This document shows, piece after piece, positions 1-64,000 of a DNA stretch of 64,000 nucleotides; within the stretch, counting starts at the first letter, position 1; each line of letters starts with the position of its first letter. The position numbers and the translations under genes are program-made. Source of the stretch: Qipengyuania pacifica (GTDB taxonomy: Bacteria > Pseudomonadota > Alphaproteobacteria > Sphingomonadales > Sphingomonadaceae); assembly GCF_019857205.1 (NCBI RefSeq), contig NZ_JAHWXO010000001.1:186001-250000 (forward strand). Direction: 5' to 3'. Below the pieces are notes generated by a model. It saw nothing but the letters and a program-made list of their open reading frames with translations. It did not search any database and was not told where the DNA came from.

Positions 1-110
1 GCCATGTCATTGCGGTGATTGATCTCGACAGTCCGGAACCGGCCCGCTTCGACGCTGAAGACGCCGCGGGCATCGAGGCCGTCGCAGCCATGTTATCTAC
101 GCGGATCTGA
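1..110 (+). CDS. GAF-domain protein, C-terminal fragment (free methionine-R-sulfoxide reductase-like)
   Basis: Only the last 35 codons are in the window, read from base 3 to the TGA at 108-110; the start lies upstream of base 1. The visible peptide contains VIAVIDLDSPEPARFD followed by a short helix, which is the usual C-terminal edge of small GAF proteins of the fRMsr (MsrC) type, which reduce free methionine-R-sulfoxide in the cytoplasm. The catalytic cysteines lie outside the window, so the enzyme activity is inferred from the tail only. Confidence 0.6.
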   Translation, partial: HVIAVIDLDSPEPARFDAEDAAGIEAVAAMLSTRI

Positions 111-133
111 CGACCCCTGCCCCATCACGGCAC

Positions 134-161
134 ACCCGCGAGCGCGCTTTTGCGCGCGGGT
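134..161 (+). terminator. possible hairpin after the GAF gene
   Basis: ACCC (134-137) and GCGCGC (142-147) pair with GCGCGC (152-157) and GGGT (158-161) around a TTTT loop, leaving a 4-nt bulge. It sits 24 nt after the upstream stop. No T-run follows, so intrinsic termination is uncertain. Confidence 0.3.
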
Positions 162-227
162 TAGCGGCTGCTAACGAATGGCGATCACGAACGGGCTCGA
201 GCCGAGTCGCCCGAAGGAGCACGCATC

Positions 228-1109
228 ATGAACGCCCGCGCCGCCATTGTTCTTACCGTCTCCAGTCTGGCGTTGATTCCGTTCGGCGCCTTGGCACAGA
301 ACACCATACCCTATGAGGTCGGGCAGTATGAATTCGCACAGCCCTTGCCGGAACTCGATGATGATGTCGTCACGGAAACGGTGACAGAGGACGCAGCGGA
401 AGCCGAACAAGCTGTGCAGAGCAACGCAGCCCCCGTCTTCGTGAGCAATCCGACGATCCAGACGATCGATCCGTCGGATTCAGCCTATGCTGGCAATGAA
501 ACCGTGCCGGCGGCTCGCTCCATCCCTGCCCGCGCAGGTGCCGATTTCGTTACCACGCCAACACCGGCAGCAGGGTCCGCTCCCGTGATTTATCGCGATG
601 CGTCCCGTAGCGCGCCGATGCCTAGTGCCCGTCGGACGGAAAATGTCCCGGGGACGACCACTTACAATGCCGCGACCTATCTGCCGGCGGGTGGTCAGGT
701 TGTTGCCTTCGATCGGTTAGCCTGGCTGGATGAATGCCGCGCTCGCCTGGACACGTATGACAATGAAAGCGAGCGCGGAAAGGTTATGGGTGCCTTGATC
801 GGAGGTGTCGCCGGAGGCGTTCTGGGCAACCGCATCGCCGGCGCGGGCAATCGCACCCCAGGTACGCTCATCGGTGCAGGCGCAGGCGTTGCCGCAGGCA
901 TGGCCGTTGGCGATGCCATCGACGATCGCAACCGATCGCGCAGCGACAGCTACGGGCAATGTGAAGCCTATCTCGACGATTACATGCGCAGTGTAACCGC
1001 CGAAGCGGGAAGCGTTCAGTACGTTCAGCCCGGGCAGTACATGCTGGTGCCGGTTACCGTTTCGGTGCCTCAACGAGTAATTTACCGCGAGCGTACGGCG
1101 GGCAACTAA
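228..1109 (+). CDS. exported glycine-zipper (2TM) envelope protein
   Basis: A 293-residue protein with a clear Sec signal peptide ending near residue 23 (LIPFGALAQ). A long Pro/Ala/Thr-rich low-complexity linker follows to about residue 150. A glycine zipper at about residues 184-233 has repeated small-residue spacing such as GALIGGVAGGVLG and GAGAGVAAGMAVGD. Glycine-zipper 2TM domains of the Rickettsia 17-kDa antigen type insert in or associate with the outer membrane. The start ATG follows GAAGGAGC. The gene runs tail-to-tail with the usher gene, the two stop codons overlapping at 1106-1109. A structural envelope role is inferred; no enzymatic motif is visible. Confidence 0.75.
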   Translation: MNARAAIVLTVSSLALIPFGALAQNTIPYEVGQYEFAQPLPELDDDVVTETVTEDAAEAEQAVQSNAAPVFVSNPTIQTIDPSDSAYAGNETVPAARSIPARAGADFVTTPTPAAGSAPVIYRDASRSAPMPSARRTENVPGTTTYNAATYLPAGGQVVAFDRLAWLDECRARLDTYDNESERGKVMGALIGGVAGGVLGNRIAGAGNRTPGTLIGAGAGVAAGMAVGDAIDDRNRSRSDSYGQCEAYLDDYMRSVTAEAGSVQYVQPGQYMLVPVTVSVPQRVIYRERTAGN

Positions 1110-3517
1110 TCCTTGAGCGCGATGGCGCGTGATGTGCAATGCGCCACAAGTTCGGGCATTTCAAAGCTGTCGGGATCCAATTTCGGTAAGGCAGTCCGGC
1201 AATTGTCGCGCACATCTGCACCAGGGGCTATCCAGTCATCAGTGGACAGGCCGTTAAAGTCCACCAGTCCATCAAACGCGACCATGTATTCACGGCCCGA
1301 TGGCAAGGCCACGATGGTGCTGCCGACCGGTAACGGTTCGCCGTGTTCATCGACTACTCGCAGCAGCACGGACCGATACGCCTCTATCTCCATATCGACC
1401 AGAACCACGCCACCGCGCGATGCCTGCATCCTGCGGAATGTGGACCTTGCTACGGCGGCCGAAGGAAGCTTGTCAGGGGCGATATCGAACTGCATCGGTA
1501 CGAGAGGGGTGATGCGCGTAACGAGCAGCCGCCCACTGTCGTCCGAACGGCCGACTTCCCGATGCTCATGGGTCACCGTAACGCCCCCAACATTGCCGGT
1601 GCGCACCAGCGCATAGGCATCCGATGCCCTGTCCCTGGCAAAGATCCGCTTGTCGGCGATGACCAGCGACCCCTCCGCGCGCACGCGCGCGGCAACATTC
1701 CCCGCCGCATATTCGGCATCCGCTGCCACGCGCGCAAACGGCGCGCGATACGCAACCGTCCCCGCATACCGCGAACGCTCGCCGACCCTTGCATGTGCGG
1801 CATAGCCGAACTCGCCGATTTCGGTATCTGGCCGGAAATAGCTGAGCTGCGCGGCCACAGTCTCCGCCGCAGTGTGCTGCAACGATGCGCTGGCGCTCGT
1901 GCGCGGCCCGAACCTCATGTTGAGATTGAGCCCCGCCACAAGTTCACTACGACCCGCGGACTTGCGAAAGCTGACATCGGCTGCGAGCGTCATCCGGTCG
2001 GTCAGTTCATGACGCGCCGCCGCGCGCAGAACGGATGTGTTCTCCGCCGAAATCAGTTGCGACGGATCGGAAGGCCTCGACAGGCGAGCCACAGAGAGCT
2101 GAAATCGCGTTGAATCGGCAAGATCGAAATCCAGAGACCCTATGAATTGTCTGGGGACCGGGCCATCGCCGGACTGGGCCGCTATGTCGCGATATCCTTT
2201 GGTCGGCAGAACCGCTTCTAAGCGGCCGGAAATACCCCTCCCGACCGATTCAGCGCCAAGCTTCAGCAGAGCCCCCCGATCATGCGAAGTGCGGCTGTAC
2301 CGCGCCTCGCCGTAGAGCATGGCTAGCGCGCCAATCGTGCCTTGCGCGTGGGCGCCCACATTCCACAGTCCTACCCCTGCTTCGCCGGACATGCCGACGG
2401 TGAGTGACCTTGTCAGTCCTCTTCGGACGTAGAACGTTCCGACAAGGTCTCGATAGTCATTGCTACGTGTACCGAATCTTCGTCGGATCCAGCCTACGGC
2501 CGCCCCCCACTGGCTGAGGCCTTTGTCCAGCATTTCCGGGGCGGTATATATTCGCGCTGTCTGGACCGTCTCCTGCCCAAGTTCATCGCGCAAGACGACG
2601 GACACTTCGCCACGCCCCGCGGCCATCGGGATGTTGTGGACGCGAAACTCGCCCGCCTCGATCTCCGAAGACTGGAAGCGGCGGTCGTTGACGATAAGAT
2701 CGACGGATGTCGGTACTGCCACCTGCCCTTGAAATTGTGGCAGCGGATTGGTGATGAGATCTGGCCTGAGCGCGAAATCTGAGCCGATCTGTATGCCGCC
2801 AACTCGGAGCGGGCGCTGCACTTCGCTACCCAGGGTGATCACGTCGCCAGCGCTGATCAGAAGAGCCTTTTCGGGCAGGGCAAGTGTCGCCGTTGTGTTG
2901 AGGCGAACCAATTTGTCCTCCGAAGCGTCTACGTTCGTGCGATAGGTGAAGGCACTGCCAAGGATGAGATTTCCGTAAGTCACCCGTGGCGCGACATATG
3001 CGCCCAAATCGCTTTTGCCACCGGATCGGGTGGCGGTCAGGCTGTAATCGACGATCCCGGCGAGGAGAGGCGACATCTCTCCGAGGTCATAGTTGCGCCG
3101 CGCAACATTTACGTCGTTGGGCCCATCGCCTTTTCGATATCTCTTTACCGTGAGCTGCTGGGTAATCCGGTCGAATTCGAACCGAGCTATCTGCATTGTC
3201 TTGAGTTTGAGATATCCGCTACTTTCCTCTTCTATAGGTAGGCCAGCAGCCACCGCGGATTCGGCCAGAATGGCAAGCTCACCATCGATCCACTTGAGGT
3301 CGACCATGCGTTTTTGCTCAACGCCGTCGACGAAGATCGCACTCAGCCCGGGCCCATCTTTTTCGGCCTCCACGGCACTCTTGAGAGTGAGATCCCTTTC
3401 GATCGCAAACGGATCGTTCGCTTGGGCGAACAGGCTGACGGGCGCCATGAAGACGCCCGTCGCAACCAGCCAAGCCGCAGCGAATGATTTAGCTGCAGAT
3501 AACAGGGACCTGGACAC
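1106..3517 (-). CDS. outer-membrane fimbrial usher (Csu-type chaperone-usher system)
   Basis: An 803-residue usher that would thread pilin subunits delivered by the periplasmic chaperone through the outer membrane. A signal peptide ends near residue 32 (VSLFAQA). An N-terminal domain follows, then a long beta-barrel region with alternating hydrophobic/polar strands, and a plug-like segment near residues 260-320 including VDLIVNDRRF and AGRGEVSVVLRDELGQE. It is slightly shorter than classical FimD/PapC, as is usual for ushers serving spore-coat-U pilins. It begins with GTG and overlaps the end of the chaperone gene by 29 bp, so the two are co-transcribed. Confidence 0.9.
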   Translation of the reverse strand: MSRSLLSAAKSFAAAWLVATGVFMAPVSLFAQANDPFAIERDLTLKSAVEAEKDGPGLSAIFVDGVEQKRMVDLKWIDGELAILAESAVAAGLPIEEESSGYLKLKTMQIARFEFDRITQQLTVKRYRKGDGPNDVNVARRNYDLGEMSPLLAGIVDYSLTATRSGGKSDLGAYVAPRVTYGNLILGSAFTYRTNVDASEDKLVRLNTTATLALPEKALLISAGDVITLGSEVQRPLRVGGIQIGSDFALRPDLITNPLPQFQGQVAVPTSVDLIVNDRRFQSSEIEAGEFRVHNIPMAAGRGEVSVVLRDELGQETVQTARIYTAPEMLDKGLSQWGAAVGWIRRRFGTRSNDYRDLVGTFYVRRGLTRSLTVGMSGEAGVGLWNVGAHAQGTIGALAMLYGEARYSRTSHDRGALLKLGAESVGRGISGRLEAVLPTKGYRDIAAQSGDGPVPRQFIGSLDFDLADSTRFQLSVARLSRPSDPSQLISAENTSVLRAAARHELTDRMTLAADVSFRKSAGRSELVAGLNLNMRFGPRTSASASLQHTAAETVAAQLSYFRPDTEIGEFGYAAHARVGERSRYAGTVAYRAPFARVAADAEYAAGNVAARVRAEGSLVIADKRIFARDRASDAYALVRTGNVGGVTVTHEHREVGRSDDSGRLLVTRITPLVPMQFDIAPDKLPSAAVARSTFRRMQASRGGVVLVDMEIEAYRSVLLRVVDEHGEPLPVGSTIVALPSGREYMVAFDGLVDFNGLSTDDWIAPGADVRDNCRTALPKLDPDSFEMPELVAHCTSRAIALKD

Positions 3518-4226
3518 GCTGCGTGTCGCCCTCGATACGCGCCTGAAGGGTTAGCGGTCCTGTGGGACACCCCGCTGGCAGCTTCCATTCGAGCCATGAG
3601 CCGCCGTGCACGTAATGGAGCGATGCTCCATCGATTTCGACCGGTGAATTAACCGTATTGGTAAGGGCCAAACTAACCATACGAGCGGATTGCTGACCGC
3701 GATTTGCGACGCGCAACGTATCGCCCTTAACGGTCCATTCTAGATCGGCGGGGCTTGCCGCCGCTCGGTCCACGAACATTGGAATAGTAAAACGGATACG
3801 CGTCATCGCGGTACCGCTTTGCGCCTGCTCGGGATCAGGTAGCTGATCAATCGCCACTCGATAACGGCGTTCACCCTCAGGCGGGAGCGCGCGGCGTTGT
3901 ACGCGAAAGAATTGCGTATCGCCGGGCTGAATGACCACGATCGCCGGTGAAACGAGTACATCCGTCGTGGGAGCATAGACATCTTCGCCATGGGATTGTG
4001 TCCAGTCGAATGCTCTGACCTGGATACCGATCGGTCGATCCGAAGGATTGATAACCCGGAGCGTCTCCTGCATTTTCTCACCGTCCATCTCGAGGCGGAG
4101 CGGCGCTACCGTTACGCGCGCCGACGGAGCCGATGAGGCAGCGTTGGCTGGCGCCTCCTGGGCAAGCACTCCGCTAGACAGTATGAGGGAAGCCGTAGCC
4201 AGTATGGCTGCGAGACATATTTTCAT
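3489..4226 (-). CDS. periplasmic pilus assembly chaperone
   Basis: A 245-residue PapD-like chaperone with a signal peptide ending about residue 22 (SSGVLAQ). Two Ig-like domains follow: the first contains the VTVAPLRLEMDG strand and the QFFRVQRR region, the second ends in a Cys pair (PAGCP near 220, final VICS). Such chaperones complete the Ig fold of pilin subunits by donor-strand complementation. It lies between the first coat-U pilin gene (51 bp gap) and the usher (29 bp overlap), the order of Csu-type operons. Confidence 0.9.
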   Translation of the reverse strand: MKICLAAILATASLILSSGVLAQEAPANAASSAPSARVTVAPLRLEMDGEKMQETLRVINPSDRPIGIQVRAFDWTQSHGEDVYAPTTDVLVSPAIVVIQPGDTQFFRVQRRALPPEGERRYRVAIDQLPDPEQAQSGTAMTRIRFTIPMFVDRAAASPADLEWTVKGDTLRVANRGQQSARMVSLALTNTVNSPVEIDGASLHYVHGGSWLEWKLPAGCPTGPLTLQARIEGDTQRVQVPVICS

Positions 4227-4277
4227 GATAGGCTATCCGGAGTGGCGACCGGCGGGCCGAAACCCGCCGGACGAGGA

Positions 4278-4763
4278 TCAGAAGGTAACCGTGACGGCAA
4301 CCGAGTCCGAATAGGTGTCGGCCGCTACGTTGCCTGCAGTCGAAGGAATGCGTCCGCCAATGGTGAGCGTCTGCGCGCTGCCAGTCCCGGTTCCAGCGGC
4401 GATTGCAGTGTTGACCGCGAGAAGCGTGCCCGAAGCTGGAACACCGAGATAGAGGCTGTACGGGATCTTGTCCGTGCCCGAGCCAGCCATGTAGCGCTGG
4501 CCCGCATTTGCGTTTCCGCCGGCCCCCATAGTTACGTTGAAGTCGGAACCGTCGGTGCATGTGAGTGACATCGAGGTGCTGGTGTCGTGGTTGGCGCCGT
4601 TGAGCACGCCCAGTCCAGTCCAAGCCAGTGTAGCGTCGCTTACCTCGCATGATTCGAGGACTTCGGCAGTGACGGTCAGAGTGGCCGAGTTGGTACCAGC
4701 AACGGCGGGCGTTGCAGCGACCACACCGGCAGCACTGGCGGCGACCAGAATAATCTTACGCAT
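4278..4763 (-). CDS. spore coat U domain pilin subunit (first copy)
   Basis: A 161-residue secreted subunit starting MRKIILVAASAAGVVAATP. The ATG at 4763 is chosen because it has a GGAGA ribosome site 7-10 nt upstream; a longer reading frame to 4877 lacks signal-peptide logic. After the Ala-X-Ala cleavage site the protein has the SCPU pattern: an early Cys (EVLESCEV), a central Cys (LTCTDGSDF), a conserved YSLYLG strand and the terminal SVAVTVTF strand used for donor-strand exchange. It is probably the major shaft subunit. Confidence 0.88.
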   Translation of the reverse strand: MRKIILVAASAAGVVAATPAVAGTNSATLTVTAEVLESCEVSDATLAWTGLGVLNGANHDTSTSMSLTCTDGSDFNVTMGAGGNANAGQRYMAGSGTDKIPYSLYLGVPASGTLLAVNTAIAAGTGTGSAQTLTIGGRIPSTAGNVAADTYSDSVAVTVTF

Positions 4764-4933
4764 TTGTTGATCTCCTAAACCCTGTTCCAAGCGGGTGATT
4801 CGGAAAATACTTACTGGCGGTATAGATTCCGTTAAGCAGGCCGCGGGGGTTCGGAATGACAGCGCGTCCGAGTGCATCTCTCCATTAAATTGTTGATTCT
4901 ACGAGTGGAGAAAGGTGCGGCGCAAGAGATGCG

Positions 4934-5431
4934 CTAGAATTCGACGGTTACTGTGACGCTGTCTTCATAGCGTCCGGTCACAGCAGACCCGTCGAAGGTC
5001 AGTTCGCCATAGACGGGAAAAGCGATCGATCCGGTCGCGCCTGAATTTCCGCGAACCTGCCCTGCACGTTGATCGGTCCAGCGGCGGGAATAGGCTGGAT
5101 CGGAGTAGAGATTGTACCGCATGTACGCACCGCTCGCCGCATTGCGCATTCGGCGGTTGATGCCTTGGCTGTGCTGGCCACGATCCATGGAAATCGCAAA
5201 ATCAAGATTGGCGGTACACTGGACATCGACCGCACCTGTCGATCGAAGGGTACCTCTCGTTCCGATGATCAAGCCAAATCCGACGTCTGTGGTCGTGACG
5301 GTGCACCCGTCGACGATTGCCACATTGACCTGGAGATCTGCTGCATTTTCCCGCGCTTCAGCGGGAGTATGGACAGCGCCAAGAGCTGCCATGCCGATCA
5401 GTATCGGGCAAAGGCGAAAGGGAAGTGCCAT
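4934..5431 (-). CDS. spore coat U domain pilin subunit (second copy)
   Basis: A 165-residue secreted SCPU protein. A signal peptide ends near residue 26. The mature part has the two Cys expected of the fold (DGCTVTT, VDVQCTANL), the MRYNLYSDPAYSRRW segment and a terminal EDSVTVTVEF strand. It is upstream of the first pilin gene in the same direction, separated by 170 bp that could hold a second promoter. It may be a minor or tip-proximal subunit; sequence alone does not settle this. Confidence 0.85.
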   Translation of the reverse strand: MALPFRLCPILIGMAALGAVHTPAEARENAADLQVNVAIVDGCTVTTTDVGFGLIIGTRGTLRSTGAVDVQCTANLDFAISMDRGQHSQGINRRMRNAASGAYMRYNLYSDPAYSRRWTDQRAGQVRGNSGATGSIAFPVYGELTFDGSAVTGRYEDSVTVTVEF

Positions 5432-5506
5432 AGCGGGTCAGTAGTGACCCGTACTGCACCATTAAGGTAAACAAAGGGTTTGACGGCGCGTTGGCGCGCA
5501 GGCCTG

Positions 5507-6481
5507 CTAAATGTCTCCGCCCGTAAGTCTCTGACAGATCAGATCTAATTGATCTAGCGTGCGATACCGGATTGTCACGCTTCCGGTGTTCGGTGTGGCA
5601 TCCGTGGTAATCTTTACCGGCATGCCGAGGAATTCTTCGAGATGCCCCTGCACGGCCGAGATATCCGCATTTCCCTCCGCTGTCTGCTCCGGTCGCGCCT
5701 TTTCGCCACTGCCACTCTTACGCGGTTTTCGCGTCAGGGCTTCCATCTGACGGACGGACAGGCCTTCGGAGACAGCCTTTTGAGCCATCTCCGGCGCATC
5801 TTCACGTCCGATAAGCGCGCGCGCGTGGCCCATGGAGAGCGAACCTTCTGCCAGAAAGGCGAGCACGGTATCCGGAAGCGCCAGAAGACGTTGAAAGTTT
5901 GCGACGTGGCTGCGTGACTTGTCGACCAGCTTGGCAATTTCAGCCTGGGTCATGCCCTCGTCGTCGGTTAGTTTCTGATAGGCCCGCGCTTCTTCGACAG
6001 GGTTGAGGTCTTCGCGCTGGAGGTTCTCGATGAGTGCGAGAGCCATGACCTCGCGTTGGTCGAGTTCACGGACGAGTGCCGGAATCTGGTGCAACCGCGC
6101 TCTCTGCGCAGCGCGCCAGCGGCGTTCGCCGGCGACGATGCGGTAACGCCCCCTGCCCAGCGGCGATACGATGATCGGCTGAATGACACCCCTCTCGGCG
6201 ATCGACGACGCGAGCGAATCTAGCGCTTCTTCGTCGAAGCGGGTTCTTGGCTGTCCGGGTAGCGGTTCGATGTCGGCCACCGGGATCGAAGCCAGGCCTT
6301 CCGACATGGTTGTGCGCCCGGAACTGTCCGAGATCGACGACTGATTACTGTCGTTACTTGATTCCCGCGCCACCAGCGGTTCCTCACGACGCGTTTCCCC
6401 GAGCAGGGCGCCAAGACCTTTGCCGAGCTTCTTCTTGCGGTCGATAGGATGCGCTCCTCGTTCAGCGTGTGTCTGGCTCAT
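5507..6481 (-). CDS. parB: chromosome partitioning protein ParB
   Basis: A 324-residue CTP-dependent DNA clamp that loads at parS and spreads. A basic N-terminal ParA-stimulating segment (KKKLGKGLGALLG, residues 17-29) is followed by the CTPase/ParB N domain with GERRWRAAQRA, the ENLQREDLNPVEEA motif, the helix-turn-helix around MTQAEIAKLVDKSRSHVAN, and a C-terminal dimerisation domain. Its ATG overlaps the parA stop by 4 bp, making it the last gene of mnmG-rsmG-parA-parB. Four parS-like sites lie upstream within 3.4 kb. Confidence 0.97.
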   Translation of the reverse strand: MSQTHAERGAHPIDRKKKLGKGLGALLGETRREEPLVARESSNDSNQSSISDSSGRTTMSEGLASIPVADIEPLPGQPRTRFDEEALDSLASSIAERGVIQPIIVSPLGRGRYRIVAGERRWRAAQRARLHQIPALVRELDQREVMALALIENLQREDLNPVEEARAYQKLTDDEGMTQAEIAKLVDKSRSHVANFQRLLALPDTVLAFLAEGSLSMGHARALIGREDAPEMAQKAVSEGLSVRQMEALTRKPRKSGSGEKARPEQTAEGNADISAVQGHLEEFLGMPVKITTDATPNTGSVTIRYRTLDQLDLICQRLTGGDI

Positions 6482-7269
6482 GCGGCTTTCCGATTTTCAG
6501 GCAAACGCCCGATGAGTTCACGAGCGAGACCGATATAAGCACGGCTGCCCGGGCAGTTGTGGTCATAGACGAGAGCCGGCATGCCGTGGCTCGGTGCTTC
6601 CGACAGACGGACGTTGCGCGGGATTACACTCTCAAACACGAGATTGCCGAGGCAATCGCGAACATCGTCGGCAACCTGGTCGGTCAGGCGATTGCGTCGA
6701 TCGAACATTGTCAGAACGACACCGACGATGCCCAGCGAGGAGTTGAAACCCTGTTGAACCCGCTCGACCGTCTGAAGGAGCTGGCTGAGCCCCTCCAAGG
6801 CGAAGAATTCGCACTGCAGGGGTACGAGCAGGGTGTCGGCAGCACATAGGGCGTTGAGTGTCAAAAGCCCCAGCGACGGCGGGCAATCGATAAAACAAAC
6901 GTCGTAACCGGTGAAACTACCGGCAGTTTGTTGATGAAGTGCATGCGTAAGGCGAGCGGTTCGATCGTCGACGGAAACCAGTTCGACTTCGGCGCCGGAA
7001 AGGTCTTGGGTGGCCGGGACGATGTCGAGACCGGGAATTTCGGTGGGTTGGGCGCATTCGGACAATGTCGCCTGCTGAAGGAGTAGATCATAGCTGGTGT
7101 TTTCACGTGCGGAACTGGCAACCCCGAGGCCCGTCGAAGCATTTCCTTGGGGATCGAGATCGATCAGCAGCGTTTTCCACCCGGTTGCCGCCATCGCCGT
7201 GGCGATATTGATCGCGGTGGTCGTCTTGCCGACCCCGCCCTTCTGGTTGGCTATGGCGATGGTGATCAT
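6478..7269 (-). CDS. parA: chromosome partitioning ATPase ParA
   Basis: A 263-residue deviant Walker-type ATPase (ParA/Soj). The Walker A motif KGGVGKTT is at residues 10-17, the A' motif LLIDLDPQGNAS near 36-47, and the Walker B region VCFIDCPPSLG near 118-128. It forms a DNA-bound gradient that moves ParB-parS complexes. The start at 7269 is preferred over an ATG 15 nt upstream because it overlaps the rsmG stop as ATGA, with GGAG 9 nt before it. It is translationally coupled on both sides. Confidence 0.97.
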   Translation of the reverse strand: MITIAIANQKGGVGKTTTAINIATAMAATGWKTLLIDLDPQGNASTGLGVASSARENTSYDLLLQQATLSECAQPTEIPGLDIVPATQDLSGAEVELVSVDDRTARLTHALHQQTAGSFTGYDVCFIDCPPSLGLLTLNALCAADTLLVPLQCEFFALEGLSQLLQTVERVQQGFNSSLGIVGVVLTMFDRRNRLTDQVADDVRDCLGNLVFESVIPRNVRLSEAPSHGMPALVYDHNCPGSRAYIGLARELIGRLPENRKAA

Positions 7270-7892
7270 TGATTCTTGCTCCATTGTCCGCGGCCGACGA
7301 CAATTCCTGCGTCCTGATCGGTGAGAGATTGTTCCACGTGAAACATCTTACCGTGATTCTTCGGCAGGTCTTTTACTTCTTGCGATGCAGACCGCCCTTT
7401 CGGCAACACCCAAAAGGTATCCTTTGTGGAGAAGCGTGCGGATAACGCGAGCAACCGATCCAAAGGCGCAAAAGCGCGGGCAGAGATTGTGCCGGCAGGG
7501 AAGGCCCCCACACTCTCGAGACGAGCGCCTTCTATACGACAGTTCTGCAGGTCGAGCTCGGCAATCATGCGCTCAAGCCATTCCACCCGTCGCTTGCGGG
7601 ATTCAACGAGCACAACCGAAAGTTGAGGGCGCATGACAGCAATGACGAGACCGGGGAACCCGGCCCCACTACCGAGGTCGAGCCATGCCGAACCCTCCCC
7701 GCCCCATTTCAGGAGTTGGGCGGAGTCCGCGATGTGCCGCTGCCACACTGTTTGTAGTGTTGCACGTGCAACAAGGTTCTGGCGCTCATTTTCCTGAGCC
7801 AGTTCAGCCGTGAGCGTTTCGAGCTTATCCATAGCAGCGGCGTCACACAGATCGGACACGTAGTGCTTTGCCTGATCTTCGTTGGTGATCAT
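7266..7892 (-). CDS. rsmG: 16S rRNA (guanine-527-N7) methyltransferase RsmG
   Basis: A 208-residue SAM-dependent methyltransferase (GidB) that modifies G527 of 16S rRNA. The glycine-rich SAM loop [15 protein letters not shown] is near residues 71-85, followed by [14 protein letters not shown]. It overlaps mnmG (ATGA, 4 bp) and parA (4 bp). Two parS palindromes lie inside the reading frame and shape its local sequence (MFHVE near the C-terminus, LVARATL near the N-terminus), so the gene doubles as part of the centromere. Confidence 0.96.
7330..7345. promoter_or_regulatory. parS site 1 (ParB binding), inside rsmG
   Basis: TGTTCCACGTGAAACA matches the bacterial parS consensus TGTTTCACGTGAAACA at 15 of 16 positions. 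It lies in the rsmG reading frame, about 850 bp upstream of parB. Confidence 0.92.
7758..7773. promoter_or_regulatory. parS-like site 2, inside rsmG
   Basis: TGTTGCACGTGCAACA is a perfect 16-bp palindrome that differs from the parS consensus by one symmetric pair (T to G and A to C). Lying between two better sites supports function, but ParB affinity for the variant is unknown. Confidence 0.7.
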
Positions 7893-9742
7893 GCCGCTCT
7901 GCTTTCCAGCTTGCGCGCATGAACGAGCAAAGCTGCCATGGCTGCGGGCGTTACGCCGCGAATCCTACCGGCTGCTGCCAGCGATTCCGGCTTCGCCCGT
8001 GAGAGCCGCTCTATCATTTCATTCGACAGGCCAGGAACCTGATGGAAGGGAAAGTCGCTGGACAGAAATTGCGCCTCGTTTGCGCGCAAATCGGCCAACT
8101 CTGCATCCTGTCGCGAAAGGTAGGGGGCATAGAAAGCGTCTTCTGCCATCTCCACGGCCAGAGGATCCGACGCATCAACCTCGCCGATCCATGGGCGCAG
8201 TTCTTCCAGAGTAGCATGACCGCCGCCAATCCATTCCGAAACTGGACGGGGACCCACATCACGTTTCACGTGAAACCCCGCATCTGCCAGTGTTTTCGAA
8301 TGAAGCGGAGCCTCGAACTGCCGGGAATAGCGCACCCTGCGCTCTTCACGTCGTTCATACCACTCCGCCCGCTCTGCGCCAACGATGCCACTGGCAATAC
8401 CCAAGGGAGTCAGCCGCGTATCCGCATTGCTCGCACGGAGCCGTAAGCGATATTCCGCCCTCGACGTCAGCATACGATATGGCTCGGTAATGCCCTGCAG
8501 GGTCAGATCATCCAGCATAACCGCGATGTAAGAATTGGACCGATCCATCTGGACGGCTTCGCCGCCAGTGACACACGCGGCGGCGTGCATTCCGGCTACC
8601 AGACCCTGCGCGGCCGCCTCTTCATAACCGGTCGTCCCGTTAATCTGGCCCGCACAATACAAACCGGGAATCGCGTGTAACTCAAGGGATGACGTGAGAG
8701 CGCGCGGATCGATGTGATCGTATTCGACGGCGTAGCCTGGAACCGCCATCTCGACCCTTCCCAGACCATCCATCTCCCGCAACATAGCTAGCTGCACGTC
8801 CGCGGGCAGCGAGGTAGAGATGCCGTTGGGATAAACGGGGCTGGTATTCAGCCCCTCCGGTTCGAGGAAAACCTGGTGACCATCCCGATCGGCAAAGCGG
8901 TGAATCTTGTCTTCGATCGACGGACAATAGCGGGGCCCCGCAGCGCCGATAGCCCCAGAGAAAAGCGGCGACCGATCGAGATTGGCGCGAATAATCTCAT
9001 GAGCGCGTTCGTTGGTGCGCGTGATAGCGCAGAAAATCTGCGGATTGACGCGCCGAGTAGAAAGCGCACTCATCGTCCAGACTTCCTCGTCCGAAGCTTG
9101 CTCTTCCAGACGCGCCCAGTCGATGGTCCGACCATCCAGCCGGGGCGGTGTGCCAGTCTTTAGCCGGCCCATGGGAAGCGCTGCATCCCGCATCTGTGAA
9201 GCGAGCCGGTGCGCTGCGCCCTCCCCGATACGGCCGCCTTCGAACCGCTCTTCCCCTCGATAAAGAACGCCGCCGAGGAACGTGCCCGTGCACAATATTA
9301 CCGCGGAAGCCTCGAGCCTGTCGCCACTCGCCAGATCAATTCCGGCAACACGATCTCCCTCCAACCGAAGTGCGGCTACCTCTCCCTCTACCAGTTCGAG
9401 CAAGGGGTCCTTGCGAACCACCTGCTGGACGGCCTGGTGAAACAGATGCCGGTCCGCCTGTACACGGGGGCCCCATACCGCACTGCCCTTGGACCGATTG
9501 AGCATGCGATAATGAATCGCCGCAGCATCCGCGGCCCGTCCGATGACTCCGTCAAGAGCATCCACCTCCCGAACCAGATGACCTTTGCCCAAGCCGCCGA
9601 TAGCAGGGTTACAACTCATCGATCCGACCTTGTCGATATCAAGCGAGACAAGCGCAACGCGCGCACCCATGCGCGTAGCAGCGCAGGCTGCTTCGACGCC
9701 GGCGTGACCGCCACCGACTACAACTACATCGAACTGGTGCAT
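7889..9742 (-). CDS. mnmG: tRNA uridine-5-carboxymethylaminomethyl modification enzyme MnmG
   Basis: A 617-residue FAD protein (GidA). With MnmE it installs the carboxymethylaminomethyl group on wobble U34 of certain tRNAs. The N-terminal dinucleotide motif [13 protein letters not shown] is at residues 7-19, followed by [31 protein letters not shown] near 153, [13 protein letters not shown], and the C-terminal helical MnmE/tRNA-binding region ([10 protein letters not shown] onward). Length is normal for the family. It is the first gene of the mnmG-rsmG-parA-parB unit, and a parS palindrome lies inside it near the 3' end. Confidence 0.97.
8262..8277. promoter_or_regulatory. parS site 3, inside mnmG
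   Basis: CGTTTCACGTGAAACC keeps the central 14 bp of parS (GTTTCACGTGAAAC, 8263-8276) and differs only at the outermost base pair. In frame it encodes the FHVK segment of MnmG. Confidence 0.9.
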
Positions 9743-9784
9743 GCTGGCGCTTTAATGAAGGCACGCTTGCGCGTCAAAGGCCCA

Positions 9785-9800
9785 TGTTTCACGTGAAACA
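9785..9800. promoter_or_regulatory. parS site 4, perfect consensus, between mnmG and mnmE
   Basis: TGTTTCACGTGAAACA is identical to the parS consensus and directly abuts the mnmE stop codon at 9801. It is about 7.8 kb from the proposed origin, close to the parS-origin spacing known for Caulobacter. Confidence 0.96.
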
Positions 9801-11066
9801 CTATTTACCGATGCAAAACCGACCGAACAACGCGTCGAGCATCTCTTCCGTGGAATCCCGACCGACCAGACGATCAAGCGCCCTACGCGCGGCCCTAAGA
9901 TTCTCGGCAGCGATCAACAAATCCGAATGTGTATCTACAGCCTCCAGGCTCTGCGCCGCGGTCTGGGCCCATTCCCGCTGCCTCCGATTGAAGGCGATCT
10001 GATCGACCGGAGGTAAAATTTCCCGCGCCTTCTCAACCAGCATGTCCGTCAGTTCAGACAAGCCAAATCCAGTTACAGCCGAAACTTCCAAGCCCTCCGA
10101 TTGCCCTGCCCCAAGGTCGGATTTCGCGCTGATCTGGATCGCGCCAACGGGCAGATCATCCGGAGCGCCGAGCCACAGAACAATGTGCCCATTCGCAACC
10201 TCCTTGCGCGCGCGTTCGATGCCCAGCTCTTCGATCGCACCCGCACCGCTATCGCGCATACCAGCTGTATCGACCAAAATGAGGGGTACGCCACCGATAG
10301 ACACCGGGCGTTCAAGGACATCCCTCGTGGTCCCCGCCTCACTCGTCACGATCGCCGCATCGTCGGACAGCAATGCGTTGAATAGCGAAGATTTTCCGGC
10401 GTTCGGTGGGCCCGCAAGTACGACGCGAATGCCGTCCCTCAACCGCTCGGTCGCCGGTCGCTGCGATGCCGCCCGGATTTCGCGAACCAGTTCGTCGAGT
10501 TCACGTGAAAAGGCTGCGGGAAGCGTTACATCATCCTCATCCGCGAAATCGATCACCGCTTCGATCGACGCGGCGAGGCCAAGTACACGGTCGCGCCATC
10601 CTTCAATCCGGCGGGACAAATCTCCCCCAGCTGCGAGCAGCGCACCGCGGCGCTGCAATTCGGTTTCAGCTGAAAGTAAATCGGCCAGACCCTCGGCTTC
10701 AGCCAGATCGATACGGCCATTGCTGAAGGCGCGGCGGGTGAATTCACCCGGTTCCGCTTCCCGTAGCCCGTCGATACTGGACAATGCCGCAAGAAGGGCC
10801 GCAACCACCGCCCGCCCCCCGTGGCAATGAATTTCCGCAAGATCCTCACCCGTGGCCGTATTCGGACCCGCGAACCACATCACCAGCGCCTGATCCAGCG
10901 CTGCACCTTCGCCATTCCGCACTATCCGCAACCGGGGCGAGCGGGCTGGCGGAAGACCATTTGCCATTCGCGACAGAGCTTCCCCTGCCCGAGGACCGCT
11001 GATCCGTATTACGCCGATGCCTGCAGGTGGCGCGCCGCTGGACAGCGCGTAAATCGTGTCAGCCAT
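9801..11066 (-). CDS. mnmE: tRNA modification GTPase MnmE
   Basis: A 421-residue GTPase (TrmE) that partners MnmG in U34 modification. The N-terminal tetrahydrofolate-binding domain covers about residues 1-115. The G domain has G1 GPPNAGKSS near 217, G2/G3 around TSEAGTTRD and LVDTAGMRDS, and a degenerate G4 (SAKSDLG). The protein ends FGRFCIGK, the conserved C-terminal Cys motif. It is separated from mnmG only by the parS4 region and is followed upstream by a small gene 14 bp away. Confidence 0.96.
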   Translation of the reverse strand: MADTIYALSSGAPPAGIGVIRISGPRAGEALSRMANGLPPARSPRLRIVRNGEGAALDQALVMWFAGPNTATGEDLAEIHCHGGRAVVAALLAALSSIDGLREAEPGEFTRRAFSNGRIDLAEAEGLADLLSAETELQRRGALLAAGGDLSRRIEGWRDRVLGLAASIEAVIDFADEDDVTLPAAFSRELDELVREIRAASQRPATERLRDGIRVVLAGPPNAGKSSLFNALLSDDAAIVTSEAGTTRDVLERPVSIGGVPLILVDTAGMRDSGAGAIEELGIERARKEVANGHIVLWLGAPDDLPVGAIQISAKSDLGAGQSEGLEVSAVTGFGLSELTDMLVEKAREILPPVDQIAFNRRQREWAQTAAQSLEAVDTHSDLLIAAENLRAARRALDRLVGRDSTEEMLDALFGRFCIGK

Positions 11067-11080
11067 CAGGCAAGTTTACC

Positions 11081-11344
11081 TCAGTCGCTATCTGAATGCT
11101 TGCTTTGCGACGAAGATCGACCGGCGTTGGCCCCTTCCATGAAACTCTGGAACAGTTTGAAGCCGGCCTGCCCCATCGGGGCGAGCTGCTTGGCATATTC
11201 CTGCAGCTGATCGGTGCTGCTCACGCCCTTCATCGCTTTCGACATCATGTCGACATAAACGGCGTTCGCCTTTCCCACGTCGGGAAGACCCATGAAAGTC
11301 CGCGCCTCTTCAGGCGTGCAATCGATTTCGACATGGACCTTCAT
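11081..11344 (-). CDS. small conserved protein, DUF6489-like
   Basis: An 87-residue acidic/amphipathic protein beginning MKVHVEIDCTPEEARTF. It continues with a helical middle (LQEYAKQLAPMGQAGFKLF) and a polar Ser-rich tail. The pattern resembles small sphingomonad proteins I recall as DUF6489, function unknown. It lies 14 bp upstream of mnmE in the same direction and may be co-transcribed. A GGAGGAAACGCG ribosome site precedes the ATG. Confidence 0.7.
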   Translation of the reverse strand: MKVHVEIDCTPEEARTFMGLPDVGKANAVYVDMMSKAMKGVSSTDQLQEYAKQLAPMGQAGFKLFQSFMEGANAGRSSSQSKHSDSD

Positions 11345-11441
11345 CGCGTTTCCTCCGTTATGGTATGCGAGATCCTATTTGGGTCCGCACACCGCGTCAC
11401 GCAAGCACAGACACCAATCAAATCGAGGGAGCCCCCCACCC

Positions 11442-12140
11442 ATGAGCGAAACCGTCACCGTAACGAGCCTGACCGACAATGAAGAATTCGACGCCTATGT
11501 CGCGCGTCCTGCGGACACGCCGAAGGCGGCCATCGTCGTGATTCAAGAGATCTTCGGGGTGAACGCCGGCATCCGGCGCAAATGCGACAAGCTGGCAGAA
11601 GACGGCTATCTTGCCGTTGCGCCGGATTTGTTCTGGAGGCTCGAGCCGGGCATCGAGCTCGACCCCGACGTCGAACCGGAATTCCAGCGCGCGCTCGACC
11701 TGATGGGCAAGTTCAACCAGGATCAGGGCATTCGCGATATAGAGGCGACCATTCATCACATCCGCGAACGCGAAGGTGTGAAGAAGGTCGGTGCCGTCGG
11801 CTACTGCCTTGGCGGCCGCCTGGCTTATATGACCGCAGCGCGAACCGATGCGGACGCCACGGTCGGCTATTACGGGGTTGGTATCGACGAATTGCTGCGC
11901 GAGAAGAATGCCATCGCCAATCCGCTGATGCTGCATATTCCGACCGAAGACGGCTTCGTCGCCAAGGACACGCAGAAAGCGATGCATGACGGTCTGGACG
12001 ATCATCCCAAGGTGACGCTCTACGACTATGAAGGGCTGGACCACGGCTTTGCTACCGAATTCGGCAAGCGGCGTAGCGAAGAAGCCGCCCAACTGGCCGA
12101 CAAGCGTACGGCAGAGTTCTTCGCCGAACACCTCGGCTGA
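11442..12140 (+). CDS. dienelactone hydrolase family protein
   Basis: A 232-residue alpha/beta hydrolase. The start at 11442 (MSETVTVTSLTDNEEF) gives the normal family length; the longer frame to 11292 would run through the divergent promoter region. The nucleophile is Cys122 in GYCLGGR and the catalytic His is H201 in GLDHGF, matching the Cys-His-Asp triad of dienelactone hydrolases that open lactones such as 4-carboxymethylenebut-2-en-4-olide. No aromatic-degradation genes lie nearby, so the natural substrate is unknown. Its TGA shares one base with the ATG of the next gene (TGATG). Confidence 0.9.
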   Translation: MSETVTVTSLTDNEEFDAYVARPADTPKAAIVVIQEIFGVNAGIRRKCDKLAEDGYLAVAPDLFWRLEPGIELDPDVEPEFQRALDLMGKFNQDQGIRDIEATIHHIREREGVKKVGAVGYCLGGRLAYMTAARTDADATVGYYGVGIDELLREKNAIANPLMLHIPTEDGFVAKDTQKAMHDGLDDHPKVTLYDYEGLDHGFATEFGKRRSEEAAQLADKRTAEFFAEHLG

Positions 12141-13756
12141 TGCGCAATCTCGCGCATATGCGCGAATCGTCCGAACTGTTCATGCGGTTTGGCCCGACGC
12201 TGGTCGTGGTGCTGCTGACCGCCTTGTTCGGTATGGTCGGATCGCTGCGCTGGGGCCTGGTCTTCACGATCCCGTTACTAGTCGTAGCCGTGTATGACTT
12301 CTGTCAGCGCCGCCATACCTTGTGGCGGAATTATCCGCTGCTCGCCCATGTGCGCTGGATGATGGAGGACCTGCGCCCCTATGCGCGGGCCTATCTGGTG
12401 GAGGGTGACCTCGAAGGGCGGCCCTTCAACCACCAGCAGCGTGCGCTGGTCTATGCGCGATCGAAGGGCCAGCTCGACAGCCACCCGTTCGGCACGGAAC
12501 TTGACGTATATTCGGACGAATACGAGTGGCTTGCCCATTCGATGACACCGAATGCCGACGTACCCGCCGAGTGGCGCGTCAATGTGGGCAGCAGCCAGTG
12601 TGCCAAGCCCTACTCCGCAGCGTTGCTGAACATCTCGGCAATGAGTTTCGGATCGCTGTCGGCCAACGCGATCATGGCCCTGAACAAAGGCGCAGCGGCG
12701 GGCAATTTCTACCACGACACGGGCGAAGGCGGCATTTCGCGCTATCACCGTTCGCATGGCGGGGACCTCGTCTGGGAAATCGGCAGCGGCTATTTCGGAT
12801 GCCGCAAGGACGACGGATCGTTCGACCCGGACCGGTTTGCCGACAATGCGCGCGACGACCAGGTCAAGATGATCGAAATCAAGATCAGCCAAGGCGCAAA
12901 GCCGGGTCATGGCGGTGTATTGCCCGGCACCAAGGTAACGGAAGAAATCGCCGAAGCACGCGGCGTGGCCGTGGGCACGGATTGCATCTCGCCCGCGGCG
13001 CATTCGACCTTTTCGACGCCGACCGGCATGCTGGAGTGGGCCGCAAAACTGCGCGACCTTTCCGGAGGCAAGCCGATCGGCATGAAACTGTGTGTCGGCA
13101 AGCCGCACGAAGTCTTTGCCGTGATCAAGGCGATGCGGGAAACCGGCATCGTGCTCGATTACATCGTCGTCGATGGCGCAGAAGGCGGCACGGGTGCGGC
13201 GCCGGTCGAGTTTTCGAACCGGGTTGGCATGCCTTTGCGCGAAGGGTTGATCCTGGTTCGCAACGCTCTGGTCGGGTCTGGGCTGAAGCCCGAGATAAAG
13301 CTGGCGGCGGCGGGAAAAGTGCATTCCGGCGCGGGCATGGCGATGAATTTCGGGCTCGGCGCGGATTTCTGCAATGCCGGCCGCGCCTTCATGTTCGCGC
13401 TTGGCTGCGTCCAGTCGCTCAAATGCCATACCGATGCCTGCCCTACCGGCGTCGCCACGCAGGATTCGACCCGGCAGCGCGGGCTCGTGCCGATGGAAAA
13501 GGCCGAACGCGTAACGCGCTTCCAGCGCCACACGCTGCATTCCTTCCGCGAAATGGTGATCGCCATGGGGCTCGATAATCCCTGGCAGATCGCGCCGCAT
13601 CTGATGTCGGAGCGGATCAACGGGGTGCAGTCGGACAGTTTCGAGCATCTCTATCGCTTCCTAGAACCCGGCGAGCTGCTCGACTCTCCGGAATCCACCC
13701 CCTATGCCAAAGCCTGGGCAGCCGCGCGTGCGGACACGTTCAGGGAGGTAGCATGA
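12140..13756 (+). CDS. FMN-binding glutamate-synthase-like protein (GltB domain only), membrane-anchored
   Basis: A 538-residue protein. Two hydrophobic segments (about residues 15-55) precede a glutamate-synthase FMN/[3Fe-4S] domain. The domain is recognised by ISAMSFGSLSANA, TGEGGISRYH, KISQGAKPGHGG, VDGAEGGTGAAP and the cluster ligands C423, C429, C434 with the C-x5-C-x4-C spacing of GOGAT. The glutamine amidotransferase domain of true glutamate synthase is missing. Archaeal-type and stand-alone versions of this domain are common but their reaction is often unproven. It is coupled by 1-4 bp overlaps to a hydrolase before and a SnoaL-like gene after. Confidence 0.88.
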   Translation: MRNLAHMRESSELFMRFGPTLVVVLLTALFGMVGSLRWGLVFTIPLLVVAVYDFCQRRHTLWRNYPLLAHVRWMMEDLRPYARAYLVEGDLEGRPFNHQQRALVYARSKGQLDSHPFGTELDVYSDEYEWLAHSMTPNADVPAEWRVNVGSSQCAKPYSAALLNISAMSFGSLSANAIMALNKGAAAGNFYHDTGEGGISRYHRSHGGDLVWEIGSGYFGCRKDDGSFDPDRFADNARDDQVKMIEIKISQGAKPGHGGVLPGTKVTEEIAEARGVAVGTDCISPAAHSTFSTPTGMLEWAAKLRDLSGGKPIGMKLCVGKPHEVFAVIKAMRETGIVLDYIVVDGAEGGTGAAPVEFSNRVGMPLREGLILVRNALVGSGLKPEIKLAAAGKVHSGAGMAMNFGLGADFCNAGRAFMFALGCVQSLKCHTDACPTGVATQDSTRQRGLVPMEKAERVTRFQRHTLHSFREMVIAMGLDNPWQIAPHLMSERINGVQSDSFEHLYRFLEPGELLDSPESTPYAKAWAAARADTFREVA

Positions 13757-14151
13757 GCGCAGAACTCGGACTGCAGAAGTGGCACACGGCCATGGAAGAA
13801 GGCAGCGCGCCGGACGCGCTGGCAACGATCATCCGCGAAGATGCGGTATTCCATTCGCCGGTCGTGCATACGCCGCAGGAAGGTCGGCAGATCGTTGTCG
13901 CCTATCTAGCGGCGGCCGGGCAGACGCTCGGCAACGACAGTTTCGAATATGTACGCGAGCTCGTCGATGGCGATAACGCGATGCTCGAATTCACGACTGA
14001 GATGGATGGCATCCATGTGAACGGCATCGACCTCATCCGCTTCGATAAGGATGGCATGATTGCCGACTTCAAGGTGATGGTGCGGCCCCTGAAGGCCGTC
14101 AACAAGGTCTGGGAACAGATGGCGGCGATGTTGGAGCGCCAGAAAGTCTGA
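13753..14151 (+). CDS. SnoaL/NTF2-like protein
   Basis: A 132-residue single-domain protein of the cone-shaped NTF2/SnoaL fold: an N-terminal helix pair (LQKWHTAMEEGSAPDALATII), DAVFHSPV, a central strand set and the ending strand ADFKVMVRPLKAVNKVWEQM. Members include isomerases, hydratases and ligand-binding proteins. Its ATG overlaps the preceding stop (ATGA), so it is the third gene of the dienelactone-hydrolase operon. No catalytic residue can be assigned. Confidence 0.82.
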   Translation: MSAELGLQKWHTAMEEGSAPDALATIIREDAVFHSPVVHTPQEGRQIVVAYLAAAGQTLGNDSFEYVRELVDGDNAMLEFTTEMDGIHVNGIDLIRFDKDGMIADFKVMVRPLKAVNKVWEQMAAMLERQKV

Positions 14152-14163
14152 GTTATCAAGCTC

Positions 14164-14562
14164 TTACGCAGCCATGCGCGGCGTCATGATGGTTTCGACC
14201 AGACGCGCTATCGTCGCCTGCGAAATTTCGGTCTGCCGCAGTTTCTGCTCGAGTATCCGGGCGTCACCGCCAGATACGGCCAGCCGCTCCATCCGCCAGT
14301 TCGGGAAACAGCGACCGCGCCCTTCCCGGCGTTCCAGAACCTCGAGGCGCTCGTGCCTGCTGTCGGCCTTGAGATCGTTAAGCAAAGCGTCGAGCGACGC
14401 GGCGGGACCTTCGACGAACTGAACGAATGTGTCGTGGGCGTAGACCAGGAAACCGGTCACATCCCGCGTGGGATTGTTCCGCGCGGACGTCTCGATAATC
14501 TTGAAAACATCGCCCGACTGGAAATCGTCGCTCGCGTATGAAACGTAAATCAGTTGCTGCAT
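14164..14562 (-). CDS. BLUF-domain blue-light sensor (short)
   Basis: A 132-residue protein started at 14562 because AAGGAAG lies just upstream of that ATG. Residues 1-95 form a BLUF domain. Y6 (LIYVS), N30 (NNPTRDVTG), Q48 (FVQFVEG) and W89/M91 (FPNWRM) correspond to the FAD-switching residues Y21, N45, Q63 and W104/M106 of AppA. The remaining 35 residues are helical with no enzymatic output domain. Like other short BLUF proteins it probably signals by protein-protein contact. It converges with the SnoaL gene and has rho upstream in the same direction. Confidence 0.92.
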   Translation of the reverse strand: MQQLIYVSYASDDFQSGDVFKIIETSARNNPTRDVTGFLVYAHDTFVQFVEGPAASLDALLNDLKADSRHERLEVLERREGRGRCFPNWRMERLAVSGGDARILEQKLRQTEISQATIARLVETIMTPRMAA

Positions 14563-14629
14563 AAATCTTCCTTGCAGCAACTGATACGTCCGACGTGTCT
14601 AACAGGTCGTTAACCGCAAATGGTTGTAT

Positions 14630-15895
14630 TTACTGGTTCATATTGGCGAAGAAATCTTCGTTGGTCTTGGAATCCTTCATCTTGTCGAGAAGGAATTCCA
14701 TCGCGTCGATCGTGCCCATCTGCATGAGGATACGGCGCAGGACCCACATCTTGGAGAGCTTGTCCTTCTCGACCAGCAGTTCTTCCTTGCGCGTGCCGGA
14801 CTTGCCGACGTCGAGAGCGGGGAAGATGCGCTTGTCGGCGACCTTGCGATCGAGCACGATTTCGGAGTTACCCGTGCCCTTGAATTCTTCGAAGATGACT
14901 TCGTCCATGCGGCTGCCGGTATCGATCAGCGCCGTGGCGATGATGGAAAGCGAGCCGCCCTCCTCGATATTACGGGCCGCACCGAAGAAACGCTTGGGCC
15001 GCTGCAGGGCGTTCGCATCGACACCGCCGGTCAGCACCTTGCCCGAGCTGGGAACCACGGTGTTGTAGGCACGGCCGAGACGGGTGATCGAATCGAGCAG
15101 GATGACGACATCCTTCTTGTGTTCGACCAGGCGCTTGGCCTTTTCGATGACCATTTCCGCAACCTGGACGTGGCGATTGGCCGGTTCGTCGAAGGTCGAG
15201 GAGATGACCTCGCCGTTCACGCTGCGCTGCATGTCGGTGACTTCTTCCGGGCGCTCGTCGACGAGCAGCACCAGCAGGAAGACTTCCGGATGGTTGTCGG
15301 TAATCGCCTTGGCGATGTTCTGCAGCAGCACGGTTTTACCGGTACGCGGCGGCGCAACGATCAGCGCGCGCTGGCCCTTGCCCTGCGGCGAGATGATGTC
15401 GATCACCCGCGCGCTCTTGTCCTTCACCGTCGGATCGAGCGTATCGAGCGTCAGCTTTTCTTCGGGATAGAGCGGCGTGAGATTGTCGAAATTGGTGCGT
15501 GTGCGCACATTGGCCGGATCTTCGTAATTGACCGAAGTGAGGCCGGTCAGGGCGAAATAGCGCTCGCCTTCCTGAGGTGCGCGGATCTGGCCTTCGACCG
15601 TATCGCCGGTGCGCAGGCCCCATTTGCGGATCTGGTTGGGCGAAACGTATATATCGTCCGGGCCGGCAAGGTAATTCGCTTCGGGCGAACGCAGGAAGCC
15701 GAAGCCGTCCTGCAGCACTTCAATCGTGCCGATGCCCATGATTTCTTCATTGTATTCTTCATCGTCCGCCAGTTCGCGCAGGATGCAGAACATGAGATCC
15801 TGGCGGCGCATTGTGCCCGCCGCTTCGACGCCCAGTTCTTCGGCCATCGCGACCAGATCTGCCGGAGCTTTTGCTTTGAGGTCTTTAAGATGCAT
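14630..15895 (-). CDS. rho: transcription termination factor Rho
   Basis: A 421-residue hexameric RNA helicase. It has the N-terminal helix bundle [20 protein letters not shown], the cold-shock-like RNA-binding domain with [22 protein letters not shown], Walker [12 protein letters not shown] near 181, Walker [17 protein letters not shown], and the R-loop GTGNSEI. Length is typical. About 160 bp separates it from hemJ, enough for its own promoter and leader. Confidence 0.97.
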
Positions 15896-16055
15896 GTGGT
15901 TATACTCGGTATTCGGTTGGGATGGCCGGCGGGTCGGTAGGGGCTTGGAGAAAGCAGACCCGGCCTCGTCAGGATGCGAAGCCCGTAGCCGGTTGATGAT
16001 GCGCAGTTACGCCCGCGTCAGGGGGGCGTCAATTCACAAAGCGACGTATCGAAGC

Positions 16056-16499
16056 TCAGAACGGTTTGACGACAACCAGCACGACGATGATGGCGAGCGC
16101 GATCCCGGGAAATTCACCCCAGATCCGCAATTGCTTTTCCGTCATCGGGCGCTCGCCCGCTGCCATTTTCTTGGATCGTGCGACCATTATGCCGTGGAAC
16201 GCCGTCAGAAGCACCACAAAGAACAATTTGGCGTGAAACCATCCCTGGTCCCATGCACCGATCGACATCGCCAGAAGTAGGCCCAGAACCCAGACAACGA
16301 TCAGGCTGGGTGTGAGGATCACCTTGCGCAGCAGACCCATCCTTTTCGCCCACAGAGCCGATTCTTCGGATCCGGGCGCCGCTGCATGCAGATAGATCAT
16401 CTGGCGGGGCAGCATGAACAGACCGGCCATCCAGAACACCATGAAAATGATGTGGCCGGCCTTCAGCCAGTAGTAGGTCATGGCGAGGACATCCTGCAT
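16056..16499 (-). CDS. hemJ: HemJ-type protoporphyrinogen IX oxidase (CopD family)
   Basis: A 147-residue protein with four predicted membrane helices. The conserved His is in the first helix (WLKAGHIIFMVFWMAGLFMLPR); LRKVILTPSLIVVWVLG and LFFVVLLTAFHGIMVARSKKM follow. HemJ is the common alphaproteobacterial enzyme for oxidising protoporphyrinogen to protoporphyrin IX. Its position between rho and hemE, a haem-pathway gene, supports this over a copper-export role. Confidence 0.88.
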   Translation of the reverse strand: MQDVLAMTYYWLKAGHIIFMVFWMAGLFMLPRQMIYLHAAAPGSEESALWAKRMGLLRKVILTPSLIVVWVLGLLLAMSIGAWDQGWFHAKLFFVVLLTAFHGIMVARSKKMAAGERPMTEKQLRIWGEFPGIALAIIVVLVVVKPF

Positions 16500-16532
16500 T
16501 GCCCGAACATGTAATGACCGCTCACGCCCTCG

Positions 16533-17558
16533 TCACCCCTTGAAACTACGAACCGTCGCAATCAGCCGATCGACATGTTCGATCGGGGTGCGCCGGTCTA
16601 TCCCGTGACCGAGATTGAAGACATGCGGGCGGTCTGCAAAGGCTTCGAGGATCAACCGGACGCGTGGCTCCAGCCGATCGCTGCCGGCGAGCAGCAGCAG
16701 CGGATCGAAATTGCCCTGCACGGGCATGCCGGCGGGTAATTCGCGGGCCGCCCAGTTCGGGTCGATCGTTTCATCCACTCCCACCGCCCGCACCCCGGTT
16801 TCGCGGGCGTAGGCCGGCAATTTCTCCCCTGCCCCCTTCGGGAAACCGATCACCGGCGTATCGGGATGACGCGCACGCAGTGCGGCGACGATCCGCGCAT
16901 TCGGCGCAATCACCAGCCGTTCGAATTCGTCGGGTGCAAGACTGCCTGCCCAGCTGTCGAATAGCTGGACCGCTTCGGCGCCAGCATCGATCTGTCCCGA
17001 AAGATATTCGATCGTTTCGCCCACGATCGCATCCAGGATCGCGTCGAGCTTGGCTGGATCGCGATAAGCCATGGCTCGTGCATCGTGCTGGTCGCGGCTG
17101 CCCTCGCCCGCCACCATGTAGGTCGCAACCGTCCAGGGGCTGCCTGCAAAGCCAAGCATCGTCACACCATCGGGAAGTCGCTGGCGACAGCGCCGGACGG
17201 TTTCGTAGATCGGATCGTAGCGCGAACGGTCGCAGGTCAGGGCATCGAGTGCTGCATCGACCAGCGGCGGCGACAGCTTGGGACCCTCGCCCGCCAGAAA
17301 TTCCAGATGTTGCCCCAGAGCGTGCGGCACGATCAGGATATCGGAAAACAGGATCGCCCCGTCGAAGCCAAAGCGGTCGATCGGCTGCAAGGTGATTTCG
17401 CAAGCCGCTTCGCTGTCGTAGGCCATGGCGAGAAAGCCGCCCTTTTCCGCCCGCAGCGCGCGATATTCGGGCAGGTAACGACCAGCCTGGCGCATGAGCC
17501 AGAGAGGCACCTGCGCACCGCGCTTGCCGTTAAGCGTATCGAGAAGAAGACCGGGCAT
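16533..17558 (-). CDS. hemE: uroporphyrinogen decarboxylase
   Basis: A 341-residue enzyme of haem synthesis that decarboxylates the four acetate groups of uroporphyrinogen III. The signature PLWLMRQAGRYLPEYR lies at the N-terminus and GFAGSPWTVATYMVAG near 134; NLGHGIDRRTP is near the C-terminus. The ATG at 17558 (MPGLLLDTLNGK) is preferred over a TTG 12 nt upstream, which lies almost at the edge of the AT-rich origin palindrome. It flanks the proposed replication origin, as hemE does in Caulobacter. Confidence 0.96.
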   Translation of the reverse strand: MPGLLLDTLNGKRGAQVPLWLMRQAGRYLPEYRALRAEKGGFLAMAYDSEAACEITLQPIDRFGFDGAILFSDILIVPHALGQHLEFLAGEGPKLSPPLVDAALDALTCDRSRYDPIYETVRRCRQRLPDGVTMLGFAGSPWTVATYMVAGEGSRDQHDARAMAYRDPAKLDAILDAIVGETIEYLSGQIDAGAEAVQLFDSWAGSLAPDEFERLVIAPNARIVAALRARHPDTPVIGFPKGAGEKLPAYARETGVRAVGVDETIDPNWAARELPAGMPVQGNFDPLLLLAGSDRLEPRVRLILEAFADRPHVFNLGHGIDRRTPIEHVDRLIATVRSFKG

Positions 17559-17574
17559 CGATGAGTCCAATCCA

Positions 17575-17592
17575 ATAAATAATATTATTTAT
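17575..17592. repeat. AT-only 18-bp palindrome, candidate DNA unwinding element
   Basis: ataaataatattatttat is a perfect inverted repeat made only of A and T, in an otherwise GC-rich chromosome. It sits at the hemE edge of the proposed origin. Confidence 0.75.
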
Positions 17593-17619
17593 ATAGAGGT
17601 TGAAGGAGTCTGTTGGCCC

Positions 17620-17628
17620 TGTGGATTT
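17620..17628 (-). promoter_or_regulatory. DnaA-box-like nonamer (7/9)
   Basis: TGTGGATTT on the plus strand, that is AAATCCACA on the minus strand, against consensus TTATCCACA. It is 27 bp from the AT palindrome. Confidence 0.5.
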
Positions 17629-17719
17629 CAGGGATAACTGGCCCCTGCCCGATTTCTCCCGCGCTGCAAAGGGCAACCTCTGCAATGCGACTCGCCCGCC
17701 GTGTTGAGTCGAGTCAAAC

Positions 17720-17728
17720 TTATCCTCG
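17720..17728 (+). promoter_or_regulatory. DnaA-box-like nonamer (7/9)
   Basis: TTATCCTCG against consensus TTATCCACA, just after a doubled GAGTC (17706-17715). Confidence 0.45.
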
Positions 17729-17853
17729 CTGTCCCCACCCCTGCGCATAAATCGGATTTGCTGTGCGGGAATCGGCCCGTGAAAGACTCGTTTCGGGGAG
17801 GGTTTTTCGTCCCGAACTTGTCGCCAGCTTTCTCCCGTGGTTTATGCCACCCG

Positions 17854-17862
17854 TTCTCCACA
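17854..17862 (+). promoter_or_regulatory. DnaA-box-like nonamer (8/9)
   Basis: TTCTCCACA differs from TTATCCACA at one base. It lies 31 bp before the proposed ppsR start. Confidence 0.55.
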
Positions 17863-17892
17863 GGCTGCAGGACCGCCAAAATCTCCAATCGC

Positions 17893-18723
17893 GTGCATCT
17901 CCATCTGCTGTCAGATTCGACCGGCGAAACGCTCGAAATGCTCGCCAAAGCGGCCCTCGCGCAGTTCGAGGATGCCGATGTCGTACGCCATTTTTGGCCG
18001 ATGGTCCGCAGCCGGCAGCATCTCGAACGGATCCTGCCCGAGCTCAAGGGCAATCCGGGGCTCGTATTGTTCACGCTCGTCAATCTGGACACTCGCACGC
18101 GGCTCGAAGAAGCATGCGGCCAACTGGGTCTGCCCGCCGTCCCGATCCTCGACCGGGTGACGGAGGCGCTGGAGAAGGCGCTCGGCCAGGAAGCGCATGG
18201 TCGGCCGGGCCGGCAGCACGCCATGGACCAGGCTTATTTTAATCGGGTCGAGGCAATCCAGTTCACCATCGCCCATGATGACGGGATCGGGTGGGAGAAC
18301 TGGGAGGAAGCGGACATTGTTCTGGCGGGCGTCTCGCGCAGTTCGAAGACCCCGACCAGCATCTACCTCGCCAATCGCGGGTACAAGGTCGCCAACATTC
18401 CGCTGGTGGTGGAAAGCCCGCCGCCGCCCAAGCTGTACGAATTGCAGAACCCGATGGTGGTGGGGCTCACGACCGCGCCCGAGCGGCTCATCCAGATCCG
18501 CCGCAACCGGCTGCTTACTCTGAACGAGGAACGGGAAACCGACTATGTCGATAACGAGCGCGTGAAGGACGAATTGAAGTTCGCCCGCCGCATGTTTGCC
18601 GATAATGGCTGGGCGGTAATCGATGTAACGCGCCGTTCGATCGAGGAAACTGCCGCCGCGATTATTCGGCTCCACAACGAACGAAAGGCGCGGGGTACGC
18701 GCCAGGGAGCAAAGCCCATATGA
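17893..18723 (+). CDS. ppsR: pyruvate, phosphate dikinase/PEP synthase regulatory protein (DUF299)
   Basis: A 276-residue bifunctional kinase/phosphorylase family protein that would switch PEP synthase or pyruvate phosphate dikinase off and on by ADP-dependent phosphorylation and Pi-dependent dephosphorylation. It starts [17 protein letters not shown], the usual family N-terminus. The P-loop-like [15 protein letters not shown] lies near residue 150, and [16 protein letters not shown] follows. The GTG at 17893 is chosen by homology because the 64 upstream in-frame codons fall in the origin and look non-coding. The stop overlaps maf by 4 bp. Confidence 0.9.
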
Positions 18724-19325
18724 CGAAACTCGGCGGAACCGGCATCGTGCTCGCCTCGAACAGCGCGTCGCGCAAGGCGATGCTCGAAGCAGCGGGCGTG
18801 TCGTTTACCGCGCAAGCGGCAGATGTGGACGAGCGCGCGCTCGAAGCGGAGATGGACGATGCCGACCCCGCCGAGATTGCACAGGCGCTGGCCGCGGCGA
18901 AGGCAGCCTCGGTTTCCGCAATCCGGCCCGGCGATCTTGTGCTGGGATCGGATTCGCTGGTCGAGATTGATGGCAAGCGGTTCGACAAACCCACCAGCCG
19001 CGAGAACGCGGCAGACCATCTGCGGTCTTTTTCCGGTGGGGTGATGACATTGCACAGCGCTGCAGCGCTGGCGCGTGATGGCCAGATCCTTTGGGTCGGG
19101 TCCGACTTTGCAAGGTTGCATGTGCGTGAATTGAGCGACGCGTTCATCGAAATCTATCTCGATGCGGAATGGCCCGCAGTAAGCCAGTGCGTTGGCGTAT
19201 TCCGTATAGAAGGCCCGGGCGCGCAGCTCTTCGACGGTATCATGGGAGACCAGTTCACCGTGCTGGGGATGCCCCTGCTGCAGGTGCTCGATGCCTTGCG
19301 GGAAGAAGGCGCCTTGCTGTCGTGA
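18720..19325 (+). CDS. Maf-family nucleoside triphosphate pyrophosphatase
   Basis: A 201-residue house-cleaning enzyme that hydrolyses non-canonical or modified NTPs to NMP and pyrophosphate. The signature [15 protein letters not shown] lies at residues 12-26; [17 protein letters not shown] and [19 protein letters not shown] are the later conserved blocks. The ATG overlaps the ppsR stop (ATGA) and its own stop overlaps the GTG of aroE. Maf subfamily (dTTP/UTP or m7GTP) cannot be settled here. Confidence 0.93.
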
Positions 19326-20176
19326 CGCGCCATGCCGAGGTGATCGGCGATCCGATCGCGCAATCCAAATCGCCCGCGATCCACGGTTTCTGGATAGAAC
19401 GGCTGGGGCTGGACGCCGATTATCGTGCGACGCAAGTCGATGCGGGCGGACTTGCGGACTATGTTGCAGACAGGCGCACGGCCTCGGATTGGTGTGGATG
19501 CAATGTTACCATGCCCCACAAGCAGGCAATCATGCCACTGCTGGACCGCCTCGAACCACTGGCAAAGCAGGTTGGCGCGGTGAACACCGTCGTAAAAGCG
19601 GCTGATGGAAAGCTGGTTGGGCGCAATACCGATGTGGCGGGATTTCTCGAACCCTTGACCGATCGACTTCGCCAGCAGCATTATTTCCGCATGGCGCGAG
19701 TAATCGGAACAGGCGGCGCTGCACGGGCGATCGTTTCGGGTCTCGCAAGAGAGGGCTTCACCCTCGTCGTCGCGGGACGGGACCGGGCCAAGGCCGACGC
19801 CCTGCTGGAGGAACTGGACCCAAGCGGGGAACACCATGCAGCACAGATCGACCACTTTGCTGCGGCCACGGACTTCGTCTTCGACGACCGCAAGGGCTGC
19901 TGCGATCTGGTCGTCAACGCTTCGCCCCTGGGAATGAAAGGCAAGCCGCCGCTGCCCTTCGACTGGAGTCATGCTCCGCCGGGTTCGATTGCTTACGATA
20001 TCGTCACGGACCCCGTGGATACACCATTTTTGAAATCCGCTCGCGAAGCCGGGTTCGAGACCATCGATGGACTGGCGATGCTGATCGGGCAGGCGGCCGC
20101 AGCATTTACGCACTTCTTCGGAATAGAGCCGCCGCGTGAATTCGATGAGGAATTACGGGAAAGACTCATCGCATGA
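19322..20176 (+). CDS. aroE: shikimate dehydrogenase (NADP+)
   Basis: A 284-residue enzyme of the shikimate pathway reducing 3-dehydroshikimate. The GTG start at 19322 overlaps the maf stop (GTGA) and gives the canonical N-terminus [17 protein letters not shown]. The substrate-site lysine is in [25 protein letters not shown] and the nucleotide loop [10 protein letters not shown] follow. It overlaps coaE by 4 bp. Confidence 0.95.
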
Positions 20177-20787
20177 GCCGCCCCCTCATCATCGGCCTTA
20201 CCGGCTCAATCGGCATGGGAAAATCGACCGTAGCGGCCATGTTCGAGGCTGCAGGGGTGCCCGTATTCGATGCCGATGCCGAAGTGAGGGCCATGCAGGG
20301 ACCCGGCGGCGAACTGGTTGCTGCCATTGAGAATGCGTTCCCCGGCACTACGGAAGAAAGCGGCGTTTCGCGCGAAATGCTCGGCGCGCTGGTCTTCGGC
20401 AATGCCGCACAATTGGCTCGGCTGGAATCCATCGTCCACCCCGCCGTCGCACAGAAGCGTCAGGCCTTCATGATCGAACATTCGGGAGCGCCGGTCGTCG
20501 TCTTCGACATTCCGCTCCTGTTCGAGAAAGGTGGCGCCGCTGCAGTGGACCGGGTGGTGGTCGTTTCGGCATCGGCTGAAAAACAGCGCCAGCGGGTTCT
20601 TGCCCGGCCCGGCATGACCGAGGAAAAATTTACCCAGATCCTCGCCATCCAGACTCCCGACAGCGAAAAGCGCGAGCGGGCGGACCATGTGATCGATACC
20701 GGCACCAGCCTTGCCGAGACGGAAGATGCGGTCCGCATGCTGATCGAGGAATTGAAGTCAGCGCCAAGGCGGCAAGGCTCGCTGTAA
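20173..20787 (+). CDS. coaE: dephospho-CoA kinase
   Basis: A 204-residue P-loop kinase for the last step of coenzyme A synthesis. Walker A GLTGSIGMGKST is at residues 8-19, the substrate segment VFDADAEVRAM follows, and VVFDIPLLFEKGG near 110. It is the fourth gene of ppsR-maf-aroE-coaE, with ATGA overlap to aroE. dnaQ begins 41 bp downstream. Confidence 0.95.
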   Translation: MSRPLIIGLTGSIGMGKSTVAAMFEAAGVPVFDADAEVRAMQGPGGELVAAIENAFPGTTEESGVSREMLGALVFGNAAQLARLESIVHPAVAQKRQAFMIEHSGAPVVVFDIPLLFEKGGAAAVDRVVVVSASAEKQRQRVLARPGMTEEKFTQILAIQTPDSEKRERADHVIDTGTSLAETEDAVRMLIEELKSAPRRQGSL

Positions 20788-20828
20788 CCCCCTTGTAATC
20801 TGCGGTCACGGGGCCGATAGAAGTATGG

Positions 20829-21524
20829 ATGCGTGAGATCGTATTCGATACCGAGACAACCGGCCTGGATCCCAAGACGGGGGACCGAATGGTGGAGATC
20901 GGCTGCATCGAGATGGTCAATCTCGTGCCGACGGGCGCAACATATCACGCCTATTTCAATCCCGAACGCGACATGCCGGCCGGCGCCGAAGCCGTTCATG
21001 GTCTTTCGGCAGCATTCCTGTCGGACAAACCACTGTTTCGCGAAGTGGCGCAGGAATTGCTCGACTTCATCGGGGATTCGCCGCTTGTCGCGCATAATGC
21101 TGGTTTCGATTTCGGCTTTCTCAATGCGGAACTGGCCCTGATCGCCATGGAACCGGTGTGTACGACGCGCATGGTCGACACGGTGGCTATTGCGCGCAAG
21201 CGTCACCCGGGTGCCAAGCTTTCGCTCGATGCGCTGTGCAGCCGCTACGGGATCGATCGCAGCCACCGGGTCAAACACGGCGCGCTGCTCGATGCCGAGT
21301 TGCTGGCGCAGGTCTATGTAGAACTGAAGGGCGGCCGCCAGATCGGATTGGAACTGGCAGCTGAAGCGGCGATGGCCGAGATCGCCGGCGAGCAGACTAT
21401 CGTTGCGGTGCGAAAAGCTCCCACGGGGCCGCGGCGCGAACCGCGTCCGCATTTCGCCAGCCAGGCGGAACTTGCGCGGCATCGGGAATTCATGGCGGGA
21501 ATCGAAAATCCTCTTTGGGGCTAG
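20829..21524 (+). CDS. dnaQ: DNA polymerase III epsilon subunit (proofreading exonuclease)
   Basis: A 231-residue DEDDh 3'-5' exonuclease. Exo I is IVFDTETTGLDP at residues 4-15, Exo II is LVAHNAGFDFGFLNAEL near 87-103, and Exo III is HRVKHGALLDAELLAQVY near 150-167. A C-terminal tail long enough to bind the alpha subunit remains. Its place after coaE next to the origin matches Caulobacter gene order. Confidence 0.95.
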   Translation: MREIVFDTETTGLDPKTGDRMVEIGCIEMVNLVPTGATYHAYFNPERDMPAGAEAVHGLSAAFLSDKPLFREVAQELLDFIGDSPLVAHNAGFDFGFLNAELALIAMEPVCTTRMVDTVAIARKRHPGAKLSLDALCSRYGIDRSHRVKHGALLDAELLAQVYVELKGGRQIGLELAAEAAMAEIAGEQTIVAVRKAPTGPRREPRPHFASQAELARHREFMAGIENPLWG

Positions 21525-21602
21525 ATTCCCGGCAGGTGGAAACCGGCAGACGGGCCGGAGAGTTGGGATCGCACGGGGGACGATAAAGGAGAAAACGACA
21601 AG

Positions 21603-22172
21603 ATGGACATTCGCGTTTCCGGCCACCAGATCGACACTGGCTCCGCCCTGCAGGAACATGTCGACGATCGACTGAACTCCATCGTCGATAAATATTTCAA
21701 CCGCGCAATTTCATCGCACGTCACCTTCGGCAAGGGGCCGGGTGGCGCCTTTACCTCCGATATCGTGACGCATGTGATGCAGGGCCTCATCCTGAAGGGT
21801 CATGCAGAAGCGCATGATGTGCATCAGGCATTCGATGCCGCCGCGAGCAAGATCGAAAAGCAGTTGCGCCGGTACAAACGCCGGATAAAGGACCGTCACG
21901 AACAGGCCGCCCACGCGGTGCGCGAAACGGAAGCTGCCTATACGATCCTGGCAGCGCCCGAACCCGACAATGACGAGGAAGTCACATCGGACAGCCCGCC
22001 CATCGTCGCCGAAACCAAGGCCATGATACCCGAATGCAGCGTTGCCGATGCGGTCATGCTGCTGGATCTGCAGAACGCCAATGGTCTGCTGTTCAAGAAT
22101 GCCGGTAGCGGGGCCCACAATATGGTCTATCGCCGGCACGACGGGTCGATCGGCTGGGTCGAGCCGCGCTAG
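21603..22172 (+). CDS. hpf: ribosome hibernation-promoting factor, long form
   Basis: A 189-residue protein. An N-terminal S30AE/YfiA domain (about 1-105, MDIRVSGHQIDTG through RYKRRIKDRHEQ) binds the small subunit. A spacer follows, then a C-terminal dimerisation domain (about 130-189, VADAVMLLDLQNANGLLFKN, ending HDGSIGWVEPR). Long HPF forms 100S ribosome dimers in slow growth. AAGGAGAAAACGACAAG gives a good ribosome site. A thioesterase gene follows after 15 bp. Confidence 0.94.
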   Translation: MDIRVSGHQIDTGSALQEHVDDRLNSIVDKYFNRAISSHVTFGKGPGGAFTSDIVTHVMQGLILKGHAEAHDVHQAFDAAASKIEKQLRRYKRRIKDRHEQAAHAVRETEAAYTILAAPEPDNDEEVTSDSPPIVAETKAMIPECSVADAVMLLDLQNANGLLFKNAGSGAHNMVYRRHDGSIGWVEPR

Positions 22173-22187
22173 GGGAGAGAGGGAGCA

Positions 22188-22652
22188 ATGACCGGGGCCG
22201 CATCCAGCGGGGCACAGCGCCATCACCGGGCGCTGGAAAGCCTCTACGCTTCGGCGCCGGTCAATGCGCTCTTCGCATCCCGCCTCGAAATCACGGGCGA
22301 AGGGGCTGCGCGCATTACCTTCAACGTGACCGAAGACGTCTATCACGCCGCTGGGGCAGCCCACGGCACGATCTATTTCAAGATGCTCGACGATGCCGGC
22401 TTCTATGCAGCGAACACCTTCGTTTCCGACCGTTTCCTGCTGACGACATCGTTCAATCTCCATTTCACCAAGCCGGTGCGGATCGGCGAAGTGGTCGCGG
22501 AAGGGCGCTGGGTGAGCGGGCGCAAGCGGGTATTCGTGGCGGAATCGCGGCTGGTCGACGCCGAAGGCGACGAGATCGGCCGGGGAACCGGGACATTCAT
22601 GCGCTCGCACATCCCCTTGTCCAGCCTGCCCGGTTATCTGGCCGAAGGTTGA
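22188..22652 (+). CDS. PaaI-family hotdog thioesterase
   Basis: A 154-residue hotdog-fold protein with the active-site region AAGAAHGTIYFKMLDDAGFYAANT near residues 50-73 and the strand FLLTTSFNLHFTKPVRIGE. Such enzymes hydrolyse acyl-CoA or aryl-CoA thioesters in the cytoplasm. The start has an excellent GGGAGAGAGGGAG ribosome site. It lies between hpf and DUF1491 in one direction, likely one transcript. The substrate is unknown. Confidence 0.85.
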   Translation: MTGAASSGAQRHHRALESLYASAPVNALFASRLEITGEGAARITFNVTEDVYHAAGAAHGTIYFKMLDDAGFYAANTFVSDRFLLTTSFNLHFTKPVRIGEVVAEGRWVSGRKRVFVAESRLVDAEGDEIGRGTGTFMRSHIPLSSLPGYLAEG

Positions 22653-22657
22653 CGGCG

Positions 22658-22996
22658 ATGTCCGATGCCCGCCTGCCTGCGCATCTGGAAGTATCCGGCC
22701 TCGTGCGCACCGTGGAGTCGGCGGGCGGCTTTGGAATGGTTATCCAGAAGGGGGAAAAAGACGCGGGCGTCATCCTCGTATTAACCACACATAATGGCGC
22801 GAATACAATGCTCTGGGAGCGTATGCCGCAGCGTGACGGCTCCCGCGCCTTCACTTGCACCCGTGAGCAAGATACTGAAAACAAAACCGATTTTGATGAG
22901 TATATTACCCGCAGACGCAATTCCGACCCGGATTGCTGGGTGATCGAGCTGGACGTCGAAAACGCAGAACGCTTCATCGCACAGGGCGCGCATTAA
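22658..22996 (+). CDS. DUF1491 family protein
   Basis: A 112-residue protein starting at ATG 22658 (MSDARLPAHLEVSGLVR), 5 nt after the thioesterase stop. A TTG start 9 nt earlier would overlap the stop but lacks a ribosome site. It matches the DUF1491 pattern: GLVRTVESAGGFGMVIQKG, then MLWERMP and the final CWVIELDVENAERFI. The part from about 22780 to 22930 looks richer in A and T than its neighbours by eye. Function unknown. Confidence 0.82.
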   Translation: MSDARLPAHLEVSGLVRTVESAGGFGMVIQKGEKDAGVILVLTTHNGANTMLWERMPQRDGSRAFTCTREQDTENKTDFDEYITRRRNSDPDCWVIELDVENAERFIAQGAH

Positions 22997-23198
22997 CTTG
23001 ACTTGATTGCAATTGAGACTATTTGGCCGCTCAACTTCGATGCGCAGGCGGCGTAGGACGGCAATGGGGTCGGTACGCATGCACGCAGACGGGGGGTGGT
23101 CGGCAGGCCAGTAAACGGATCCGCATTTCAGGACGCAACCAACGCGCCAAGGACCCCGACCTGCGACAGACTGCCAACCGCTTAGTTGTCAGTGACAA

Positions 23199-23858
23199 AT
23201 GATTCGCAAGACTACCGGTTTCACCGCGATTATCGCGGCAATTACCCTTACTATTCTTGCCGGAGCCGAAGGTTCCGGGGCCAATGCCCAGGTTGCGGCA
23301 CATGCAACCGATCAGAATGCTACCGAGGCACAGCTTACCGAAGAAGTGGTGCCCGTCTTCGTAGAGAAGGCCGTAGTGCAGGAGCTTCCCGGCGACGCGG
23401 AACTCCCAGCTGAAGATTCAACCGATTCCGCCTCCAGTGCCAGCAGTCTGCGCGAACTGGTTTCGACCATACCCACCGCGGGCCGGCTCTCCGACGAGCT
23501 GCATTGCCTTGCCGGTGCCGTCTATTTCGAGGCACGCGGCGAACCGCTCGAAGGTCAGCTTGCGGTCGCTCAGGTAATCGTCAACCGCGCCGAAGATCGC
23601 CGGTTCCCTTCCAGCTATTGCGGTGTGGTCTACCAGCGCTCGCAATTCTCCTTCGTGAAGGGCGGCCGCATGCCCAAGGTCCGCACCGGCTCGGCCGCGT
23701 GGAAACGGGCAGAAGCGATCGCTCGCATTGCCCATCGCGGTCTGTGGGACAGCAAGGCGGGCGACGCGCTGTTCTTCCATGCAAATTACGTGCGACCGCG
23801 CTGGAGCCACCGCAAGGTCGCCCTCGCCACCATCGACACGCATGTCTTCTATCGCTGA
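23199..23858 (+). CDS. SleB-type cell wall hydrolase
   Basis: A 219-residue exported protein. A signal peptide ends near residue 30, an acidic linker reaches about 90, then a Hydrolase_2 (SleB/CwlJ) domain: LHCLAGAVYFEARGEPLEGQLAVAQVIVNRAEDRRFPSSYCGVV with catalytic Glu in YFEARGE, then SQFSFVKGG and HANYVRPRW. In proteobacteria this domain acts in peptidoglycan turnover, not spore germination. About 200 bp without a gene precede it; no terminator or RNA gene is recognisable there. Confidence 0.9.
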   Translation: MIRKTTGFTAIIAAITLTILAGAEGSGANAQVAAHATDQNATEAQLTEEVVPVFVEKAVVQELPGDAELPAEDSTDSASSASSLRELVSTIPTAGRLSDELHCLAGAVYFEARGEPLEGQLAVAQVIVNRAEDRRFPSSYCGVVYQRSQFSFVKGGRMPKVRTGSAAWKRAEAIARIAHRGLWDSKAGDALFFHANYVRPRWSHRKVALATIDTHVFYR

Positions 23859-23914
23859 GCGGCTGTAACGTCTGTTGTGCAGGGGAAGCCCGAACAGGGC
23901 CCCCTCGCGCAGCC

Positions 23915-24700
23915 TCAGTCCCGCAGGTCCACCCAGACCGGGGTATGGTCGCTGGACTTTTCCCTGCCGCGATAGGCCTTGTCGACACCTGCGGCCGTCA
24001 TGCGGTCGGCCAGTTCGGGCGACAGCAAGAGATGATCGATGCGGAAGCCGTGGTCACGCTGCCAGGCGCCGGCCTGGTAATCCCAGAAGGTCCACACGCC
24101 GCCGCGGGGGTTGAGCGTGTCGATCGCATCGGTCCAGCCATCGGAAAGAAAGCGCGCATAGTGATCGCGTGATTCGGGTTGCATCAGCGCATCGTCCGCC
24201 ATGGACCGGACGGACCAGACATCCTTGTCTTCGGGGATGACATTGAAATCGCCGAGGACGAGCGCCGGGACTTCCTCGTCCCAGATTTGGCGTGTCCGCT
24301 CGCGCAGCTTTTCCATCCAGACCAGCTTGTAATCGAACTTGGGCCCCGGATGCGGATTGCCATTGGGCAGGTAGAGGTTGCAGATCCGTACGCCGTTCAC
24401 GTCGGCTTCCAGATAGCGGGCCTGTTCACCCTCCCCTTCTTTCGGGCCGTCGATGCCGAGGCCGCGCTGTATTTCCTTGGGCTCTACACCGTCGGCCAGA
24501 ATGGCCACGCCGTTGAAGCCCTTCTGGCCATGCCAGATGGCTTTGTAACCGATCGCCTCGAATTCGTCCGCGGGGAAGCCTTCGTCCATCGTCTTGATTT
24601 CCTGCAGGCAGGCGACGGTCGGACGGGTTTCCTCAAGCCATTCCTTGAGACGAGGCAGGCGGGCCTTGATACCGTTGATGTTGAAGCTGGCGATACGCAT
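23915..24700 (-). CDS. xth: exodeoxyribonuclease III (AP endonuclease)
   Basis: A 261-residue DNase I-fold repair nuclease. The N-terminal FNINGIKARLPRL, the catalytic Glu in CLQEIKT near 33, the GDFNVIPEDKDVW motif near 150 and the terminal SDHTPVWVDL with the catalytic Asp/His are present. It cleaves DNA at abasic sites and removes blocked 3' ends. It starts 38 bp after the erpA stop in the same orientation. Confidence 0.94.
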   Translation of the reverse strand: MRIASFNINGIKARLPRLKEWLEETRPTVACLQEIKTMDEGFPADEFEAIGYKAIWHGQKGFNGVAILADGVEPKEIQRGLGIDGPKEGEGEQARYLEADVNGVRICNLYLPNGNPHPGPKFDYKLVWMEKLRERTRQIWDEEVPALVLGDFNVIPEDKDVWSVRSMADDALMQPESRDHYARFLSDGWTDAIDTLNPRGGVWTFWDYQAGAWQRDHGFRIDHLLLSPELADRMTAAGVDKAYRGREKSSDHTPVWVDLRD

Positions 24701-24738
24701 GGCGGACCTGATGCCCGAAACGCCAGCGCGGGTCTAAT

Positions 24739-25068
24739 CTAAATGCCGAAGCTGGAACCGCACCCACAGCCGGCAGCCGCCTGCGGGTTTTCGACCCGGA
24801 ACGCGGCTCCGCCCAGCGATTCGACGAAATCGACGGTGCTCCCCGCCACCAGGTCGAGACTGACGGCATCGACCACCAGTTTCACGCCGGCATTCTCGCT
24901 GATCGAATCCTCGTCGTCCATGTCTTCGGCGAGCCCGAACCTGTACTGGAAACCCGAACAGCCGCCCCCTTCGACGGACAGACGCAGAATCGCAGGCTTG
25001 GCCTGCTTTTCGGCGATTGCCGCAATACGGGCAGCGGCAGCGTCGGTCAGGGTGGGTGCTGTTGTCAT
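24739..25068 (-). CDS. erpA: A-type iron-sulfur carrier, ErpA-like
   Basis: A 109-residue HesB/IscA protein, started at 25068 (MTTAPTLTDAAAARI) because the longer frame adds non-homologous sequence. The three cluster cysteines are C37 (GGGCSGF), C101 and C103 (GCGCGSSF). It passes [4Fe-4S] or [2Fe-2S] clusters to target enzymes. It is the second A-type carrier in the window; the other ends the suf operon. Confidence 0.9.
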   Translation of the reverse strand: MTTAPTLTDAAAARIAAIAEKQAKPAILRLSVEGGGCSGFQYRFGLAEDMDDEDSISENAGVKLVVDAVSLDLVAGSTVDFVESLGGAAFRVENPQAAAGCGCGSSFGI

Positions 25069-25099
25069 GGCCAGGATGTAGGTTGTCCCGAGCCCGGTC

Positions 25100-25531
25100 T
25101 CAAGCGGTGCGAATATATTCGCGCATGGCTTCCGCCTCGTGCTGGATCTCGTCCAGACGTGCCTTGACCAGATCGCCGATCGAAATGAACCCGCACATCG
25201 TCTCCCCGTCGACAACAGGCAGATGGCGGATCCGGCGCTTCGTCATGAGTGCCAGCGCATCGAGAACGGTCGCCGATTTTTCGACGGTGATGGCCGGGGC
25301 GGTCATTACCTCGCCGATCGGGCGCTCGAGGCACGCATCGCCTTCGTCGGCCAGACGATAGATCACGTCGCGCTCGGAAAAGATGCCGACGATTCGGCCG
25401 CCTTCCATGATGGGGACCGCGCCGATGCGTTTCGATGCAAGGAGCGCGATCGCTTCGCGGACCGGCGCGTCCACAGTCGAGGATATGACGTTCGAACTTG
25501 CCCGCCCCTCGATCAGTCGGCTGATTTCCAT
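25100..25531 (-). CDS. CBS-domain protein
   Basis: A 143-residue protein made of two CBS motifs (about 8-60 and 75-130), with VREAIALLASKRIGAVPIMEGGRIVGIFSERDVIYRL and VLDALALMTKRRIRHLPVVDGETMCGFISIGDL. A Bateman module of this kind binds adenine nucleotides and reports energy state, usually in trans when no catalytic domain is fused. ATG at 25531 has GGAGGAGAT just upstream. It is 31 bp before erpA in the same direction. Confidence 0.9.
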   Translation of the reverse strand: MEISRLIEGRASSNVISSTVDAPVREAIALLASKRIGAVPIMEGGRIVGIFSERDVIYRLADEGDACLERPIGEVMTAPAITVEKSATVLDALALMTKRRIRHLPVVDGETMCGFISIGDLVKARLDEIQHEAEAMREYIRTA

Positions 25532-25643
25532 GCGAGATCTCCTCCGTTGCTGTTCACCTAGAATGCCAGTTTCACAGGCAAAAAGCGAATCGGAAGCAGG
25601 CGGGCGTTGAATCGCGGTGCGATGACGGCCATGTGCGGTGGCG

Positions 25644-25934
25644 ATGGTTCAGAAATCTCCCCTCGACGATCCTGAACAGGCTGCGTTTGCCTGGGCGCGT
25701 TATCGGCGGATCATGCGGTTCATGTTCCTGCTGACTGTCGGCGTCGTCGCCATCGCCCTGGCCCTGCTGTACAAATATGGACACGAGGAAATCTCGATCC
25801 ATTATTACATCGCATCTGCCCTGGGGATCGGGTTCACCATGCTGCTGACCAGCGCATTGATGGGCCTGGTTTTCCTGTCGTCCGGGACGGGTCACGACGA
25901 ATCCATCGAAGACCGTCTTCGCGACGACGATTAA
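25644..25934 (+). CDS. small two-helix inner-membrane protein
   Basis: A 96-residue protein with two transmembrane helices (about residues 27-45 and 57-78) and charged ends (RLRDDD). A GTG 6 nt upstream is an alternative start. Its last codons overlap the end of the convergent ferredoxin gene by 4 bp. No family recognised with confidence; it resembles small conserved sphingomonad membrane proteins. Confidence 0.7.
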
Positions 25935-26305
25935 TCGGCCGGGCGCAGCCGGTATTCTTCGACCGGGACGCCAGCGATCAGATGGCGCTGGATGATCGCC
26001 TCGAGCACCTCCGGTCCGCAGGAATGGTACCAGACGTTATCGGGCCAGACGACTGCAATAGGCCCGGCTTCGCAGATCTGCAGGCAATCGGCCTTGGTCC
26101 GCTGGACTGTCCCTTTGCGCCCGACAAGGCCAAGATCCTTCAAACGTTTCTTGAGGTAGTTCCAGGCTTCCTTGCCTTCTTCGCGGCGGCAGCATTTCTG
26201 CTTTTCCGAAATGGCGCACAGGAAGATCTGACGCTCTGCTGATGCGCCACCGGTTTTCGCCAGCGCCTTTTCGGCCTTGCGCGTGGATTTGGAACTGGCG
26301 GTCAA
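25931..26305 (-). CDS. thioredoxin-like [2Fe-2S] ferredoxin domain protein
   Basis: A 124-residue protein with a basic N-terminus and a thioredoxin-like ferredoxin domain. The cysteines occur as IFLC, KCC (about residues 29-41) and DCLQIC near 70-75, the arrangement of the TRX-like [2Fe-2S] family. [29 protein letters not shown] is typical of the C-terminal half. Electron partner unknown. It lies 16 bp from popZ in the same orientation. Confidence 0.85.
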
Positions 26306-26321
26306 AGGGAGACTGATGGCC

Positions 26322-26810
26322 TTAACTGCGCTTGCCGGCGATCCGCGCGATTTCCGCCTTCACCAGGTCTTCGACCATGCCAGGCAAATTGTCGTCCAGC
26401 CACTGGGCAAGCATCGGTCGCAGCATTTCCCGCACCAGACCTTCCAGCGACGTTTCGCCGGACCGTACGATCTGCGGCTGCTTACCGGGCTTGGCCAGCA
26501 TCGCCAGAGCAGCGAAATTCTGCCGCATCGCGTCGCGTGTATCGCCGCGAGTCAGCGCGTCCGTATCGGAATCGGCGCTTTCGCCATCATCGCCGGAGGT
26601 TGCAGATGCATCGTCGAGCGCGATCTCTTCGGCCAACTCGAGGACTTCGTCCGTTTCGCATTCGTCAGACGGGGATGCGCGTTCTTCGGTACTTCCGGTC
26701 GAAGAACGCCGACGGCGCTCGAGGATCATGCCTTCGCGATTGTCGCGTGCGATGACCTTCTTGATCGAGTCCAGAATTTCTTCGACCGACGGTTCACCCT
26801 GTTGCTGCAT
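26322..26810 (-). CDS. popZ: cell-pole organising protein PopZ (DUF2497)
   Basis: A 162-residue protein with the PopZ architecture: an N-terminal helix [17 protein letters not shown] (8-24), a long acidic disordered middle (about 40-105, rich in E, D and S), and a C-terminal oligomerisation helix region ([19 protein letters not shown] through IARIAGK). PopZ forms a polar condensate that captures ParB-parS and kinases. The order pcm-like, tolC, popZ is frequent in alphaproteobacteria. Its presence 9 kb from the proposed origin fits the ParAB segregation set. Confidence 0.9.
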
Positions 26811-26827
26811 TGTCTGTCAGGCCCCTG

Positions 26828-28348
26828 TTAACGAATCGGTTCTTCCCGATTCGGTACACGAACGCGATAGCCTGATTCCAGAGTGTTTTCACCATCGGTC
26901 GGATAGCTTGCGTCCGGCGCAGGCACGTCGACTGTGCGGGTCGCTTCGGCTTCAGGGTCCGGATCGCGGTCCCAATCCCAGATCTTGCCGCGGACGCGTT
27001 CGTAGTTGAGCGCCGGATTATACAGCATTCCTTCGCCCATCAGGTTAAGGTCGCGCGCTTCAGCCCGGCCCATGGCGGCAAGCAGTGAAAAGCCCGCAAC
27101 ATAGGCGTTTCGTCGGGCCGTCACGAGCTGCACGCGCGCGTTCAGCAATTCCTGTTCGGCATTCAGCACGTCGAGAATCTGGCGCGTACCGATCGAATTT
27201 TCCGCTTGCACGCCTTCCAGGCTGAGCGATGCGGCATCGACGGCCACCTGGCTGCTATCGATCACCGCCAGCGATGCCTGCCAGCTTGCCCACGCGGCGC
27301 GAACCTGCGCGATCACGTCGCGTTCGGTAGCGATGACCTGTTCCAGCGCGGCCGACTCGCGAGCCTGCGCCTGCCTTTGGCGCGCCGCGGGCAAACCGCC
27401 CTGGAAGATCGGGATGCTCAGACGGACGCCGGCATTGGATGTTGTTTCGGATTGCGACACGCCGGCCAGATTGCCGCCCAGCGTGCCCAGATAATCGGTG
27501 TAATTGCCGCCGGCAAAAACCGACACACGCGGGGTTCGTCCCGATCCCGCCACCTCGCTGTCGAAACCCGCGGCTACGGCGCGTTCCTTGTCGCCGATCA
27601 GGTCGGGATTGTTGGCCAGCGCCACATCGACCGCTGTTTCCACGTCAGCGGGGATGCCCGGAAGGTCGGGGGGCGCCTGCAAATCCTGCGGCGCCTCGCC
27701 CACCAACCGAATGTATGTTTCGCGGGCGCTGATCAGGTTCGACCGCGCGCTTTCCAGATCGCTCTGCGCCAGCGCGAGCCGGGATTGCGATTGCGCCACG
27801 TCGGTGCGCGTTAGATCGCCTATTTCGAACCGGTCGCTCGTGGCCCGAAGATTGACGCCCAAGACTTCGACCTGATTGGCCGACAGCGACACGATCGCTT
27901 CGTTGCGCAAGACGTCCATGTAAGCGGCGACGACCTGGCTGAAGACCGAACTTTCGGTTGCACGCAGATCGGCTTGTCCGGCCGAAACGCGCTCCTTCGC
28001 TGCCTTCAGGGAGTTCTTGACGGCGCCACCCGAATAGATCGGTACTTCTAACGTGGGGCCAATCTGGACCACTCGATCAGGTGCGGCGAACTGGACGGCG
28101 CTCTGCTTGAGAAATTCGGTGTAGGCGCCCGCCACGCTGACGGTGGGCAGGCCTTGGGCGCGCTGGATCGGTACTTCTTCGTCGGTCGCGCGCTGACCTG
28201 CTCTTGCTGCCAGCAGGATCGGGTTGTTTTCGTAAGCGCTGGTCAGCGCTTCCTGCAGTGTGTCTGCCTGCGCAGGGTTGGATGCCGCGAGCGCGAAGGC
28301 ACTCGCCCCGATGCCCAGAACACTGACAAACCCGGCGCGGCGCATCAA
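26828..28348 (-). CDS. tolC: TolC-family outer-membrane efflux channel
   Basis: A 506-residue protein with a signal peptide ending near residue 28 (NPAQADTLQEALTSAYENNP begins the mature part). It has two internally similar halves of long amphipathic helices, including DLTRTDVAQSQSRLALAQSDLESARSNL and NSIGTRQILDVLNAEQELLNARVQL, the hallmarks of TolC trimers used by type I secretion and RND efflux. The ATG overlaps the upstream methyltransferase-like stop by 4 bp. No pump gene is adjacent. Confidence 0.93.
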   Translation of the reverse strand: MMRRAGFVSVLGIGASAFALAASNPAQADTLQEALTSAYENNPILLAARAGQRATDEEVPIQRAQGLPTVSVAGAYTEFLKQSAVQFAAPDRVVQIGPTLEVPIYSGGAVKNSLKAAKERVSAGQADLRATESSVFSQVVAAYMDVLRNEAIVSLSANQVEVLGVNLRATSDRFEIGDLTRTDVAQSQSRLALAQSDLESARSNLISARETYIRLVGEAPQDLQAPPDLPGIPADVETAVDVALANNPDLIGDKERAVAAGFDSEVAGSGRTPRVSVFAGGNYTDYLGTLGGNLAGVSQSETTSNAGVRLSIPIFQGGLPAARQRQAQARESAALEQVIATERDVIAQVRAAWASWQASLAVIDSSQVAVDAASLSLEGVQAENSIGTRQILDVLNAEQELLNARVQLVTARRNAYVAGFSLLAAMGRAEARDLNLMGEGMLYNPALNYERVRGKIWDWDRDPDPEAEATRTVDVPAPDASYPTDGENTLESGYRVRVPNREEPIR

Positions 28349-28947
28349 AAGCTCCAGCTTTGTGGCCGGTCGAACGCGCCGAGCCGCGGAATTCCCATTT
28401 CGGCGAGTGGAAGCAGTGCCAGCGCCTTGCCGGACTTGCGCCCGGTGGCGAGCCGCGTGACCCCCCGTTCGACCATGCCGGTAACGACACGGCCGCCTTC
28501 TTCGACCATTTTGGCCAGCGCCGCGGGCACATGCTCGATCGCGCCATCGACCAGGATAAGCGTGTACTTTCCACGCTTGTCACCGTTGGCGGCTTCTTCC
28601 GGAGTGATCACATCGACTTTGCCGGCGAGCGGTGTGACCAGCGCCGGCAGATATCCGCTACCGGCGTCCACGATCAGAACCCGGTCGTCCAATGCCGGCC
28701 GCGCTTCTGCCAGCATTGCACCATGAAACAGGGGAGCGGGCAGGAAGCCGCCACCTTCAAGGCGGATGGCTCTATCCATATAGGCCGTAGCCTTTGCGCT
28801 TTCAGGTACGAAATCTTCGCGCGGAACGGCCTTCATACGATCGAGCACGAAAGTCTCGTTCACGCCGCTCGTGCGCAGCTGGCTATCGATCATCGCCTTC
28901 CGGGCGGCGGCATAATCGGGGCGGGTAGAGGTCAATGTCATGGTCAT
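28345..28947 (-). CDS. protein-L-isoaspartate O-methyltransferase family protein (short)
   Basis: A 200-residue member of the PCMT family: RKAMIDSQLRTSGVNETFVLDRMKAVPREDFVP at the N-terminus and VLIVDAGSGYLPALVTPLAG as the SAM loop near residue 90. The usual loop is longer and Gly-richer (G-x-G-x-G), so this is a diverged version, common upstream of tolC in alphaproteobacteria and perhaps not a true isoaspartyl repair enzyme. A 146-bp gap separates it from the divergent fumarase gene. Confidence 0.8.
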   Translation of the reverse strand: MTMTLTSTRPDYAAARKAMIDSQLRTSGVNETFVLDRMKAVPREDFVPESAKATAYMDRAIRLEGGGFLPAPLFHGAMLAEARPALDDRVLIVDAGSGYLPALVTPLAGKVDVITPEEAANGDKRGKYTLILVDGAIEHVPAALAKMVEEGGRVVTGMVERGVTRLATGRKSGKALALLPLAEMGIPRLGAFDRPQSWSF

Positions 28948-29093
28948 TCCGCGAACTGTATTACATCAATAATACGCTTGTGCAAGCATCAGATGCCTTT
29001 AGGCGCATGGCCGGTTTGGGCCAAGCGCTTTGACCGATGGCCGGTAACGCGCCTATCGGGGAGCGCAAATCTGCAACATGGGAATTTGCGGCG

Positions 29094-30620
29094 ATGAGCG
29101 ACATGACTGTCATCAGCGAAAACGACCTTATCGAGAGCGTCGCCGACGCCCTTCAGTATATTTCTTACTACCACCCGATGGATTACATCCGCGCCCTGGG
29201 CGATGCCTACGAGGCCGAGAAAGGCCCTGCGGCAAAGGATGCAATCGCCCAGATCCTGACGAACAGCCGCATGTGCGCCGAAGGGCACCGGCCGATCTGT
29301 CAGGACACCGGTATCGTCAACGTCTTCGTCAAGTGGGGCATGAACTGCCGCCTCGACAGCGAACGCTCCTTGCAGGAGGTCGTCGATGAAGGCGTTCGCC
29401 GTGCCTACAATCATCCGGACAACAAGCTGCGCGCGTCGATCCTTGCCGATCCGGCGTTCACGCGTCGCAATACACGCGACAATACGCCGTGCGTGCTCTC
29501 GGTCGAGATGGTCCCCGGCAATTCGATCGGCGTCGACGTGGCAGCCAAGGGCGGCGGCAGCGAGAACAAGTCGAAGTTCAAGATGATGAACCCGTCGGAC
29601 AATATCGTCGACTGGGTGCTGGAACAGATCCCCTCCATGGGCGCGGGCTGGTGTCCTCCGGGGATGCTGGGCATCGGCATCGGCGGGACCGCGGAACATT
29701 GCATGAAGCTTGCCAAGCAGAGCCTGATGGATCCCATCGACATGGGCCAGCTCAAGCAGCGCGGCGCGCAAAGCGATATCGAACAGCTGCGCATCGACAT
29801 ATTCGATGCGGTCAATGCCATGGGTGTAGGTGCGCAGGGGCTCGGCGGTCTCTCGACCGTGCTCGACGTGAAGATCCTGGACGCGCCATGCCATGCTGCC
29901 GGCAAGCCGGTGGCGATGATACCGAACTGTGCCGCCACACGGCATGCGCATTTCACGCTGGATGGCTCGGGGCCGGCCTATCTCGAGCCGCCCAGGCTGG
30001 ACGAATATCCGCAGGTGACATGGAAGCCGGACGCCGCGGCCAAGCGCGTCGATCTCGACTCCCTGAGCCCGGAAGAAGTCGCCAGCTGGCAGCATGGCGA
30101 CCGCCTTCTCCTGTCGGGCAAGATGCTCACCGGGCGCGATGCGGCGCACAAGCGGATCAAGGACATGCTCGATGCCAGCGAGCCGCTGCCGGTCGATTTC
30201 AAGGGCCGCGCCATCTATTACGTCGGCCCGGTCGACCCCGTCATGGGCGAAGTCGTCGGCCCCGCCGGCCCCACCACCGCCACGCGTATGGACAAATTTA
30301 CTGAAACGATGCTCGACCTCGGCCTCCTCGCCATGATCGGCAAGGCGGAGCGTGGCCATAACGCAGTCGAGGTGATCAGCAGGTTCAGGGTGGCTTATCT
30401 GATGGCAACCGGCGGCGCGGCCTACCTCGTCAGCCGCGCCATCAAGGGCGCCAGGGTCGTCGCCTTCGAAGATCTCGGCATGGAAGCGATCTACGAATTC
30501 GAGGTCGAGGACATGCCTGTCACCGTAGCGGTCGATGCCGCGGGCAATAATGTCCACACGCTTGCCCCGGCAGAATGGCGTCGCCGGATCGCCGAAGGGG
30601 AATTCGAGCCTGCCGAATAG
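29094..30620 (+). CDS. class I fumarate hydratase (iron-sulfur, aerobic/TtdA-FumA type)
   Basis: A 508-residue single-chain class I fumarase with both alpha and beta domains. Cluster cysteines are expected in the segments CAEGHRPICQDTG, PNCAATRH and near SMGAGWCPPG. The beta domain follows with VGPVDPVMGEVVGPAGPTTATRMDKF and AMIGKAERG. It converts fumarate to malate in the TCA cycle with an oxygen-sensitive [4Fe-4S] cluster. The start MSDMTVISENDL at 29094 is chosen over an earlier frame start that adds non-homologous residues. Dependence on the Suf system in this window is likely. Confidence 0.95.
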   Translation: MSDMTVISENDLIESVADALQYISYYHPMDYIRALGDAYEAEKGPAAKDAIAQILTNSRMCAEGHRPICQDTGIVNVFVKWGMNCRLDSERSLQEVVDEGVRRAYNHPDNKLRASILADPAFTRRNTRDNTPCVLSVEMVPGNSIGVDVAAKGGGSENKSKFKMMNPSDNIVDWVLEQIPSMGAGWCPPGMLGIGIGGTAEHCMKLAKQSLMDPIDMGQLKQRGAQSDIEQLRIDIFDAVNAMGVGAQGLGGLSTVLDVKILDAPCHAAGKPVAMIPNCAATRHAHFTLDGSGPAYLEPPRLDEYPQVTWKPDAAAKRVDLDSLSPEEVASWQHGDRLLLSGKMLTGRDAAHKRIKDMLDASEPLPVDFKGRAIYYVGPVDPVMGEVVGPAGPTTATRMDKFTETMLDLGLLAMIGKAERGHNAVEVISRFRVAYLMATGGAAYLVSRAIKGARVVAFEDLGMEAIYEFEVEDMPVTVAVDAAGNNVHTLAPAEWRRRIAEGEFEPAE

Positions 30621-30680
30621 CAGGCCAGTCGACCAACCACACAGGGCTGTCGACCGCGGCTCTGGCAATTGCGGGAGCGA

Positions 30681-31916
30681 ATGGGCACACGTTCAATCGT
30701 GTCGACCAATGAACCCCAGATAAGTCCCGATGACGAGCCCGTACCGGTAAAGGTCGTGTTCGCGTCCATGGTCGGCGTGTGGCTGTGCTATTTCCTGCTC
30801 ATCACCTTGCGCGGCGCGATCGTCGGCCTCGAATTCCAGGATGAGCTCCTGTGGCGCCGTGCCCTCGTGTGTCTGATCGGGGTAGGCGTCACCGCTTTGC
30901 TCTGGCTATGCCTGCGCGTCGTCGAGCAGCGATCACTCGGCATCAAGATCGCGGTGGCGCTTATCGCTTCGATGCCGGGCGCGATCATGATCGCGCAGGC
31001 CAACCGCTGGGTCTTCGATTCGATCGAGGAGAAGGTCGAGCAGCAGATGGGCAAGGATCGGGGGATCGCTCTCAGGCGCGACGATGCCGGTAATCTCCTG
31101 ATCGACCTTCCGCGCACGCAAATGAACGAGGATGTCGAGGACGTGCTGCCCCAGAGCGTGTTGATTGCGCCGGCGCCGACGGCGCTCGACCAATGGAAGA
31201 TGACCTTCGATCTCGCGATCGGGCGCTACTTCCTGCTGCTGGCATGGGCCGCGCTGTTTCTCGCCTTGCTCGCAGGGGCGCAGGCACGCGCTGCCGAACG
31301 CCGGGGCGAGCGCTTCCGCAGCGCGGCAAAGGCGGCCGAACTGCGCTCGTTACGATATCAGGTGAATCCGCATTTTCTCTTCAACACCTTCAATTCGCTG
31401 TCCGCACTGGTGATGACCGGCAAGGCCGAACGGGCGGAACAGATGATCCAGACAATCTCCCGTTTCTATCGCCACAGTCTGGCCGACGATTCGACCGGCG
31501 ATGTGACCCTCGAAGACGAGATCGATCTGCAGGAGCATTACCTCGAAATCGAATCGGTTCGTTTCCCCGAAAGGCTTCGGGTCAGGGTCGATCTTCCCAG
31601 CGAACTTGCAGGCTACAAGGTGCCAGGCATGATCCTGCAGCCCCTTGTCGAAAATTCGGTCAAATACGGCGTTTCGGTTTCCAGCAAGCCCGTGACGATT
31701 TCGATTACCGCACGCGAAGAATACGGGCGCCTCGTACTGACGGTGAGCGACGACGGTCCGGGAAGCGCGGGCGATAAGCATGGGTTCGGTATCGGCCTGG
31801 CGAATGTGCGGGATCGGATAGAGGCGCGCTTCGGCAACGCCGCAACGATCGTGTCTGGTGCAACGCTGACCGGCTATGAAACCGAACTGAGACTACCGAT
31901 GGTGAAGCATGGCTGA
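30681..31916 (+). CDS. LytS-type membrane sensor histidine kinase
   Basis: About 411 residues. Four membrane helices (three between about residues 20 and 100, one near 185-203) are followed by a His_kinase domain with LRYQVNPHFLFNTFNSLSALV, where the HF pair marks the phospho-acceptor His, and a HATPase with PLVENSVKYGV and HGFGIGLANVRDRIEARFG. The ATG at 30681 has GGGAG just upstream; a TTG 12 nt earlier is also possible. It overlaps its regulator gene by 8 bp, forming a cognate pair. The membrane part has no recognised ligand-binding domain. Confidence 0.92.
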   Translation: MGTRSIVSTNEPQISPDDEPVPVKVVFASMVGVWLCYFLLITLRGAIVGLEFQDELLWRRALVCLIGVGVTALLWLCLRVVEQRSLGIKIAVALIASMPGAIMIAQANRWVFDSIEEKVEQQMGKDRGIALRRDDAGNLLIDLPRTQMNEDVEDVLPQSVLIAPAPTALDQWKMTFDLAIGRYFLLLAWAALFLALLAGAQARAAERRGERFRSAAKAAELRSLRYQVNPHFLFNTFNSLSALVMTGKAERAEQMIQTISRFYRHSLADDSTGDVTLEDEIDLQEHYLEIESVRFPERLRVRVDLPSELAGYKVPGMILQPLVENSVKYGVSVSSKPVTISITAREEYGRLVLTVSDDGPGSAGDKHGFGIGLANVRDRIEARFGNAATIVSGATLTGYETELRLPMVKHG

Positions 31917-32658
31917 AAATCCGGTCGAAACGCTGAAGACGCTAATCGTCGATGACGAACCTCTGGCTGTGGAGCGGATGCAGGTCATCTGCGCCAAGAT
32001 CCCCGCCATTCAGGTCGTCGGCACGGCCAGCGACGGGGCGCAGGCGCTCCGGCTGGTCGATGCCCTCAAGCCCGACCTTATTCTGCTCGACATGACTATG
32101 CCGGAAGTGGATGGTATCTCGGTGGCGAAATCATTGGCCAAACAGACGGAGCGTCCGGCCGTGGTTTTCGTGACGGCACATGACAATTACGCAGTCGAAG
32201 CCTTCGATCTCGATGCGGTCGATTATGTGCTGAAGCCGGTGAAGCCTGAAAGGCTGGAGCGGGCGGTGTCACGGGCCGCAGGGCGGCGCGGTGAAGGAAG
32301 CAGGTCGGAAAGCGCCTGGCTGGATGAGCTATGGATTCCGCATCGTTCCGAACTCATTCGCATCGCGACGTCGGAAGTCGATCGGATCGATGCCGAGCGC
32401 GACTACGTCCGCCTGCATGTCGGTAGTGACGACGCTGCCAGGACCTATCTCCTGCTGCAAACCATCGCGGGCCTGGAAAAACGGCTCGATCCTGCCAAAT
32501 TCATTCGTATCCATCGGTCCACCATCCTTCGCAAAGATCGTATAACGGGCCTGCGCCACGACGGTCTTGGCGTGTGGTCGGTCGAACTGGACGATGGCGA
32601 AACCCTGCGTATCGGGCGGACCTATCTGCCAAAGGTCAAGGCAATGGCCGGGCGCTAA
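31909..32658 (+). CDS. LytTR-family response regulator
   Basis: A 249-residue regulator. The receiver domain (about 8-125) has the acidic pair VDDEP, phospho-acceptor Asp in LILLDMTMPEVDG, Thr in VFVTAHD and Lys in YVLKPVKPERLE. The LytTR DNA-binding domain (about 145-245) has VDRIDAERDYVRLHVG, RIHRSTILRKDRI and IGRTYLPKVK. It overlaps the kinase gene by 8 bp. Targets are unknown; LytTR proteins bind direct repeats upstream of regulated genes. Confidence 0.94.
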   Translation: MAENPVETLKTLIVDDEPLAVERMQVICAKIPAIQVVGTASDGAQALRLVDALKPDLILLDMTMPEVDGISVAKSLAKQTERPAVVFVTAHDNYAVEAFDLDAVDYVLKPVKPERLERAVSRAAGRRGEGSRSESAWLDELWIPHRSELIRIATSEVDRIDAERDYVRLHVGSDDAARTYLLLQTIAGLEKRLDPAKFIRIHRSTILRKDRITGLRHDGLGVWSVELDDGETLRIGRTYLPKVKAMAGR

Positions 32659-32715
32659 GGCTCGCGAAAAGAAGGGATTTGGCAGCACGGTCCGGAATGG
32701 CCTAGAACGTCCGTC

Positions 32716-32982
32716 ATGCTGCTTGGCATCCTATTTGTTCTCGGCACCGTGAACTTTGCGGTTCACAAGGCGGTTCTGGAATCGAACCACCCGATGCTCG
32801 ATACTCTGCCGCAATCTTTCACTGCGAACGGCGGAAAGCTGTCCCTAGTGATAGAGTTCTGCGTGCTGATTGTCGCAATGGCCCTGAGCGATAATGGCTG
32901 GCCCGCTGCAGCATGGGTCTATGGCTGTTATAGCGCGCTCAACGCGGTAACGGCATGGCTGCTACTCAACGGTAGAGTCTGA
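32716..32982 (+). CDS. small hydrophobic membrane protein, unknown
   Basis: An 88-residue protein with hydrophobic segments at about residues 1-16, 44-58 and 66-84. The coding pattern is consistent (GC-rich third positions) and it lies 57 bp after the response regulator in the same direction. No motif recognised. It could be a co-regulated membrane accessory of the two-component pair or an independent gene. Confidence 0.6.
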   Translation: MLLGILFVLGTVNFAVHKAVLESNHPMLDTLPQSFTANGGKLSLVIEFCVLIVAMALSDNGWPAAAWVYGCYSALNAVTAWLLLNGRV

Positions 32983-33021
32983 GCGTCGGGAACTGCGACG
33001 TCGGTTCCGCGCTTTCTCGGC

Positions 33022-33876
33022 ATGTCGTCCCATAAAACCTGGCTGGTGGTCAATTCACGCAGTGGCAGCAATGACGATGCTGGCCTGAGAGCTCTCGATC
33101 AATCCCTCGCTGCTCACGGTCTTGGTGAAGAAAGAAGGATTGAATTTCCTGCGGATGATCTGCCGACCGCCCGTGAACTCGAAGACGGAAACGTATCGCG
33201 TCTGATCGTTTTTACCGGCGATGGCAGTCTCAATGCGGTGATCGAGGTCGCTTCCGGCTGGGATGGGGAAATCCTCGTGTTGCCCGGCGGTACGATGAAC
33301 CTGCTGAGTGTCAGGCTCCACGGCGAAGAAGCCACCTGCGAAGATGTTCTCGATCGCATTGCGCGGGGTGCTTACCGGGCGATCCGGCCGCTAATGGCAT
33401 GCTGCGACGCCGGGCGGGCGCATGCCGGTCTGCTTGTCGGGCCGGGCACGGCCTGGGCCGGCGTGCGCGAAGCCATGCGGGATTTCGACGTCGCCAGCCT
33501 TGCACAAGGTGCCAGTGATGCCTTGGCCGAAACGACGGGCGGTGCGCGCGTCCGTATGGTCGATCCCGCCATCGGCGATCAGGAAGGCTACCCGCTGATC
33601 GAGCTGACCCCCAGCCACCGCGGCATGCAGACCGATGGCTATCCGCTCGAGAACGCAGGCGAATTCCTGCAGCAGAGCTGGGCCGTGTTGCGCCGCCGAT
33701 TTCGCGAAGGTCCGCACGAACGCCTTGGCCTGCTTGACCGGCTCGTGATCGAAAATTGTGCCGGCGAACCTTTGAACATCCTTATCGACGGGGAGCCGGC
33801 ACAGCTGGAATCCCGTGCCGAATTCACGGTGGCTGAATGCCCGGTCGATCTGCTAGCGACTGCGCATGGCTACTGA
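33022..33876 (+). CDS. diacylglycerol/lipid kinase-like protein (DAGK catalytic domain)
   Basis: A 284-residue protein with KTWLVVNSRSGSNDD at the N-terminus, the glycine-rich phosphate loop FTGDGSLNAV near 65-74 and LPGGTMNLLSVRL near 92-104, as in DgkB/YegS-type lipid kinases. The usual GGDGT motif reads TGDGS here. The C-terminal half is less conserved. It overlaps the phosphoesterase gene by 11 bp, so the two are likely co-expressed and may act in phospholipid turnover. Confidence 0.85.
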   Translation: MSSHKTWLVVNSRSGSNDDAGLRALDQSLAAHGLGEERRIEFPADDLPTARELEDGNVSRLIVFTGDGSLNAVIEVASGWDGEILVLPGGTMNLLSVRLHGEEATCEDVLDRIARGAYRAIRPLMACCDAGRAHAGLLVGPGTAWAGVREAMRDFDVASLAQGASDALAETTGGARVRMVDPAIGDQEGYPLIELTPSHRGMQTDGYPLENAGEFLQQSWAVLRRRFREGPHERLGLLDRLVIENCAGEPLNILIDGEPAQLESRAEFTVAECPVDLLATAHGY

Positions 33877-34726
33877 ATTTCGCCGCATATTCCACCTTTC
33901 CGATATCCATTTCGGACTTGAGAACAACCGCGCACTCGACTGGGTGAAGCAGGAAATCTCCGATAAATGCCCCGATGCGGTGGCGATAACAGGGGACCTG
34001 ACGATGCGCGCGCGTCATCGGGAATTTGCTGCGGCGACGCGGTGGATCAATTCATTGGATGCGCCCGTTACCGTCGGCGTGGGCAATCACGACCTGCCTT
34101 ACTTCAATCTGTTTGAGCGGTTTGCCACACCGTACAAGCGGTTTCGCGGAATGCAGGAAAAGGTCGAGCGAGAGCTGGATCTCGGCTCGCTTGCCATCGT
34201 GCCGCTGAAGACTGCGGTTCGCATGCAGCCGCGTCTCAATTGGTCGAAGGGTTGGGTCAGCCCGCGCGCGCTGGAACGGTGCCTGGCAAAGATCGATTCC
34301 CTGCCGAAGGGTACGCGGGTTCTGGTTGCCGTCCATCACCCCCTTCGCGAAGTCGGTACGGAGGGGACGGCTCTTACAAAGCATGGTGACCACGCCTTGC
34401 GGGAACTGGCGAAGCGGAACGTCGAGGCAGTCCTGTCGGGCCATGTGCATGACGCGTTCGATATTCTGGAAAAAACGCAGGAAGGTGCGGTACGCATGGT
34501 CGGGGCAGGTACCCTGTCCAAGCGGACCCGTTCGACACCGCCCAGTTTCAACGAAATCGAATGGGATGGCAGCACGCTGAAAGTCTGCGTGCGCAATCTC
34601 GAGCATATCGAAACCCGCGACATGCAAATCGACGACGTCCCCGAAAATGCCATGCCGCCGCGTCACGAGGGCGAGCCGGTGGCGCCTGTGCGGCAGGTCC
34701 CGCGCGTCGATCCGCCAGTGCACTGA
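33866..34726 (+). CDS. calcineurin-like metallophosphoesterase
   Basis: A 286-residue cytoplasmic dimetal phosphoesterase with the five conserved blocks: HLSDIHFG (12-19), AITGDLTMRARHREF (43-57), GNHDLPYF (73-80), AVHHPLRE (154-161) and LSGHVHDAFD (192-201). This pattern fits class III cyclic-nucleotide phosphodiesterase or UDP-sugar/lipid hydrolase relatives; the substrate is unresolved. It overlaps the upstream lipid-kinase-like gene by 11 bp and converges on the rpsI terminator. Confidence 0.9.
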   Translation: MATEFRRIFHLSDIHFGLENNRALDWVKQEISDKCPDAVAITGDLTMRARHREFAAATRWINSLDAPVTVGVGNHDLPYFNLFERFATPYKRFRGMQEKVERELDLGSLAIVPLKTAVRMQPRLNWSKGWVSPRALERCLAKIDSLPKGTRVLVAVHHPLREVGTEGTALTKHGDHALRELAKRNVEAVLSGHVHDAFDILEKTQEGAVRMVGAGTLSKRTRSTPPSFNEIEWDGSTLKVCVRNLEHIETRDMQIDDVPENAMPPRHEGEPVAPVRQVPRVDPPVH

Positions 34727-34737
34727 CGCGCGTTGCG

Positions 34738-34773
34738 GACAAAGAAGAAGGGCGGCTCCTTGCGGAACCGCCC
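34738..34773 (-). terminator. intrinsic terminator of rplM-rpsI
   Basis: On the minus strand a 10-bp stem (34764-34773 with 34750-34759, one imperfect pair) around a 4-nt loop is followed by CTTCTTCTTT. It lies 29 bp after the rpsI stop. Confidence 0.8.
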
Positions 34774-34801
34774 CCCTGGTGATCCAAAGATCGAATAAAG
34801 C

Positions 34802-35326
34802 TTAGCGCTTCGAGAACTGGAAGCTGCGGCGTGCCTTGGCACGGCCGTACTTCTTACGCTCGACCACACGGCTGTCGCGGGTGAGGAAGCCAGCAGCCTT
34901 GACGGTGCTGCGCAGGGCCGGTTCGTACTTGGTCAGAGCCTGGCTGATGCCATGCTTCACGGCGCCTGCCTGTCCCGAAAGTCCGCCGCCCTTGACGGTG
35001 GCGACGACATCGTACTGGCCCTGGCGATCGGTGATCGTGAAAGGCTGGTCGATGATCAGGCGCAGCGTCGGACGTGCAAAGTACACTTCCTGGTCCTTGC
35101 CATTGACGATGACCTTGCCGCTGCCGGGCTTGAGCCACACGCGGGCAGTCGCATCCTTACGGCGGCCGGTTGCATACGCACGGCCTTCCTTGTCCAGTTC
35201 CTGCTCACGCAGCGGAACGTCGGCAGTTGCCGCGATATCGGAAGCGTCGCCTTCAGGCGCGTCACCGGCGATGTCCTTCAGATCGGCGAGATCCGAAACG
35301 GTTTCGTTCTTGGTTTCGTCGGCCAT
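34802..35326 (-). CDS. rpsI: 30S ribosomal protein S9
   Basis: A 174-residue S9 with the usual core from [26 protein letters not shown] to the ending [17 protein letters not shown], whose tail contacts P-site tRNA. A 45-residue acidic N-terminal extension ([19 protein letters not shown]) is present, as in many sphingomonads. It begins one base inside the rplM stop (TAATG-type junction), so the two ribosomal genes are one operon. Confidence 0.97.
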
Positions 35327-35805
35327 TATGCGACAACCTTGTTCTTGCGGTTCATCGAGGCAACGTCGAGCGTTTCGGGCTTCTGGCCGTCATACGGGTG
35401 CTCGGTGCCGGCGAATACATGCAGCGCACGCATCTGCGCACGGCCAAGCGGGCCGCGCGGAATCATGCGTTCGACAGCCTTTTCAAGCACGCGCTCGGGG
35501 AACTTGCCTTCCAGCACCTTGGCCGGAGTAGTTTCCTTGATGCCGCCCGGGTGACCGGTGTGCTTGTAATAAACCTTGTCATTCATTTTCTTGCCGGTGA
35601 ACTTCACCTTGCCGGCATTGATGACGACAACATGGTCACCGCAATCGACGTGCGGAGTGTAGCTCGGCTTGTGCTTGCCGCGCAGATGGTTGGCGATGAT
35701 CGCCGCAACACGACCGACGACGAGACCTTCGGCGTCGATGATGTGCCACTTCTTTTCGACCTCGGCCGGCTTGATCGACCGGGTGGCCTTCGTAAGAGCC
35801 TTCAT
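35326..35805 (-). CDS. rplM: 50S ribosomal protein L13
   Basis: A 159-residue L13 with [40 protein letters not shown] and [28 protein letters not shown]. It assembles early on 23S rRNA. First gene of the rplM-rpsI operon; the ATG at 35805 has GGAACGGAAACC upstream. Length is slightly above E. coli L13 because of a short C-terminal tail. Confidence 0.97.
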
Positions 35806-35898
35806 GGCTGGTTTCCGTTCCTAGTGTTCGTGCCCCACCCCAAAAAGGCGGTGGCGCCAATCGGCGAATCCCCAGTTGTGGACCCGCGAAGCGCGCGC

Positions 35899-35927
35899 CA
35901 AATGGCTGGAGATCGCTCGTTAGTCAA
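35899..35927 (-). promoter_or_regulatory. possible promoter of rplM-rpsI
   Basis: On the minus strand TTGACT (35922-35927) is followed after 17 bp by CATTTG (35899-35904). The -35 is good, the -10 weak. It lies about 95 bp before the rplM start. The rest of the 286-bp gap between ctaA and rplM (35806-36091) shows an imperfect hairpin at 36058-36082 but no gene. Confidence 0.35.
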
Positions 35928-36091
35928 GCAATTCCGCGGTTCTCGAGTGAGGTAAAATAAAACCACAAGTGGATTTAAAGGCTCGAGAGTCCGGAATTCT
36001 ACCTTGGAACTATACCGCCCCGAGCCACATCCGCGTCGTCCTGGCTACAGGAGAGCAATGCCCAGCCATTATTGGCGGGCATAATTCGCCG

Positions 36092-37117
36092 TCAGGTCCG
36101 TCTGCCCAACGCATGAACGCCCCATGCGAAGCTCGCCACTAGCAAGGCGCCCACTACCTGATGTGCCACCGCAACCCAGAGGGCGACGCCAGTGAGAACC
36201 GTGATGATGCCGAGAATGATCTGCGTTCCCACGACCGCCTGTATCGCGACGGAAGCCTTCCGCTCCACCGGCTTAACTCTTCTTGCCAAGACGATCAGTG
36301 CGACAAGCGCGATCCAGGCCCACCAGCGGTGAAGAAAGTGGAGCAGGAAGGGGTCATGCGTGACTGCCCAGAGCGCTCCGTGAGAACTGCCGAATTCTGG
36401 AACGAGGCGACCTTGCATCAGCGGCCAGGTGTCCGATGCCAGTCCGGCATTGAGGCCGGCGACCCAGGCGCCGAGAAGTAACTGGACGAACAGGATGGCG
36501 CCGACGACGCTGGCCAGGCCGGTCCACCGGGATGGTTTCCTCTGGCCGTGAGCGAGTCGTTTGAGGTCGAGCGCAGTCCAGACCAGACCGCCAAGCGTAA
36601 AGAATGCAGTCAGCAAATGGATGGAAAGCCAGAAGTGGCTCACATCGGTCATCGTACCGGCAAGGCCGCTGCGCACCATGAACCAGCCGAACACCCCCTG
36701 CAGACCGCCCAGCGCCAGCAAAGCAACGAGCCGCCACTTATATCCCGAGGGAATCGCCTGCTTGACCCAGAACCAAGCGAGCGGGAGCGCGAACGCGAGA
36801 CCGATCAGGCGGCCTAGAAGACGATGGAACCATTCCCAGAAGAAAATGAACTTGAACGCCTCCAGATCCATTCCCGCTGGTCCGGTCACGTTCTTGTATT
36901 CGCCCGTCGCCTTGTAGAGGTCGAATTCCGTCTGCCACGCGGTTTCCGAAAGCGGCGGGATCGCACCGGTGATCGGCTTCCACTGTGTGATCGATAGCCC
37001 GCTTTCGGTCAGGCGCGTAATGCCGCCCACCGCAACCATCAAAACCACCATGGCTGCGACGATGAAGAGCCAGGTGGCCAACGCATTCGGGCGCGCATGC
37101 TTGCTAATCTTGGACAT
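36092..37117 (-). CDS. ctaA: haem A synthase (COX15/CtaA)
   Basis: A 341-residue membrane protein with eight helices that oxidises haem O to haem A for aa3-type cytochrome oxidase. TRLTESGLSITQWKPITGAIPPLSE sits after helix 1, the haem-ligand His is in FFWEWFHRLLGRLIG, and further His occur in HFWLSIHLLTAF, LLHFLHRWWAW and AVAHQVVGAL. The ATG at 37117 (MSKISKHARPNALATWL) is preferred; a longer frame to 37342 adds a non-membrane, poorly conserved 75 residues. It diverges from merC. Confidence 0.93.
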   Translation of the reverse strand: MSKISKHARPNALATWLFIVAAMVVLMVAVGGITRLTESGLSITQWKPITGAIPPLSETAWQTEFDLYKATGEYKNVTGPAGMDLEAFKFIFFWEWFHRLLGRLIGLAFALPLAWFWVKQAIPSGYKWRLVALLALGGLQGVFGWFMVRSGLAGTMTDVSHFWLSIHLLTAFFTLGGLVWTALDLKRLAHGQRKPSRWTGLASVVGAILFVQLLLGAWVAGLNAGLASDTWPLMQGRLVPEFGSSHGALWAVTHDPFLLHFLHRWWAWIALVALIVLARRVKPVERKASVAIQAVVGTQIILGIITVLTGVALWVAVAHQVVGALLVASFAWGVHALGRRT

Positions 37118-37261
37118 GGCTAGCGTCTCTGGTTCCGCCATTCGCGCAGTGCAAGCGCTAATAGGGAAAGTGTTCGCTCGGTTCGCGCAAAAGACAGGAA
37201 AGATGCCGGGCGCGGACGGTTTCCCTTGAAATAGGATACACCATAACATAACTGCAATGTC

Positions 37262-37666
37262 ATGTTGCAACGCGCAATCTCGCCGATTCGTCGGAGGCTT
37301 GACCGTGCCGGGATTTTTCTTTCCGCGGCATGTGCGGTGCATTGCGTGCTCTCGATCCTGCTTGTGTCGGCCTTCGGTATCGGGGGCGAGTTATTCTTTG
37401 CGCCCGATGTCCATCGGATCGGCCTCGTCGCTGCGACCCTCATTGCCGGTGTTGCCATCGGTTGGGGCGCGGTGCGGCATCGTGTTGCCGCACCCTTTGT
37501 GGTCGCGATGACGGGCCTGACCTTCATGGGCGGTGCGCTGGCCGTTCCGCATGGCATCAAGGAAGCCGTTTTGACGATCATCGGCGTGGCGCTCGTGTCA
37601 CTTGGTCACATACTCAATCTGCGTCATGTTCATTCCGCCGCTTGCAAGGATCGCTGCGGGGACTAA
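37262..37666 (+). CDS. MerC-domain membrane protein
   Basis: A 134-residue protein with four hydrophobic helices. The paired cysteine motif [14 protein letters not shown] near residues 21-34 is characteristic of MerC-family proteins, and [13 protein letters not shown] closes the chain. MerC transports Hg2+ in mercury operons, but chromosomal relatives without merA/merR, as here, are common and may handle other metals. It sits between divergent ctaA and thiSG (10-bp gap). Confidence 0.82.
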
Positions 37667-37676
37667 GTCGGGCGGC

Positions 37677-38660
37677 ATGATTGCCCTGACCGTAAATGGC
37701 GAAACCCGCCGAACTGCCGCTACCACCATCGCCGAACTCGTGCGTGAGCTCGATCTCGATCCCGCAAAGGTCGCGGTCGAACATAATGGCACGATTGCGC
37801 CGCGCAGCGAACTGGGCGGACACACCATTGCCTCAGGCGATAATCTGGAAATCGTACACTTCGTCGGCGGCGGCCAAGGCGTCGAACCGCAAAGCGACAG
37901 CTGGACCGTCGCGGGGCGAACCTTTACCAGCCGTCTGATCGTCGGAACCGGGAAATACCGCGATTTCGAACAGAACGCCGCCGCGCTGGAAGCCTCGGGT
38001 GCCGAAATCGTTACCGTCGCCGTTCGTCGGGTCAATGTCAGCGACCCGAAGGCGCCGATGCTCACGGATTATATTGACCCCAAGAAGGTCACTTATCTCC
38101 CCAATACGGCCGGTTGTTTCAACGCCGATGACGCAATCCGTACGCTGCGCCTGGCGCGGGAAGCGGGCGGTTGGGATCTGGTGAAGCTGGAAGTGCTTGG
38201 CGAAGCGCGCACTCTTTATCCGAATATGCGCGAAACTCTCACTGCGACCGAGACGCTCGCCAAGGACGGTTTTCTGCCCATGGTCTACTGCGTCGACGAT
38301 CCTATCGCGGCCAAACAGCTGGAAGATGCCGGTGCAGTTGCGGTCATGCCGCTGGGTGCACCAATCGGATCCGGGTTGGGCATTCAGAACCGCGTGACCA
38401 TTCGCCTGATCAAGGAAGGCGCAAACGTTCCGGTGCTGGTGGATGCTGGTGTTGGCACTGCCTCTGATGCCGCAGTGGCGATGGAACTTGGCTGTGACGG
38501 TGTCCTCATGAACACGGCGATTGCCGAAGCCAAGGATCCCATCCGCATGGCCCGTGCCATGAAACTGGCGGTCGAAGCGGGCCGCGATGCCTATCTTGCC
38601 GGGCGCATGGGCACCCGCAAATATGCCGACCCGTCGAGCCCGCTCGCGGGCCTTATCTAA
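37677..38660 (+). CDS. thiSG: fused sulfur carrier ThiS / thiazole synthase ThiG
   Basis: A 327-residue fusion. Residues 1-66 are a ThiS ubiquitin-like domain ([22 protein letters not shown]) ending in the Gly-rich motif VHFVGGGQG. Residues about 75-327 are ThiG, a TIM barrel: [11 protein letters not shown], the Schiff-base Lys in [22 protein letters not shown] and [22 protein letters not shown]. Together they make the thiazole phosphate of thiamin. In separate ThiS the C-terminal Gly-Gly is free and becomes a thiocarboxylate; here it is followed by ThiG. ATG at 37677. No TPP riboswitch is evident in the short upstream gap. Confidence 0.92.
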
Positions 38661-38835
38661 CACGAGAAGGGCTGCCCTGCGGAACTTGACCTTTTCAAAG
38701 GTGAACCCCTTCCCCGTCTTCAAATCGCAGGCATGTGGCACAACAGTTGGCTCGCTGCGGTGAAATTTCGACTGCGCAAACCGCTTGTTAACCATCTTGG
38801 GTGAAACTCCTTCTTGTAACAGGGGGAACGCCATC

Positions 38836-39360
38836 ATGGCTGTCACGGGAACCGCTTCGCTGACCATTGCCGAAATGCGCGAGTTTGCTGGCTTTACCGC
38901 CGCCGAACAGCGCTACATCCGCCGCAGCCTCGATATCGGACTGGGTCGCTGTGACGCGTTCCGCATATGGGGTCGCAACGCAGGTGAAAACGCGGCCATT
39001 CGCAGCCAGTATGTCGCTTACCAGGAACTCAAAGCATTACGGCAGTCCATTCCGGAGCAATCGGGTTTCGACAGCATCGAAGGGTTTGTCGGCAAACTGA
39101 CGCGCGTCGCGGCGTTCGATCTGGCGCAGGAGCGCATAGACAGTTTTTCGGCGTTTCGCTTTCTTTACGAACGGCTGATTTCGGCCGATGCGCGACCTTG
39201 GCTGCCAAGTGCGTTCTGTGCCGCTGCCGCGCTGCCGCAAATCCGGCCGGACCGGCGCAAGATGCTGTTGCAAAGTATCAGCGAAGCCGCGGCGACTGCT
39301 CCTGGATGGAGCGATCGCGAACCAAGCTTCTATCCGGAGTTTATTGAAGAAGCCGCTTGA
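38836..39360 (+). CDS. hypothetical helical protein
   Basis: A 174-residue soluble protein of unknown family, started at 38836 where CAGGGGGAACGCCATC gives a strong ribosome site. It is mostly helical, with LTIAEMREFAGFTAAEQRYI at the N-terminus, a WGRNAGENAAIRSQYVAYQEL segment and a C-terminal FYPEFIEEA. No catalytic motif is visible. It follows thiSG after about 175 bp and converges with the acyl-CoA synthetase gene. Coding character (GC-rich third bases) supports a real gene. Confidence 0.65.
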   Translation: MAVTGTASLTIAEMREFAGFTAAEQRYIRRSLDIGLGRCDAFRIWGRNAGENAAIRSQYVAYQELKALRQSIPEQSGFDSIEGFVGKLTRVAAFDLAQERIDSFSAFRFLYERLISADARPWLPSAFCAAAALPQIRPDRRKMLLQSISEAAATAPGWSDREPSFYPEFIEEAA

Positions 39361-39440
39361 AATCCCCAGAAATCAGGCGTGAACTGCAGCGTAGATAATT
39401 ACGCACCGACCGCCTCCTGCCGTCGAGCCTGTTTCGCGCT

Positions 39441-41267
39441 TCACGCGCGATACAGGCGATCCATCCGTTCGCCATAACGTTCCTTGATCTTGTGGCGACG
39501 GATTTTCATGGAGGGTGTCATTTCTTCGTTCTCGATGGTGAAAGGCTCGTCGGCAAAAGCGAATTGGCGCACCTTCTCCACGACCGATAAATCCTTGTTA
39601 ACACGGTCCACAGCAGCGCGCACAGCATTACGATATTCAGGCAGTTCTTGAAGTTGCTTGCAATCGAACTGCTTGCCTTGGGCCTGGCACCATTCAAGCG
39701 TCCACTCCGCGTCGGGCACAATCAGGCCGACAATGTATGGCTTTCTGTCGCCGGCCACCATTGCCTGACCGATTTCGGGCTGCAACGTCAGCATGCCCTC
39801 GACCTTTTGCGGCGCGATATTGTCACCCTTGTCGTTGACGATCATGTCTTTCTTGCGGTCGGTAATGACAATCCGGCCTTTGTCGTCGAGGTGTCCGATA
39901 TCGCCGGTGTGCAGCCAGCCATCCTGGATCGTCCGCGCAGTTTCGCCTTCGTTCTGCCAGTATCCATGCATGACGAGTTCGCCGCGGCAGAGGATTTCTC
40001 CATCCTCTGCGATCTTGATCTCTACACCGCGCAAGGCCGGGCCGACGGAATGCATGGCAATGCCGGCGGAGGGCCGGTTGCAGCTTATGACAGGCCCTGC
40101 TTCGGTTTGCCCATAGCCCTGAAGCATGGTCAGCCCCATCGATTCGAAGAATATCCCGACGTCGGGGTTGAGCGGCGCGCCACCAGACACCATCGCTTTC
40201 ATGCGCCCCCCGAAACGCTTGCGGATTTTGGGTTTCAACAAACGAGCGACCGCGAAATCCTTCAATTGGTCGCCGAATTTCGGATTGCCCAAAGCGCGGC
40301 GTTCACCGACCTCGAGAGCTGTGTTCATGAGCTTTTCGGCAAGGCCGCCTTGCTTCTGAACCTGCTTGAGTATTCGGGTGCGCAAGACCTCGAACAAGCG
40401 CGGAACGACGACCATGATGGTCGGGCGCGTTTCCTCGATATTGCTGGCGAGCTTTTCCAGTCCCTCGGAATAGTAAATCTGGGCGCCGACCGCGATGGGC
40501 AAGAACTGACCGCCAGAATGTTCATAGGCGTGGCTCAGTGGCAGGAAGGATAAGAAGCGCTCGTCTTGCTCGATTCCGAAATCCTCCATGAGAATTTCGG
40601 CCGCGCCGGCGACATTACACAAGATTGCGCCATGGTGCTGCATGACGCCGCGTGGGGCTCCGCCTGTGCCGCTCGTATAGATGATGCATGCGGTATCGCC
40701 GCGCCCAACCCTTGCGATCCTCTCATCTACCGCCCGGCGCGCCGCGCTCGCATCGCCCTCGAGCATGCGATCCCATTTGTGATAGGCGAAGCTCCCGGAC
40801 TGCTGACGGTGCAGATCGTCTATGCCGATGACATGTTCAGCGACGCCCGTCGCCTGCAAGGCACCGTGGAGCGGCCTCAGCAGTTTTTCGGTCGAGACGA
40901 TCACCGCCTTGGCACCTGAATTGTCGAGAATATGAACGTGATCGCGTTCTGTGTTGGTGATGTATGTCGGGACGGTGATGCACCCCGCTGCCATGATGGC
41001 CAAGTCTGCGATGCACCATTCGGGCCGGTTCTCGGCGACGAGACAGATGCGGTCGCCATTCTTCAGGCCCAGTTCCCGCAAGCTTTCCGCCAGCAGACAA
41101 ACTTGCTCGGCTGCTGCACTCCAGTTTGTCGTTTGCCACACCCCGCCCGATTTCGCGCCGAGAAAAGGCAGATCGCCCTTTTCGTCAGCACGTTTCAGGA
41201 AAAGTTCGACAAGATTGTTGGCGGAATCGATATCCGACAGCACGGCAGGCTCCTCAACGCACGTCAT
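39441..41267 (-). CDS. long-chain acyl-CoA synthetase (AMP-binding)
   Basis: Up to 608 residues. AMP-binding core motifs: IIYTSGTGGAPRGVMQHH near 190, GYGQTEAGPVIS near 375, GWLHTGDIGHLDDKGRIVITDRKKDMIV near 455-482 and a C-terminal lid ending EEMTPSMKIRRHKIKERY. It activates a carboxylic acid to acyl-CoA via acyl-adenylate; long-chain fatty acid is the likely substrate. A GTG at 41243 has GAGGAG 6 nt upstream and is a credible alternative start that would remove 8 residues. It lies 65 bp after the gamma-glutamyltransferase start-to-stop unit in the same direction. Confidence 0.9.
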   Translation of the reverse strand: MTCVEEPAVLSDIDSANNLVELFLKRADEKGDLPFLGAKSGGVWQTTNWSAAAEQVCLLAESLRELGLKNGDRICLVAENRPEWCIADLAIMAAGCITVPTYITNTERDHVHILDNSGAKAVIVSTEKLLRPLHGALQATGVAEHVIGIDDLHRQQSGSFAYHKWDRMLEGDASAARRAVDERIARVGRGDTACIIYTSGTGGAPRGVMQHHGAILCNVAGAAEILMEDFGIEQDERFLSFLPLSHAYEHSGGQFLPIAVGAQIYYSEGLEKLASNIEETRPTIMVVVPRLFEVLRTRILKQVQKQGGLAEKLMNTALEVGERRALGNPKFGDQLKDFAVARLLKPKIRKRFGGRMKAMVSGGAPLNPDVGIFFESMGLTMLQGYGQTEAGPVISCNRPSAGIAMHSVGPALRGVEIKIAEDGEILCRGELVMHGYWQNEGETARTIQDGWLHTGDIGHLDDKGRIVITDRKKDMIVNDKGDNIAPQKVEGMLTLQPEIGQAMVAGDRKPYIVGLIVPDAEWTLEWCQAQGKQFDCKQLQELPEYRNAVRAAVDRVNKDLSVVEKVRQFAFADEPFTIENEEMTPSMKIRRHKIKERYGERMDRLYRA

Positions 41268-41331
41268 TATTTAACAATGTGCCGGGCTTAGGCCCCTGCC
41301 CTGACATCGGCAAGTTGGTCTGCACCAGTGT

Positions 41332-43053
41332 TCAGGGTGCCTCGATCTGTCCGGCAAGACGCGGGTCACGCGCGGACTGCCACCCGGACGCTCCATATAA
41401 GACGGCGCCGCCTTTGACTGGCGCTTCTTGAAGAAACACATCCTTGTGGCCCAGTGATCGGAACGCAGCCTGTGCGCCTTCCAGCCAAGTACCCTTTTCG
41501 AGCATAACGCGGTCGCCATAGGCCATGATGAACGGCAGGCCGAGCATCTCCTCTGCCGATAAGCCAAAATCGATCGCGCCGATGATGCTACGTGCCGTCT
41601 GGACGGGGATGGTACTGCCGCCCGCAGCGCCGATCGCGAGGAATGGCCTGCCTTGGGGATCCCAAACCACTGTCGGGGACATGGAACTGCGCGGGCGTTT
41701 GCCGCCTTCCACGCGATTGGCGACCAACTTGCCGTCAATCTCGGGCGAACGGCTGAAATCGGTGAGCTCGTTGTTCAAAAAGAATCCGCCCACCATCAGG
41801 CCCGATCCGAACGGCCCTTCCACAGTCGACGTATAGCTGACCATGGTATTGTCGGCATCGACCACAGCGAAATGCGTGGTCCCGTGTTCTTCGGGTTCGT
41901 CGCCATCCGCCAATGCCGTCGATGCGCCGACAGGCACGCCCGCAACGGCTTGGGCAAGCGTGCCGCGCTCGTGGATCAGCGCACTGCGCTTGGTAATGTA
42001 ATCGGGTGCTAGCAGGCCGGACACTGGCACCGACACGTAATCGGTATCGGCAAGATAAAGTTCGCGGTCCGCATAGGCGAGCCGCTGGGATTCCACGAAG
42101 AGGTGCCACGTGACAGGATTGCGCGGCCCGAGCGCGGAAAGATCGAAACGCTCAAGCTGACCGAGCATTTGTAGCACAGCCACCCCGCCCGAGGTCGGCG
42201 GCCCCATGGTGCAGACGCGGTATTCGCGATAGCTTCCGCACACGGCATCGCGCGCTTTCGCGTCGTAAGAGGTGACATCGCCATAGGTCATTGCATCAGC
42301 ATGCGGCGTGTCGCTGGCGACGGTCGTTGCGATCGCGCGGGCCGTGTCTCCTGAATAGAAGGCTGCACGGCCACGCCTGGCGATCGTCTCAAGCGTCTGG
42401 GCAAGCTGTTCGTTCTTCACAACGGTGCCCACCGGCAGGGGCTGACCTTCGGCATCGAAGAAAATACTGCGCGCCTGTGCCGAGTGTGCGGAGCGGTTCT
42501 TGGCTGACTCGAGCATTCCGTTAAGGCGCGGATTCATTTCGAAACCCTGCCTCGTGAGCTTGATCGCGGGCTCGAACAGGCTGGCCCAGGGCAGCTTTCC
42601 GTAGGCGGCATGTGCTTTGGCGGCCAAAGCGATATTGCCTGGTACCCCGACGGATAATCCGCTGCGTACCGATTCGATGAAGGGCGGCAACTGACCGTTT
42701 TCATCCAGAAACCAATCGGGCGTGGCGCTGGCAGGCGCAGTCTCACGTCCATCGAACGTGCCGACCGACCCGTCTGCCGTACCGCGGACCATGAACCCGC
42801 CGCCGCCGATGCCCGAACTTTGCGGCTCGACGACGCCCAGTGCCAGCATGACCGCGATTGCCGCGTCGGTTGCGCTGCCGCCACGGGCGAGCATCTCTTC
42901 ACCCGCTGCCTGAGCGCGTGGGTCAGCGGCCGATACAGCGCCAGCCAGATTGCGAGGCGCGTCTGTAGACGTCGAAGAAAGCGGACTATTCGTCGTGCAG
43001 GCGGCAAGCGCCAGCGCGAGTAGCGATGTGGATAAGGTTCTGGTCATGCGCAT
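41332..43053 (-). CDS. ggt: gamma-glutamyltransferase, lipoprotein-type
   Basis: About 573 residues. The N-terminus MTRTLSTSLLALALAACTT has a lipobox (LAAC), so the enzyme is probably anchored by lipid. It is an autoprocessing Ntn hydrolase; the catalytic Thr is the second T of EEHGTTHFAVVDADNTMVS near residue 380. GIGGGGFMV and MSPTVVWDPQGRPFLAIGAAGG are the other conserved blocks. It transfers or hydrolyses the gamma-glutamyl group of glutathione in the periplasm. ATG at 43053 is 4 bp after the pyrD stop; an ATG two codons later is equally possible. Confidence 0.92.
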   Translation of the reverse strand: MRMTRTLSTSLLALALAACTTNSPLSSTSTDAPRNLAGAVSAADPRAQAAGEEMLARGGSATDAAIAVMLALGVVEPQSSGIGGGGFMVRGTADGSVGTFDGRETAPASATPDWFLDENGQLPPFIESVRSGLSVGVPGNIALAAKAHAAYGKLPWASLFEPAIKLTRQGFEMNPRLNGMLESAKNRSAHSAQARSIFFDAEGQPLPVGTVVKNEQLAQTLETIARRGRAAFYSGDTARAIATTVASDTPHADAMTYGDVTSYDAKARDAVCGSYREYRVCTMGPPTSGGVAVLQMLGQLERFDLSALGPRNPVTWHLFVESQRLAYADRELYLADTDYVSVPVSGLLAPDYITKRSALIHERGTLAQAVAGVPVGASTALADGDEPEEHGTTHFAVVDADNTMVSYTSTVEGPFGSGLMVGGFFLNNELTDFSRSPEIDGKLVANRVEGGKRPRSSMSPTVVWDPQGRPFLAIGAAGGSTIPVQTARSIIGAIDFGLSAEEMLGLPFIMAYGDRVMLEKGTWLEGAQAAFRSLGHKDVFLQEAPVKGGAVLYGASGWQSARDPRLAGQIEAP

Positions 43054-43057
43054 GGTG

Positions 43058-44098
43058 CTATTCGCTTCCGACCGCTTCGGCAATTGAAGCGAAGCCGTCG
43101 CGCTGCATCAATTGCTCCATACCCTTCAGAATTCTGCGCGGTAGCCCCGGCCCCTCGAAGACCATTGCGCTGTAGAGCTGGACGAGACTGGCGCCGGCGC
43201 GAATGCGGGCCCAGGCGTCGGCCGCATCGGCAATGCCGCCGACACCGATGAGCGGCACGGCCCCACCGGTTGCCCGGCGGAAATCGCGCAACCGCTGCTG
43301 GGCAAGGTCGCGCAAGGGTGCACCGGACAACCCGCCGGTTTCACCAGCCTGGCGCGACTTGAGGATGGGGCGTGAAATGGTTGTGTTGGACACGATCAGA
43401 GCGCCCAGCCCCTTGTCGATCGCGATCCGCGAAATAGCGTCGATATCGGCTGGCTCCAGATCCGGTGCCACCTTGAGGAAAATGGGCACGGTGTTCGCGC
43501 CGCGCGCATCGATCACGGCGTCCAGCAGGCCGGATAAGGCATCTTCGTCCTGCAGTGCCCGCAGGCCCGGCGTATTGGGGCTCGATATGTTGACCGCGAG
43601 ATAGGAAGCATACGGCGCCATGGTTCGCGCCATGACTTCGTAATCGGCGATCCGGTCCTCGCTGTCCTTGTTGGCGCCGATATTCACGCCGACGATGCCA
43701 GGGCGTCCCGATCGCCTTACGAGCCGGGTTTCGGCAACATCGGCTCCGCGATTGTTGAAGCCCATCCGGTTGATGACTGCCCGATCTTCCACCAGCCGGA
43801 ACAGCCGCGGCTTGGGGTTGCCAGCTTGCGGACGAGGCGTGATCGAGCCGACTTCGGCAAATCCGAAACCCAGACCCAAGAGCTGGTCGGGTACTTCCGC
43901 ATCCTTGTCGAAACCCGCGGCCATTCCGAGCGGATTGGGAAACTGCAGCCCTGCCACCTCGACTGCGAGGGGGCCTGTTTTTGGCGGACCGGCCCGGGGC
44001 GAAACGGCAAGCGCCCTCACAGTAAGGCGGTGGGCAAGCTCGGGATCAATCTTGAAGAGCAGTGGGCGGGCCAGATCGAATATCATGCCCTGCGCCAT
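43058..44098 (-). CDS. pyrD: dihydroorotate dehydrogenase (quinone), class 2
   Basis: A 346-residue membrane-associated flavoenzyme that oxidises dihydroorotate to orotate and passes electrons to ubiquinone. The N-terminal helix pair (MIFDLARPLLFKIDPELAHRL) is the class 2 quinone-binding extension. NPLGMAAGFDKDAEV, INRMGFNNRGAD, NISSPNTPGLRALQ with the catalytic Ser, SNTTISRP and GVGGIADAADAWARIRAGASLVQLYSA follow. It is the first gene of pyrD-ggt-acyl-CoA synthetase. Confidence 0.96.
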   Translation of the reverse strand: MAQGMIFDLARPLLFKIDPELAHRLTVRALAVSPRAGPPKTGPLAVEVAGLQFPNPLGMAAGFDKDAEVPDQLLGLGFGFAEVGSITPRPQAGNPKPRLFRLVEDRAVINRMGFNNRGADVAETRLVRRSGRPGIVGVNIGANKDSEDRIADYEVMARTMAPYASYLAVNISSPNTPGLRALQDEDALSGLLDAVIDARGANTVPIFLKVAPDLEPADIDAISRIAIDKGLGALIVSNTTISRPILKSRQAGETGGLSGAPLRDLAQQRLRDFRRATGGAVPLIGVGGIADAADAWARIRAGASLVQLYSAMVFEGPGLPRRILKGMEQLMQRDGFASIAEAVGSE

Positions 44099-44226
44099 GG
44101 CGCGGCGCAGATACCATGTCGAGACGCTTCATGACGCTTGGCGGGCGCCGAATCCGAGAAAAAGTGGGCCGCTTCGGGAAGGTCTGTCGCTTGCATACAA
44201 TCAACCCGCGGAGATTCGATCTAACA

Positions 44227-44314
44227 CATCCTTGCGACCCGAAGGGCTCGGAGCATTTCTGCAACGAGTTCTCGACTTCAAAGGGGTAGCCTTAACGGGC
44301 TACCCCCTTTTTTT
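44227..44314 (+). ncRNA. candidate small RNA ending in an orphan terminator
   Basis: The 329-bp gap between divergent pyrD and the AraC gene (44099-44427) holds a strong plus-strand terminator with no plus-strand protein gene before it. A weak promoter-like pair, TTGCAT (44191-44196) and TTCGAT (44215-44220) with 18-bp spacing, would start an RNA near 44227 of about 88 nt. A short reading frame ends at 44289 but has no ribosome site or recognisable family. The start is a guess. Confidence 0.35.
44283..44314 (+). terminator. strong intrinsic terminator (orphan)
   Basis: A perfect 9-bp stem, GGGGTAGCC (44283-44291) with GGCTACCCC (44298-44306), and a 6-nt loop, followed by seven T (44308-44314). 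Confidence 0.88.
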
Positions 44315-44427
44315 GTCGCCCGCTTCCATATTTGGTGGCGCTTCGCACAGTGGTGTGATTACGAATTGCAGCCCGTCTGCGTAATTATACGAGGGGGCCG
44401 CAAAGTTGGGACTTCGGGGGGAAGGTA

Positions 44428-45351
44428 TTGTCGCGACTGCAAAAAGACGACCCTCCGCACTCGCTCGAATATCTCGATCTGCCGACTGATCTCGCGCCTT
44501 ATCTGAACGGGATATATGTCTGGCGTACCGCCGAGACCGTGATCGACGATCACATACCGGCCTATTCAGGTCAGATGGTTGTGATCGCACAAGGACGCGG
44601 TCGGATGCAGTTCGGCTCAAGGGATCTGGAAGATGCCGGCGTGGCCAGTTTCCTTGCCCCGATGGGCGAGTCGCGGCGAATCATGGTTGAAGGCCCGGCG
44701 TTCGTATGCGGCCTTTCGCTGAACCATCTGGGCTGGGCTACGCTGACAGGCCTTGCGGTAGACGAACATCAGGATCGCTTTCTCGAACCCGACTACGTTC
44801 TGGGCGAACGATTGAGCGACGAACTGACAGCGCTGATACCGCGTTGGCACGCCGGGACGCTGAACGACGCGGGACTGGCGGGCGCCATGTGCGATGTTGC
44901 CAGAAAGGCGCTAAGACCGTTGCCGAACAGGCAGATGGCCGTAATTCAAAGAACAGTCGAATGGCTGGCAAGCTCGATCCGTCCGGACATCAATGACCTT
45001 TATGCGACGCTGCCCTATTCGAAACGCCAGGCACAACGGCTGGTAGCGCGGTTTTTCGGGCAGTCGCCGGTAAGGCTCGCCCGCCGGTTCCGCGCCATTC
45101 GCGCGGCGGCCCATATGCTGCGGCCCGACATACCCGAGCCGATCGAAACGGGTATCCAGGCCGCGTTTTACGATCAGGCGCATATGATCAAGGAAATCCG
45201 CTACTTCACCGGGCTCACTCCCAAGGGTCTTCAGCAGAATGCAGGATCGTTTGCCGATTATCTGCTGGGCCCTGATGGTCGGACGCCGCTCGATCCGTTC
45301 GCCGCGACCGCGCGCACGGAGAATGCGACACCTCGCGATGGGGGCGATTGA
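44428..45351 (+). CDS. AraC-family transcriptional regulator
   Basis: A 307-residue regulator. A TTG start at 44428 follows GGGGGGAAGG. The N-terminal half (about 1-170) is a ligand/effector domain without recognised motif (YSGQMVVIAQGRGRMQFG). The C-terminal AraC double helix-turn-helix spans about 185-285, with LPYSKRQAQRLVARFFGQSPVRLARRFRAIRAA and FYDQAHMIKEIRYFTGLTPKGL. Target genes are unknown. It is followed by the suf operon on the same strand after 86 bp, but no sequence evidence links them. Confidence 0.9.
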   Translation: MSRLQKDDPPHSLEYLDLPTDLAPYLNGIYVWRTAETVIDDHIPAYSGQMVVIAQGRGRMQFGSRDLEDAGVASFLAPMGESRRIMVEGPAFVCGLSLNHLGWATLTGLAVDEHQDRFLEPDYVLGERLSDELTALIPRWHAGTLNDAGLAGAMCDVARKALRPLPNRQMAVIQRTVEWLASSIRPDINDLYATLPYSKRQAQRLVARFFGQSPVRLARRFRAIRAAAHMLRPDIPEPIETGIQAAFYDQAHMIKEIRYFTGLTPKGLQQNAGSFADYLLGPDGRTPLDPFAATARTENATPRDGGD

Positions 45352-45407
45352 TAACGACTCGCAGCAAGGCGTTTTCCGTTGAAATGGCCAGGCAAGCCTC
45401 TTAGCTG

Positions 45408-45436
45408 ACCAATCGGAACGATTTGGTCCGATTTGA
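45408..45436. promoter_or_regulatory. possible operator upstream of the suf regulator
   Basis: ACCAATCGGAACGATTTGGT (45408-45427) is an imperfect inverted repeat, and CGATTTG occurs twice (45419-45425 and 45430-45436) immediately before the regulator ATG. It is a plausible autoregulatory site for an Rrf2 protein. No ribosome site is visible, so the mRNA may be leaderless. Confidence 0.35.
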
Positions 45437-45437
45437 T

Positions 45438-45848
45438 ATGCGCCTTTCTAACCTTGCCGATTATGCCGTGGTCACGATGAGTGCCGCTGCCCGCCATTGC
45501 GGCGGTGCACGCACCAGTGCGGCAGAGCTGGCCGCCGAGACCGGATTGCCGGTTCCGACGGTGCAAAAGCTGGTAAGCAAGCTGTCTGCTGCAGGGCTAC
45601 TGCGATCCACGCGCGGTGCCGGCGGCGGGCTGCAACTGGCACGACCTGCCGCGGCGATTACCGTTGCCGACATCGTCGAGGCGGTCGAAGGACCAATCGC
45701 ACTGACCGCCTGCGTCGAAGGCACGGACTGTTCTGTCGAACATGACTGCACCGTCAAACCTCACTGGCCGGTCGTCAACGAAGCGTTGCGAGGCGCGCTG
45801 GCGGCGATTCCGCTGACCCAGCTGGCCCGCACAAGAGAGATTGCATGA
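45438..45848 (+). CDS. Rrf2-family iron-sulfur regulator of the suf operon
   Basis: A 136-residue winged-helix protein starting [50 protein letters not shown] is the DNA-binding helix-turn-helix. Cysteines at 92, 98 and 104 ([13 protein letters not shown]) have exactly the C-x5-C-x5-C spacing and numbering of the [2Fe-2S] ligands of IscR. It probably senses cluster supply and represses suf. Its stop overlaps the sufB ATG by 4 bp. Confidence 0.93.
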
Positions 45849-47326
45849 GCGAAAATATCGACATTCAGGATCGCGAAGCGAAGGAAGCTGCCGAAAAGGC
45901 CGCCGAATACGAACACGGCTGGTCGGCTGAAATCGACACCGAATTCGCCGAAAAGGGCCTTAGTGAAGACACCGTCCGGTTCATCAGCGCCAAGAAGGGC
46001 GAGCCGGAATGGATGCTCGACTGGCGGCTGAAAGCGTTTCGTCTGTGGCAGGAAATGGAAGAGCCGGACTGGGCCAAGCTCGGCTATCCGTCCATCGATT
46101 ACCAGGACGCCTATTATTACGCGGCACCGAAAAAGAAGGAAAAGCTCGCCTCGCTCGACGAGCTCGATCCGGACATCAAGGCGGTTTACGACAAGCTCGG
46201 CATACCTGTGGCGGAGCAGGAAGTGCTTGCCGGTGTCGAGGGCGCGCGCAAGGTCGCAGTCGATGCAGTATTCGACAGCGTGTCTGTCGCCACCACCTTC
46301 CGCGAAGAGCTGAAGAAGGCTGGCGTCATCTTCCTGTCGATCAGCGAAGCCATCAAGGAATATCCCGAACTGGTGAAAAAATGGCTGGGCAAGGTCGTGC
46401 CTCAGCATGACAATTTCTTCGCGACACTCAACTGTGCGGTCTTTTCGGACGGTACCTTCGTCTATGTGCCTGAAGGCGTGCGCTGCCCGATGGAACTCAG
46501 CACCTATTTCCGCATCAATGCCGAAAATACCGGCCAGTTCGAGCGCACGCTGATAATTGCCGAAAAGGGCAGCTACGTCAGCTATCTCGAAGGCTGCACC
46601 GCACCGATGCGCGACGAGAACCAGCTGCACGCTGCCGTGGTCGAACTGGTCGCGCTGGAAGATGCCGAGATCAAGTATTCGACCGTCCAGAACTGGTATC
46701 CCGGCAATGCGGAAGGCAAGGGCGGGATCTACAATTTCGTCACCAAGCGCGGCCTCTGCCAGGGCGCGCGGTCAAAGATCAGCTGGACACAGGTCGAGAC
46801 CGGCAGCGCAGTTACGTGGAAATATCCCAGCTGCGTTCTCAACGGTGAAGACAGCGTGGGCGAATTCTACTCGGTCGCGGTGACGAACAATTACCAACAG
46901 GCCGACACCGGCACCAAGATGATCCACAACGGCAAGGGTAGCCGCTCGACGATCATCTCCAAGGGCATTTCGGCGGGCAAGTCGAACAACACCTATCGCG
47001 GGTTGGTGCGCGTGGCGGCCAATGCCGACGGCGTGCGCAACCGCACCGAATGCGACAGCTTGCTGATCGGCGACCAGTGCGGCGCGCATACCGTGCCATA
47101 TATCGAGGTGAAGAACCCCGGCGCGCAGATCGAGCACGAGGCGACCACCAGCAAGATCAGCGACGACCAGCTGTTCTATGCAATGCAGCGCGGCCTGGAT
47201 GACGAGGAAGCTATGGCGCTGATCGTCAACGGTTTCGCCAAGGACGTGCTGAAAGAACTGCCGATGGAATTTGCAGTCGAAGCGCAAAAGCTGCTGGCGA
47301 TTTCTCTCGAAGGGAGCGTGGGGTGA
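45845..47326 (+). CDS. sufB: Fe-S cluster scaffold SufB
   Basis: A 493-residue scaffold subunit of the SufBCD complex on which clusters are built. [14 protein letters not shown] is near the N-terminus. The beta-helix core has [55 protein letters not shown], and [21 protein letters not shown] with the conserved Cys that accepts sulfur. Length is typical. It overlaps the upstream regulator and the next gene by 4 bp each. Confidence 0.97.
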
Positions 47327-47853
47327 CCGAACGCAAAACTCTCCAGCTTCGCGATCCCTCAGAGGTCAGCGACGAAGCGCCTGCGATCAAGAAGAAGGGT
47401 CGCGGTTGGGAAATCTCCGAAAAGCGGCTCGATGCGCTGCACGACCGCGCCCGCGAAATGCGCCGGCACTCCTCTCCGGCGCACAAGGCGCTGGCGGCCC
47501 GTTTCGCAAAAGAAGATTTCGGGAAATACAAGTTTTCGCGCCACACGGTGGTCGGCTCGGCGATCCTCGATTTCGTATCGCACCCACTTGGCCTCGCCAT
47601 AGCGATCGACGAGGAAGACCAGAACGATGCGCTGGCCAAGCGCCGCGACAAGAGCCTCGCCAGCGTCGGCATCGAAGTGCTGCGGATACCAGCAGCAACT
47701 ATCCTCGAGGACGTGGACGCTGCAATGCAGCCGATCTTCGGTGCCATGAATGCTCGCTACCGCGACAAGGAAACCGCGCGCCGCGCCCATCAATCGAAAT
47801 ACGGACCGACGCCCAAGCGCCCCCGCGCCCCGCGTCGAGACGACAGGAAGTAA
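47323..47853 (+). CDS. DUF559-like nuclease-fold protein embedded in the suf operon
   Basis: A 176-residue basic protein. A variable N-terminal 50 residues precede a DUF559/Vsr-like endonuclease fold: [47 protein letters not shown], then [22 protein letters not shown]. In typical DUF559 the core reads VIEVDGxxH; here the Glu position is Ala (AIAID) and the His position appears to be Gln, so catalysis may be lost. GTG start overlaps the sufB stop (GTGA) and sufC begins 1 nt after its stop, so it is tightly co-expressed. The role in cluster assembly is unknown. Confidence 0.8.
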
Positions 47854-47854
47854 C

Positions 47855-48598
47855 ATGCTGAAAATAGATAATCTTCACGCCGAAATCGACGGCAAGACCA
47901 TTCTCAACGGCCTTTCGCTGGAAGTGCCCGCGGGCGAAGTCCACGCGATCATGGGCCCCAATGGCGCGGGCAAATCGACGCTGGCGTATGTGCTGGGCGG
48001 ACGCCCGGGTTACGAGGTTACGCAGGGATCGGTCGAGTTCAACGGTATCGACCTGCTCGATATGGAGCCGCACGAACGCGCCGCAGCCGGCCTGTTTCTG
48101 GGCTTTCAGTACCCGGTCGAGATACCCGGCGTCTCCAACCTGCAATTCCTGCGCGAGGCGCTCAATTCGCAGCGCAAGGCGCGGGGCGAAGAGCCGCTTA
48201 CGGGTGGTGAATTCCTCAAGCTGGCCAAGGACAAGGCCGCGCTGCTCAAGCTCGATCCGGAAATGCTCAAGCGCCATGTGAATGTCGGCTTCTCGGGCGG
48301 CGAAAAGAAGCGCGCAGAGATGGTGCAGATGGGCATTCTCGATCCCAGGTTCGCAGTGCTGGACGAAACCGACAGCGGACTGGATATCGATGCGCTGCGC
48401 GTTGTCGGCGACGGCATCAACGCGATCATGCGCTCGCCGGAGAAAGCGGTGCTCCTGATCACCCACTATCAGCGACTGCTCGATTACGTGACACCGGCCA
48501 AGGTGCATATTCTCGCAGGCGGCCGGATCGTCACGACTGGCGGACCCGAGCTCGCGCAGAAGCTCGAGGCCGAGGGGTATGAGGCGGTCGCGGCGTGA
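47855..48598 (+). CDS. sufC: Suf complex ATPase SufC
   Basis: A 247-residue ABC-type ATPase that energises the SufBCD scaffold. Walker A GPNGAGKSTLAYVLGG is at about 34-49, the ABC signature FSGGEKKRAEM near 147 and Walker B AVLDETDSGLDIDALR near 168. It starts MLKIDNLHAEIDG at 47855 with AGGAAG upstream; the longer frame overlaps the previous gene. Its stop overlaps the next GTG (GTGA). Confidence 0.96.
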   Translation: MLKIDNLHAEIDGKTILNGLSLEVPAGEVHAIMGPNGAGKSTLAYVLGGRPGYEVTQGSVEFNGIDLLDMEPHERAAAGLFLGFQYPVEIPGVSNLQFLREALNSQRKARGEEPLTGGEFLKLAKDKAALLKLDPEMLKRHVNVGFSGGEKKRAEMVQMGILDPRFAVLDETDSGLDIDALRVVGDGINAIMRSPEKAVLLITHYQRLLDYVTPAKVHILAGGRIVTTGGPELAQKLEAEGYEAVAA

Positions 48599-48987
48599 AA
48601 AACATTGCAATCATACTGATGCTGATGGCCGGCGCCGCGCATGCACAGGATGCAGCGCCATCGGCCGACCCTGTCGATGACCAGATCGTCGTCATCGGCG
48701 AGAAGCTGAAGACATGGAAGGGCGGCGTCACGAAAGAGAATGGGCGGCTCATGTGTCGCACGAAGGAAAGCACGGGCGACAAGCAGCTCGACGCAATCCG
48801 GTGCGGGGGCATGCTGACCTGCATCAAGCCGCTGGAGCCGCGGATCGACAAGCTGATGTCTTCCGACGTTTCCCGCCTGGAAAAGCGCGATAAGTTCAAC
48901 GCGATGCTGGCCGGGACCAAGCCTTGTCTCGACGAATACGAAGACGCTGCCATCGCCCGACTGGCCGCGGAAAGGACCAAATCGTGA
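48595..48987 (+). CDS. small exported cysteine protein within the suf operon
   Basis: A 130-residue protein with a clear signal peptide (cleavage after AHA, residue 17). The mature chain opens with DDQIVVIGEKLKTW, which resembles the TonB-box region of TonB-dependent receptors (IVVTG), and has four Cys at 54, 70, 76 and 111 that could form two disulfides or bind metal. GTG start overlaps sufC and the stop overlaps sufD, both by 4 bp. The other suf products act in the cytoplasm, so an exported product is out of place. Function unknown. Confidence 0.78.
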   Translation: MKNIAIILMLMAGAAHAQDAAPSADPVDDQIVVIGEKLKTWKGGVTKENGRLMCRTKESTGDKQLDAIRCGGMLTCIKPLEPRIDKLMSSDVSRLEKRDKFNAMLAGTKPCLDEYEDAAIARLAAERTKS

Positions 48988-49736
48988 CGACTGCAACCCT
49001 TCCTACCCGCAAGGATGAAGCCTGGCGCTATTCCGCGGTCGAGAGGCTGCAGGGCGAAGCACTGGACGACTGGCGCGAGATCAAAGTCGAGGCTGGCGAT
49101 AGCTTTCGCGAGATACTGGTGATTGCCGACGGCGCCAGCAACCCGACGGAATTGCATCGTTGGCGCGTGACCGTCGGCGAAGGCGCGACGTGTGAACTGT
49201 TCGCCGTGCTTGCCTCGGCCGAATACGCCCGCCTCGAAATCGAGGTGACCTTGAACAAGGGCGCGCATTTCGAATTCGGCGGGATTACGGTTGGCGGGCG
49301 CGACACGGTGCGCGAATTCGTCACGCGTACCATCCATGCCCAGGCCGAAGCGACCAGCAACCAGACCGTGCGCAGTGTGCACTGGGGGCATGGCACCGGG
49401 AATTTCCTTGGCAATATCGATGTGGTTCGCGATGCGCAGAAGACCGACGCAGCGCAGGATTTCAAAGGCTTGCTGCTGGAAAAGGGCGCCAGCGTGAATG
49501 CCGTGCCGCAGCTCGAGATCTTTGCCGACGACGTGAAATGCGCGCATGGCGCCAGCGTCGGCCAGCTCGATGAAACGGCCCGCTTCTATATGGCGGCGCG
49601 GGGGCTTTCGCCCGATGTGGCTCGCCGTCTGCTGGTGCAGGCCTTTCTTGGCGATGCGCTGGTGTCGCTGGCGGATGAGGCGAAGCGCGAGGAGTTGATG
49701 AAAGTCGCGCTCGACAAGGTGGACAAGTACCTGTGA
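48984..49736 (+). CDS. sufD: Fe-S cluster assembly protein SufD
   Basis: A 250-residue SufD, shorter than the roughly 420-residue E. coli form, lacking much of the N-terminal helical part. Core beta-helix motifs include GAHFEFGGITVGGRDTVREFVTR and VPQLEIFADDVKCAHGASVGQLDETARFYMAARGLSPDVARRLLVQAFLG. The GTG at 48984 overlaps the previous stop (GTGA). It pairs with SufB and SufC. A short N-terminus is common in sphingomonad SufD. Confidence 0.93.
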   Translation: MTTATLPTRKDEAWRYSAVERLQGEALDDWREIKVEAGDSFREILVIADGASNPTELHRWRVTVGEGATCELFAVLASAEYARLEIEVTLNKGAHFEFGGITVGGRDTVREFVTRTIHAQAEATSNQTVRSVHWGHGTGNFLGNIDVVRDAQKTDAAQDFKGLLLEKGASVNAVPQLEIFADDVKCAHGASVGQLDETARFYMAARGLSPDVARRLLVQAFLGDALVSLADEAKREELMKVALDKVDKYL

Positions 49737-50950
49737 GCGATACAGCCGTCCTTTCCCGCAAGGCCGATTTCCCGGGACTTGTCACGGCCGATGGCGAGCC
49801 TTGGCACTATCTCGATACAGCGGCATCCGCGCAGAAGCCGCAGGCGGTGGTTGATGCGATGAGCCGCGCGCTCGGCGTTGACTATGCCACGGTACATCGC
49901 GGCGTGTACGGGCGCAGCGCGCAGATGACGCTCGGCTACGAATCCGCCCGGCGGCGGGTTGCGGAGTTCATCGGCGCGAAAAGCGAGAACGAAGTGGTTT
50001 TCGTGCGCGGCGCGACAGAAGCGATCAACCTGGTCGCTGCAAGCTGGGGCATGGTGAATATCGGCGAGGGCGACCGGATCGTGTTGTCCACGCTCGAGCA
50101 TCATTCCAACATCGTACCCTGGCAGATGGTGGCGGAGCGTACGGGAGCGCAGATCGATGTCTGTCCGCTGACGGAAGACGGCCAGATCGACCTCGGTGCG
50201 CTCGAAGCGATCCTCACGCCGCGAACCAAGCTGGTTTCGCTGGCGCATGTTTCCAACGTCCTTGGCAGCGTGCTCGATGCGCGGGCCGCGGCGGATCTGG
50301 TGCATTCGGTCGGTGCGAAGCTGATGCTGGATGGATGCCAGGCGGCGCCGCGCATGACGCTCGACATGGCCGCAATCGATTGTGATTTCTACGCTTTTTC
50401 CGGACACAAGATCTACGGGCCCACCGGAATCGGCGTGCTGTGGGCACGCGAAGAGATCCTCGATGGCATGCCCCCGTGGCAGGGCGGCGGGGCGATGATC
50501 GACCGCGTTACCTTCGAAAAGACCACTTACGCCCCGCCTCCGCAGCGGTTCGAGGCCGGCACGCCGATGATCACGGAAGCGATCGCGCTGCATGCGGCGA
50601 TCGAATACATCGATGATATGGGTGTCGATCAAGCGTATGATCACGAGCGTCAGCTCGCCCGAACACTGCGTGAAGCACTGTCTGCACACAATTCGATCCG
50701 TCTGTTCGGGCCGGAAGAGAGCGCCGGCATCGTCAGCTTTGCGATGGAGGGGGTTCACCCGCACGATCTGGGCACCATATTGGACGAAGAACATGTCGCG
50801 ATCCGGGCTGGACATCACTGTGCGCAGCCGCTGATGGACCATCTCGGCGTCCCCGCCACCGCCCGCGCAAGCTTCGGGCTGTATTCCGACGAAAGCGACA
50901 TTGCTGCCCTGCTGCGCGGCATCGAACGTACCCAGAGGATCTTCGGATGA
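49733..50950 (+). CDS. sufS: cysteine desulfurase SufS
   Basis: A 405-residue PLP enzyme that releases sulfur from cysteine for cluster assembly. The PLP lysine is K226 in YAFSGHKIYGPTG and the persulfide cysteine is C363 in RAGHHCAQPLM, both at the positions known for E. coli SufS (226 and about 364). Other conserved blocks are RGATEAINLVA and EHHSNIVPW. No sufE gene is present in this operon. GTG start overlaps sufD by 4 bp. Confidence 0.96.
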   Translation: MSDTAVLSRKADFPGLVTADGEPWHYLDTAASAQKPQAVVDAMSRALGVDYATVHRGVYGRSAQMTLGYESARRRVAEFIGAKSENEVVFVRGATEAINLVAASWGMVNIGEGDRIVLSTLEHHSNIVPWQMVAERTGAQIDVCPLTEDGQIDLGALEAILTPRTKLVSLAHVSNVLGSVLDARAAADLVHSVGAKLMLDGCQAAPRMTLDMAAIDCDFYAFSGHKIYGPTGIGVLWAREEILDGMPPWQGGGAMIDRVTFEKTTYAPPPQRFEAGTPMITEAIALHAAIEYIDDMGVDQAYDHERQLARTLREALSAHNSIRLFGPEESAGIVSFAMEGVHPHDLGTILDEEHVAIRAGHHCAQPLMDHLGVPATARASFGLYSDESDIAALLRGIERTQRIFG

Positions 50951-51468
50951 GCGAAGAAACGAATACCGATACTGATTTCATCGCGGCGCCCCTGCCGGGT
51001 GATGTGGCGCCTGCCGACAGTTCAGGCGGCAAGCCCCCGCGTGCGCGGGTGGAGGATGCCGTCGATACGGAAGAATCCCCGCGCGAGACGATGGAGCGCA
51101 AGCGCGATTATCTGGAAGGGTTCCTGCAGAAGAAGCCGGAGAACGTGCCCGCAGGTGCGCCCGGAGGCGATCTGTACGAGGCCGTGATCTCCGCGCTCAA
51201 GGAAATCTACGATCCGGAAATCCCGGTGAACATCTACGATCTGGGGCTGATCTACGGCGTGGAGGTCGATGACGAAAGCGACGTGACCGTCACCATGACG
51301 CTGACCACGCCGCACTGCCCGGTGGCCGAAACCATGCCGGGCGAAGTTGAACTGCGCGCTGCCAGCGTGCCGGGTGTCCGCGATGCCGAAGTCAATCTGG
51401 TCTGGGATCCGCCCTGGGGCCCGGACAAGATGACCGACGAGGCGCGGCTGGAGTTAGGAATGCTATGA
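50947..51468 (+). CDS. sufT: SUF-system DUF59 protein (SufT/MIP18-like)
   Basis: A 173-residue protein. A disordered charged N-terminal 70 residues precede a DUF59 domain: AVISALKEIYDPEIPVNIYDLGLIYGVEV, then LTTPHCPVAETMPGEV with the conserved Cys and VNLVWDPPWGPDKMT. DUF59 proteins help mature or deliver Fe-S clusters and often occur in suf operons. It overlaps sufS and sufA by 4 bp. Confidence 0.92.
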   Translation: MSEETNTDTDFIAAPLPGDVAPADSSGGKPPRARVEDAVDTEESPRETMERKRDYLEGFLQKKPENVPAGAPGGDLYEAVISALKEIYDPEIPVNIYDLGLIYGVEVDDESDVTVTMTLTTPHCPVAETMPGEVELRAASVPGVRDAEVNLVWDPPWGPDKMTDEARLELGML

Positions 51469-51830
51469 GCGATACCGAAACGAAAACCCGCTCCGCACCG
51501 AAGGCCGCCGTGATCCTGACCGCCGCCGCCGAGCAGCGCGTTGCCGATCTGATGGCCAAGGCTCCCGAAGATGCGATCGGCGTGAAGCTGTCGACCCCGC
51601 GCCGCGGCTGCTCGGGTCTGGCCTATTCGGTCGACTACGTCAGCGAGGAAACCAAATTCGACGAGAAGATCGAGACCCCGGGCGGTGTGTTCTACATCGA
51701 CGGCGCCAGCGTCCTCTATCTGATCGGGAGCACGATGGACTGGGTGGAAGACGATTTCACCGCCGGCTTCGTGTTCGAAAATCCCAATGCCAAGGGCGCT
51801 TGCGGCTGCGGCGAGAGCTTCATGGTCTGA
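51465..51830 (+). CDS. sufA: A-type iron-sulfur carrier SufA
   Basis: A 121-residue HesB/IscA protein with cluster ligands C49 (RRGCSGL), C113 and C115 (GACGCGESF). It carries clusters from the SufBCD scaffold to apo-proteins. It is the last gene of the suf operon (stop at 51828-51830), after which 68 bp separate it from the convergent lipoprotein gene. It is distinct from the ErpA-like protein at 24.7 kb, which differs mainly in its N-terminus. Confidence 0.93.
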   Translation: MSDTETKTRSAPKAAVILTAAAEQRVADLMAKAPEDAIGVKLSTPRRGCSGLAYSVDYVSEETKFDEKIETPGGVFYIDGASVLYLIGSTMDWVEDDFTAGFVFENPNAKGACGCGESFMV

Positions 51831-51898
51831 TGACCGGGTAAATCGCTACCGGCGTCTGCGGCCGGAGCGCGGCGTCCCAGCCGTACGCAATTCGGTCC

Positions 51899-52312
51899 CT
51901 ACCGCCTGAGCGCCCGCACACAGGCGGCGCGGTCCACATCGATGCCGTCGCTTGCCCGCCGGGCATCGACATAGGTGGCGCTTGGCTCTCCGCGCGGTTG
52001 AAGCGGGTAGAGATAGACGTCGAGCACGCAGGCATCGCCGGCGAACTGCAGTTTCCTCGCGTCGCCTTCCTTCACATTGAGCCGCGGTGCGCCGAAGAGA
52101 TTGGCGAGCGCGGTTTCATTCTTCCCAATGACATTTTCCAGCCCTGGCATGTTCATGATGCGCGGGGCGCGGAAGGCCTGCGTCGTCGGCGCGGGGCGGA
52201 CCTGCTGCGGCGGCGTGCCGGCAGATGGACGCGACGGGCCGGGGCCAGAGGGTGAGGGCGTGCTGACGCAGGCACCGAGAAGGGGGAGCAGGAGGAGGGC
52301 AGATTTACGCAT
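51899..52312 (-). CDS. small lipoprotein, unknown
   Basis: A 137-residue protein with a lipobox (LLLLPLLGAC at residues 6-15), a Pro/Ser/Thr-rich linker (16-45) and a folded C-terminal domain with MPGLENVIGKNETALANLFGAP and a Cys pair (DACVLDVYLYPL, RAACVRALRR). The domain resembles the SmpA/OmlA-type lipoproteins in outline (ENVIGKNETAL, KLQF) but the match is not secure. It overlaps the EI24 gene end by 8 bp. Confidence 0.7.
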   Translation of the reverse strand: MRKSALLLLPLLGACVSTPSPSGPGPSRPSAGTPPQQVRPAPTTQAFRAPRIMNMPGLENVIGKNETALANLFGAPRLNVKEGDARKLQFAGDACVLDVYLYPLQPRGEPSATYVDARRASDGIDVDRAACVRALRR

Positions 52313-52997
52313 TCGGAACTCTCTGTCGGGCGCGGTGGACCATGTGGGTCGCGGCGGCAGCGCCTATTATCGGGGCGAGCAGGTTGATGAAAGGGACAGC
52401 GAGAAGCGCGACCACGACACCGCCGAGCAGGAAGCGGTTCACGCCGCCCATGGGGGCGCGTTCTGCTGGATCGCTGCGATGCCTGATCCATACCATGTCG
52501 CGCAATTCGCGCCCGATCAGGAAGGCGTTCACCGCCCAGAACACGGCGGCGGCACCGATCCCGGTGAAAAGCAGCAGCGCGGCGACCGGCAAAGCCGCGG
52601 CATTGGCCAGCACGGTGCGCACCAGCGAGCGCAGCGCATTGCCGATTTCTTCGGTGAAAGGGATGTCGCGTACGCCATGCGCGGTGTGAGGATAATGTTT
52701 CGCCTCCACCGCGCGCACGACGTCTTCGGCGAAAAACTGGAGGACGAACAGCGCGACCACGCGAAACAGGAACCAGCCTGCGATGATCATGCCGACTGCA
52801 GCAACAAGGGCACCGAATGCAGATGTATCGGCCTGGGTGAAACTGTCGATCGCCCGTTCCACCCCGACATAAAGCGCCGCGCCGCCGGCAAGAAAAATGC
52901 CGAGCGTTATCAAGGCGGTCTTGACCAGGACGCCGAGGATCGCCCGGTCGCCGAGCTGGCGTAGCGACAGGGCGAGGGCGGCTGGCAGCGAATTCAT
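52305..52997 (-). CDS. EI24/CysZ-family membrane protein
   Basis: A 230-residue protein with about four to six hydrophobic helices, beginning MNSLPAALALSLRQLGD at 52997; a longer frame to 53108 runs through the adenosine kinase leader. VFWAVNAFLIGRELRDMVWIRHRS and LGGVVVALLAVPFINLLAPIIGAAAATHM match the EI24/CysZ family. CysZ imports sulfate in enterobacteria; in alphaproteobacteria the role is uncertain. It is divergent from the adenosine kinase and overlaps the lipoprotein gene at its 3' end. Confidence 0.85.
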   Translation of the reverse strand: MNSLPAALALSLRQLGDRAILGVLVKTALITLGIFLAGGAALYVGVERAIDSFTQADTSAFGALVAAVGMIIAGWFLFRVVALFVLQFFAEDVVRAVEAKHYPHTAHGVRDIPFTEEIGNALRSLVRTVLANAAALPVAALLLFTGIGAAAVFWAVNAFLIGRELRDMVWIRHRSDPAERAPMGGVNRFLLGGVVVALLAVPFINLLAPIIGAAAATHMVHRARQRVPNA

Positions 52998-53106
52998 GCG
53001 AGGCGGGGGATGCGCGCGCCGCCGTTCCAAGTCAACGCCGCCCTTGGCGCGCGGGCGACGAACCGCTAACGGCGCCCGACATACCGAAATCCCTCCCGGA
53101 GTATCC

Positions 53107-54102
53107 ATGACCGAACCCCGCTACGACGTGATCGCCATCGGCAATGCCATCGTCGACGTAATGTCCCCCTGCACCGAAGAGCTGATCGACGAGCTCGATC
53201 TGAACAAGGGCGGGATGACGCTGGTGGACGAAGACGGCGCGCAGCGGCTTTACGAAGCGATGGGCCCGGCGCGGGAAATTTCGGGCGGTTCGGCAGCGAA
53301 CACGCTGGCAGGCATGAGCGCGCTGGGTGCGCAGTGCGCCTTCGTGGGCCAGGTAGCCAAGGATCAGCTGGGCGATGTGTTCACGCACGACATCCGCGCC
53401 GTCGGTATCGATTTCGACACGCCTTCGCGCGACGGCCAGCCCTCGACCGCACGCTGCCTCATCTTCGTGACGCCCGATGGCGAGCGCACGATGAACACTT
53501 TCCTCGGCGCCAGCCAGTTCCTGCCGCCTGCCGCGCTCGATGACGAGCTCATCGCCAGCGCGGGTATTCTCTATCTCGAAGGCTATCTGTGGGATCCGGA
53601 AGAGCCGCGCAGCGCAATGCGCCGTGCGATCGAAGTTGCGCGCAAGGCCGGCCGCAAGGTCGCCTTCACCGCTTCGGAAAGCTTCGTGATCGATCGCCAT
53701 GGCGATGACTTCCGCAAGATGATCGAGGAAGGCCTGATCGACATCATGTTCGTCAACGAAACCGAACTGGCGACGCTGACGGGCGAAAGCGAGTTCGAAG
53801 CAGGCCTCGCCGCGCTCGACGGCAAGATCCCGGTGCTGGTCGCGACCCGCAGCGCCAAGGGCGCCGTCGGTATCGCCAATGGCCAGCGCGCCGAAGTCAA
53901 CGCCGAGCCGGTCGAAAAGGTGATCGACACCACCGGTGCAGGCGACCTTTTTGCGGCAGGCTTCCTGACCGGCCATGCCCGCGGCGAAAACCTAGAGACC
54001 TGCCTGCGCATGGGCTCGATCTGCGCCGCCGAAATCATCTCCCACTACGGCGCGCGGCCGGAAGTGGATCTGAAAGCGCTGATGGCCGATAAGCTGGGCT
54101 GA
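53107..54102 (+). CDS. adenosine kinase (PfkB/ribokinase family)
   Basis: A 331-residue sugar kinase. MTEPRYDVIAIGNAIVDVM opens the protein, GGSAANTLAGMSALGAQCAFVGQVAKDQLGD is near 60-90, and the anion-hole/ATP motif DTTGAGDLFAAGFLTGHARG with the catalytic Asp is near 278-297. PfkB proteins of this subtype are usually annotated as adenosine kinase in sphingomonads; ribokinase or other sugar kinases remain possible. The start at 53107 follows GGAGTATCC. Confidence 0.86.
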   Translation: MTEPRYDVIAIGNAIVDVMSPCTEELIDELDLNKGGMTLVDEDGAQRLYEAMGPAREISGGSAANTLAGMSALGAQCAFVGQVAKDQLGDVFTHDIRAVGIDFDTPSRDGQPSTARCLIFVTPDGERTMNTFLGASQFLPPAALDDELIASAGILYLEGYLWDPEEPRSAMRRAIEVARKAGRKVAFTASESFVIDRHGDDFRKMIEEGLIDIMFVNETELATLTGESEFEAGLAALDGKIPVLVATRSAKGAVGIANGQRAEVNAEPVEKVIDTTGAGDLFAAGFLTGHARGENLETCLRMGSICAAEIISHYGARPEVDLKALMADKLG

Positions 54103-54112
54103 GGCCTGCGCC

Positions 54113-54619
54113 TCAGTCTGCCAACCTGGCCGGTTCGTCGAGCAGATCGTCGAGGAATAGCGACATCAGCATCGGTTGGCCGGTCACCTCGGCTTTGGTG
54201 TAGACCTGGCTGAGCTGGGACCGGACTGTTCCGGCAGACGAGCCACGCATGGCGGCTATCTCGGCGATCGAGCAGCCCTTGAGGGCGAACAGAGCGACCT
54301 CGGCCTCGCCACGCGATAATTTCCATTCGGCAAAGCGTTTGTGCATCAACTCGCCCAGCGCCCCACGCGCGATAGCGAGCACTTCTTCGCGTCGATGTGC
54401 TTCGGCGCGCAGGCGCTGGATCGCCAGCGCGCCGAATGCAATTCCGGCGAAAAGCGCCAGACCCACCAGAAGGTCGAGCATGGCGGGAACGCCGGCTTCT
54501 TCGCGCACCGCGTCGTAGAGGAAATACACCACAGCAATGAATTGCACGGCAATGACGAGTGCAATGGGGATGAGGTCGCGATCGGCCGCCTTCCGGGACA
54601 TGGCACTTTGGCTGGTCAT
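54113..54619 (-). CDS. membrane-anchored LuxR-type helix-turn-helix regulator
   Basis: A 168-residue protein with two membrane helices (about 18-37 and 46-67) and a C-terminal GerE/LuxR helix-turn-helix: LSRGEAEVALFALKGCSIAEIAAMRGSSAGTVRSQLSQVYTKAEVTG. Such short membrane HTH proteins occur next to genes they control. It is divergent from the DUF347 membrane protein by 84 bp, which makes that gene a possible target (inference). A second ATG six codons in could be the true start. Confidence 0.85.
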   Translation of the reverse strand: MTSQSAMSRKAADRDLIPIALVIAVQFIAVVYFLYDAVREEAGVPAMLDLLVGLALFAGIAFGALAIQRLRAEAHRREEVLAIARGALGELMHKRFAEWKLSRGEAEVALFALKGCSIAEIAAMRGSSAGTVRSQLSQVYTKAEVTGQPMLMSLFLDDLLDEPARLAD

Positions 54620-54703
54620 GGCTGTTTTGGACTTCCGCTTATGGCCTTATCCGGCGCGCCGGTCTTACCCCTCCCGCACGCATCGAGCGTCAGGAGTAAA
54701 GGA

Positions 54704-55501
54704 ATGAACGATCAAGTGAAAGATGCGCTGGCCAAAGTGCCTGCGGTCACTTTGGGGTTCTGGATCATAAAGATCCTGGCCACCACTTTCGGGGAAACGA
54801 TGGGCGATACGGTCAGCATGAGCTGGCTGGGCGAGACGACCGCAAACGCCGGTCAGTCGGGGTTCGACGGGTATCTTGTGGGAACGGCCCTGTTCGGAGG
54901 ACTGCTGGCGCTGCTTGTCGCCGCGCAAATCAGGGCGCGGCGGTTCCATCCCTTCCTTTACTGGACCACGATCATCGCTTCCACGACCGCGGGCACGACG
55001 CTGGCCGATTTCGCTACTCGCTCGCTCGGTATCGGCTATCCGGGCGGCTCCGCGCTCTTGCTGGCGATGGTTGTTGCCTCGCTACTGGTCTGGCGCAGGG
55101 CGCTAGGCAGTATATCGGTCGGCACCGTACACGAGCCGCGTGCCGAGCTTTATTACTGGCTGACGATCACTTTTTCACAGACGCTGGGGACGGCGCTGGG
55201 CGACTGGGTCGCCGATGGCCGACTGGGTTATCTCGGTGCCGCAGTGATTTTCGGAAGCCTGCTGGCGCTCGTCGCAGCGGCATATTTCTGGACGCAGGTC
55301 AGCCGTGTGACGCTGTTCTGGATCGCCTTCGTTCTGACACGGCCCCTCGGTGCGGTAGTGGGTGACTTTCTCGACAAGCCAGTGGCGCATGGAGGGCTGG
55401 AGCTTAGCCGCCCCATTGCATCTCTGGTGCTGGCGGTGGCGATCGTATTACTTATCGTCCTTCTCCCGCAGCGGGCCGAACGAAGGGAAAGTGCGGCCTA
55501 G
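54704..55501 (+). CDS. DUF347/COG4705 membrane protein with four internal repeats
   Basis: A 265-residue membrane protein of unknown function. Four copies of an 18-residue block occur at residues 19-36, 86-103, 151-168 and 205-222: FWIIKILATTFGETMGDT, YWTTIIASTTAGTTLADF, YWLTITFSQTLGTALGDW and FWIAFVLTRPLGAVVGDF. Each has an aromatic-Trp pair, a Thr or Pro, Gly and a conserved Asp, and begins a helix pair, giving about eight helices. This is the repeat I recall as Pfam DUF347. The ATG has CAGGAGTAAAGGA upstream. It may be a channel or transporter; nothing in the sequence names a substrate. Confidence 0.9.
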   Translation: MNDQVKDALAKVPAVTLGFWIIKILATTFGETMGDTVSMSWLGETTANAGQSGFDGYLVGTALFGGLLALLVAAQIRARRFHPFLYWTTIIASTTAGTTLADFATRSLGIGYPGGSALLLAMVVASLLVWRRALGSISVGTVHEPRAELYYWLTITFSQTLGTALGDWVADGRLGYLGAAVIFGSLLALVAAAYFWTQVSRVTLFWIAFVLTRPLGAVVGDFLDKPVAHGGLELSRPIASLVLAVAIVLLIVLLPQRAERRESAA

Positions 55502-55503
55502 AC

Positions 55504-56778
55504 CTATCCCTGCTCCCGCCGCACCTCGCGCTGGCCGATGTCGCGGCGGCAGAAACCGTCGGCAAAGTCGATGGCGTCCACCGCGGCATAGGCTCTGGCC
55601 TGCGCTTCGGTGGCGCTGGTGCCGCGGGCGGTTACGTTGAGGACGCGGCCGCCGCTGCTGGTCAGCGTATCGCCATCCAGCTTCGTGCCTGCATGGAAGA
55701 CCCTGGCGCCATTGGCCTCGGCCTCGCCAAGATCGATCCGGCCGCCCTTCTTCGGCGTATCGGGATAACCTTCGGCCGCCATGACCACCGTCAGCGCGAA
55801 ATCATCGGACAGTTTGGGCGCGTCGACCTCGGCCAGCCGCCCCTGCGCACAGGCCAGCATGAGTTCGACGAGATCGCTTTCCAGCCGCATCATCAGCACC
55901 TGGCATTCCGGATCGCCGAAGCGGGCATTGTATTCGATCAGTTGGGGGCCGTCTTTCGTGAGCATCAGGCCGGCATAGAGCACGCCGGAATAGGGCGTGC
56001 CTTCGGCTGCCATGGTGCGCACGGTCGGCTCCACGATCTCGCGCATGACCTGCGCCTGCAGGGCATCGGTCAGGACGGGGGCGGGGGAATAGGCGCCCAT
56101 GCCGCCGGTATTGGGGCCGGTGTCGCCTTCGCCCACGCGCTTGTGATCCTGCGCAGTGCCGATGGGGACGATGGCCGTGCCGTCGGTCAGCGCGAAGAAG
56201 CTGGCTTCCTCGCCGGTAAGAAACTGTTCGATCACCACTTCGCTGCCGGCGCTGCCGAACCTGCCATCGAACATCTCACCCAGCGCTTCCTGCGCCTGTT
56301 CGTATGTTTCGGCGATGACCACGCCCTTGCCTGCGGCGAGACCGTCAGCCTTGAGCACGAAGGGCGGCTTGAACCGCTTGAGCGCGCCCCACGCAGCCTC
56401 CAGCGAGGTGCAGCGTTCATACCGCGCGGTGGGGATGCCGGCGCGTTGGCACAATTCCTTGGTGAAGCCCTTGCTCCCTTCGAGCTGGGCGGCCAGTTTC
56501 GAGGGACCGAAGGTATCGATCCCGGCTGCGCGCAGCGAATCGGCCAGCCCGTCGACCAGTGGCGCTTCGGGGCCGATCACGACGAGGCCGATGGCGTTGT
56601 CCTTCGCGAAGTCGATAACGGCATCGTGATCGGTCGCATCGAGGGATGTGCATTCGGCAAGCTGTGCTATGCCCGGGTTGCCGGGCGCCGCCCACAGCTT
56701 GTCGCACAGCGGCGATTGCGCCAGTTTCCAGCCAAGAGCATGTTCGCGCCCGCCACTGCCGAGCAAAAGGATATTCAT
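55504..56778 (-). CDS. purD: phosphoribosylamine-glycine ligase
   Basis: A 424-residue ATP-grasp enzyme for the second step of purine synthesis. The N-terminus [22 protein letters not shown] is canonical. The ATP-grasp region has [33 protein letters not shown] and [21 protein letters not shown]. Its ATG (56776-56778) overlaps the ATG of the divergent xseA by two bases, leaving no intergenic DNA. It converges with the DUF347 gene with a 2-bp gap. Confidence 0.96.
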
Positions 56779-58234
56779 GACCGCCGATTTCCCGTCAGAT
56801 TCAGATGATGCGAGCTTGGTAGCGAAGCCCTACGCAGGCGACAACGCCGAGCCGCTGACGGTGAGCGAAATATCGCAGGCGCTCAAGCGAACGGTGGAAG
56901 ACCGGTTCGGCTTCGTGCGGCTGCGCGGCGAATTGTCGGGCGTGAAGCGGGCTGCGAGCGGGCATATGTACTGCGCGCTCAAGGACGAGAACGCCGTGCT
57001 CGACGGGGTGATGTGGCGCGGCAATGCGGGCCGCCTGCCGTTCCGCCCGGAAGACGGGCTGGAAGTCGTGGCGACGGGCAAGATCACGACCTATCCGGGG
57101 CGCTCGAAATACCAGATCGTGATCGAACGGATGGAGCTGGCCGGCGAAGGGGCGCTGCTGGCGCTGCTGGAAAAGACCAAGGCAAGGCTCGAGGCAGAAG
57201 GGCTGTTCGATCCCGCGCGCAAACGGCCGCTGCCCTATCTGCCGCGAACCATCGGGGTGGTTACATCGCCCACGGGGGCGGTGATCCGCGATATCCTCCA
57301 CCGGCTGGCAGACCGTTTCCCGAGCCGTGTGATCGTGTGGCCGGTGCTGGTGCAGGGCCAAGGCGCGGCAGAACAGGTGGCAGGCGCGGTGCGCGGGTTT
57401 TCCGCCCTGCCACAGGGCCATGCCGATCGCCCCGACCTCGTCATCGTGGCGCGCGGAGGCGGTTCGATCGAGGATCTGTGGAGCTTCAACGAGGAAGTGG
57501 TGGTGCGCGCCATCGCCGATTGCCCGATCCCCACGATCAGCGCGGTGGGGCATGAAACCGACACCACTCTGGCAGACTATGCCGCGGACCGCCGCGCGCC
57601 GACGCCCACCGCGGCAGCCGAAATGGCAGTGCCGGTGCGAGCGGAACTGGCTGCGGCGCTGGCGGATTTCGAGGCACGCAAGAAGCGGGCGATCCTGCGC
57701 CCGGTGCAGCTTGGCCGGGAGCGGCTGCAAGCACGGGCGGACCGTCTGCCAAAGCGGGAGGCGCTGTTAGAGCCGCATGCGCAAAGGCTCGACGATCTGG
57801 CCGAGAGGCTGCGGCGGGGCCTGCGCGACCGCGCGGCCCAGGGGCGGGAGAGGCTGTCCAACCTCCGCCTTGCGCCTGCGGTGCTGGAACGCAACCTGCG
57901 CGAGGCGCAGCGTGCGCTGGCGGGACAGAAGCTGGCGCCTGCCCTGGTCGAACGTCCGCTGGCCGAACGGCGCGAGCGGCTGGCGGCGCTGGGGCGGCTG
58001 GCGGAGCAACTGCATCCCGACCGCCCGCTGGCGCGCGGCTATGTCCGGGTCACCGATGCGGAGGGCAGGACCATCACCGACAGGGTGGGCGCGGCAAAGG
58101 AAGCGGCGCTGACGCTGAAGTTTCGCGACGGCGATCTCGACGTTTCGACCGGTGGAGCGGCAGCGCCTACAGCGCCGCGCCGCAAGCCGGCGAGGTCCGG
58201 AACTGCCCCCAAGCAGGAAGATTTGTTCGGTTAA
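56777..58234 (+). CDS. xseA: exodeoxyribonuclease VII large subunit
   Basis: A 485-residue subunit of ExoVII. The N-terminal OB-fold contains [31 protein letters not shown]. The catalytic region has [24 protein letters not shown], the [16 protein letters not shown] motif and [28 protein letters not shown]; a long Arg-rich coiled coil follows. It starts at 56777 with AAGGA five bases upstream, inside the first codons of purD on the other strand. The partner xseB is not in this window. Confidence 0.95.
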
Positions 58235-58258
58235 GGTGGACCTGCTAGGATTCGCGCC

Positions 58259-58468
58259 ATGTTGATGAACAAGAATTCTTCGCCCTCGAATGGTGAGGCC
58301 AAGCTGCAGTACGGGCCTTCGGGCTTTCGGGTGCTGCGCCCGGGAAGCCACGTAATCTGCGCGATGAGCGGGGTGCCGATCGCGCTCGACGAATTGCGCT
58401 ACTGGTCGGTGGAGTATCAGGAGCCCTATGCCAGCGCGCAGCTCGCCACGGAGCGGCTGGCGCCGTGA
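58259..58468 (+). CDS. DUF2093 family small protein
   Basis: A 69-residue protein with the DUF2093 core AKLQYGPSGFRVLRPGSHVICAMSGVPIALDELRYWSVEYQEPYASA. These proteins regularly follow xseA in alphaproteobacteria and have unknown function. One Cys (VICAMSG) and a basic/aromatic surface are visible. It is 24 bp after xseA and overlaps the M23 peptidase by 4 bp. Confidence 0.88.
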   Translation: MLMNKNSSPSNGEAKLQYGPSGFRVLRPGSHVICAMSGVPIALDELRYWSVEYQEPYASAQLATERLAP

Positions 58469-59370
58469 GTTACGCGAGGGTCGCGCCGCTTCTTCTGCTT
58501 GCGACCTCCTGTGTGCCATCGGCAGGGCCGGAGCGGGCGGCATCGCCCGAAGTGGTGCAGCCGGTGCGCGCCGCGCCCGTGCCTGCGCCTTCCCCGACGC
58601 CCACGCCCTCGCGGCCCGCCGTGTTTACCTTCGACGGCGAACTGGAACAGGGCGGCTGGATGCGCGGGACCGTGCCCGGCGGGACCAGGGAAGCGAAGCT
58701 GGGCGAGGAGAAGCTGACCTTCGATGACGAGGGGCGGTTCTTCGCCGCCTTCAATCGCGATGCGCCGGCAGCGATGACACTGACAGCGCGGCTGGCCGAT
58801 GGGCGCATGATCGAAAGCCCCCTTACGATTGCGCCGCGGGCATGGAATATCGAGCATATAAATGCAGCGCGCACGCCCGGCGGCGCGTCGGCCGCTTTCA
58901 TGAAAATCCGCCAGCCTGAACTGGACGCGATCTGGGATGCGCGGCTGAAGGACACGGGCAGCACCGGCTGGACGCAGGATTTCATCTGGCCGGTAACGGG
59001 GCGTATTTCGGGCCGGTTCGGCTCGCAGCGGGTGTATCGCGGCGAACCGGGCAGCTATCATTCCGGGATCGATATCGCGCCTGGCAATGGCGTACCCTAC
59101 GTGGCCCCGGCAGACGGTGTCGTGGTGCTGGCAGTCGAAGGGTACAGCCTCGAAGGCAATCTGCTGATTATCGATCACGGACAGGGGCTCAACAGCGCGT
59201 TTCTGCACTCCTCCCGCCTCTATGTGAAGGAAGGCGATCGCGTCAGGCAGGGGCAGCATATCGGCGATGTCGGCTCGTCCGGCCGCGCCACCGGGCCGCA
59301 CCTGCACTGGAGCCTGAAATGGCGCAATGCCCGACTGGATCCGCTGCTGTTCACCGGACCGATGCGCTGA
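58465..59370 (+). CDS. M23-family (LytM-like) metallopeptidase
   Basis: A 301-residue exported protein, started at GTG 58465 with an ATGA-type overlap. The N-terminus has a lipobox-like LLLATSC and a long Pro-rich linker (about 20-50), then a C-terminal LytM domain: the zinc ligands are in SYHSGIDIAPG (H and D) and GPHLHWSLKW (HxH). The catalytic site is therefore complete. It probably cleaves peptidoglycan peptide bridges or acts as an envelope endopeptidase. Confidence 0.9.
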   Translation: MSYARVAPLLLLATSCVPSAGPERAASPEVVQPVRAAPVPAPSPTPTPSRPAVFTFDGELEQGGWMRGTVPGGTREAKLGEEKLTFDDEGRFFAAFNRDAPAAMTLTARLADGRMIESPLTIAPRAWNIEHINAARTPGGASAAFMKIRQPELDAIWDARLKDTGSTGWTQDFIWPVTGRISGRFGSQRVYRGEPGSYHSGIDIAPGNGVPYVAPADGVVVLAVEGYSLEGNLLIIDHGQGLNSAFLHSSRLYVKEGDRVRQGQHIGDVGSSGRATGPHLHWSLKWRNARLDPLLFTGPMR

Positions 59371-59414
59371 GCGCGTGACGCGCACAACGGCGCAATCAGG
59401 AGAGCACCTTTCCC

Positions 59415-60395
59415 ATGCGCCCGACGCGTCTTGTCCTGGCCGCCCTGCTGACTGCGGCCATCGTGCCCGGAACCTGGCTTCGTACAGCCGAGCCCCCACA
59501 GGATTTCCAACGGTTCGCCACCCTCGAGCCGATCGACGTGACGCAATCGCAGCGCGGTCCATTCACTTTGATGGCCGGGTGGGAACTGACGGGCGACAGG
59601 GCTCAGTTCGGTGGATTTTCGGCGCTGGTCGTACTGGACAAGGAGCGCTTTCTGGCCGGGAGCGACACCGGCCAGAAGTTGATATTTGGCCGTCCCGACC
59701 GCAGCAATCTGCCAGCAGTTCTGAGTTCGTTCGACGATGCGAATGACGGCCCGAAAGAAAGCCGCGATCTGGAATCGCTGGCCATCGATCCGAGCTCTGG
59801 CATCCTGTGGGGGGGATACGAGTTCCGCGAAGCCATCGTCCGCTTCGATGCCGACCATCGCCGAAATGCCGAAGTCCGGCCACCGCAGATGCGCAATTGG
59901 GAAGGCAATGGCGGCGCCGAATCGCTGGCGCGCTTGAGCGACGGCCGCTTTCTGGTGATCGAGGAGAGTGCCCAGCGCTGGATGGGGCGTGAGCACGAAG
60001 CGCTGATATTTGCGACCGACCCGATCGAGGACAAGCGCCCGCAAAGCGTGTTGATCGACATTCCGCAAAGTTACAGCCCGGTCGATGCCACCCCGATTGG
60101 CGGCGGCCGGGCACTGCTCCTGCTGCGCCGTCTTGCCTGGTCCATTCCACCGGGATTCGAGACGGCAATTGTCGAGATCGATATCGACCGGCGCAACGCC
60201 GATGGATCCATCCCCACACGCCTGCTCGCCGAATTCGGGGATGCGATTCCGCGCGACAATTATGAGGGCATTGCCGTCACCACGGACGAAGACGGCCAAT
60301 TCGTCTGGCTGATTTCCGACGACAATTTCATGGCGATCCAGCGCACACTGCTGCTCAAGCTACGCTGGGACAGACGCGAAAAAGCGCGCGAGTAG
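59415..60395 (+). CDS. esterase-like phytase-family protein
   Basis: A 326-residue secreted protein: signal peptide to about residue 25 (LRTAEPPQD begins the mature part), then a beta-propeller-like chain with FSALVVLDKERFLAGSDTGQKLIFGR, SRDLESLAIDPSSGILWGGYEF, NWEGNGGAESLARLSDGRFLVIEES and DNYEGIAVTTDEDGQFVWLISDDN. These motifs fit the phytase-like/esterase-like beta-propeller family. Substrate unknown. It ends in a terminator that overlaps its stop. Confidence 0.82.
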   Translation: MRPTRLVLAALLTAAIVPGTWLRTAEPPQDFQRFATLEPIDVTQSQRGPFTLMAGWELTGDRAQFGGFSALVVLDKERFLAGSDTGQKLIFGRPDRSNLPAVLSSFDDANDGPKESRDLESLAIDPSSGILWGGYEFREAIVRFDADHRRNAEVRPPQMRNWEGNGGAESLARLSDGRFLVIEESAQRWMGREHEALIFATDPIEDKRPQSVLIDIPQSYSPVDATPIGGGRALLLLRRLAWSIPPGFETAIVEIDIDRRNADGSIPTRLLAEFGDAIPRDNYEGIAVTTDEDGQFVWLISDDNFMAIQRTLLLKLRWDRREKARE

Positions 60396-60417
60396 TCCCG
60401 CGCGCCTTTCGTTCTTT
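60384..60417 (+). terminator. probable terminator after the phytase-like gene
   Basis: GCGCGCG (60384-60390) pairs with CGCGCGC (60399-60405) around the TAG stop at 60393-60395; CTTTCGTTCTTT follows. The stem overlaps the last codons. Confidence 0.7.
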
Positions 60418-60449
60418 CAAGCTGCTGCGCCGAGGCGCAACGCCATGCC

Positions 60450-60737
60450 TTAAGAGGCGGCGGCAGCTTTCTTCAGCTCGCGCTTCACCTTGAGCGCGTT
60501 GGCTGAAAGCTTGTCGTCATTGGTCTTGAGCAGCCAATTGTCGAGACCGCCATTATGTTCAACCGAACGCAGGCCCTGTGTCGACACGCGGAACTTGAAG
60601 CTGCGATCGAGCTTTTCGCTCATCAGCGTCACGTTCTGAAGGTTGGGCAGGAAGACCCGCTTGGTCTTGTTGTTGGCGTGGCTCACATTGTGACCGACCT
60701 GGCGGCCCTTGCCGGTGAGTTCGCAAATGCGCGACAT
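60450..60737 (-). CDS. rpmB: 50S ribosomal protein L28
   Basis: A 95-residue L28 with [33 protein letters not shown] and the conserved core [39 protein letters not shown]. It binds 23S rRNA. A GAAGAGA ribosome site precedes the ATG at 60737. It stands alone, divergent from tadA with a 157-bp gap that should hold both promoters; none is obvious by eye. Confidence 0.97.
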
Positions 60738-60894
60738 GATAAGTCTCTTCGTTCGAATGGACGGGCGAGTTCCCTTGGCCGCTCGGCGCGGTTGCGGGGC
60801 TCATTAATCCCGGAAAGCGGCGCGCATAGCTGCGAGGGTGCGAATCGTCAAGCACGTTGCGCCCCAAGTGCACGCGAGCTAGCGCAGTTCCGCT

Positions 60895-61350
60895 ATGGCT
60901 TCCTGGACCCTTCCGCAACCCATGCACCGTGCGCTCGCCCTCGCCGAAGAAGCCGCCCGAGTCGGCGAAGTGCCTGTGGGCGCAGTGATCGTGCGCGGCG
61001 GGACGATCGTGGCAGAAGCCCATAACGCCCCGCGCGAACAGCATGATCCGACAGCCCATGCCGAGATTCAGGCGATTCGCCTTGCGGCAAGGAAGCTTGG
61101 GGAAGAGCGCCTCACAGATTGCGAATTGTGGGTCACGCTGGAGCCTTGCGCGATGTGCGCCGGTGCGATCGTCCATGCGCGGATCGGCAAGCTCTATTAT
61201 GCCGCGAGCGATCCCAAGGGCGGGGCGGTCGAACATGGCGCGCGGGTGTTCGACCAACCGCAATGCCTCCACAAGCCCGACATCTATTCGGGCATGGGGG
61301 AGGCAAAGGCGGCACAAATCCTGCGGGAGTTTTTCAGACAGCGCCGGTGA
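60895..61350 (+). CDS. tadA: tRNA-specific adenosine deaminase
   Basis: A 151-residue zinc deaminase that converts A34 of tRNA-Arg(ACG) to inosine. The catalytic HAE is H55-A56-E57 (PTAHAEIQAIR) and the zinc cysteines are C85 and C88 (LEPCAMCAGAIVHARIGKLYYA). Length and motifs fit TadA rather than a cytidine or guanine deaminase. Confidence 0.92.
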   Translation: MASWTLPQPMHRALALAEEAARVGEVPVGAVIVRGGTIVAEAHNAPREQHDPTAHAEIQAIRLAARKLGEERLTDCELWVTLEPCAMCAGAIVHARIGKLYYAASDPKGGAVEHGARVFDQPQCLHKPDIYSGMGEAKAAQILREFFRQRR

Positions 61351-61406
61351 GCATCAGGATATGTTCGCGCTCGGTACCTGGAGAGCGCGTTCGACTGTAG
61401 TGCGTA

Positions 61407-62129
61407 TCAAAGCCCTCGCCAGATTTTTGCCGGAGTCTCGTCTAGCGCGCCGAACCTTTGTCGGTCGCAGGCGGTGGGCATGAAGCGTTTGTCATAGCAC
61501 AGCCGCAATTCTTCCAGCCATCCGCGACTGTTCAACAGCACGCCAACCGCGTCTGGTTTCCAGCCATGATTTGCATCGACGAACCGCGTGCGGATCGTAC
61601 CGGCGGTCAGATCATCCTCACGGCTCACGCGATCGAAGTCGGGAAAGCGCAGGCCCTGCCACAAGATGCGAGTGACCTTGAAATAGGTTGCCGGTCGCTG
61701 CGCCATGCAGGAGCCGTGCTTGGCCCATTGACGCGCTATCAACGCGGCCGAGGGCGAAAGGCACATATTGGCGGCTATCTCGCGCGCAAGCGGCTGACGC
61801 GGTGCCGTGCACCACTGTGGCCAGCTGCGTCCGCTGTTCGGCCACAATCCATGGACCACGAGGCCGAACAGACCGTCCCGCCCGTTGCATTGACGCGCAT
61901 GTTGCGGGCGCCCCTTACGCGGCTTGCAGAATTCGGGGCTCCAGCTCAGTGCCAGCGTGTATCCCGTTATCGGCAATGGGCGTGGGCGTGCTTCGCGTTC
62001 GATACGGGGAACCGCCACTGTGCGTGGCGGGCTGCACTGGTAATGCTGGGCCGCAAGCGGGGCCGCCTGATACGCGAGGCCAGCCATTGCGAAGGCGGCC
62101 AGCATCCTTGGACGGGTTGACGAGAGCAT
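61407..62129 (-). CDS. periplasmic ribonuclease T2 family protein
   Basis: A 240-residue exported protein started at 62129 (MLSSTRPRMLAAFAMAG), which begins a signal peptide; the longer frame overlaps the membrane gene. The two catalytic segments of RNase T2 are present: HGLWPNSGRSW (CAS I) and QWAKHGSC (CAS II). Multiple Cys fit disulfides of the family. It would cleave RNA outside the cytoplasm for nutrient scavenging, an inference. Confidence 0.9.
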   Translation of the reverse strand: MLSSTRPRMLAAFAMAGLAYQAAPLAAQHYQCSPPRTVAVPRIEREARPRPLPITGYTLALSWSPEFCKPRKGRPQHARQCNGRDGLFGLVVHGLWPNSGRSWPQWCTAPRQPLAREIAANMCLSPSAALIARQWAKHGSCMAQRPATYFKVTRILWQGLRFPDFDRVSREDDLTAGTIRTRFVDANHGWKPDAVGVLLNSRGWLEELRLCYDKRFMPTACDRQRFGALDETPAKIWRGL

Positions 62130-62173
62130 GAGTTCGGCGGGGCTTCGCTCGAAGCGAAGCGTCAGCGGCCAGC

Positions 62174-62599
62174 TTATGGCTGCCCGTCGCCGCCCTTCTT
62201 TTCGGCAAACCATGCTTTGGCATCCGGCTGAAACAGGAACCAGAGAGCGACGATCGTCATGATCGTGCTGATCAGGCCCCACGCCACGCTGGAATCGAAA
62301 ACGGATGCGGCCGCAGTGGCGGTTGTCAGGACGGACCAGGCCGTCAGCAGGAGGAGTAGCCATTTGGCCAGTTCGATGCGCAAGATAGAGATCATGAACC
62401 ATAGTGCCAGGCTGATCGCCGTTCCGAACAATAGGCCGCCGATCAGCACTCCGGTGCTCAGGCCCTCGACACCCTGGGCGGCGAGTTCTGCATTGGTCTG
62501 GGCGGCGATCGTGTCGTAATTGAAGACAAAACCCAGCAGGCTGACGGCGATCGACCCGAGATAGAGCCAGTCGAATTTTCTGATGGAGCCCGGTTTCAT
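62174..62599 (-). CDS. small four-helix membrane protein, unknown
   Basis: A 141-residue protein with four hydrophobic helices (about 12-30, 48-72, 78-98, 105-124), a short charged N-terminus and a polar C-terminal tail with AKAWFAEKKGG. No family recognised. It lies between the RNase T2 and nadC genes on the same strand, 42 bp after nadC, and may be co-transcribed with it. Confidence 0.7.
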   Translation of the reverse strand: MKPGSIRKFDWLYLGSIAVSLLGFVFNYDTIAAQTNAELAAQGVEGLSTGVLIGGLLFGTAISLALWFMISILRIELAKWLLLLLTAWSVLTTATAAASVFDSSVAWGLISTIMTIVALWFLFQPDAKAWFAEKKGGDGQP

Positions 62600-62641
62600 G
62601 AATTCCCCTCTCGCAAATGTCGGAGACAGGAATATCCGAAA

Positions 62642-63502
62642 TTACAGCGGCGTAAAGTCGAGGCCGATATCCGCAGCGGGCGCGCTTTGCGTGAGCCGAC
62701 CGACGGAAACGTAATCGACCCCTGTCGCAGCCTTGGCGTGAATGGTGTCGAGATCGATCCCGCCGCTCGCCTCGGTCGGGACCCTACCAGCCACAAGCGC
62801 GACAGCTTCACGCAGTACTGCAGGCCCCATGTTGTCCAGCAGCAGCCGCGTGGCGCCCGCCTGCAGCGCCGGTTCGATCTGGTCGATCCGGTCGACTTCG
62901 CAAATGATTTCCTGCACCCCTGCCGCGACCGCACGCTGCACCGCTTCGGCGACCGATCCTGCGACAAGGACGTGGTTGTCCTTGATCATCGCGGCGTCCC
63001 ACAGACCCATCCGGTGGTTCGACCCGCCGCCCATGCGCACGGCGTATTTCTCAAGTTGGCGCAGACCGGGAATGGTCTTGCGCGTATCCAGCAATGTGCA
63101 GCCCGGATTGTCCATCGCGCGAACATATCGGGCAACCATCGTGGCGATGCCGGAAAGGTGCTGAACGGTGTTGAGCGCGCTGCGTTCGGCGGTCAGCATC
63201 GCGCGAGCATTGCCTTCGAACCGCATGAGATCGGTGTTCGCAGGTACGCTCGCGCCCTCTTCGACGAGAATCTCGACCGTCATGTCAGGATCGAGAGCGC
63301 GAAAAAATGCTTCGGCGATGGGCAGACCGGCTACATGGATGGCATCCCGCGTATCCATGACGCCTGCAAAGCCTGCATCGGCAGGGATTACGCTTTCGCT
63401 GGTCACATCGCGCCCACCACCCGGCAGGCCCGTACCGAGATCCTCGGCAAGGGTGTCGTTCACGAACCTGATGAGGTCGAAGCCCTCTAGCTCGAATGCC
63501 AT
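62642..63502 (-). CDS. nadC: nicotinate-nucleotide pyrophosphorylase (carboxylating)
   Basis: A 286-residue quinolinate phosphoribosyltransferase of NAD synthesis. RKTIPGLRQLEKYAVRMGGGSNHRMGL and AAMIKDNHVL are the substrate-binding motifs; the barrel has LLLDNMGPAVLREAV and SGGIDLDTIHAKAATGVDYVSVG. The ATG shares one base with the TGA of the upstream LytTR gene (TGATG), so the two are translationally coupled. nadA and nadB are outside the window. Confidence 0.95.
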   Translation of the reverse strand: MAFELEGFDLIRFVNDTLAEDLGTGLPGGGRDVTSESVIPADAGFAGVMDTRDAIHVAGLPIAEAFFRALDPDMTVEILVEEGASVPANTDLMRFEGNARAMLTAERSALNTVQHLSGIATMVARYVRAMDNPGCTLLDTRKTIPGLRQLEKYAVRMGGGSNHRMGLWDAAMIKDNHVLVAGSVAEAVQRAVAAGVQEIICEVDRIDQIEPALQAGATRLLLDNMGPAVLREAVALVAGRVPTEASGGIDLDTIHAKAATGVDYVSVGRLTQSAPAADIGLDFTPL

Positions 63503-64000
63503 CAGTGGACGAAACGCGCCACGACGTCGCGGTAGCTACGGCTCACCTTCACCTCCGCCCCGGAGTCCAGGACGAGGAAGCATTCGCCATTGGTGTGCGG
63601 CTTTACCTGGCGCACCTGATCGAGATTGACGATGGTCGAACGGTGGACGCGCTGGAACTTGCGCGGGTCGAGCCGACGTTCGAGATCCTTCATCGTTTCC
63701 CGCAGGATCAGCGAATTGTCGCCCGTGTAGATGCACATGTAATCGCCGGCGGCTTCGATATGTTCGATCGTGCCGACTTCCACACGGAATATCTGGCCGC
63801 GGTCCTTCACATTGATGAGCTTTTCGAACCGGCTTGCCGCTTCGGTATCCTCGCCAGCGAGATTTTCGGCTGCTTCGGGTGCCACTTCGGACAGAACGTT
63901 CTTGAGCTTTTCAGCTTCTTCGGTCGATTTCTTTTCCGCCAGACGCTGGCGCACACGCTCGACCGTATCGGCCAGCTTGTCCTCGTCCACCGGCTTCATC
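63502..64000 (-). CDS. LytTR-family response regulator, partial (5' end outside)
   Basis: At least 165 residues; the gene continues beyond base 64000. The first visible residues (KPVDEDKLADTVERV) are the end of a receiver domain, after its conserved Lys-Pro. A charged linker follows, then a LytTR DNA-binding domain (IFRVEVGTIEHIEAAGDYMCIYT through VHRSTIVNLDQVRQVKPHTNGE). An apparent start at 63999 is therefore internal. It overlaps nadC by one base. Confidence 0.92.
   Translation of the reverse strand, partial: MKPVDEDKLADTVERVRQRLAEKKSTEEAEKLKNVLSEVAPEAAENLAGEDTEAASRFEKLINVKDRGQIFRVEVGTIEHIEAAGDYMCIYTGDNSLILRETMKDLERRLDPRKFQRVHRSTIVNLDQVRQVKPHTNGECFLVLDSGAEVKVSRSYRDVVARFVH

Follow-up and report, generated by a model that had tools for sequence, protein, structure and literature searches.

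Our preferred reading, held with moderate confidence, is that the DUF559-family protein encoded between sufB and sufC in Qipengyuania pacifica is a domesticated, dead derivative of a palindrome-flanked DUF559 cassette, which became established downstream of sufB in an ancestor belonging to the same GTDB family and would now have a nucleic-acid-binding role on suf. Judged from its sequence and those of its relatives, the protein is very likely domesticated and non-cleaving. The more specific role of a nucleic-acid-binding regulator of suf expression is drawn by analogy and is offered tentatively, as a possibility.

The gene (encoding 176 residues, GTG start, TAA stop) occupies positions 47323-47853 of the window, by which is meant the whole stretch of 64,000 nucleotides that was analysed, and lies, like all features of the window given below, on the forward strand. 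Its start codon overlaps the TGA stop of sufB (47324-47326) in the sequence GTGA (47323-47326), and the ATG of sufC at 47855 is found 1 nt past its stop codon. The cluster begins with an Rrf2-family regulator (45423-45848; Pfam) and, as assigned from family models, continues with sufB (45845-47326), the DUF559 gene and sufC (47855-48598), followed by a gene for a small secreted-looking protein with four Cys (48595-48987), sufD (48984-49736, with its start placed by inference at the GTG of a further GTGA overlap, whereas the program-called open reading frame begins at 48924), sufS (49733-50950), a gene for a SUF-associated DUF59 protein (50947-51468; TIGR02945) and one for a SufA/IscA-type carrier (51465-51830). 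The remaining junctions of this row are 4-nt overlaps, including those on both sides of the four-Cys open reading frame, for which no Pfam or NCBIfam match was found and relatives of which occupy the same place in some related loci (L013, L014, L015, L022, L023, L028 and L031). DUF559 (PF04480) was matched by residues 39-141 of the window protein (47437-47745) with 49.1 bits against a gathering cut-off of 20.6, and only DUF559 models, with none of the Suf families, were matched in Pfam and NCBIfam at E values up to 0.01.

The position of the gene was conserved among relatives. It was present in all 37 same-genus genomes sampled, the window genome counted (in one, as two pieces at contig ends), and the order sufB-gene-sufC was noted in 30/30 same-genus loci fetched, the window locus among them; absence from this place in close relatives, which the earlier note had named as evidence against its reading, was not encountered. 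The same gene order, proposed there as a check, held more widely. In the Erythrobacter group, both sufB and sufC flanked the gene at 78 of 80 named loci (the best 80 of 150 confirmed relatives in a scan of named genomes, from Qipengyuania, Erythrobacter, Tsuneonella, Croceicoccus, Aurantiacibacter, Pelagerythrobacter and other genera), the other two being cut off by the end of a contig so that a single neighbour is seen, and 36 of 40 diverged matches from the same GTDB family (26-52% identical, picked by hand from rows of approximately 203 to 72 bits) lay between these genes, nine of the 36 being canonical cassettes. When 246 genomes from the order were searched, only the family of the window genome gave matches of at least 160 bits, and values in other families were about 94 bits or less. 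Thirty genomes were selected for the lack of a close relative in earlier searches, and in these no DUF559 was detected between sufB and sufC, which indicates that SUF can work without the gene; the sufB-sufC interval in these genomes (loci L320-L349) nevertheless ranged from 2 to 838 bases, being 9-65 bases in the five that belong to other families. Zymomonas mobilis also belongs to the order. Its SUF genes are described as sufBCDSTAE (PMC11218510, PMC6372839), likewise without a DUF559 gene. The site also hosts other passengers in some relatives, and in one locus (L218) a partial tandem duplicate of the domesticated gene, the N-terminal part of which runs into an unrelated frame, lies beside the full one. 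Direct overlap with sufB is one arrangement among several, since tens to several hundred bases separate sufB, the DUF559 gene and sufC in many relatives. The DUF559 gene of suf is thus a derived yet stable feature of the operon.

A model of the protein predicted by AlphaFold from 67 sequences (pLDDT 83.1, pTM 0.69) placed it among Vsr-like folds. The top-ranking Foldseek match was the homing endonuclease I-Bth0305I (3r3p, E 1e-4); NGO0050 (3hrl) and mitoribosomal chains ranked close to it, and Vsr stood at rank 18. Alignment with VIA-align gave Z scores of 12.7 for 3hrl, 11.2 for 3r3p (rmsd 1.8 over 92 residues), 9.5 for a Toxoplasma mitoribosomal chain, 9.0 for Vsr (1cw0, rmsd 2.3 over 97) and 8.8 for the RAP module of FASTKD4 (9gek, rmsd 3.7 over 105), the last being little higher than values often obtained between unrelated folds. 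FASTKD4 was not among the best 50 Foldseek matches, and a search by sequence of solved structures returned one row, at chance level. All 67 aligned members matched DUF559 at E values up to 1, and RAP was not found among the 17 Pfam families matched by them at this level, where weak matches may be filtered. The fold is shared with I-Bth0305I, which we take to belong to the EDxHD family, and with Vsr (1cw0, 1vsr) over approximately residues 46-147, but most of the catalytic set is missing from the window protein, which does not present the Glu-Asp-His combination of active Vsr and EDxHD enzymes. These results agree with the earlier note, which had described the gene as translationally tied to sufB, 1 nt from sufC and of a DUF559 nuclease fold, and had suggested comparison of a predicted structure with Vsr. 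Two described proteins may be compared with the window protein. Caulobacter VsrA (CCNA_02930), described as a putative endonuclease of Vsr type belonging to the DNA damage response (PMC12907096), likewise has a DUF559 domain above the Pfam cut-off and a Vsr-like fold, whereas the window protein is without the Glu and His and sits in the suf operon. FASTKD4, a RAP-domain protein the Vsr-like fold of which is reported to bind RNA without cleavage (PMC11879112), is comparable in fold at the Z score given above but is eukaryotic and carries FAST domains, while the window protein has no RAP row in Pfam.

The proposed course of events is that a palindrome-flanked DUF559 cassette settled behind sufB, that loss of the catalytic set left a protein that would no longer cut, and that this protein would still bind nucleic acid through a conserved, basic N-terminal part (KKKGRGW, R35, R44 and R48) and a basic tail. 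Since its synthesis goes along with that of SufB and SufC, it could then act on suf mRNA or on the suf region, and binding without cleavage by a dead Vsr-like fold has a precedent in FASTKD4. The earlier note had proposed a role in cluster assembly or as an RNA-binding regulator; for the latter, this precedent and the basic N-terminal part are hints. The predicted pI of the window protein is 10.0, and residues 21-50 include 10 Lys or Arg as opposed to 5 Asp or Glu. The main alternative, which we consider somewhat unlikely, is that the protein binds SufB, SufC or SufBCD, perhaps by its N-terminal motif, and tunes cluster assembly without contact to nucleic acid. The best hint in this direction is the motif itself, roughly MTxRKxLxL at residues 1-9 (47323-47349), which by pattern match, with script-assigned start codons, is present in 79 of 80 relatives from named loci and 22 of 27 diverged SUF relatives but in 0 of 13 canonical DUF559 proteins. 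The protein is also encoded beside SufB and SufC in the loci examined, and residues 1-4 and 7-20 fall below a pLDDT of 50, as flexible binding motifs often do. Weighing against a SUF partner are the strongly basic character of the protein, the several nucleic-acid binders among its fold neighbours and the operation of SUF in relatives that are without the gene.

Selection on the gene was compared with that on its neighbours over tblastn-matched stretches, using pairs with a sufC dS of 0.1-1.0; as these pairs share species they are not independent. The median dN/dS was 0.336 for the DUF559 gene (2195 pairs), 0.133 for sufB, 0.160 for sufC, 0.313 for sufD (1749 pairs) and 0.584 for the fast-evolving gene of the four-Cys protein (119 pairs). 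Constraint on the DUF559 gene is thus as loose as that on sufD, its ratio lying above those of sufB and sufC and below that of the four-Cys gene. By region, the ratio was lowest at residues 1-38 (0.275), slightly higher in the domain (0.307) and highest in the tail (0.537). On this sequence evidence the gene is under purifying selection, with a number of N-terminal residues invariant in the group of the window protein. Conservation of amino acids at a dN/dS of 0.34, together with these invariant residues, disfavors the notion that the gene is an idle leftover of a selfish cassette, retained only as an open frame that couples translation of sufB to that of sufC. The overlap with sufB and the single base before sufC in the window, the 4-nt overlaps throughout the operon and the presence of other passengers at the same site are in keeping with such a leftover, but the gene is also retained in many relatives where it is left uncoupled by intervals ranging from tens to hundreds of bases, and we regard this explanation as very improbable.

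The active site was compared in the columns TxxE, ADF and VExDGxxH of a MAFFT alignment of 206 distinct domain sequences. One locus, L199, was first counted as SUF-linked from an ABC ATPase resembling SufC but contains no sufB and was moved, so that 157 SUF-linked and 49 non-SUF domains were compared (158 domains having been SUF-flagged before). In a gap-free alignment, canonical VEVDGDTH corresponds to IAIDEEDQ of the window protein, such that the catalytic Glu of VExDG is replaced by Ala94 (47602-47604) and the catalytic His of DGxxH by Gln100 (47620-47622), the MAFFT columns placing the equivalent of this His one residue earlier. The Ala and Gln substitutions are those pointed out in the earlier note; replacement of the helix Glu of TxxE by His54 (47482-47484) is a further change that it did not mention. 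Asp83 (47569-47571), an acid of the catalytic site, and Asp96 are retained; the positions are from alignment and the codons were read from the DNA.

The set E-D-E-D-G-H was intact in 47 of 49 non-SUF domains, a share that may be overstated since this sample leans to high scorers (the best 30 of one search and loci picked by hand) and the window genome itself has interrupted or weak copies. The two exceptions were one with N for D and one degenerate copy in the window genome. Apart from the suf gene, three DUF559 matches were noted in that genome (G000:C1:588574-588889, G000:C23:380989-381246 and G000:C23:29470-29691), one of which consists of two pieces with an internal stop and two of which are weak (34-35 bits). 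On the SUF side the set was intact in only 13 of 157 domains, namely 12 palindrome-flanked cassettes and L165. None of the 144 degenerate domains has a His within ten residues from the Glu position, as opposed to a His exactly six residues on in 47 of 48 non-SUF rows (labels before L199 was moved). Both Glu and His are missing in 125/144 and Glu is kept in 19/144. In the SUF-linked domains, residues including A, M, D, S, V, I and L stand in the Glu column and residues including Q, A, E and D in the His column, and the variety in the former suggests that the site is dead and has not been replaced by a new one. In contrast, Asp83 and R107-R108-D109 are invariant in the group of the window protein, which, with the Glu of those 19 domains, makes some altered chemistry conceivable; a nuclease with an active site rebuilt from His54, Asp83, Asp96 and R107-R108-D109 is nonetheless the least probable explanation and hardly to be expected, for although Asp83 is kept in 157, the Asp of RRD in 153 and His54 in 119 of the 158 SUF-flagged domains, the residue variety at the Glu and His positions is atypical of a working metal site. 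The idea of a repurposed, inactive nuclease in the earlier note thus gains support from the degeneration of 144 of 157 SUF-linked domains, their grouping in one clade, purifying selection and a Vsr/I-Bth0305I fold, all at the level of sequence and predicted structure.

Canonical DUF559 genes in loci L186-L281 were observed between matching GC-rich palindromes, most clearly in the family of the window genome and partly in wider samples of Proteobacteria. Among 54 rows of canonical genes from the family, including a few duplicates and domesticated rows, a strict palindrome was present on both sides in 31, on the right only in 11, on the left only in 5 and on neither side in 7, compared with 7 of 722 control windows from the same loci. 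With duplicates removed, inverted matches between flanks scored at least 14 in 42/49 family, 16/27 class and 7/16 phylum elements; the background was 36 of 362 cross-element pairs, in which the family, class and phylum samples are mixed, and 0 of 177 control places. Direct-orientation matches reached the same score in 24/49, 11/27 and 10/16 elements, respectively. As direct matches outnumber inverted ones in the phylum sample (10 to 7), inverted orientation is clear for the family and less so beyond it. The match of left and right flanks within elements indicates that an element as a rule has a matching pair to itself, which is what one would expect of a mobile unit. Translation of the palindrome is seen in many cassettes, e.g., as N-terminal PPLQGRGRGWG and C-terminal PHPNPSPEGEGL. 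These features suggest that canonical DUF559 genes are small mobile cassettes with palindromic ends. REP/REPIN elements with RAYT transposases are small palindromes that occur in pairs with a gene for the mobilizing enzyme. The DUF559 cassettes are similar in combining small paired palindromes with the gene of a putative mobilizing enzyme but differ in that this enzyme is a DUF559 nuclease, RAYT being a transposase of another kind.

Intact cassettes were found at the very place occupied by the window gene, an aspect of origin on which the earlier note, silent about palindrome-flanked cassettes, has to be extended. They lie directly behind sufB in L162 (where another stretch of approximately 580 bases precedes the cassette), L164, L167, L169, L170, L172, L177, L178 and L179, and between sufB and a domesticated gene that is still present in L098, L216 and L217, the contig of the last beginning at the sufB end. 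All 12 of these sufB-linked cassettes have matching inverted flanks (score 14-26), with a strict palindrome on both sides in 8. The window gene has no strict palindrome on the left or the right and an inverted flank score of 8, equal to background; the score for L165, with its intact site, is 9, which is no match.

In a tree of 102 of the 206 sequences (106 columns; 47 of 99 inner branches left open), 42 SUF rows, consisting of 41 degenerate domains and L165, fell on one side of a branch with SH-aLRT support of 98. The cassette type stands next to this SUF clade, but this step is weak, with a support of 85 on a branch of 0.0013 and a midpoint root; L199, still labeled SUF-linked, falls among the non-SUF rows. 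The degenerate SUF proteins thus form one clade, apparently nearest to the cassettes. A trace of the cassette may also persist at the N-terminus. Residues 18-38 of the window protein (47374-47436) align without gaps to the palindrome-encoded PPLQGRGRGWGLS of canonical cassettes, with the conserved GRGW of the SUF proteins opposite the GRGRGWG of the cassette, and in the Erythrobacter group the corresponding GRGW stretch can be laid against TPPLQGRGRGWGLS with no gap, at an equal distance from the domain. From its position and letters we infer that this stretch is a fossil of the left end of the cassette; some diverged SUF proteins retain only W or RGW of it, or nothing.

Second sufB ends were also noted downstream of sufB. 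In a protein-level test, a second LEGSVG-stop copy was present between sufB and sufC in 12 of 151 segments and in 0 on the reverse strand, and triplet shuffles gave an expectation of 0.05. On re-running the test with 182 segments, such a copy appeared in 11; one further locus, L134, was positive in both DNA and protein tests but was not among these 11. The working sufB end carries a TCN Ser codon in 10 of the 11 and the downstream copy an AGY codon in 10 of the 11, TCN being the minority type overall (found in 37 of the 180 loci that have a Ser codon). In L098 (4900-5470), for example, a working SufB end with a TCN Ser is followed past the insertion by an AGY-coded copy of the end. A TCN end accompanied a canonical cassette in 8 of 11 loci with a Ser codon, compared with 29 of 169 other loci (p 1.7e-4, a value that is too small since related genomes were counted as independent). 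The canonical DUF559 was not flagged in 7 of the 11 segments with a second sufB end, indicating that the cassette is not the sole insertion behind sufB. An inserted unit that brought its own sufB end and displaced the old one would give a recoded end with a downstream copy; import of the sufB end of a relative, joined at short homology, would give the same pattern. The window has no second copy of the sufB end and a plain AGC end. An ungapped 24-nt DNA test for second ends showed no enrichment in 150 segments (bulk 12-14 matches, against 13-15 for control 24-mers from inside sufB), except in the far tail, where at least 18 matches were found in 4 of 150 segments as opposed to 1 of 600 controls. 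A tie between recoding and insertion length was likewise not seen among loci with a domesticated gene, TCN-coded ends showing no association with a gap of more than 60 bases behind sufB (13/85 as against 4/34, Fisher p 0.78).

Taken jointly, these observations may be read as follows, in a scheme that is quite possible but that we would not call probable. Canonical DUF559 would be the enzyme of an undescribed and widespread class of small mobile cassettes, each with a Vsr/homing-type nuclease and two palindromes that are usually inverted, the stems of which match within and differ between elements. The 3' end of sufB would be one favored target, and the window gene would be a host-tamed cassette, nuclease-dead, with a palindrome fossil as its N-terminus and fixed in the operon. 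A second SufB C-terminus downstream and a working end recoded with the other type of Ser codon are what a cassette supplying a cleavage-proof gene end would be expected to leave. In the mostly open-access literature searched, no published account of DUF559 in suf or of palindromes around DUF559 was recognized. The general kinds of event, a dead nuclease fold turned binder and a domesticated selfish nuclease, are already known.

What the suf operons of this family offer is a step-by-step case of a probably selfish nuclease entering a housekeeping operon, in which intact, half-degenerate and dead versions are found at one locus in living relatives. The scattered occurrence of DUF559 genes would be accounted for if, as suggested here, they are palindrome-ended mobile cassettes. 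For the bacteria that carry it, the domesticated gene is a candidate accessory factor of SUF iron-sulfur assembly, open to experimental test, throughout a whole bacterial group.
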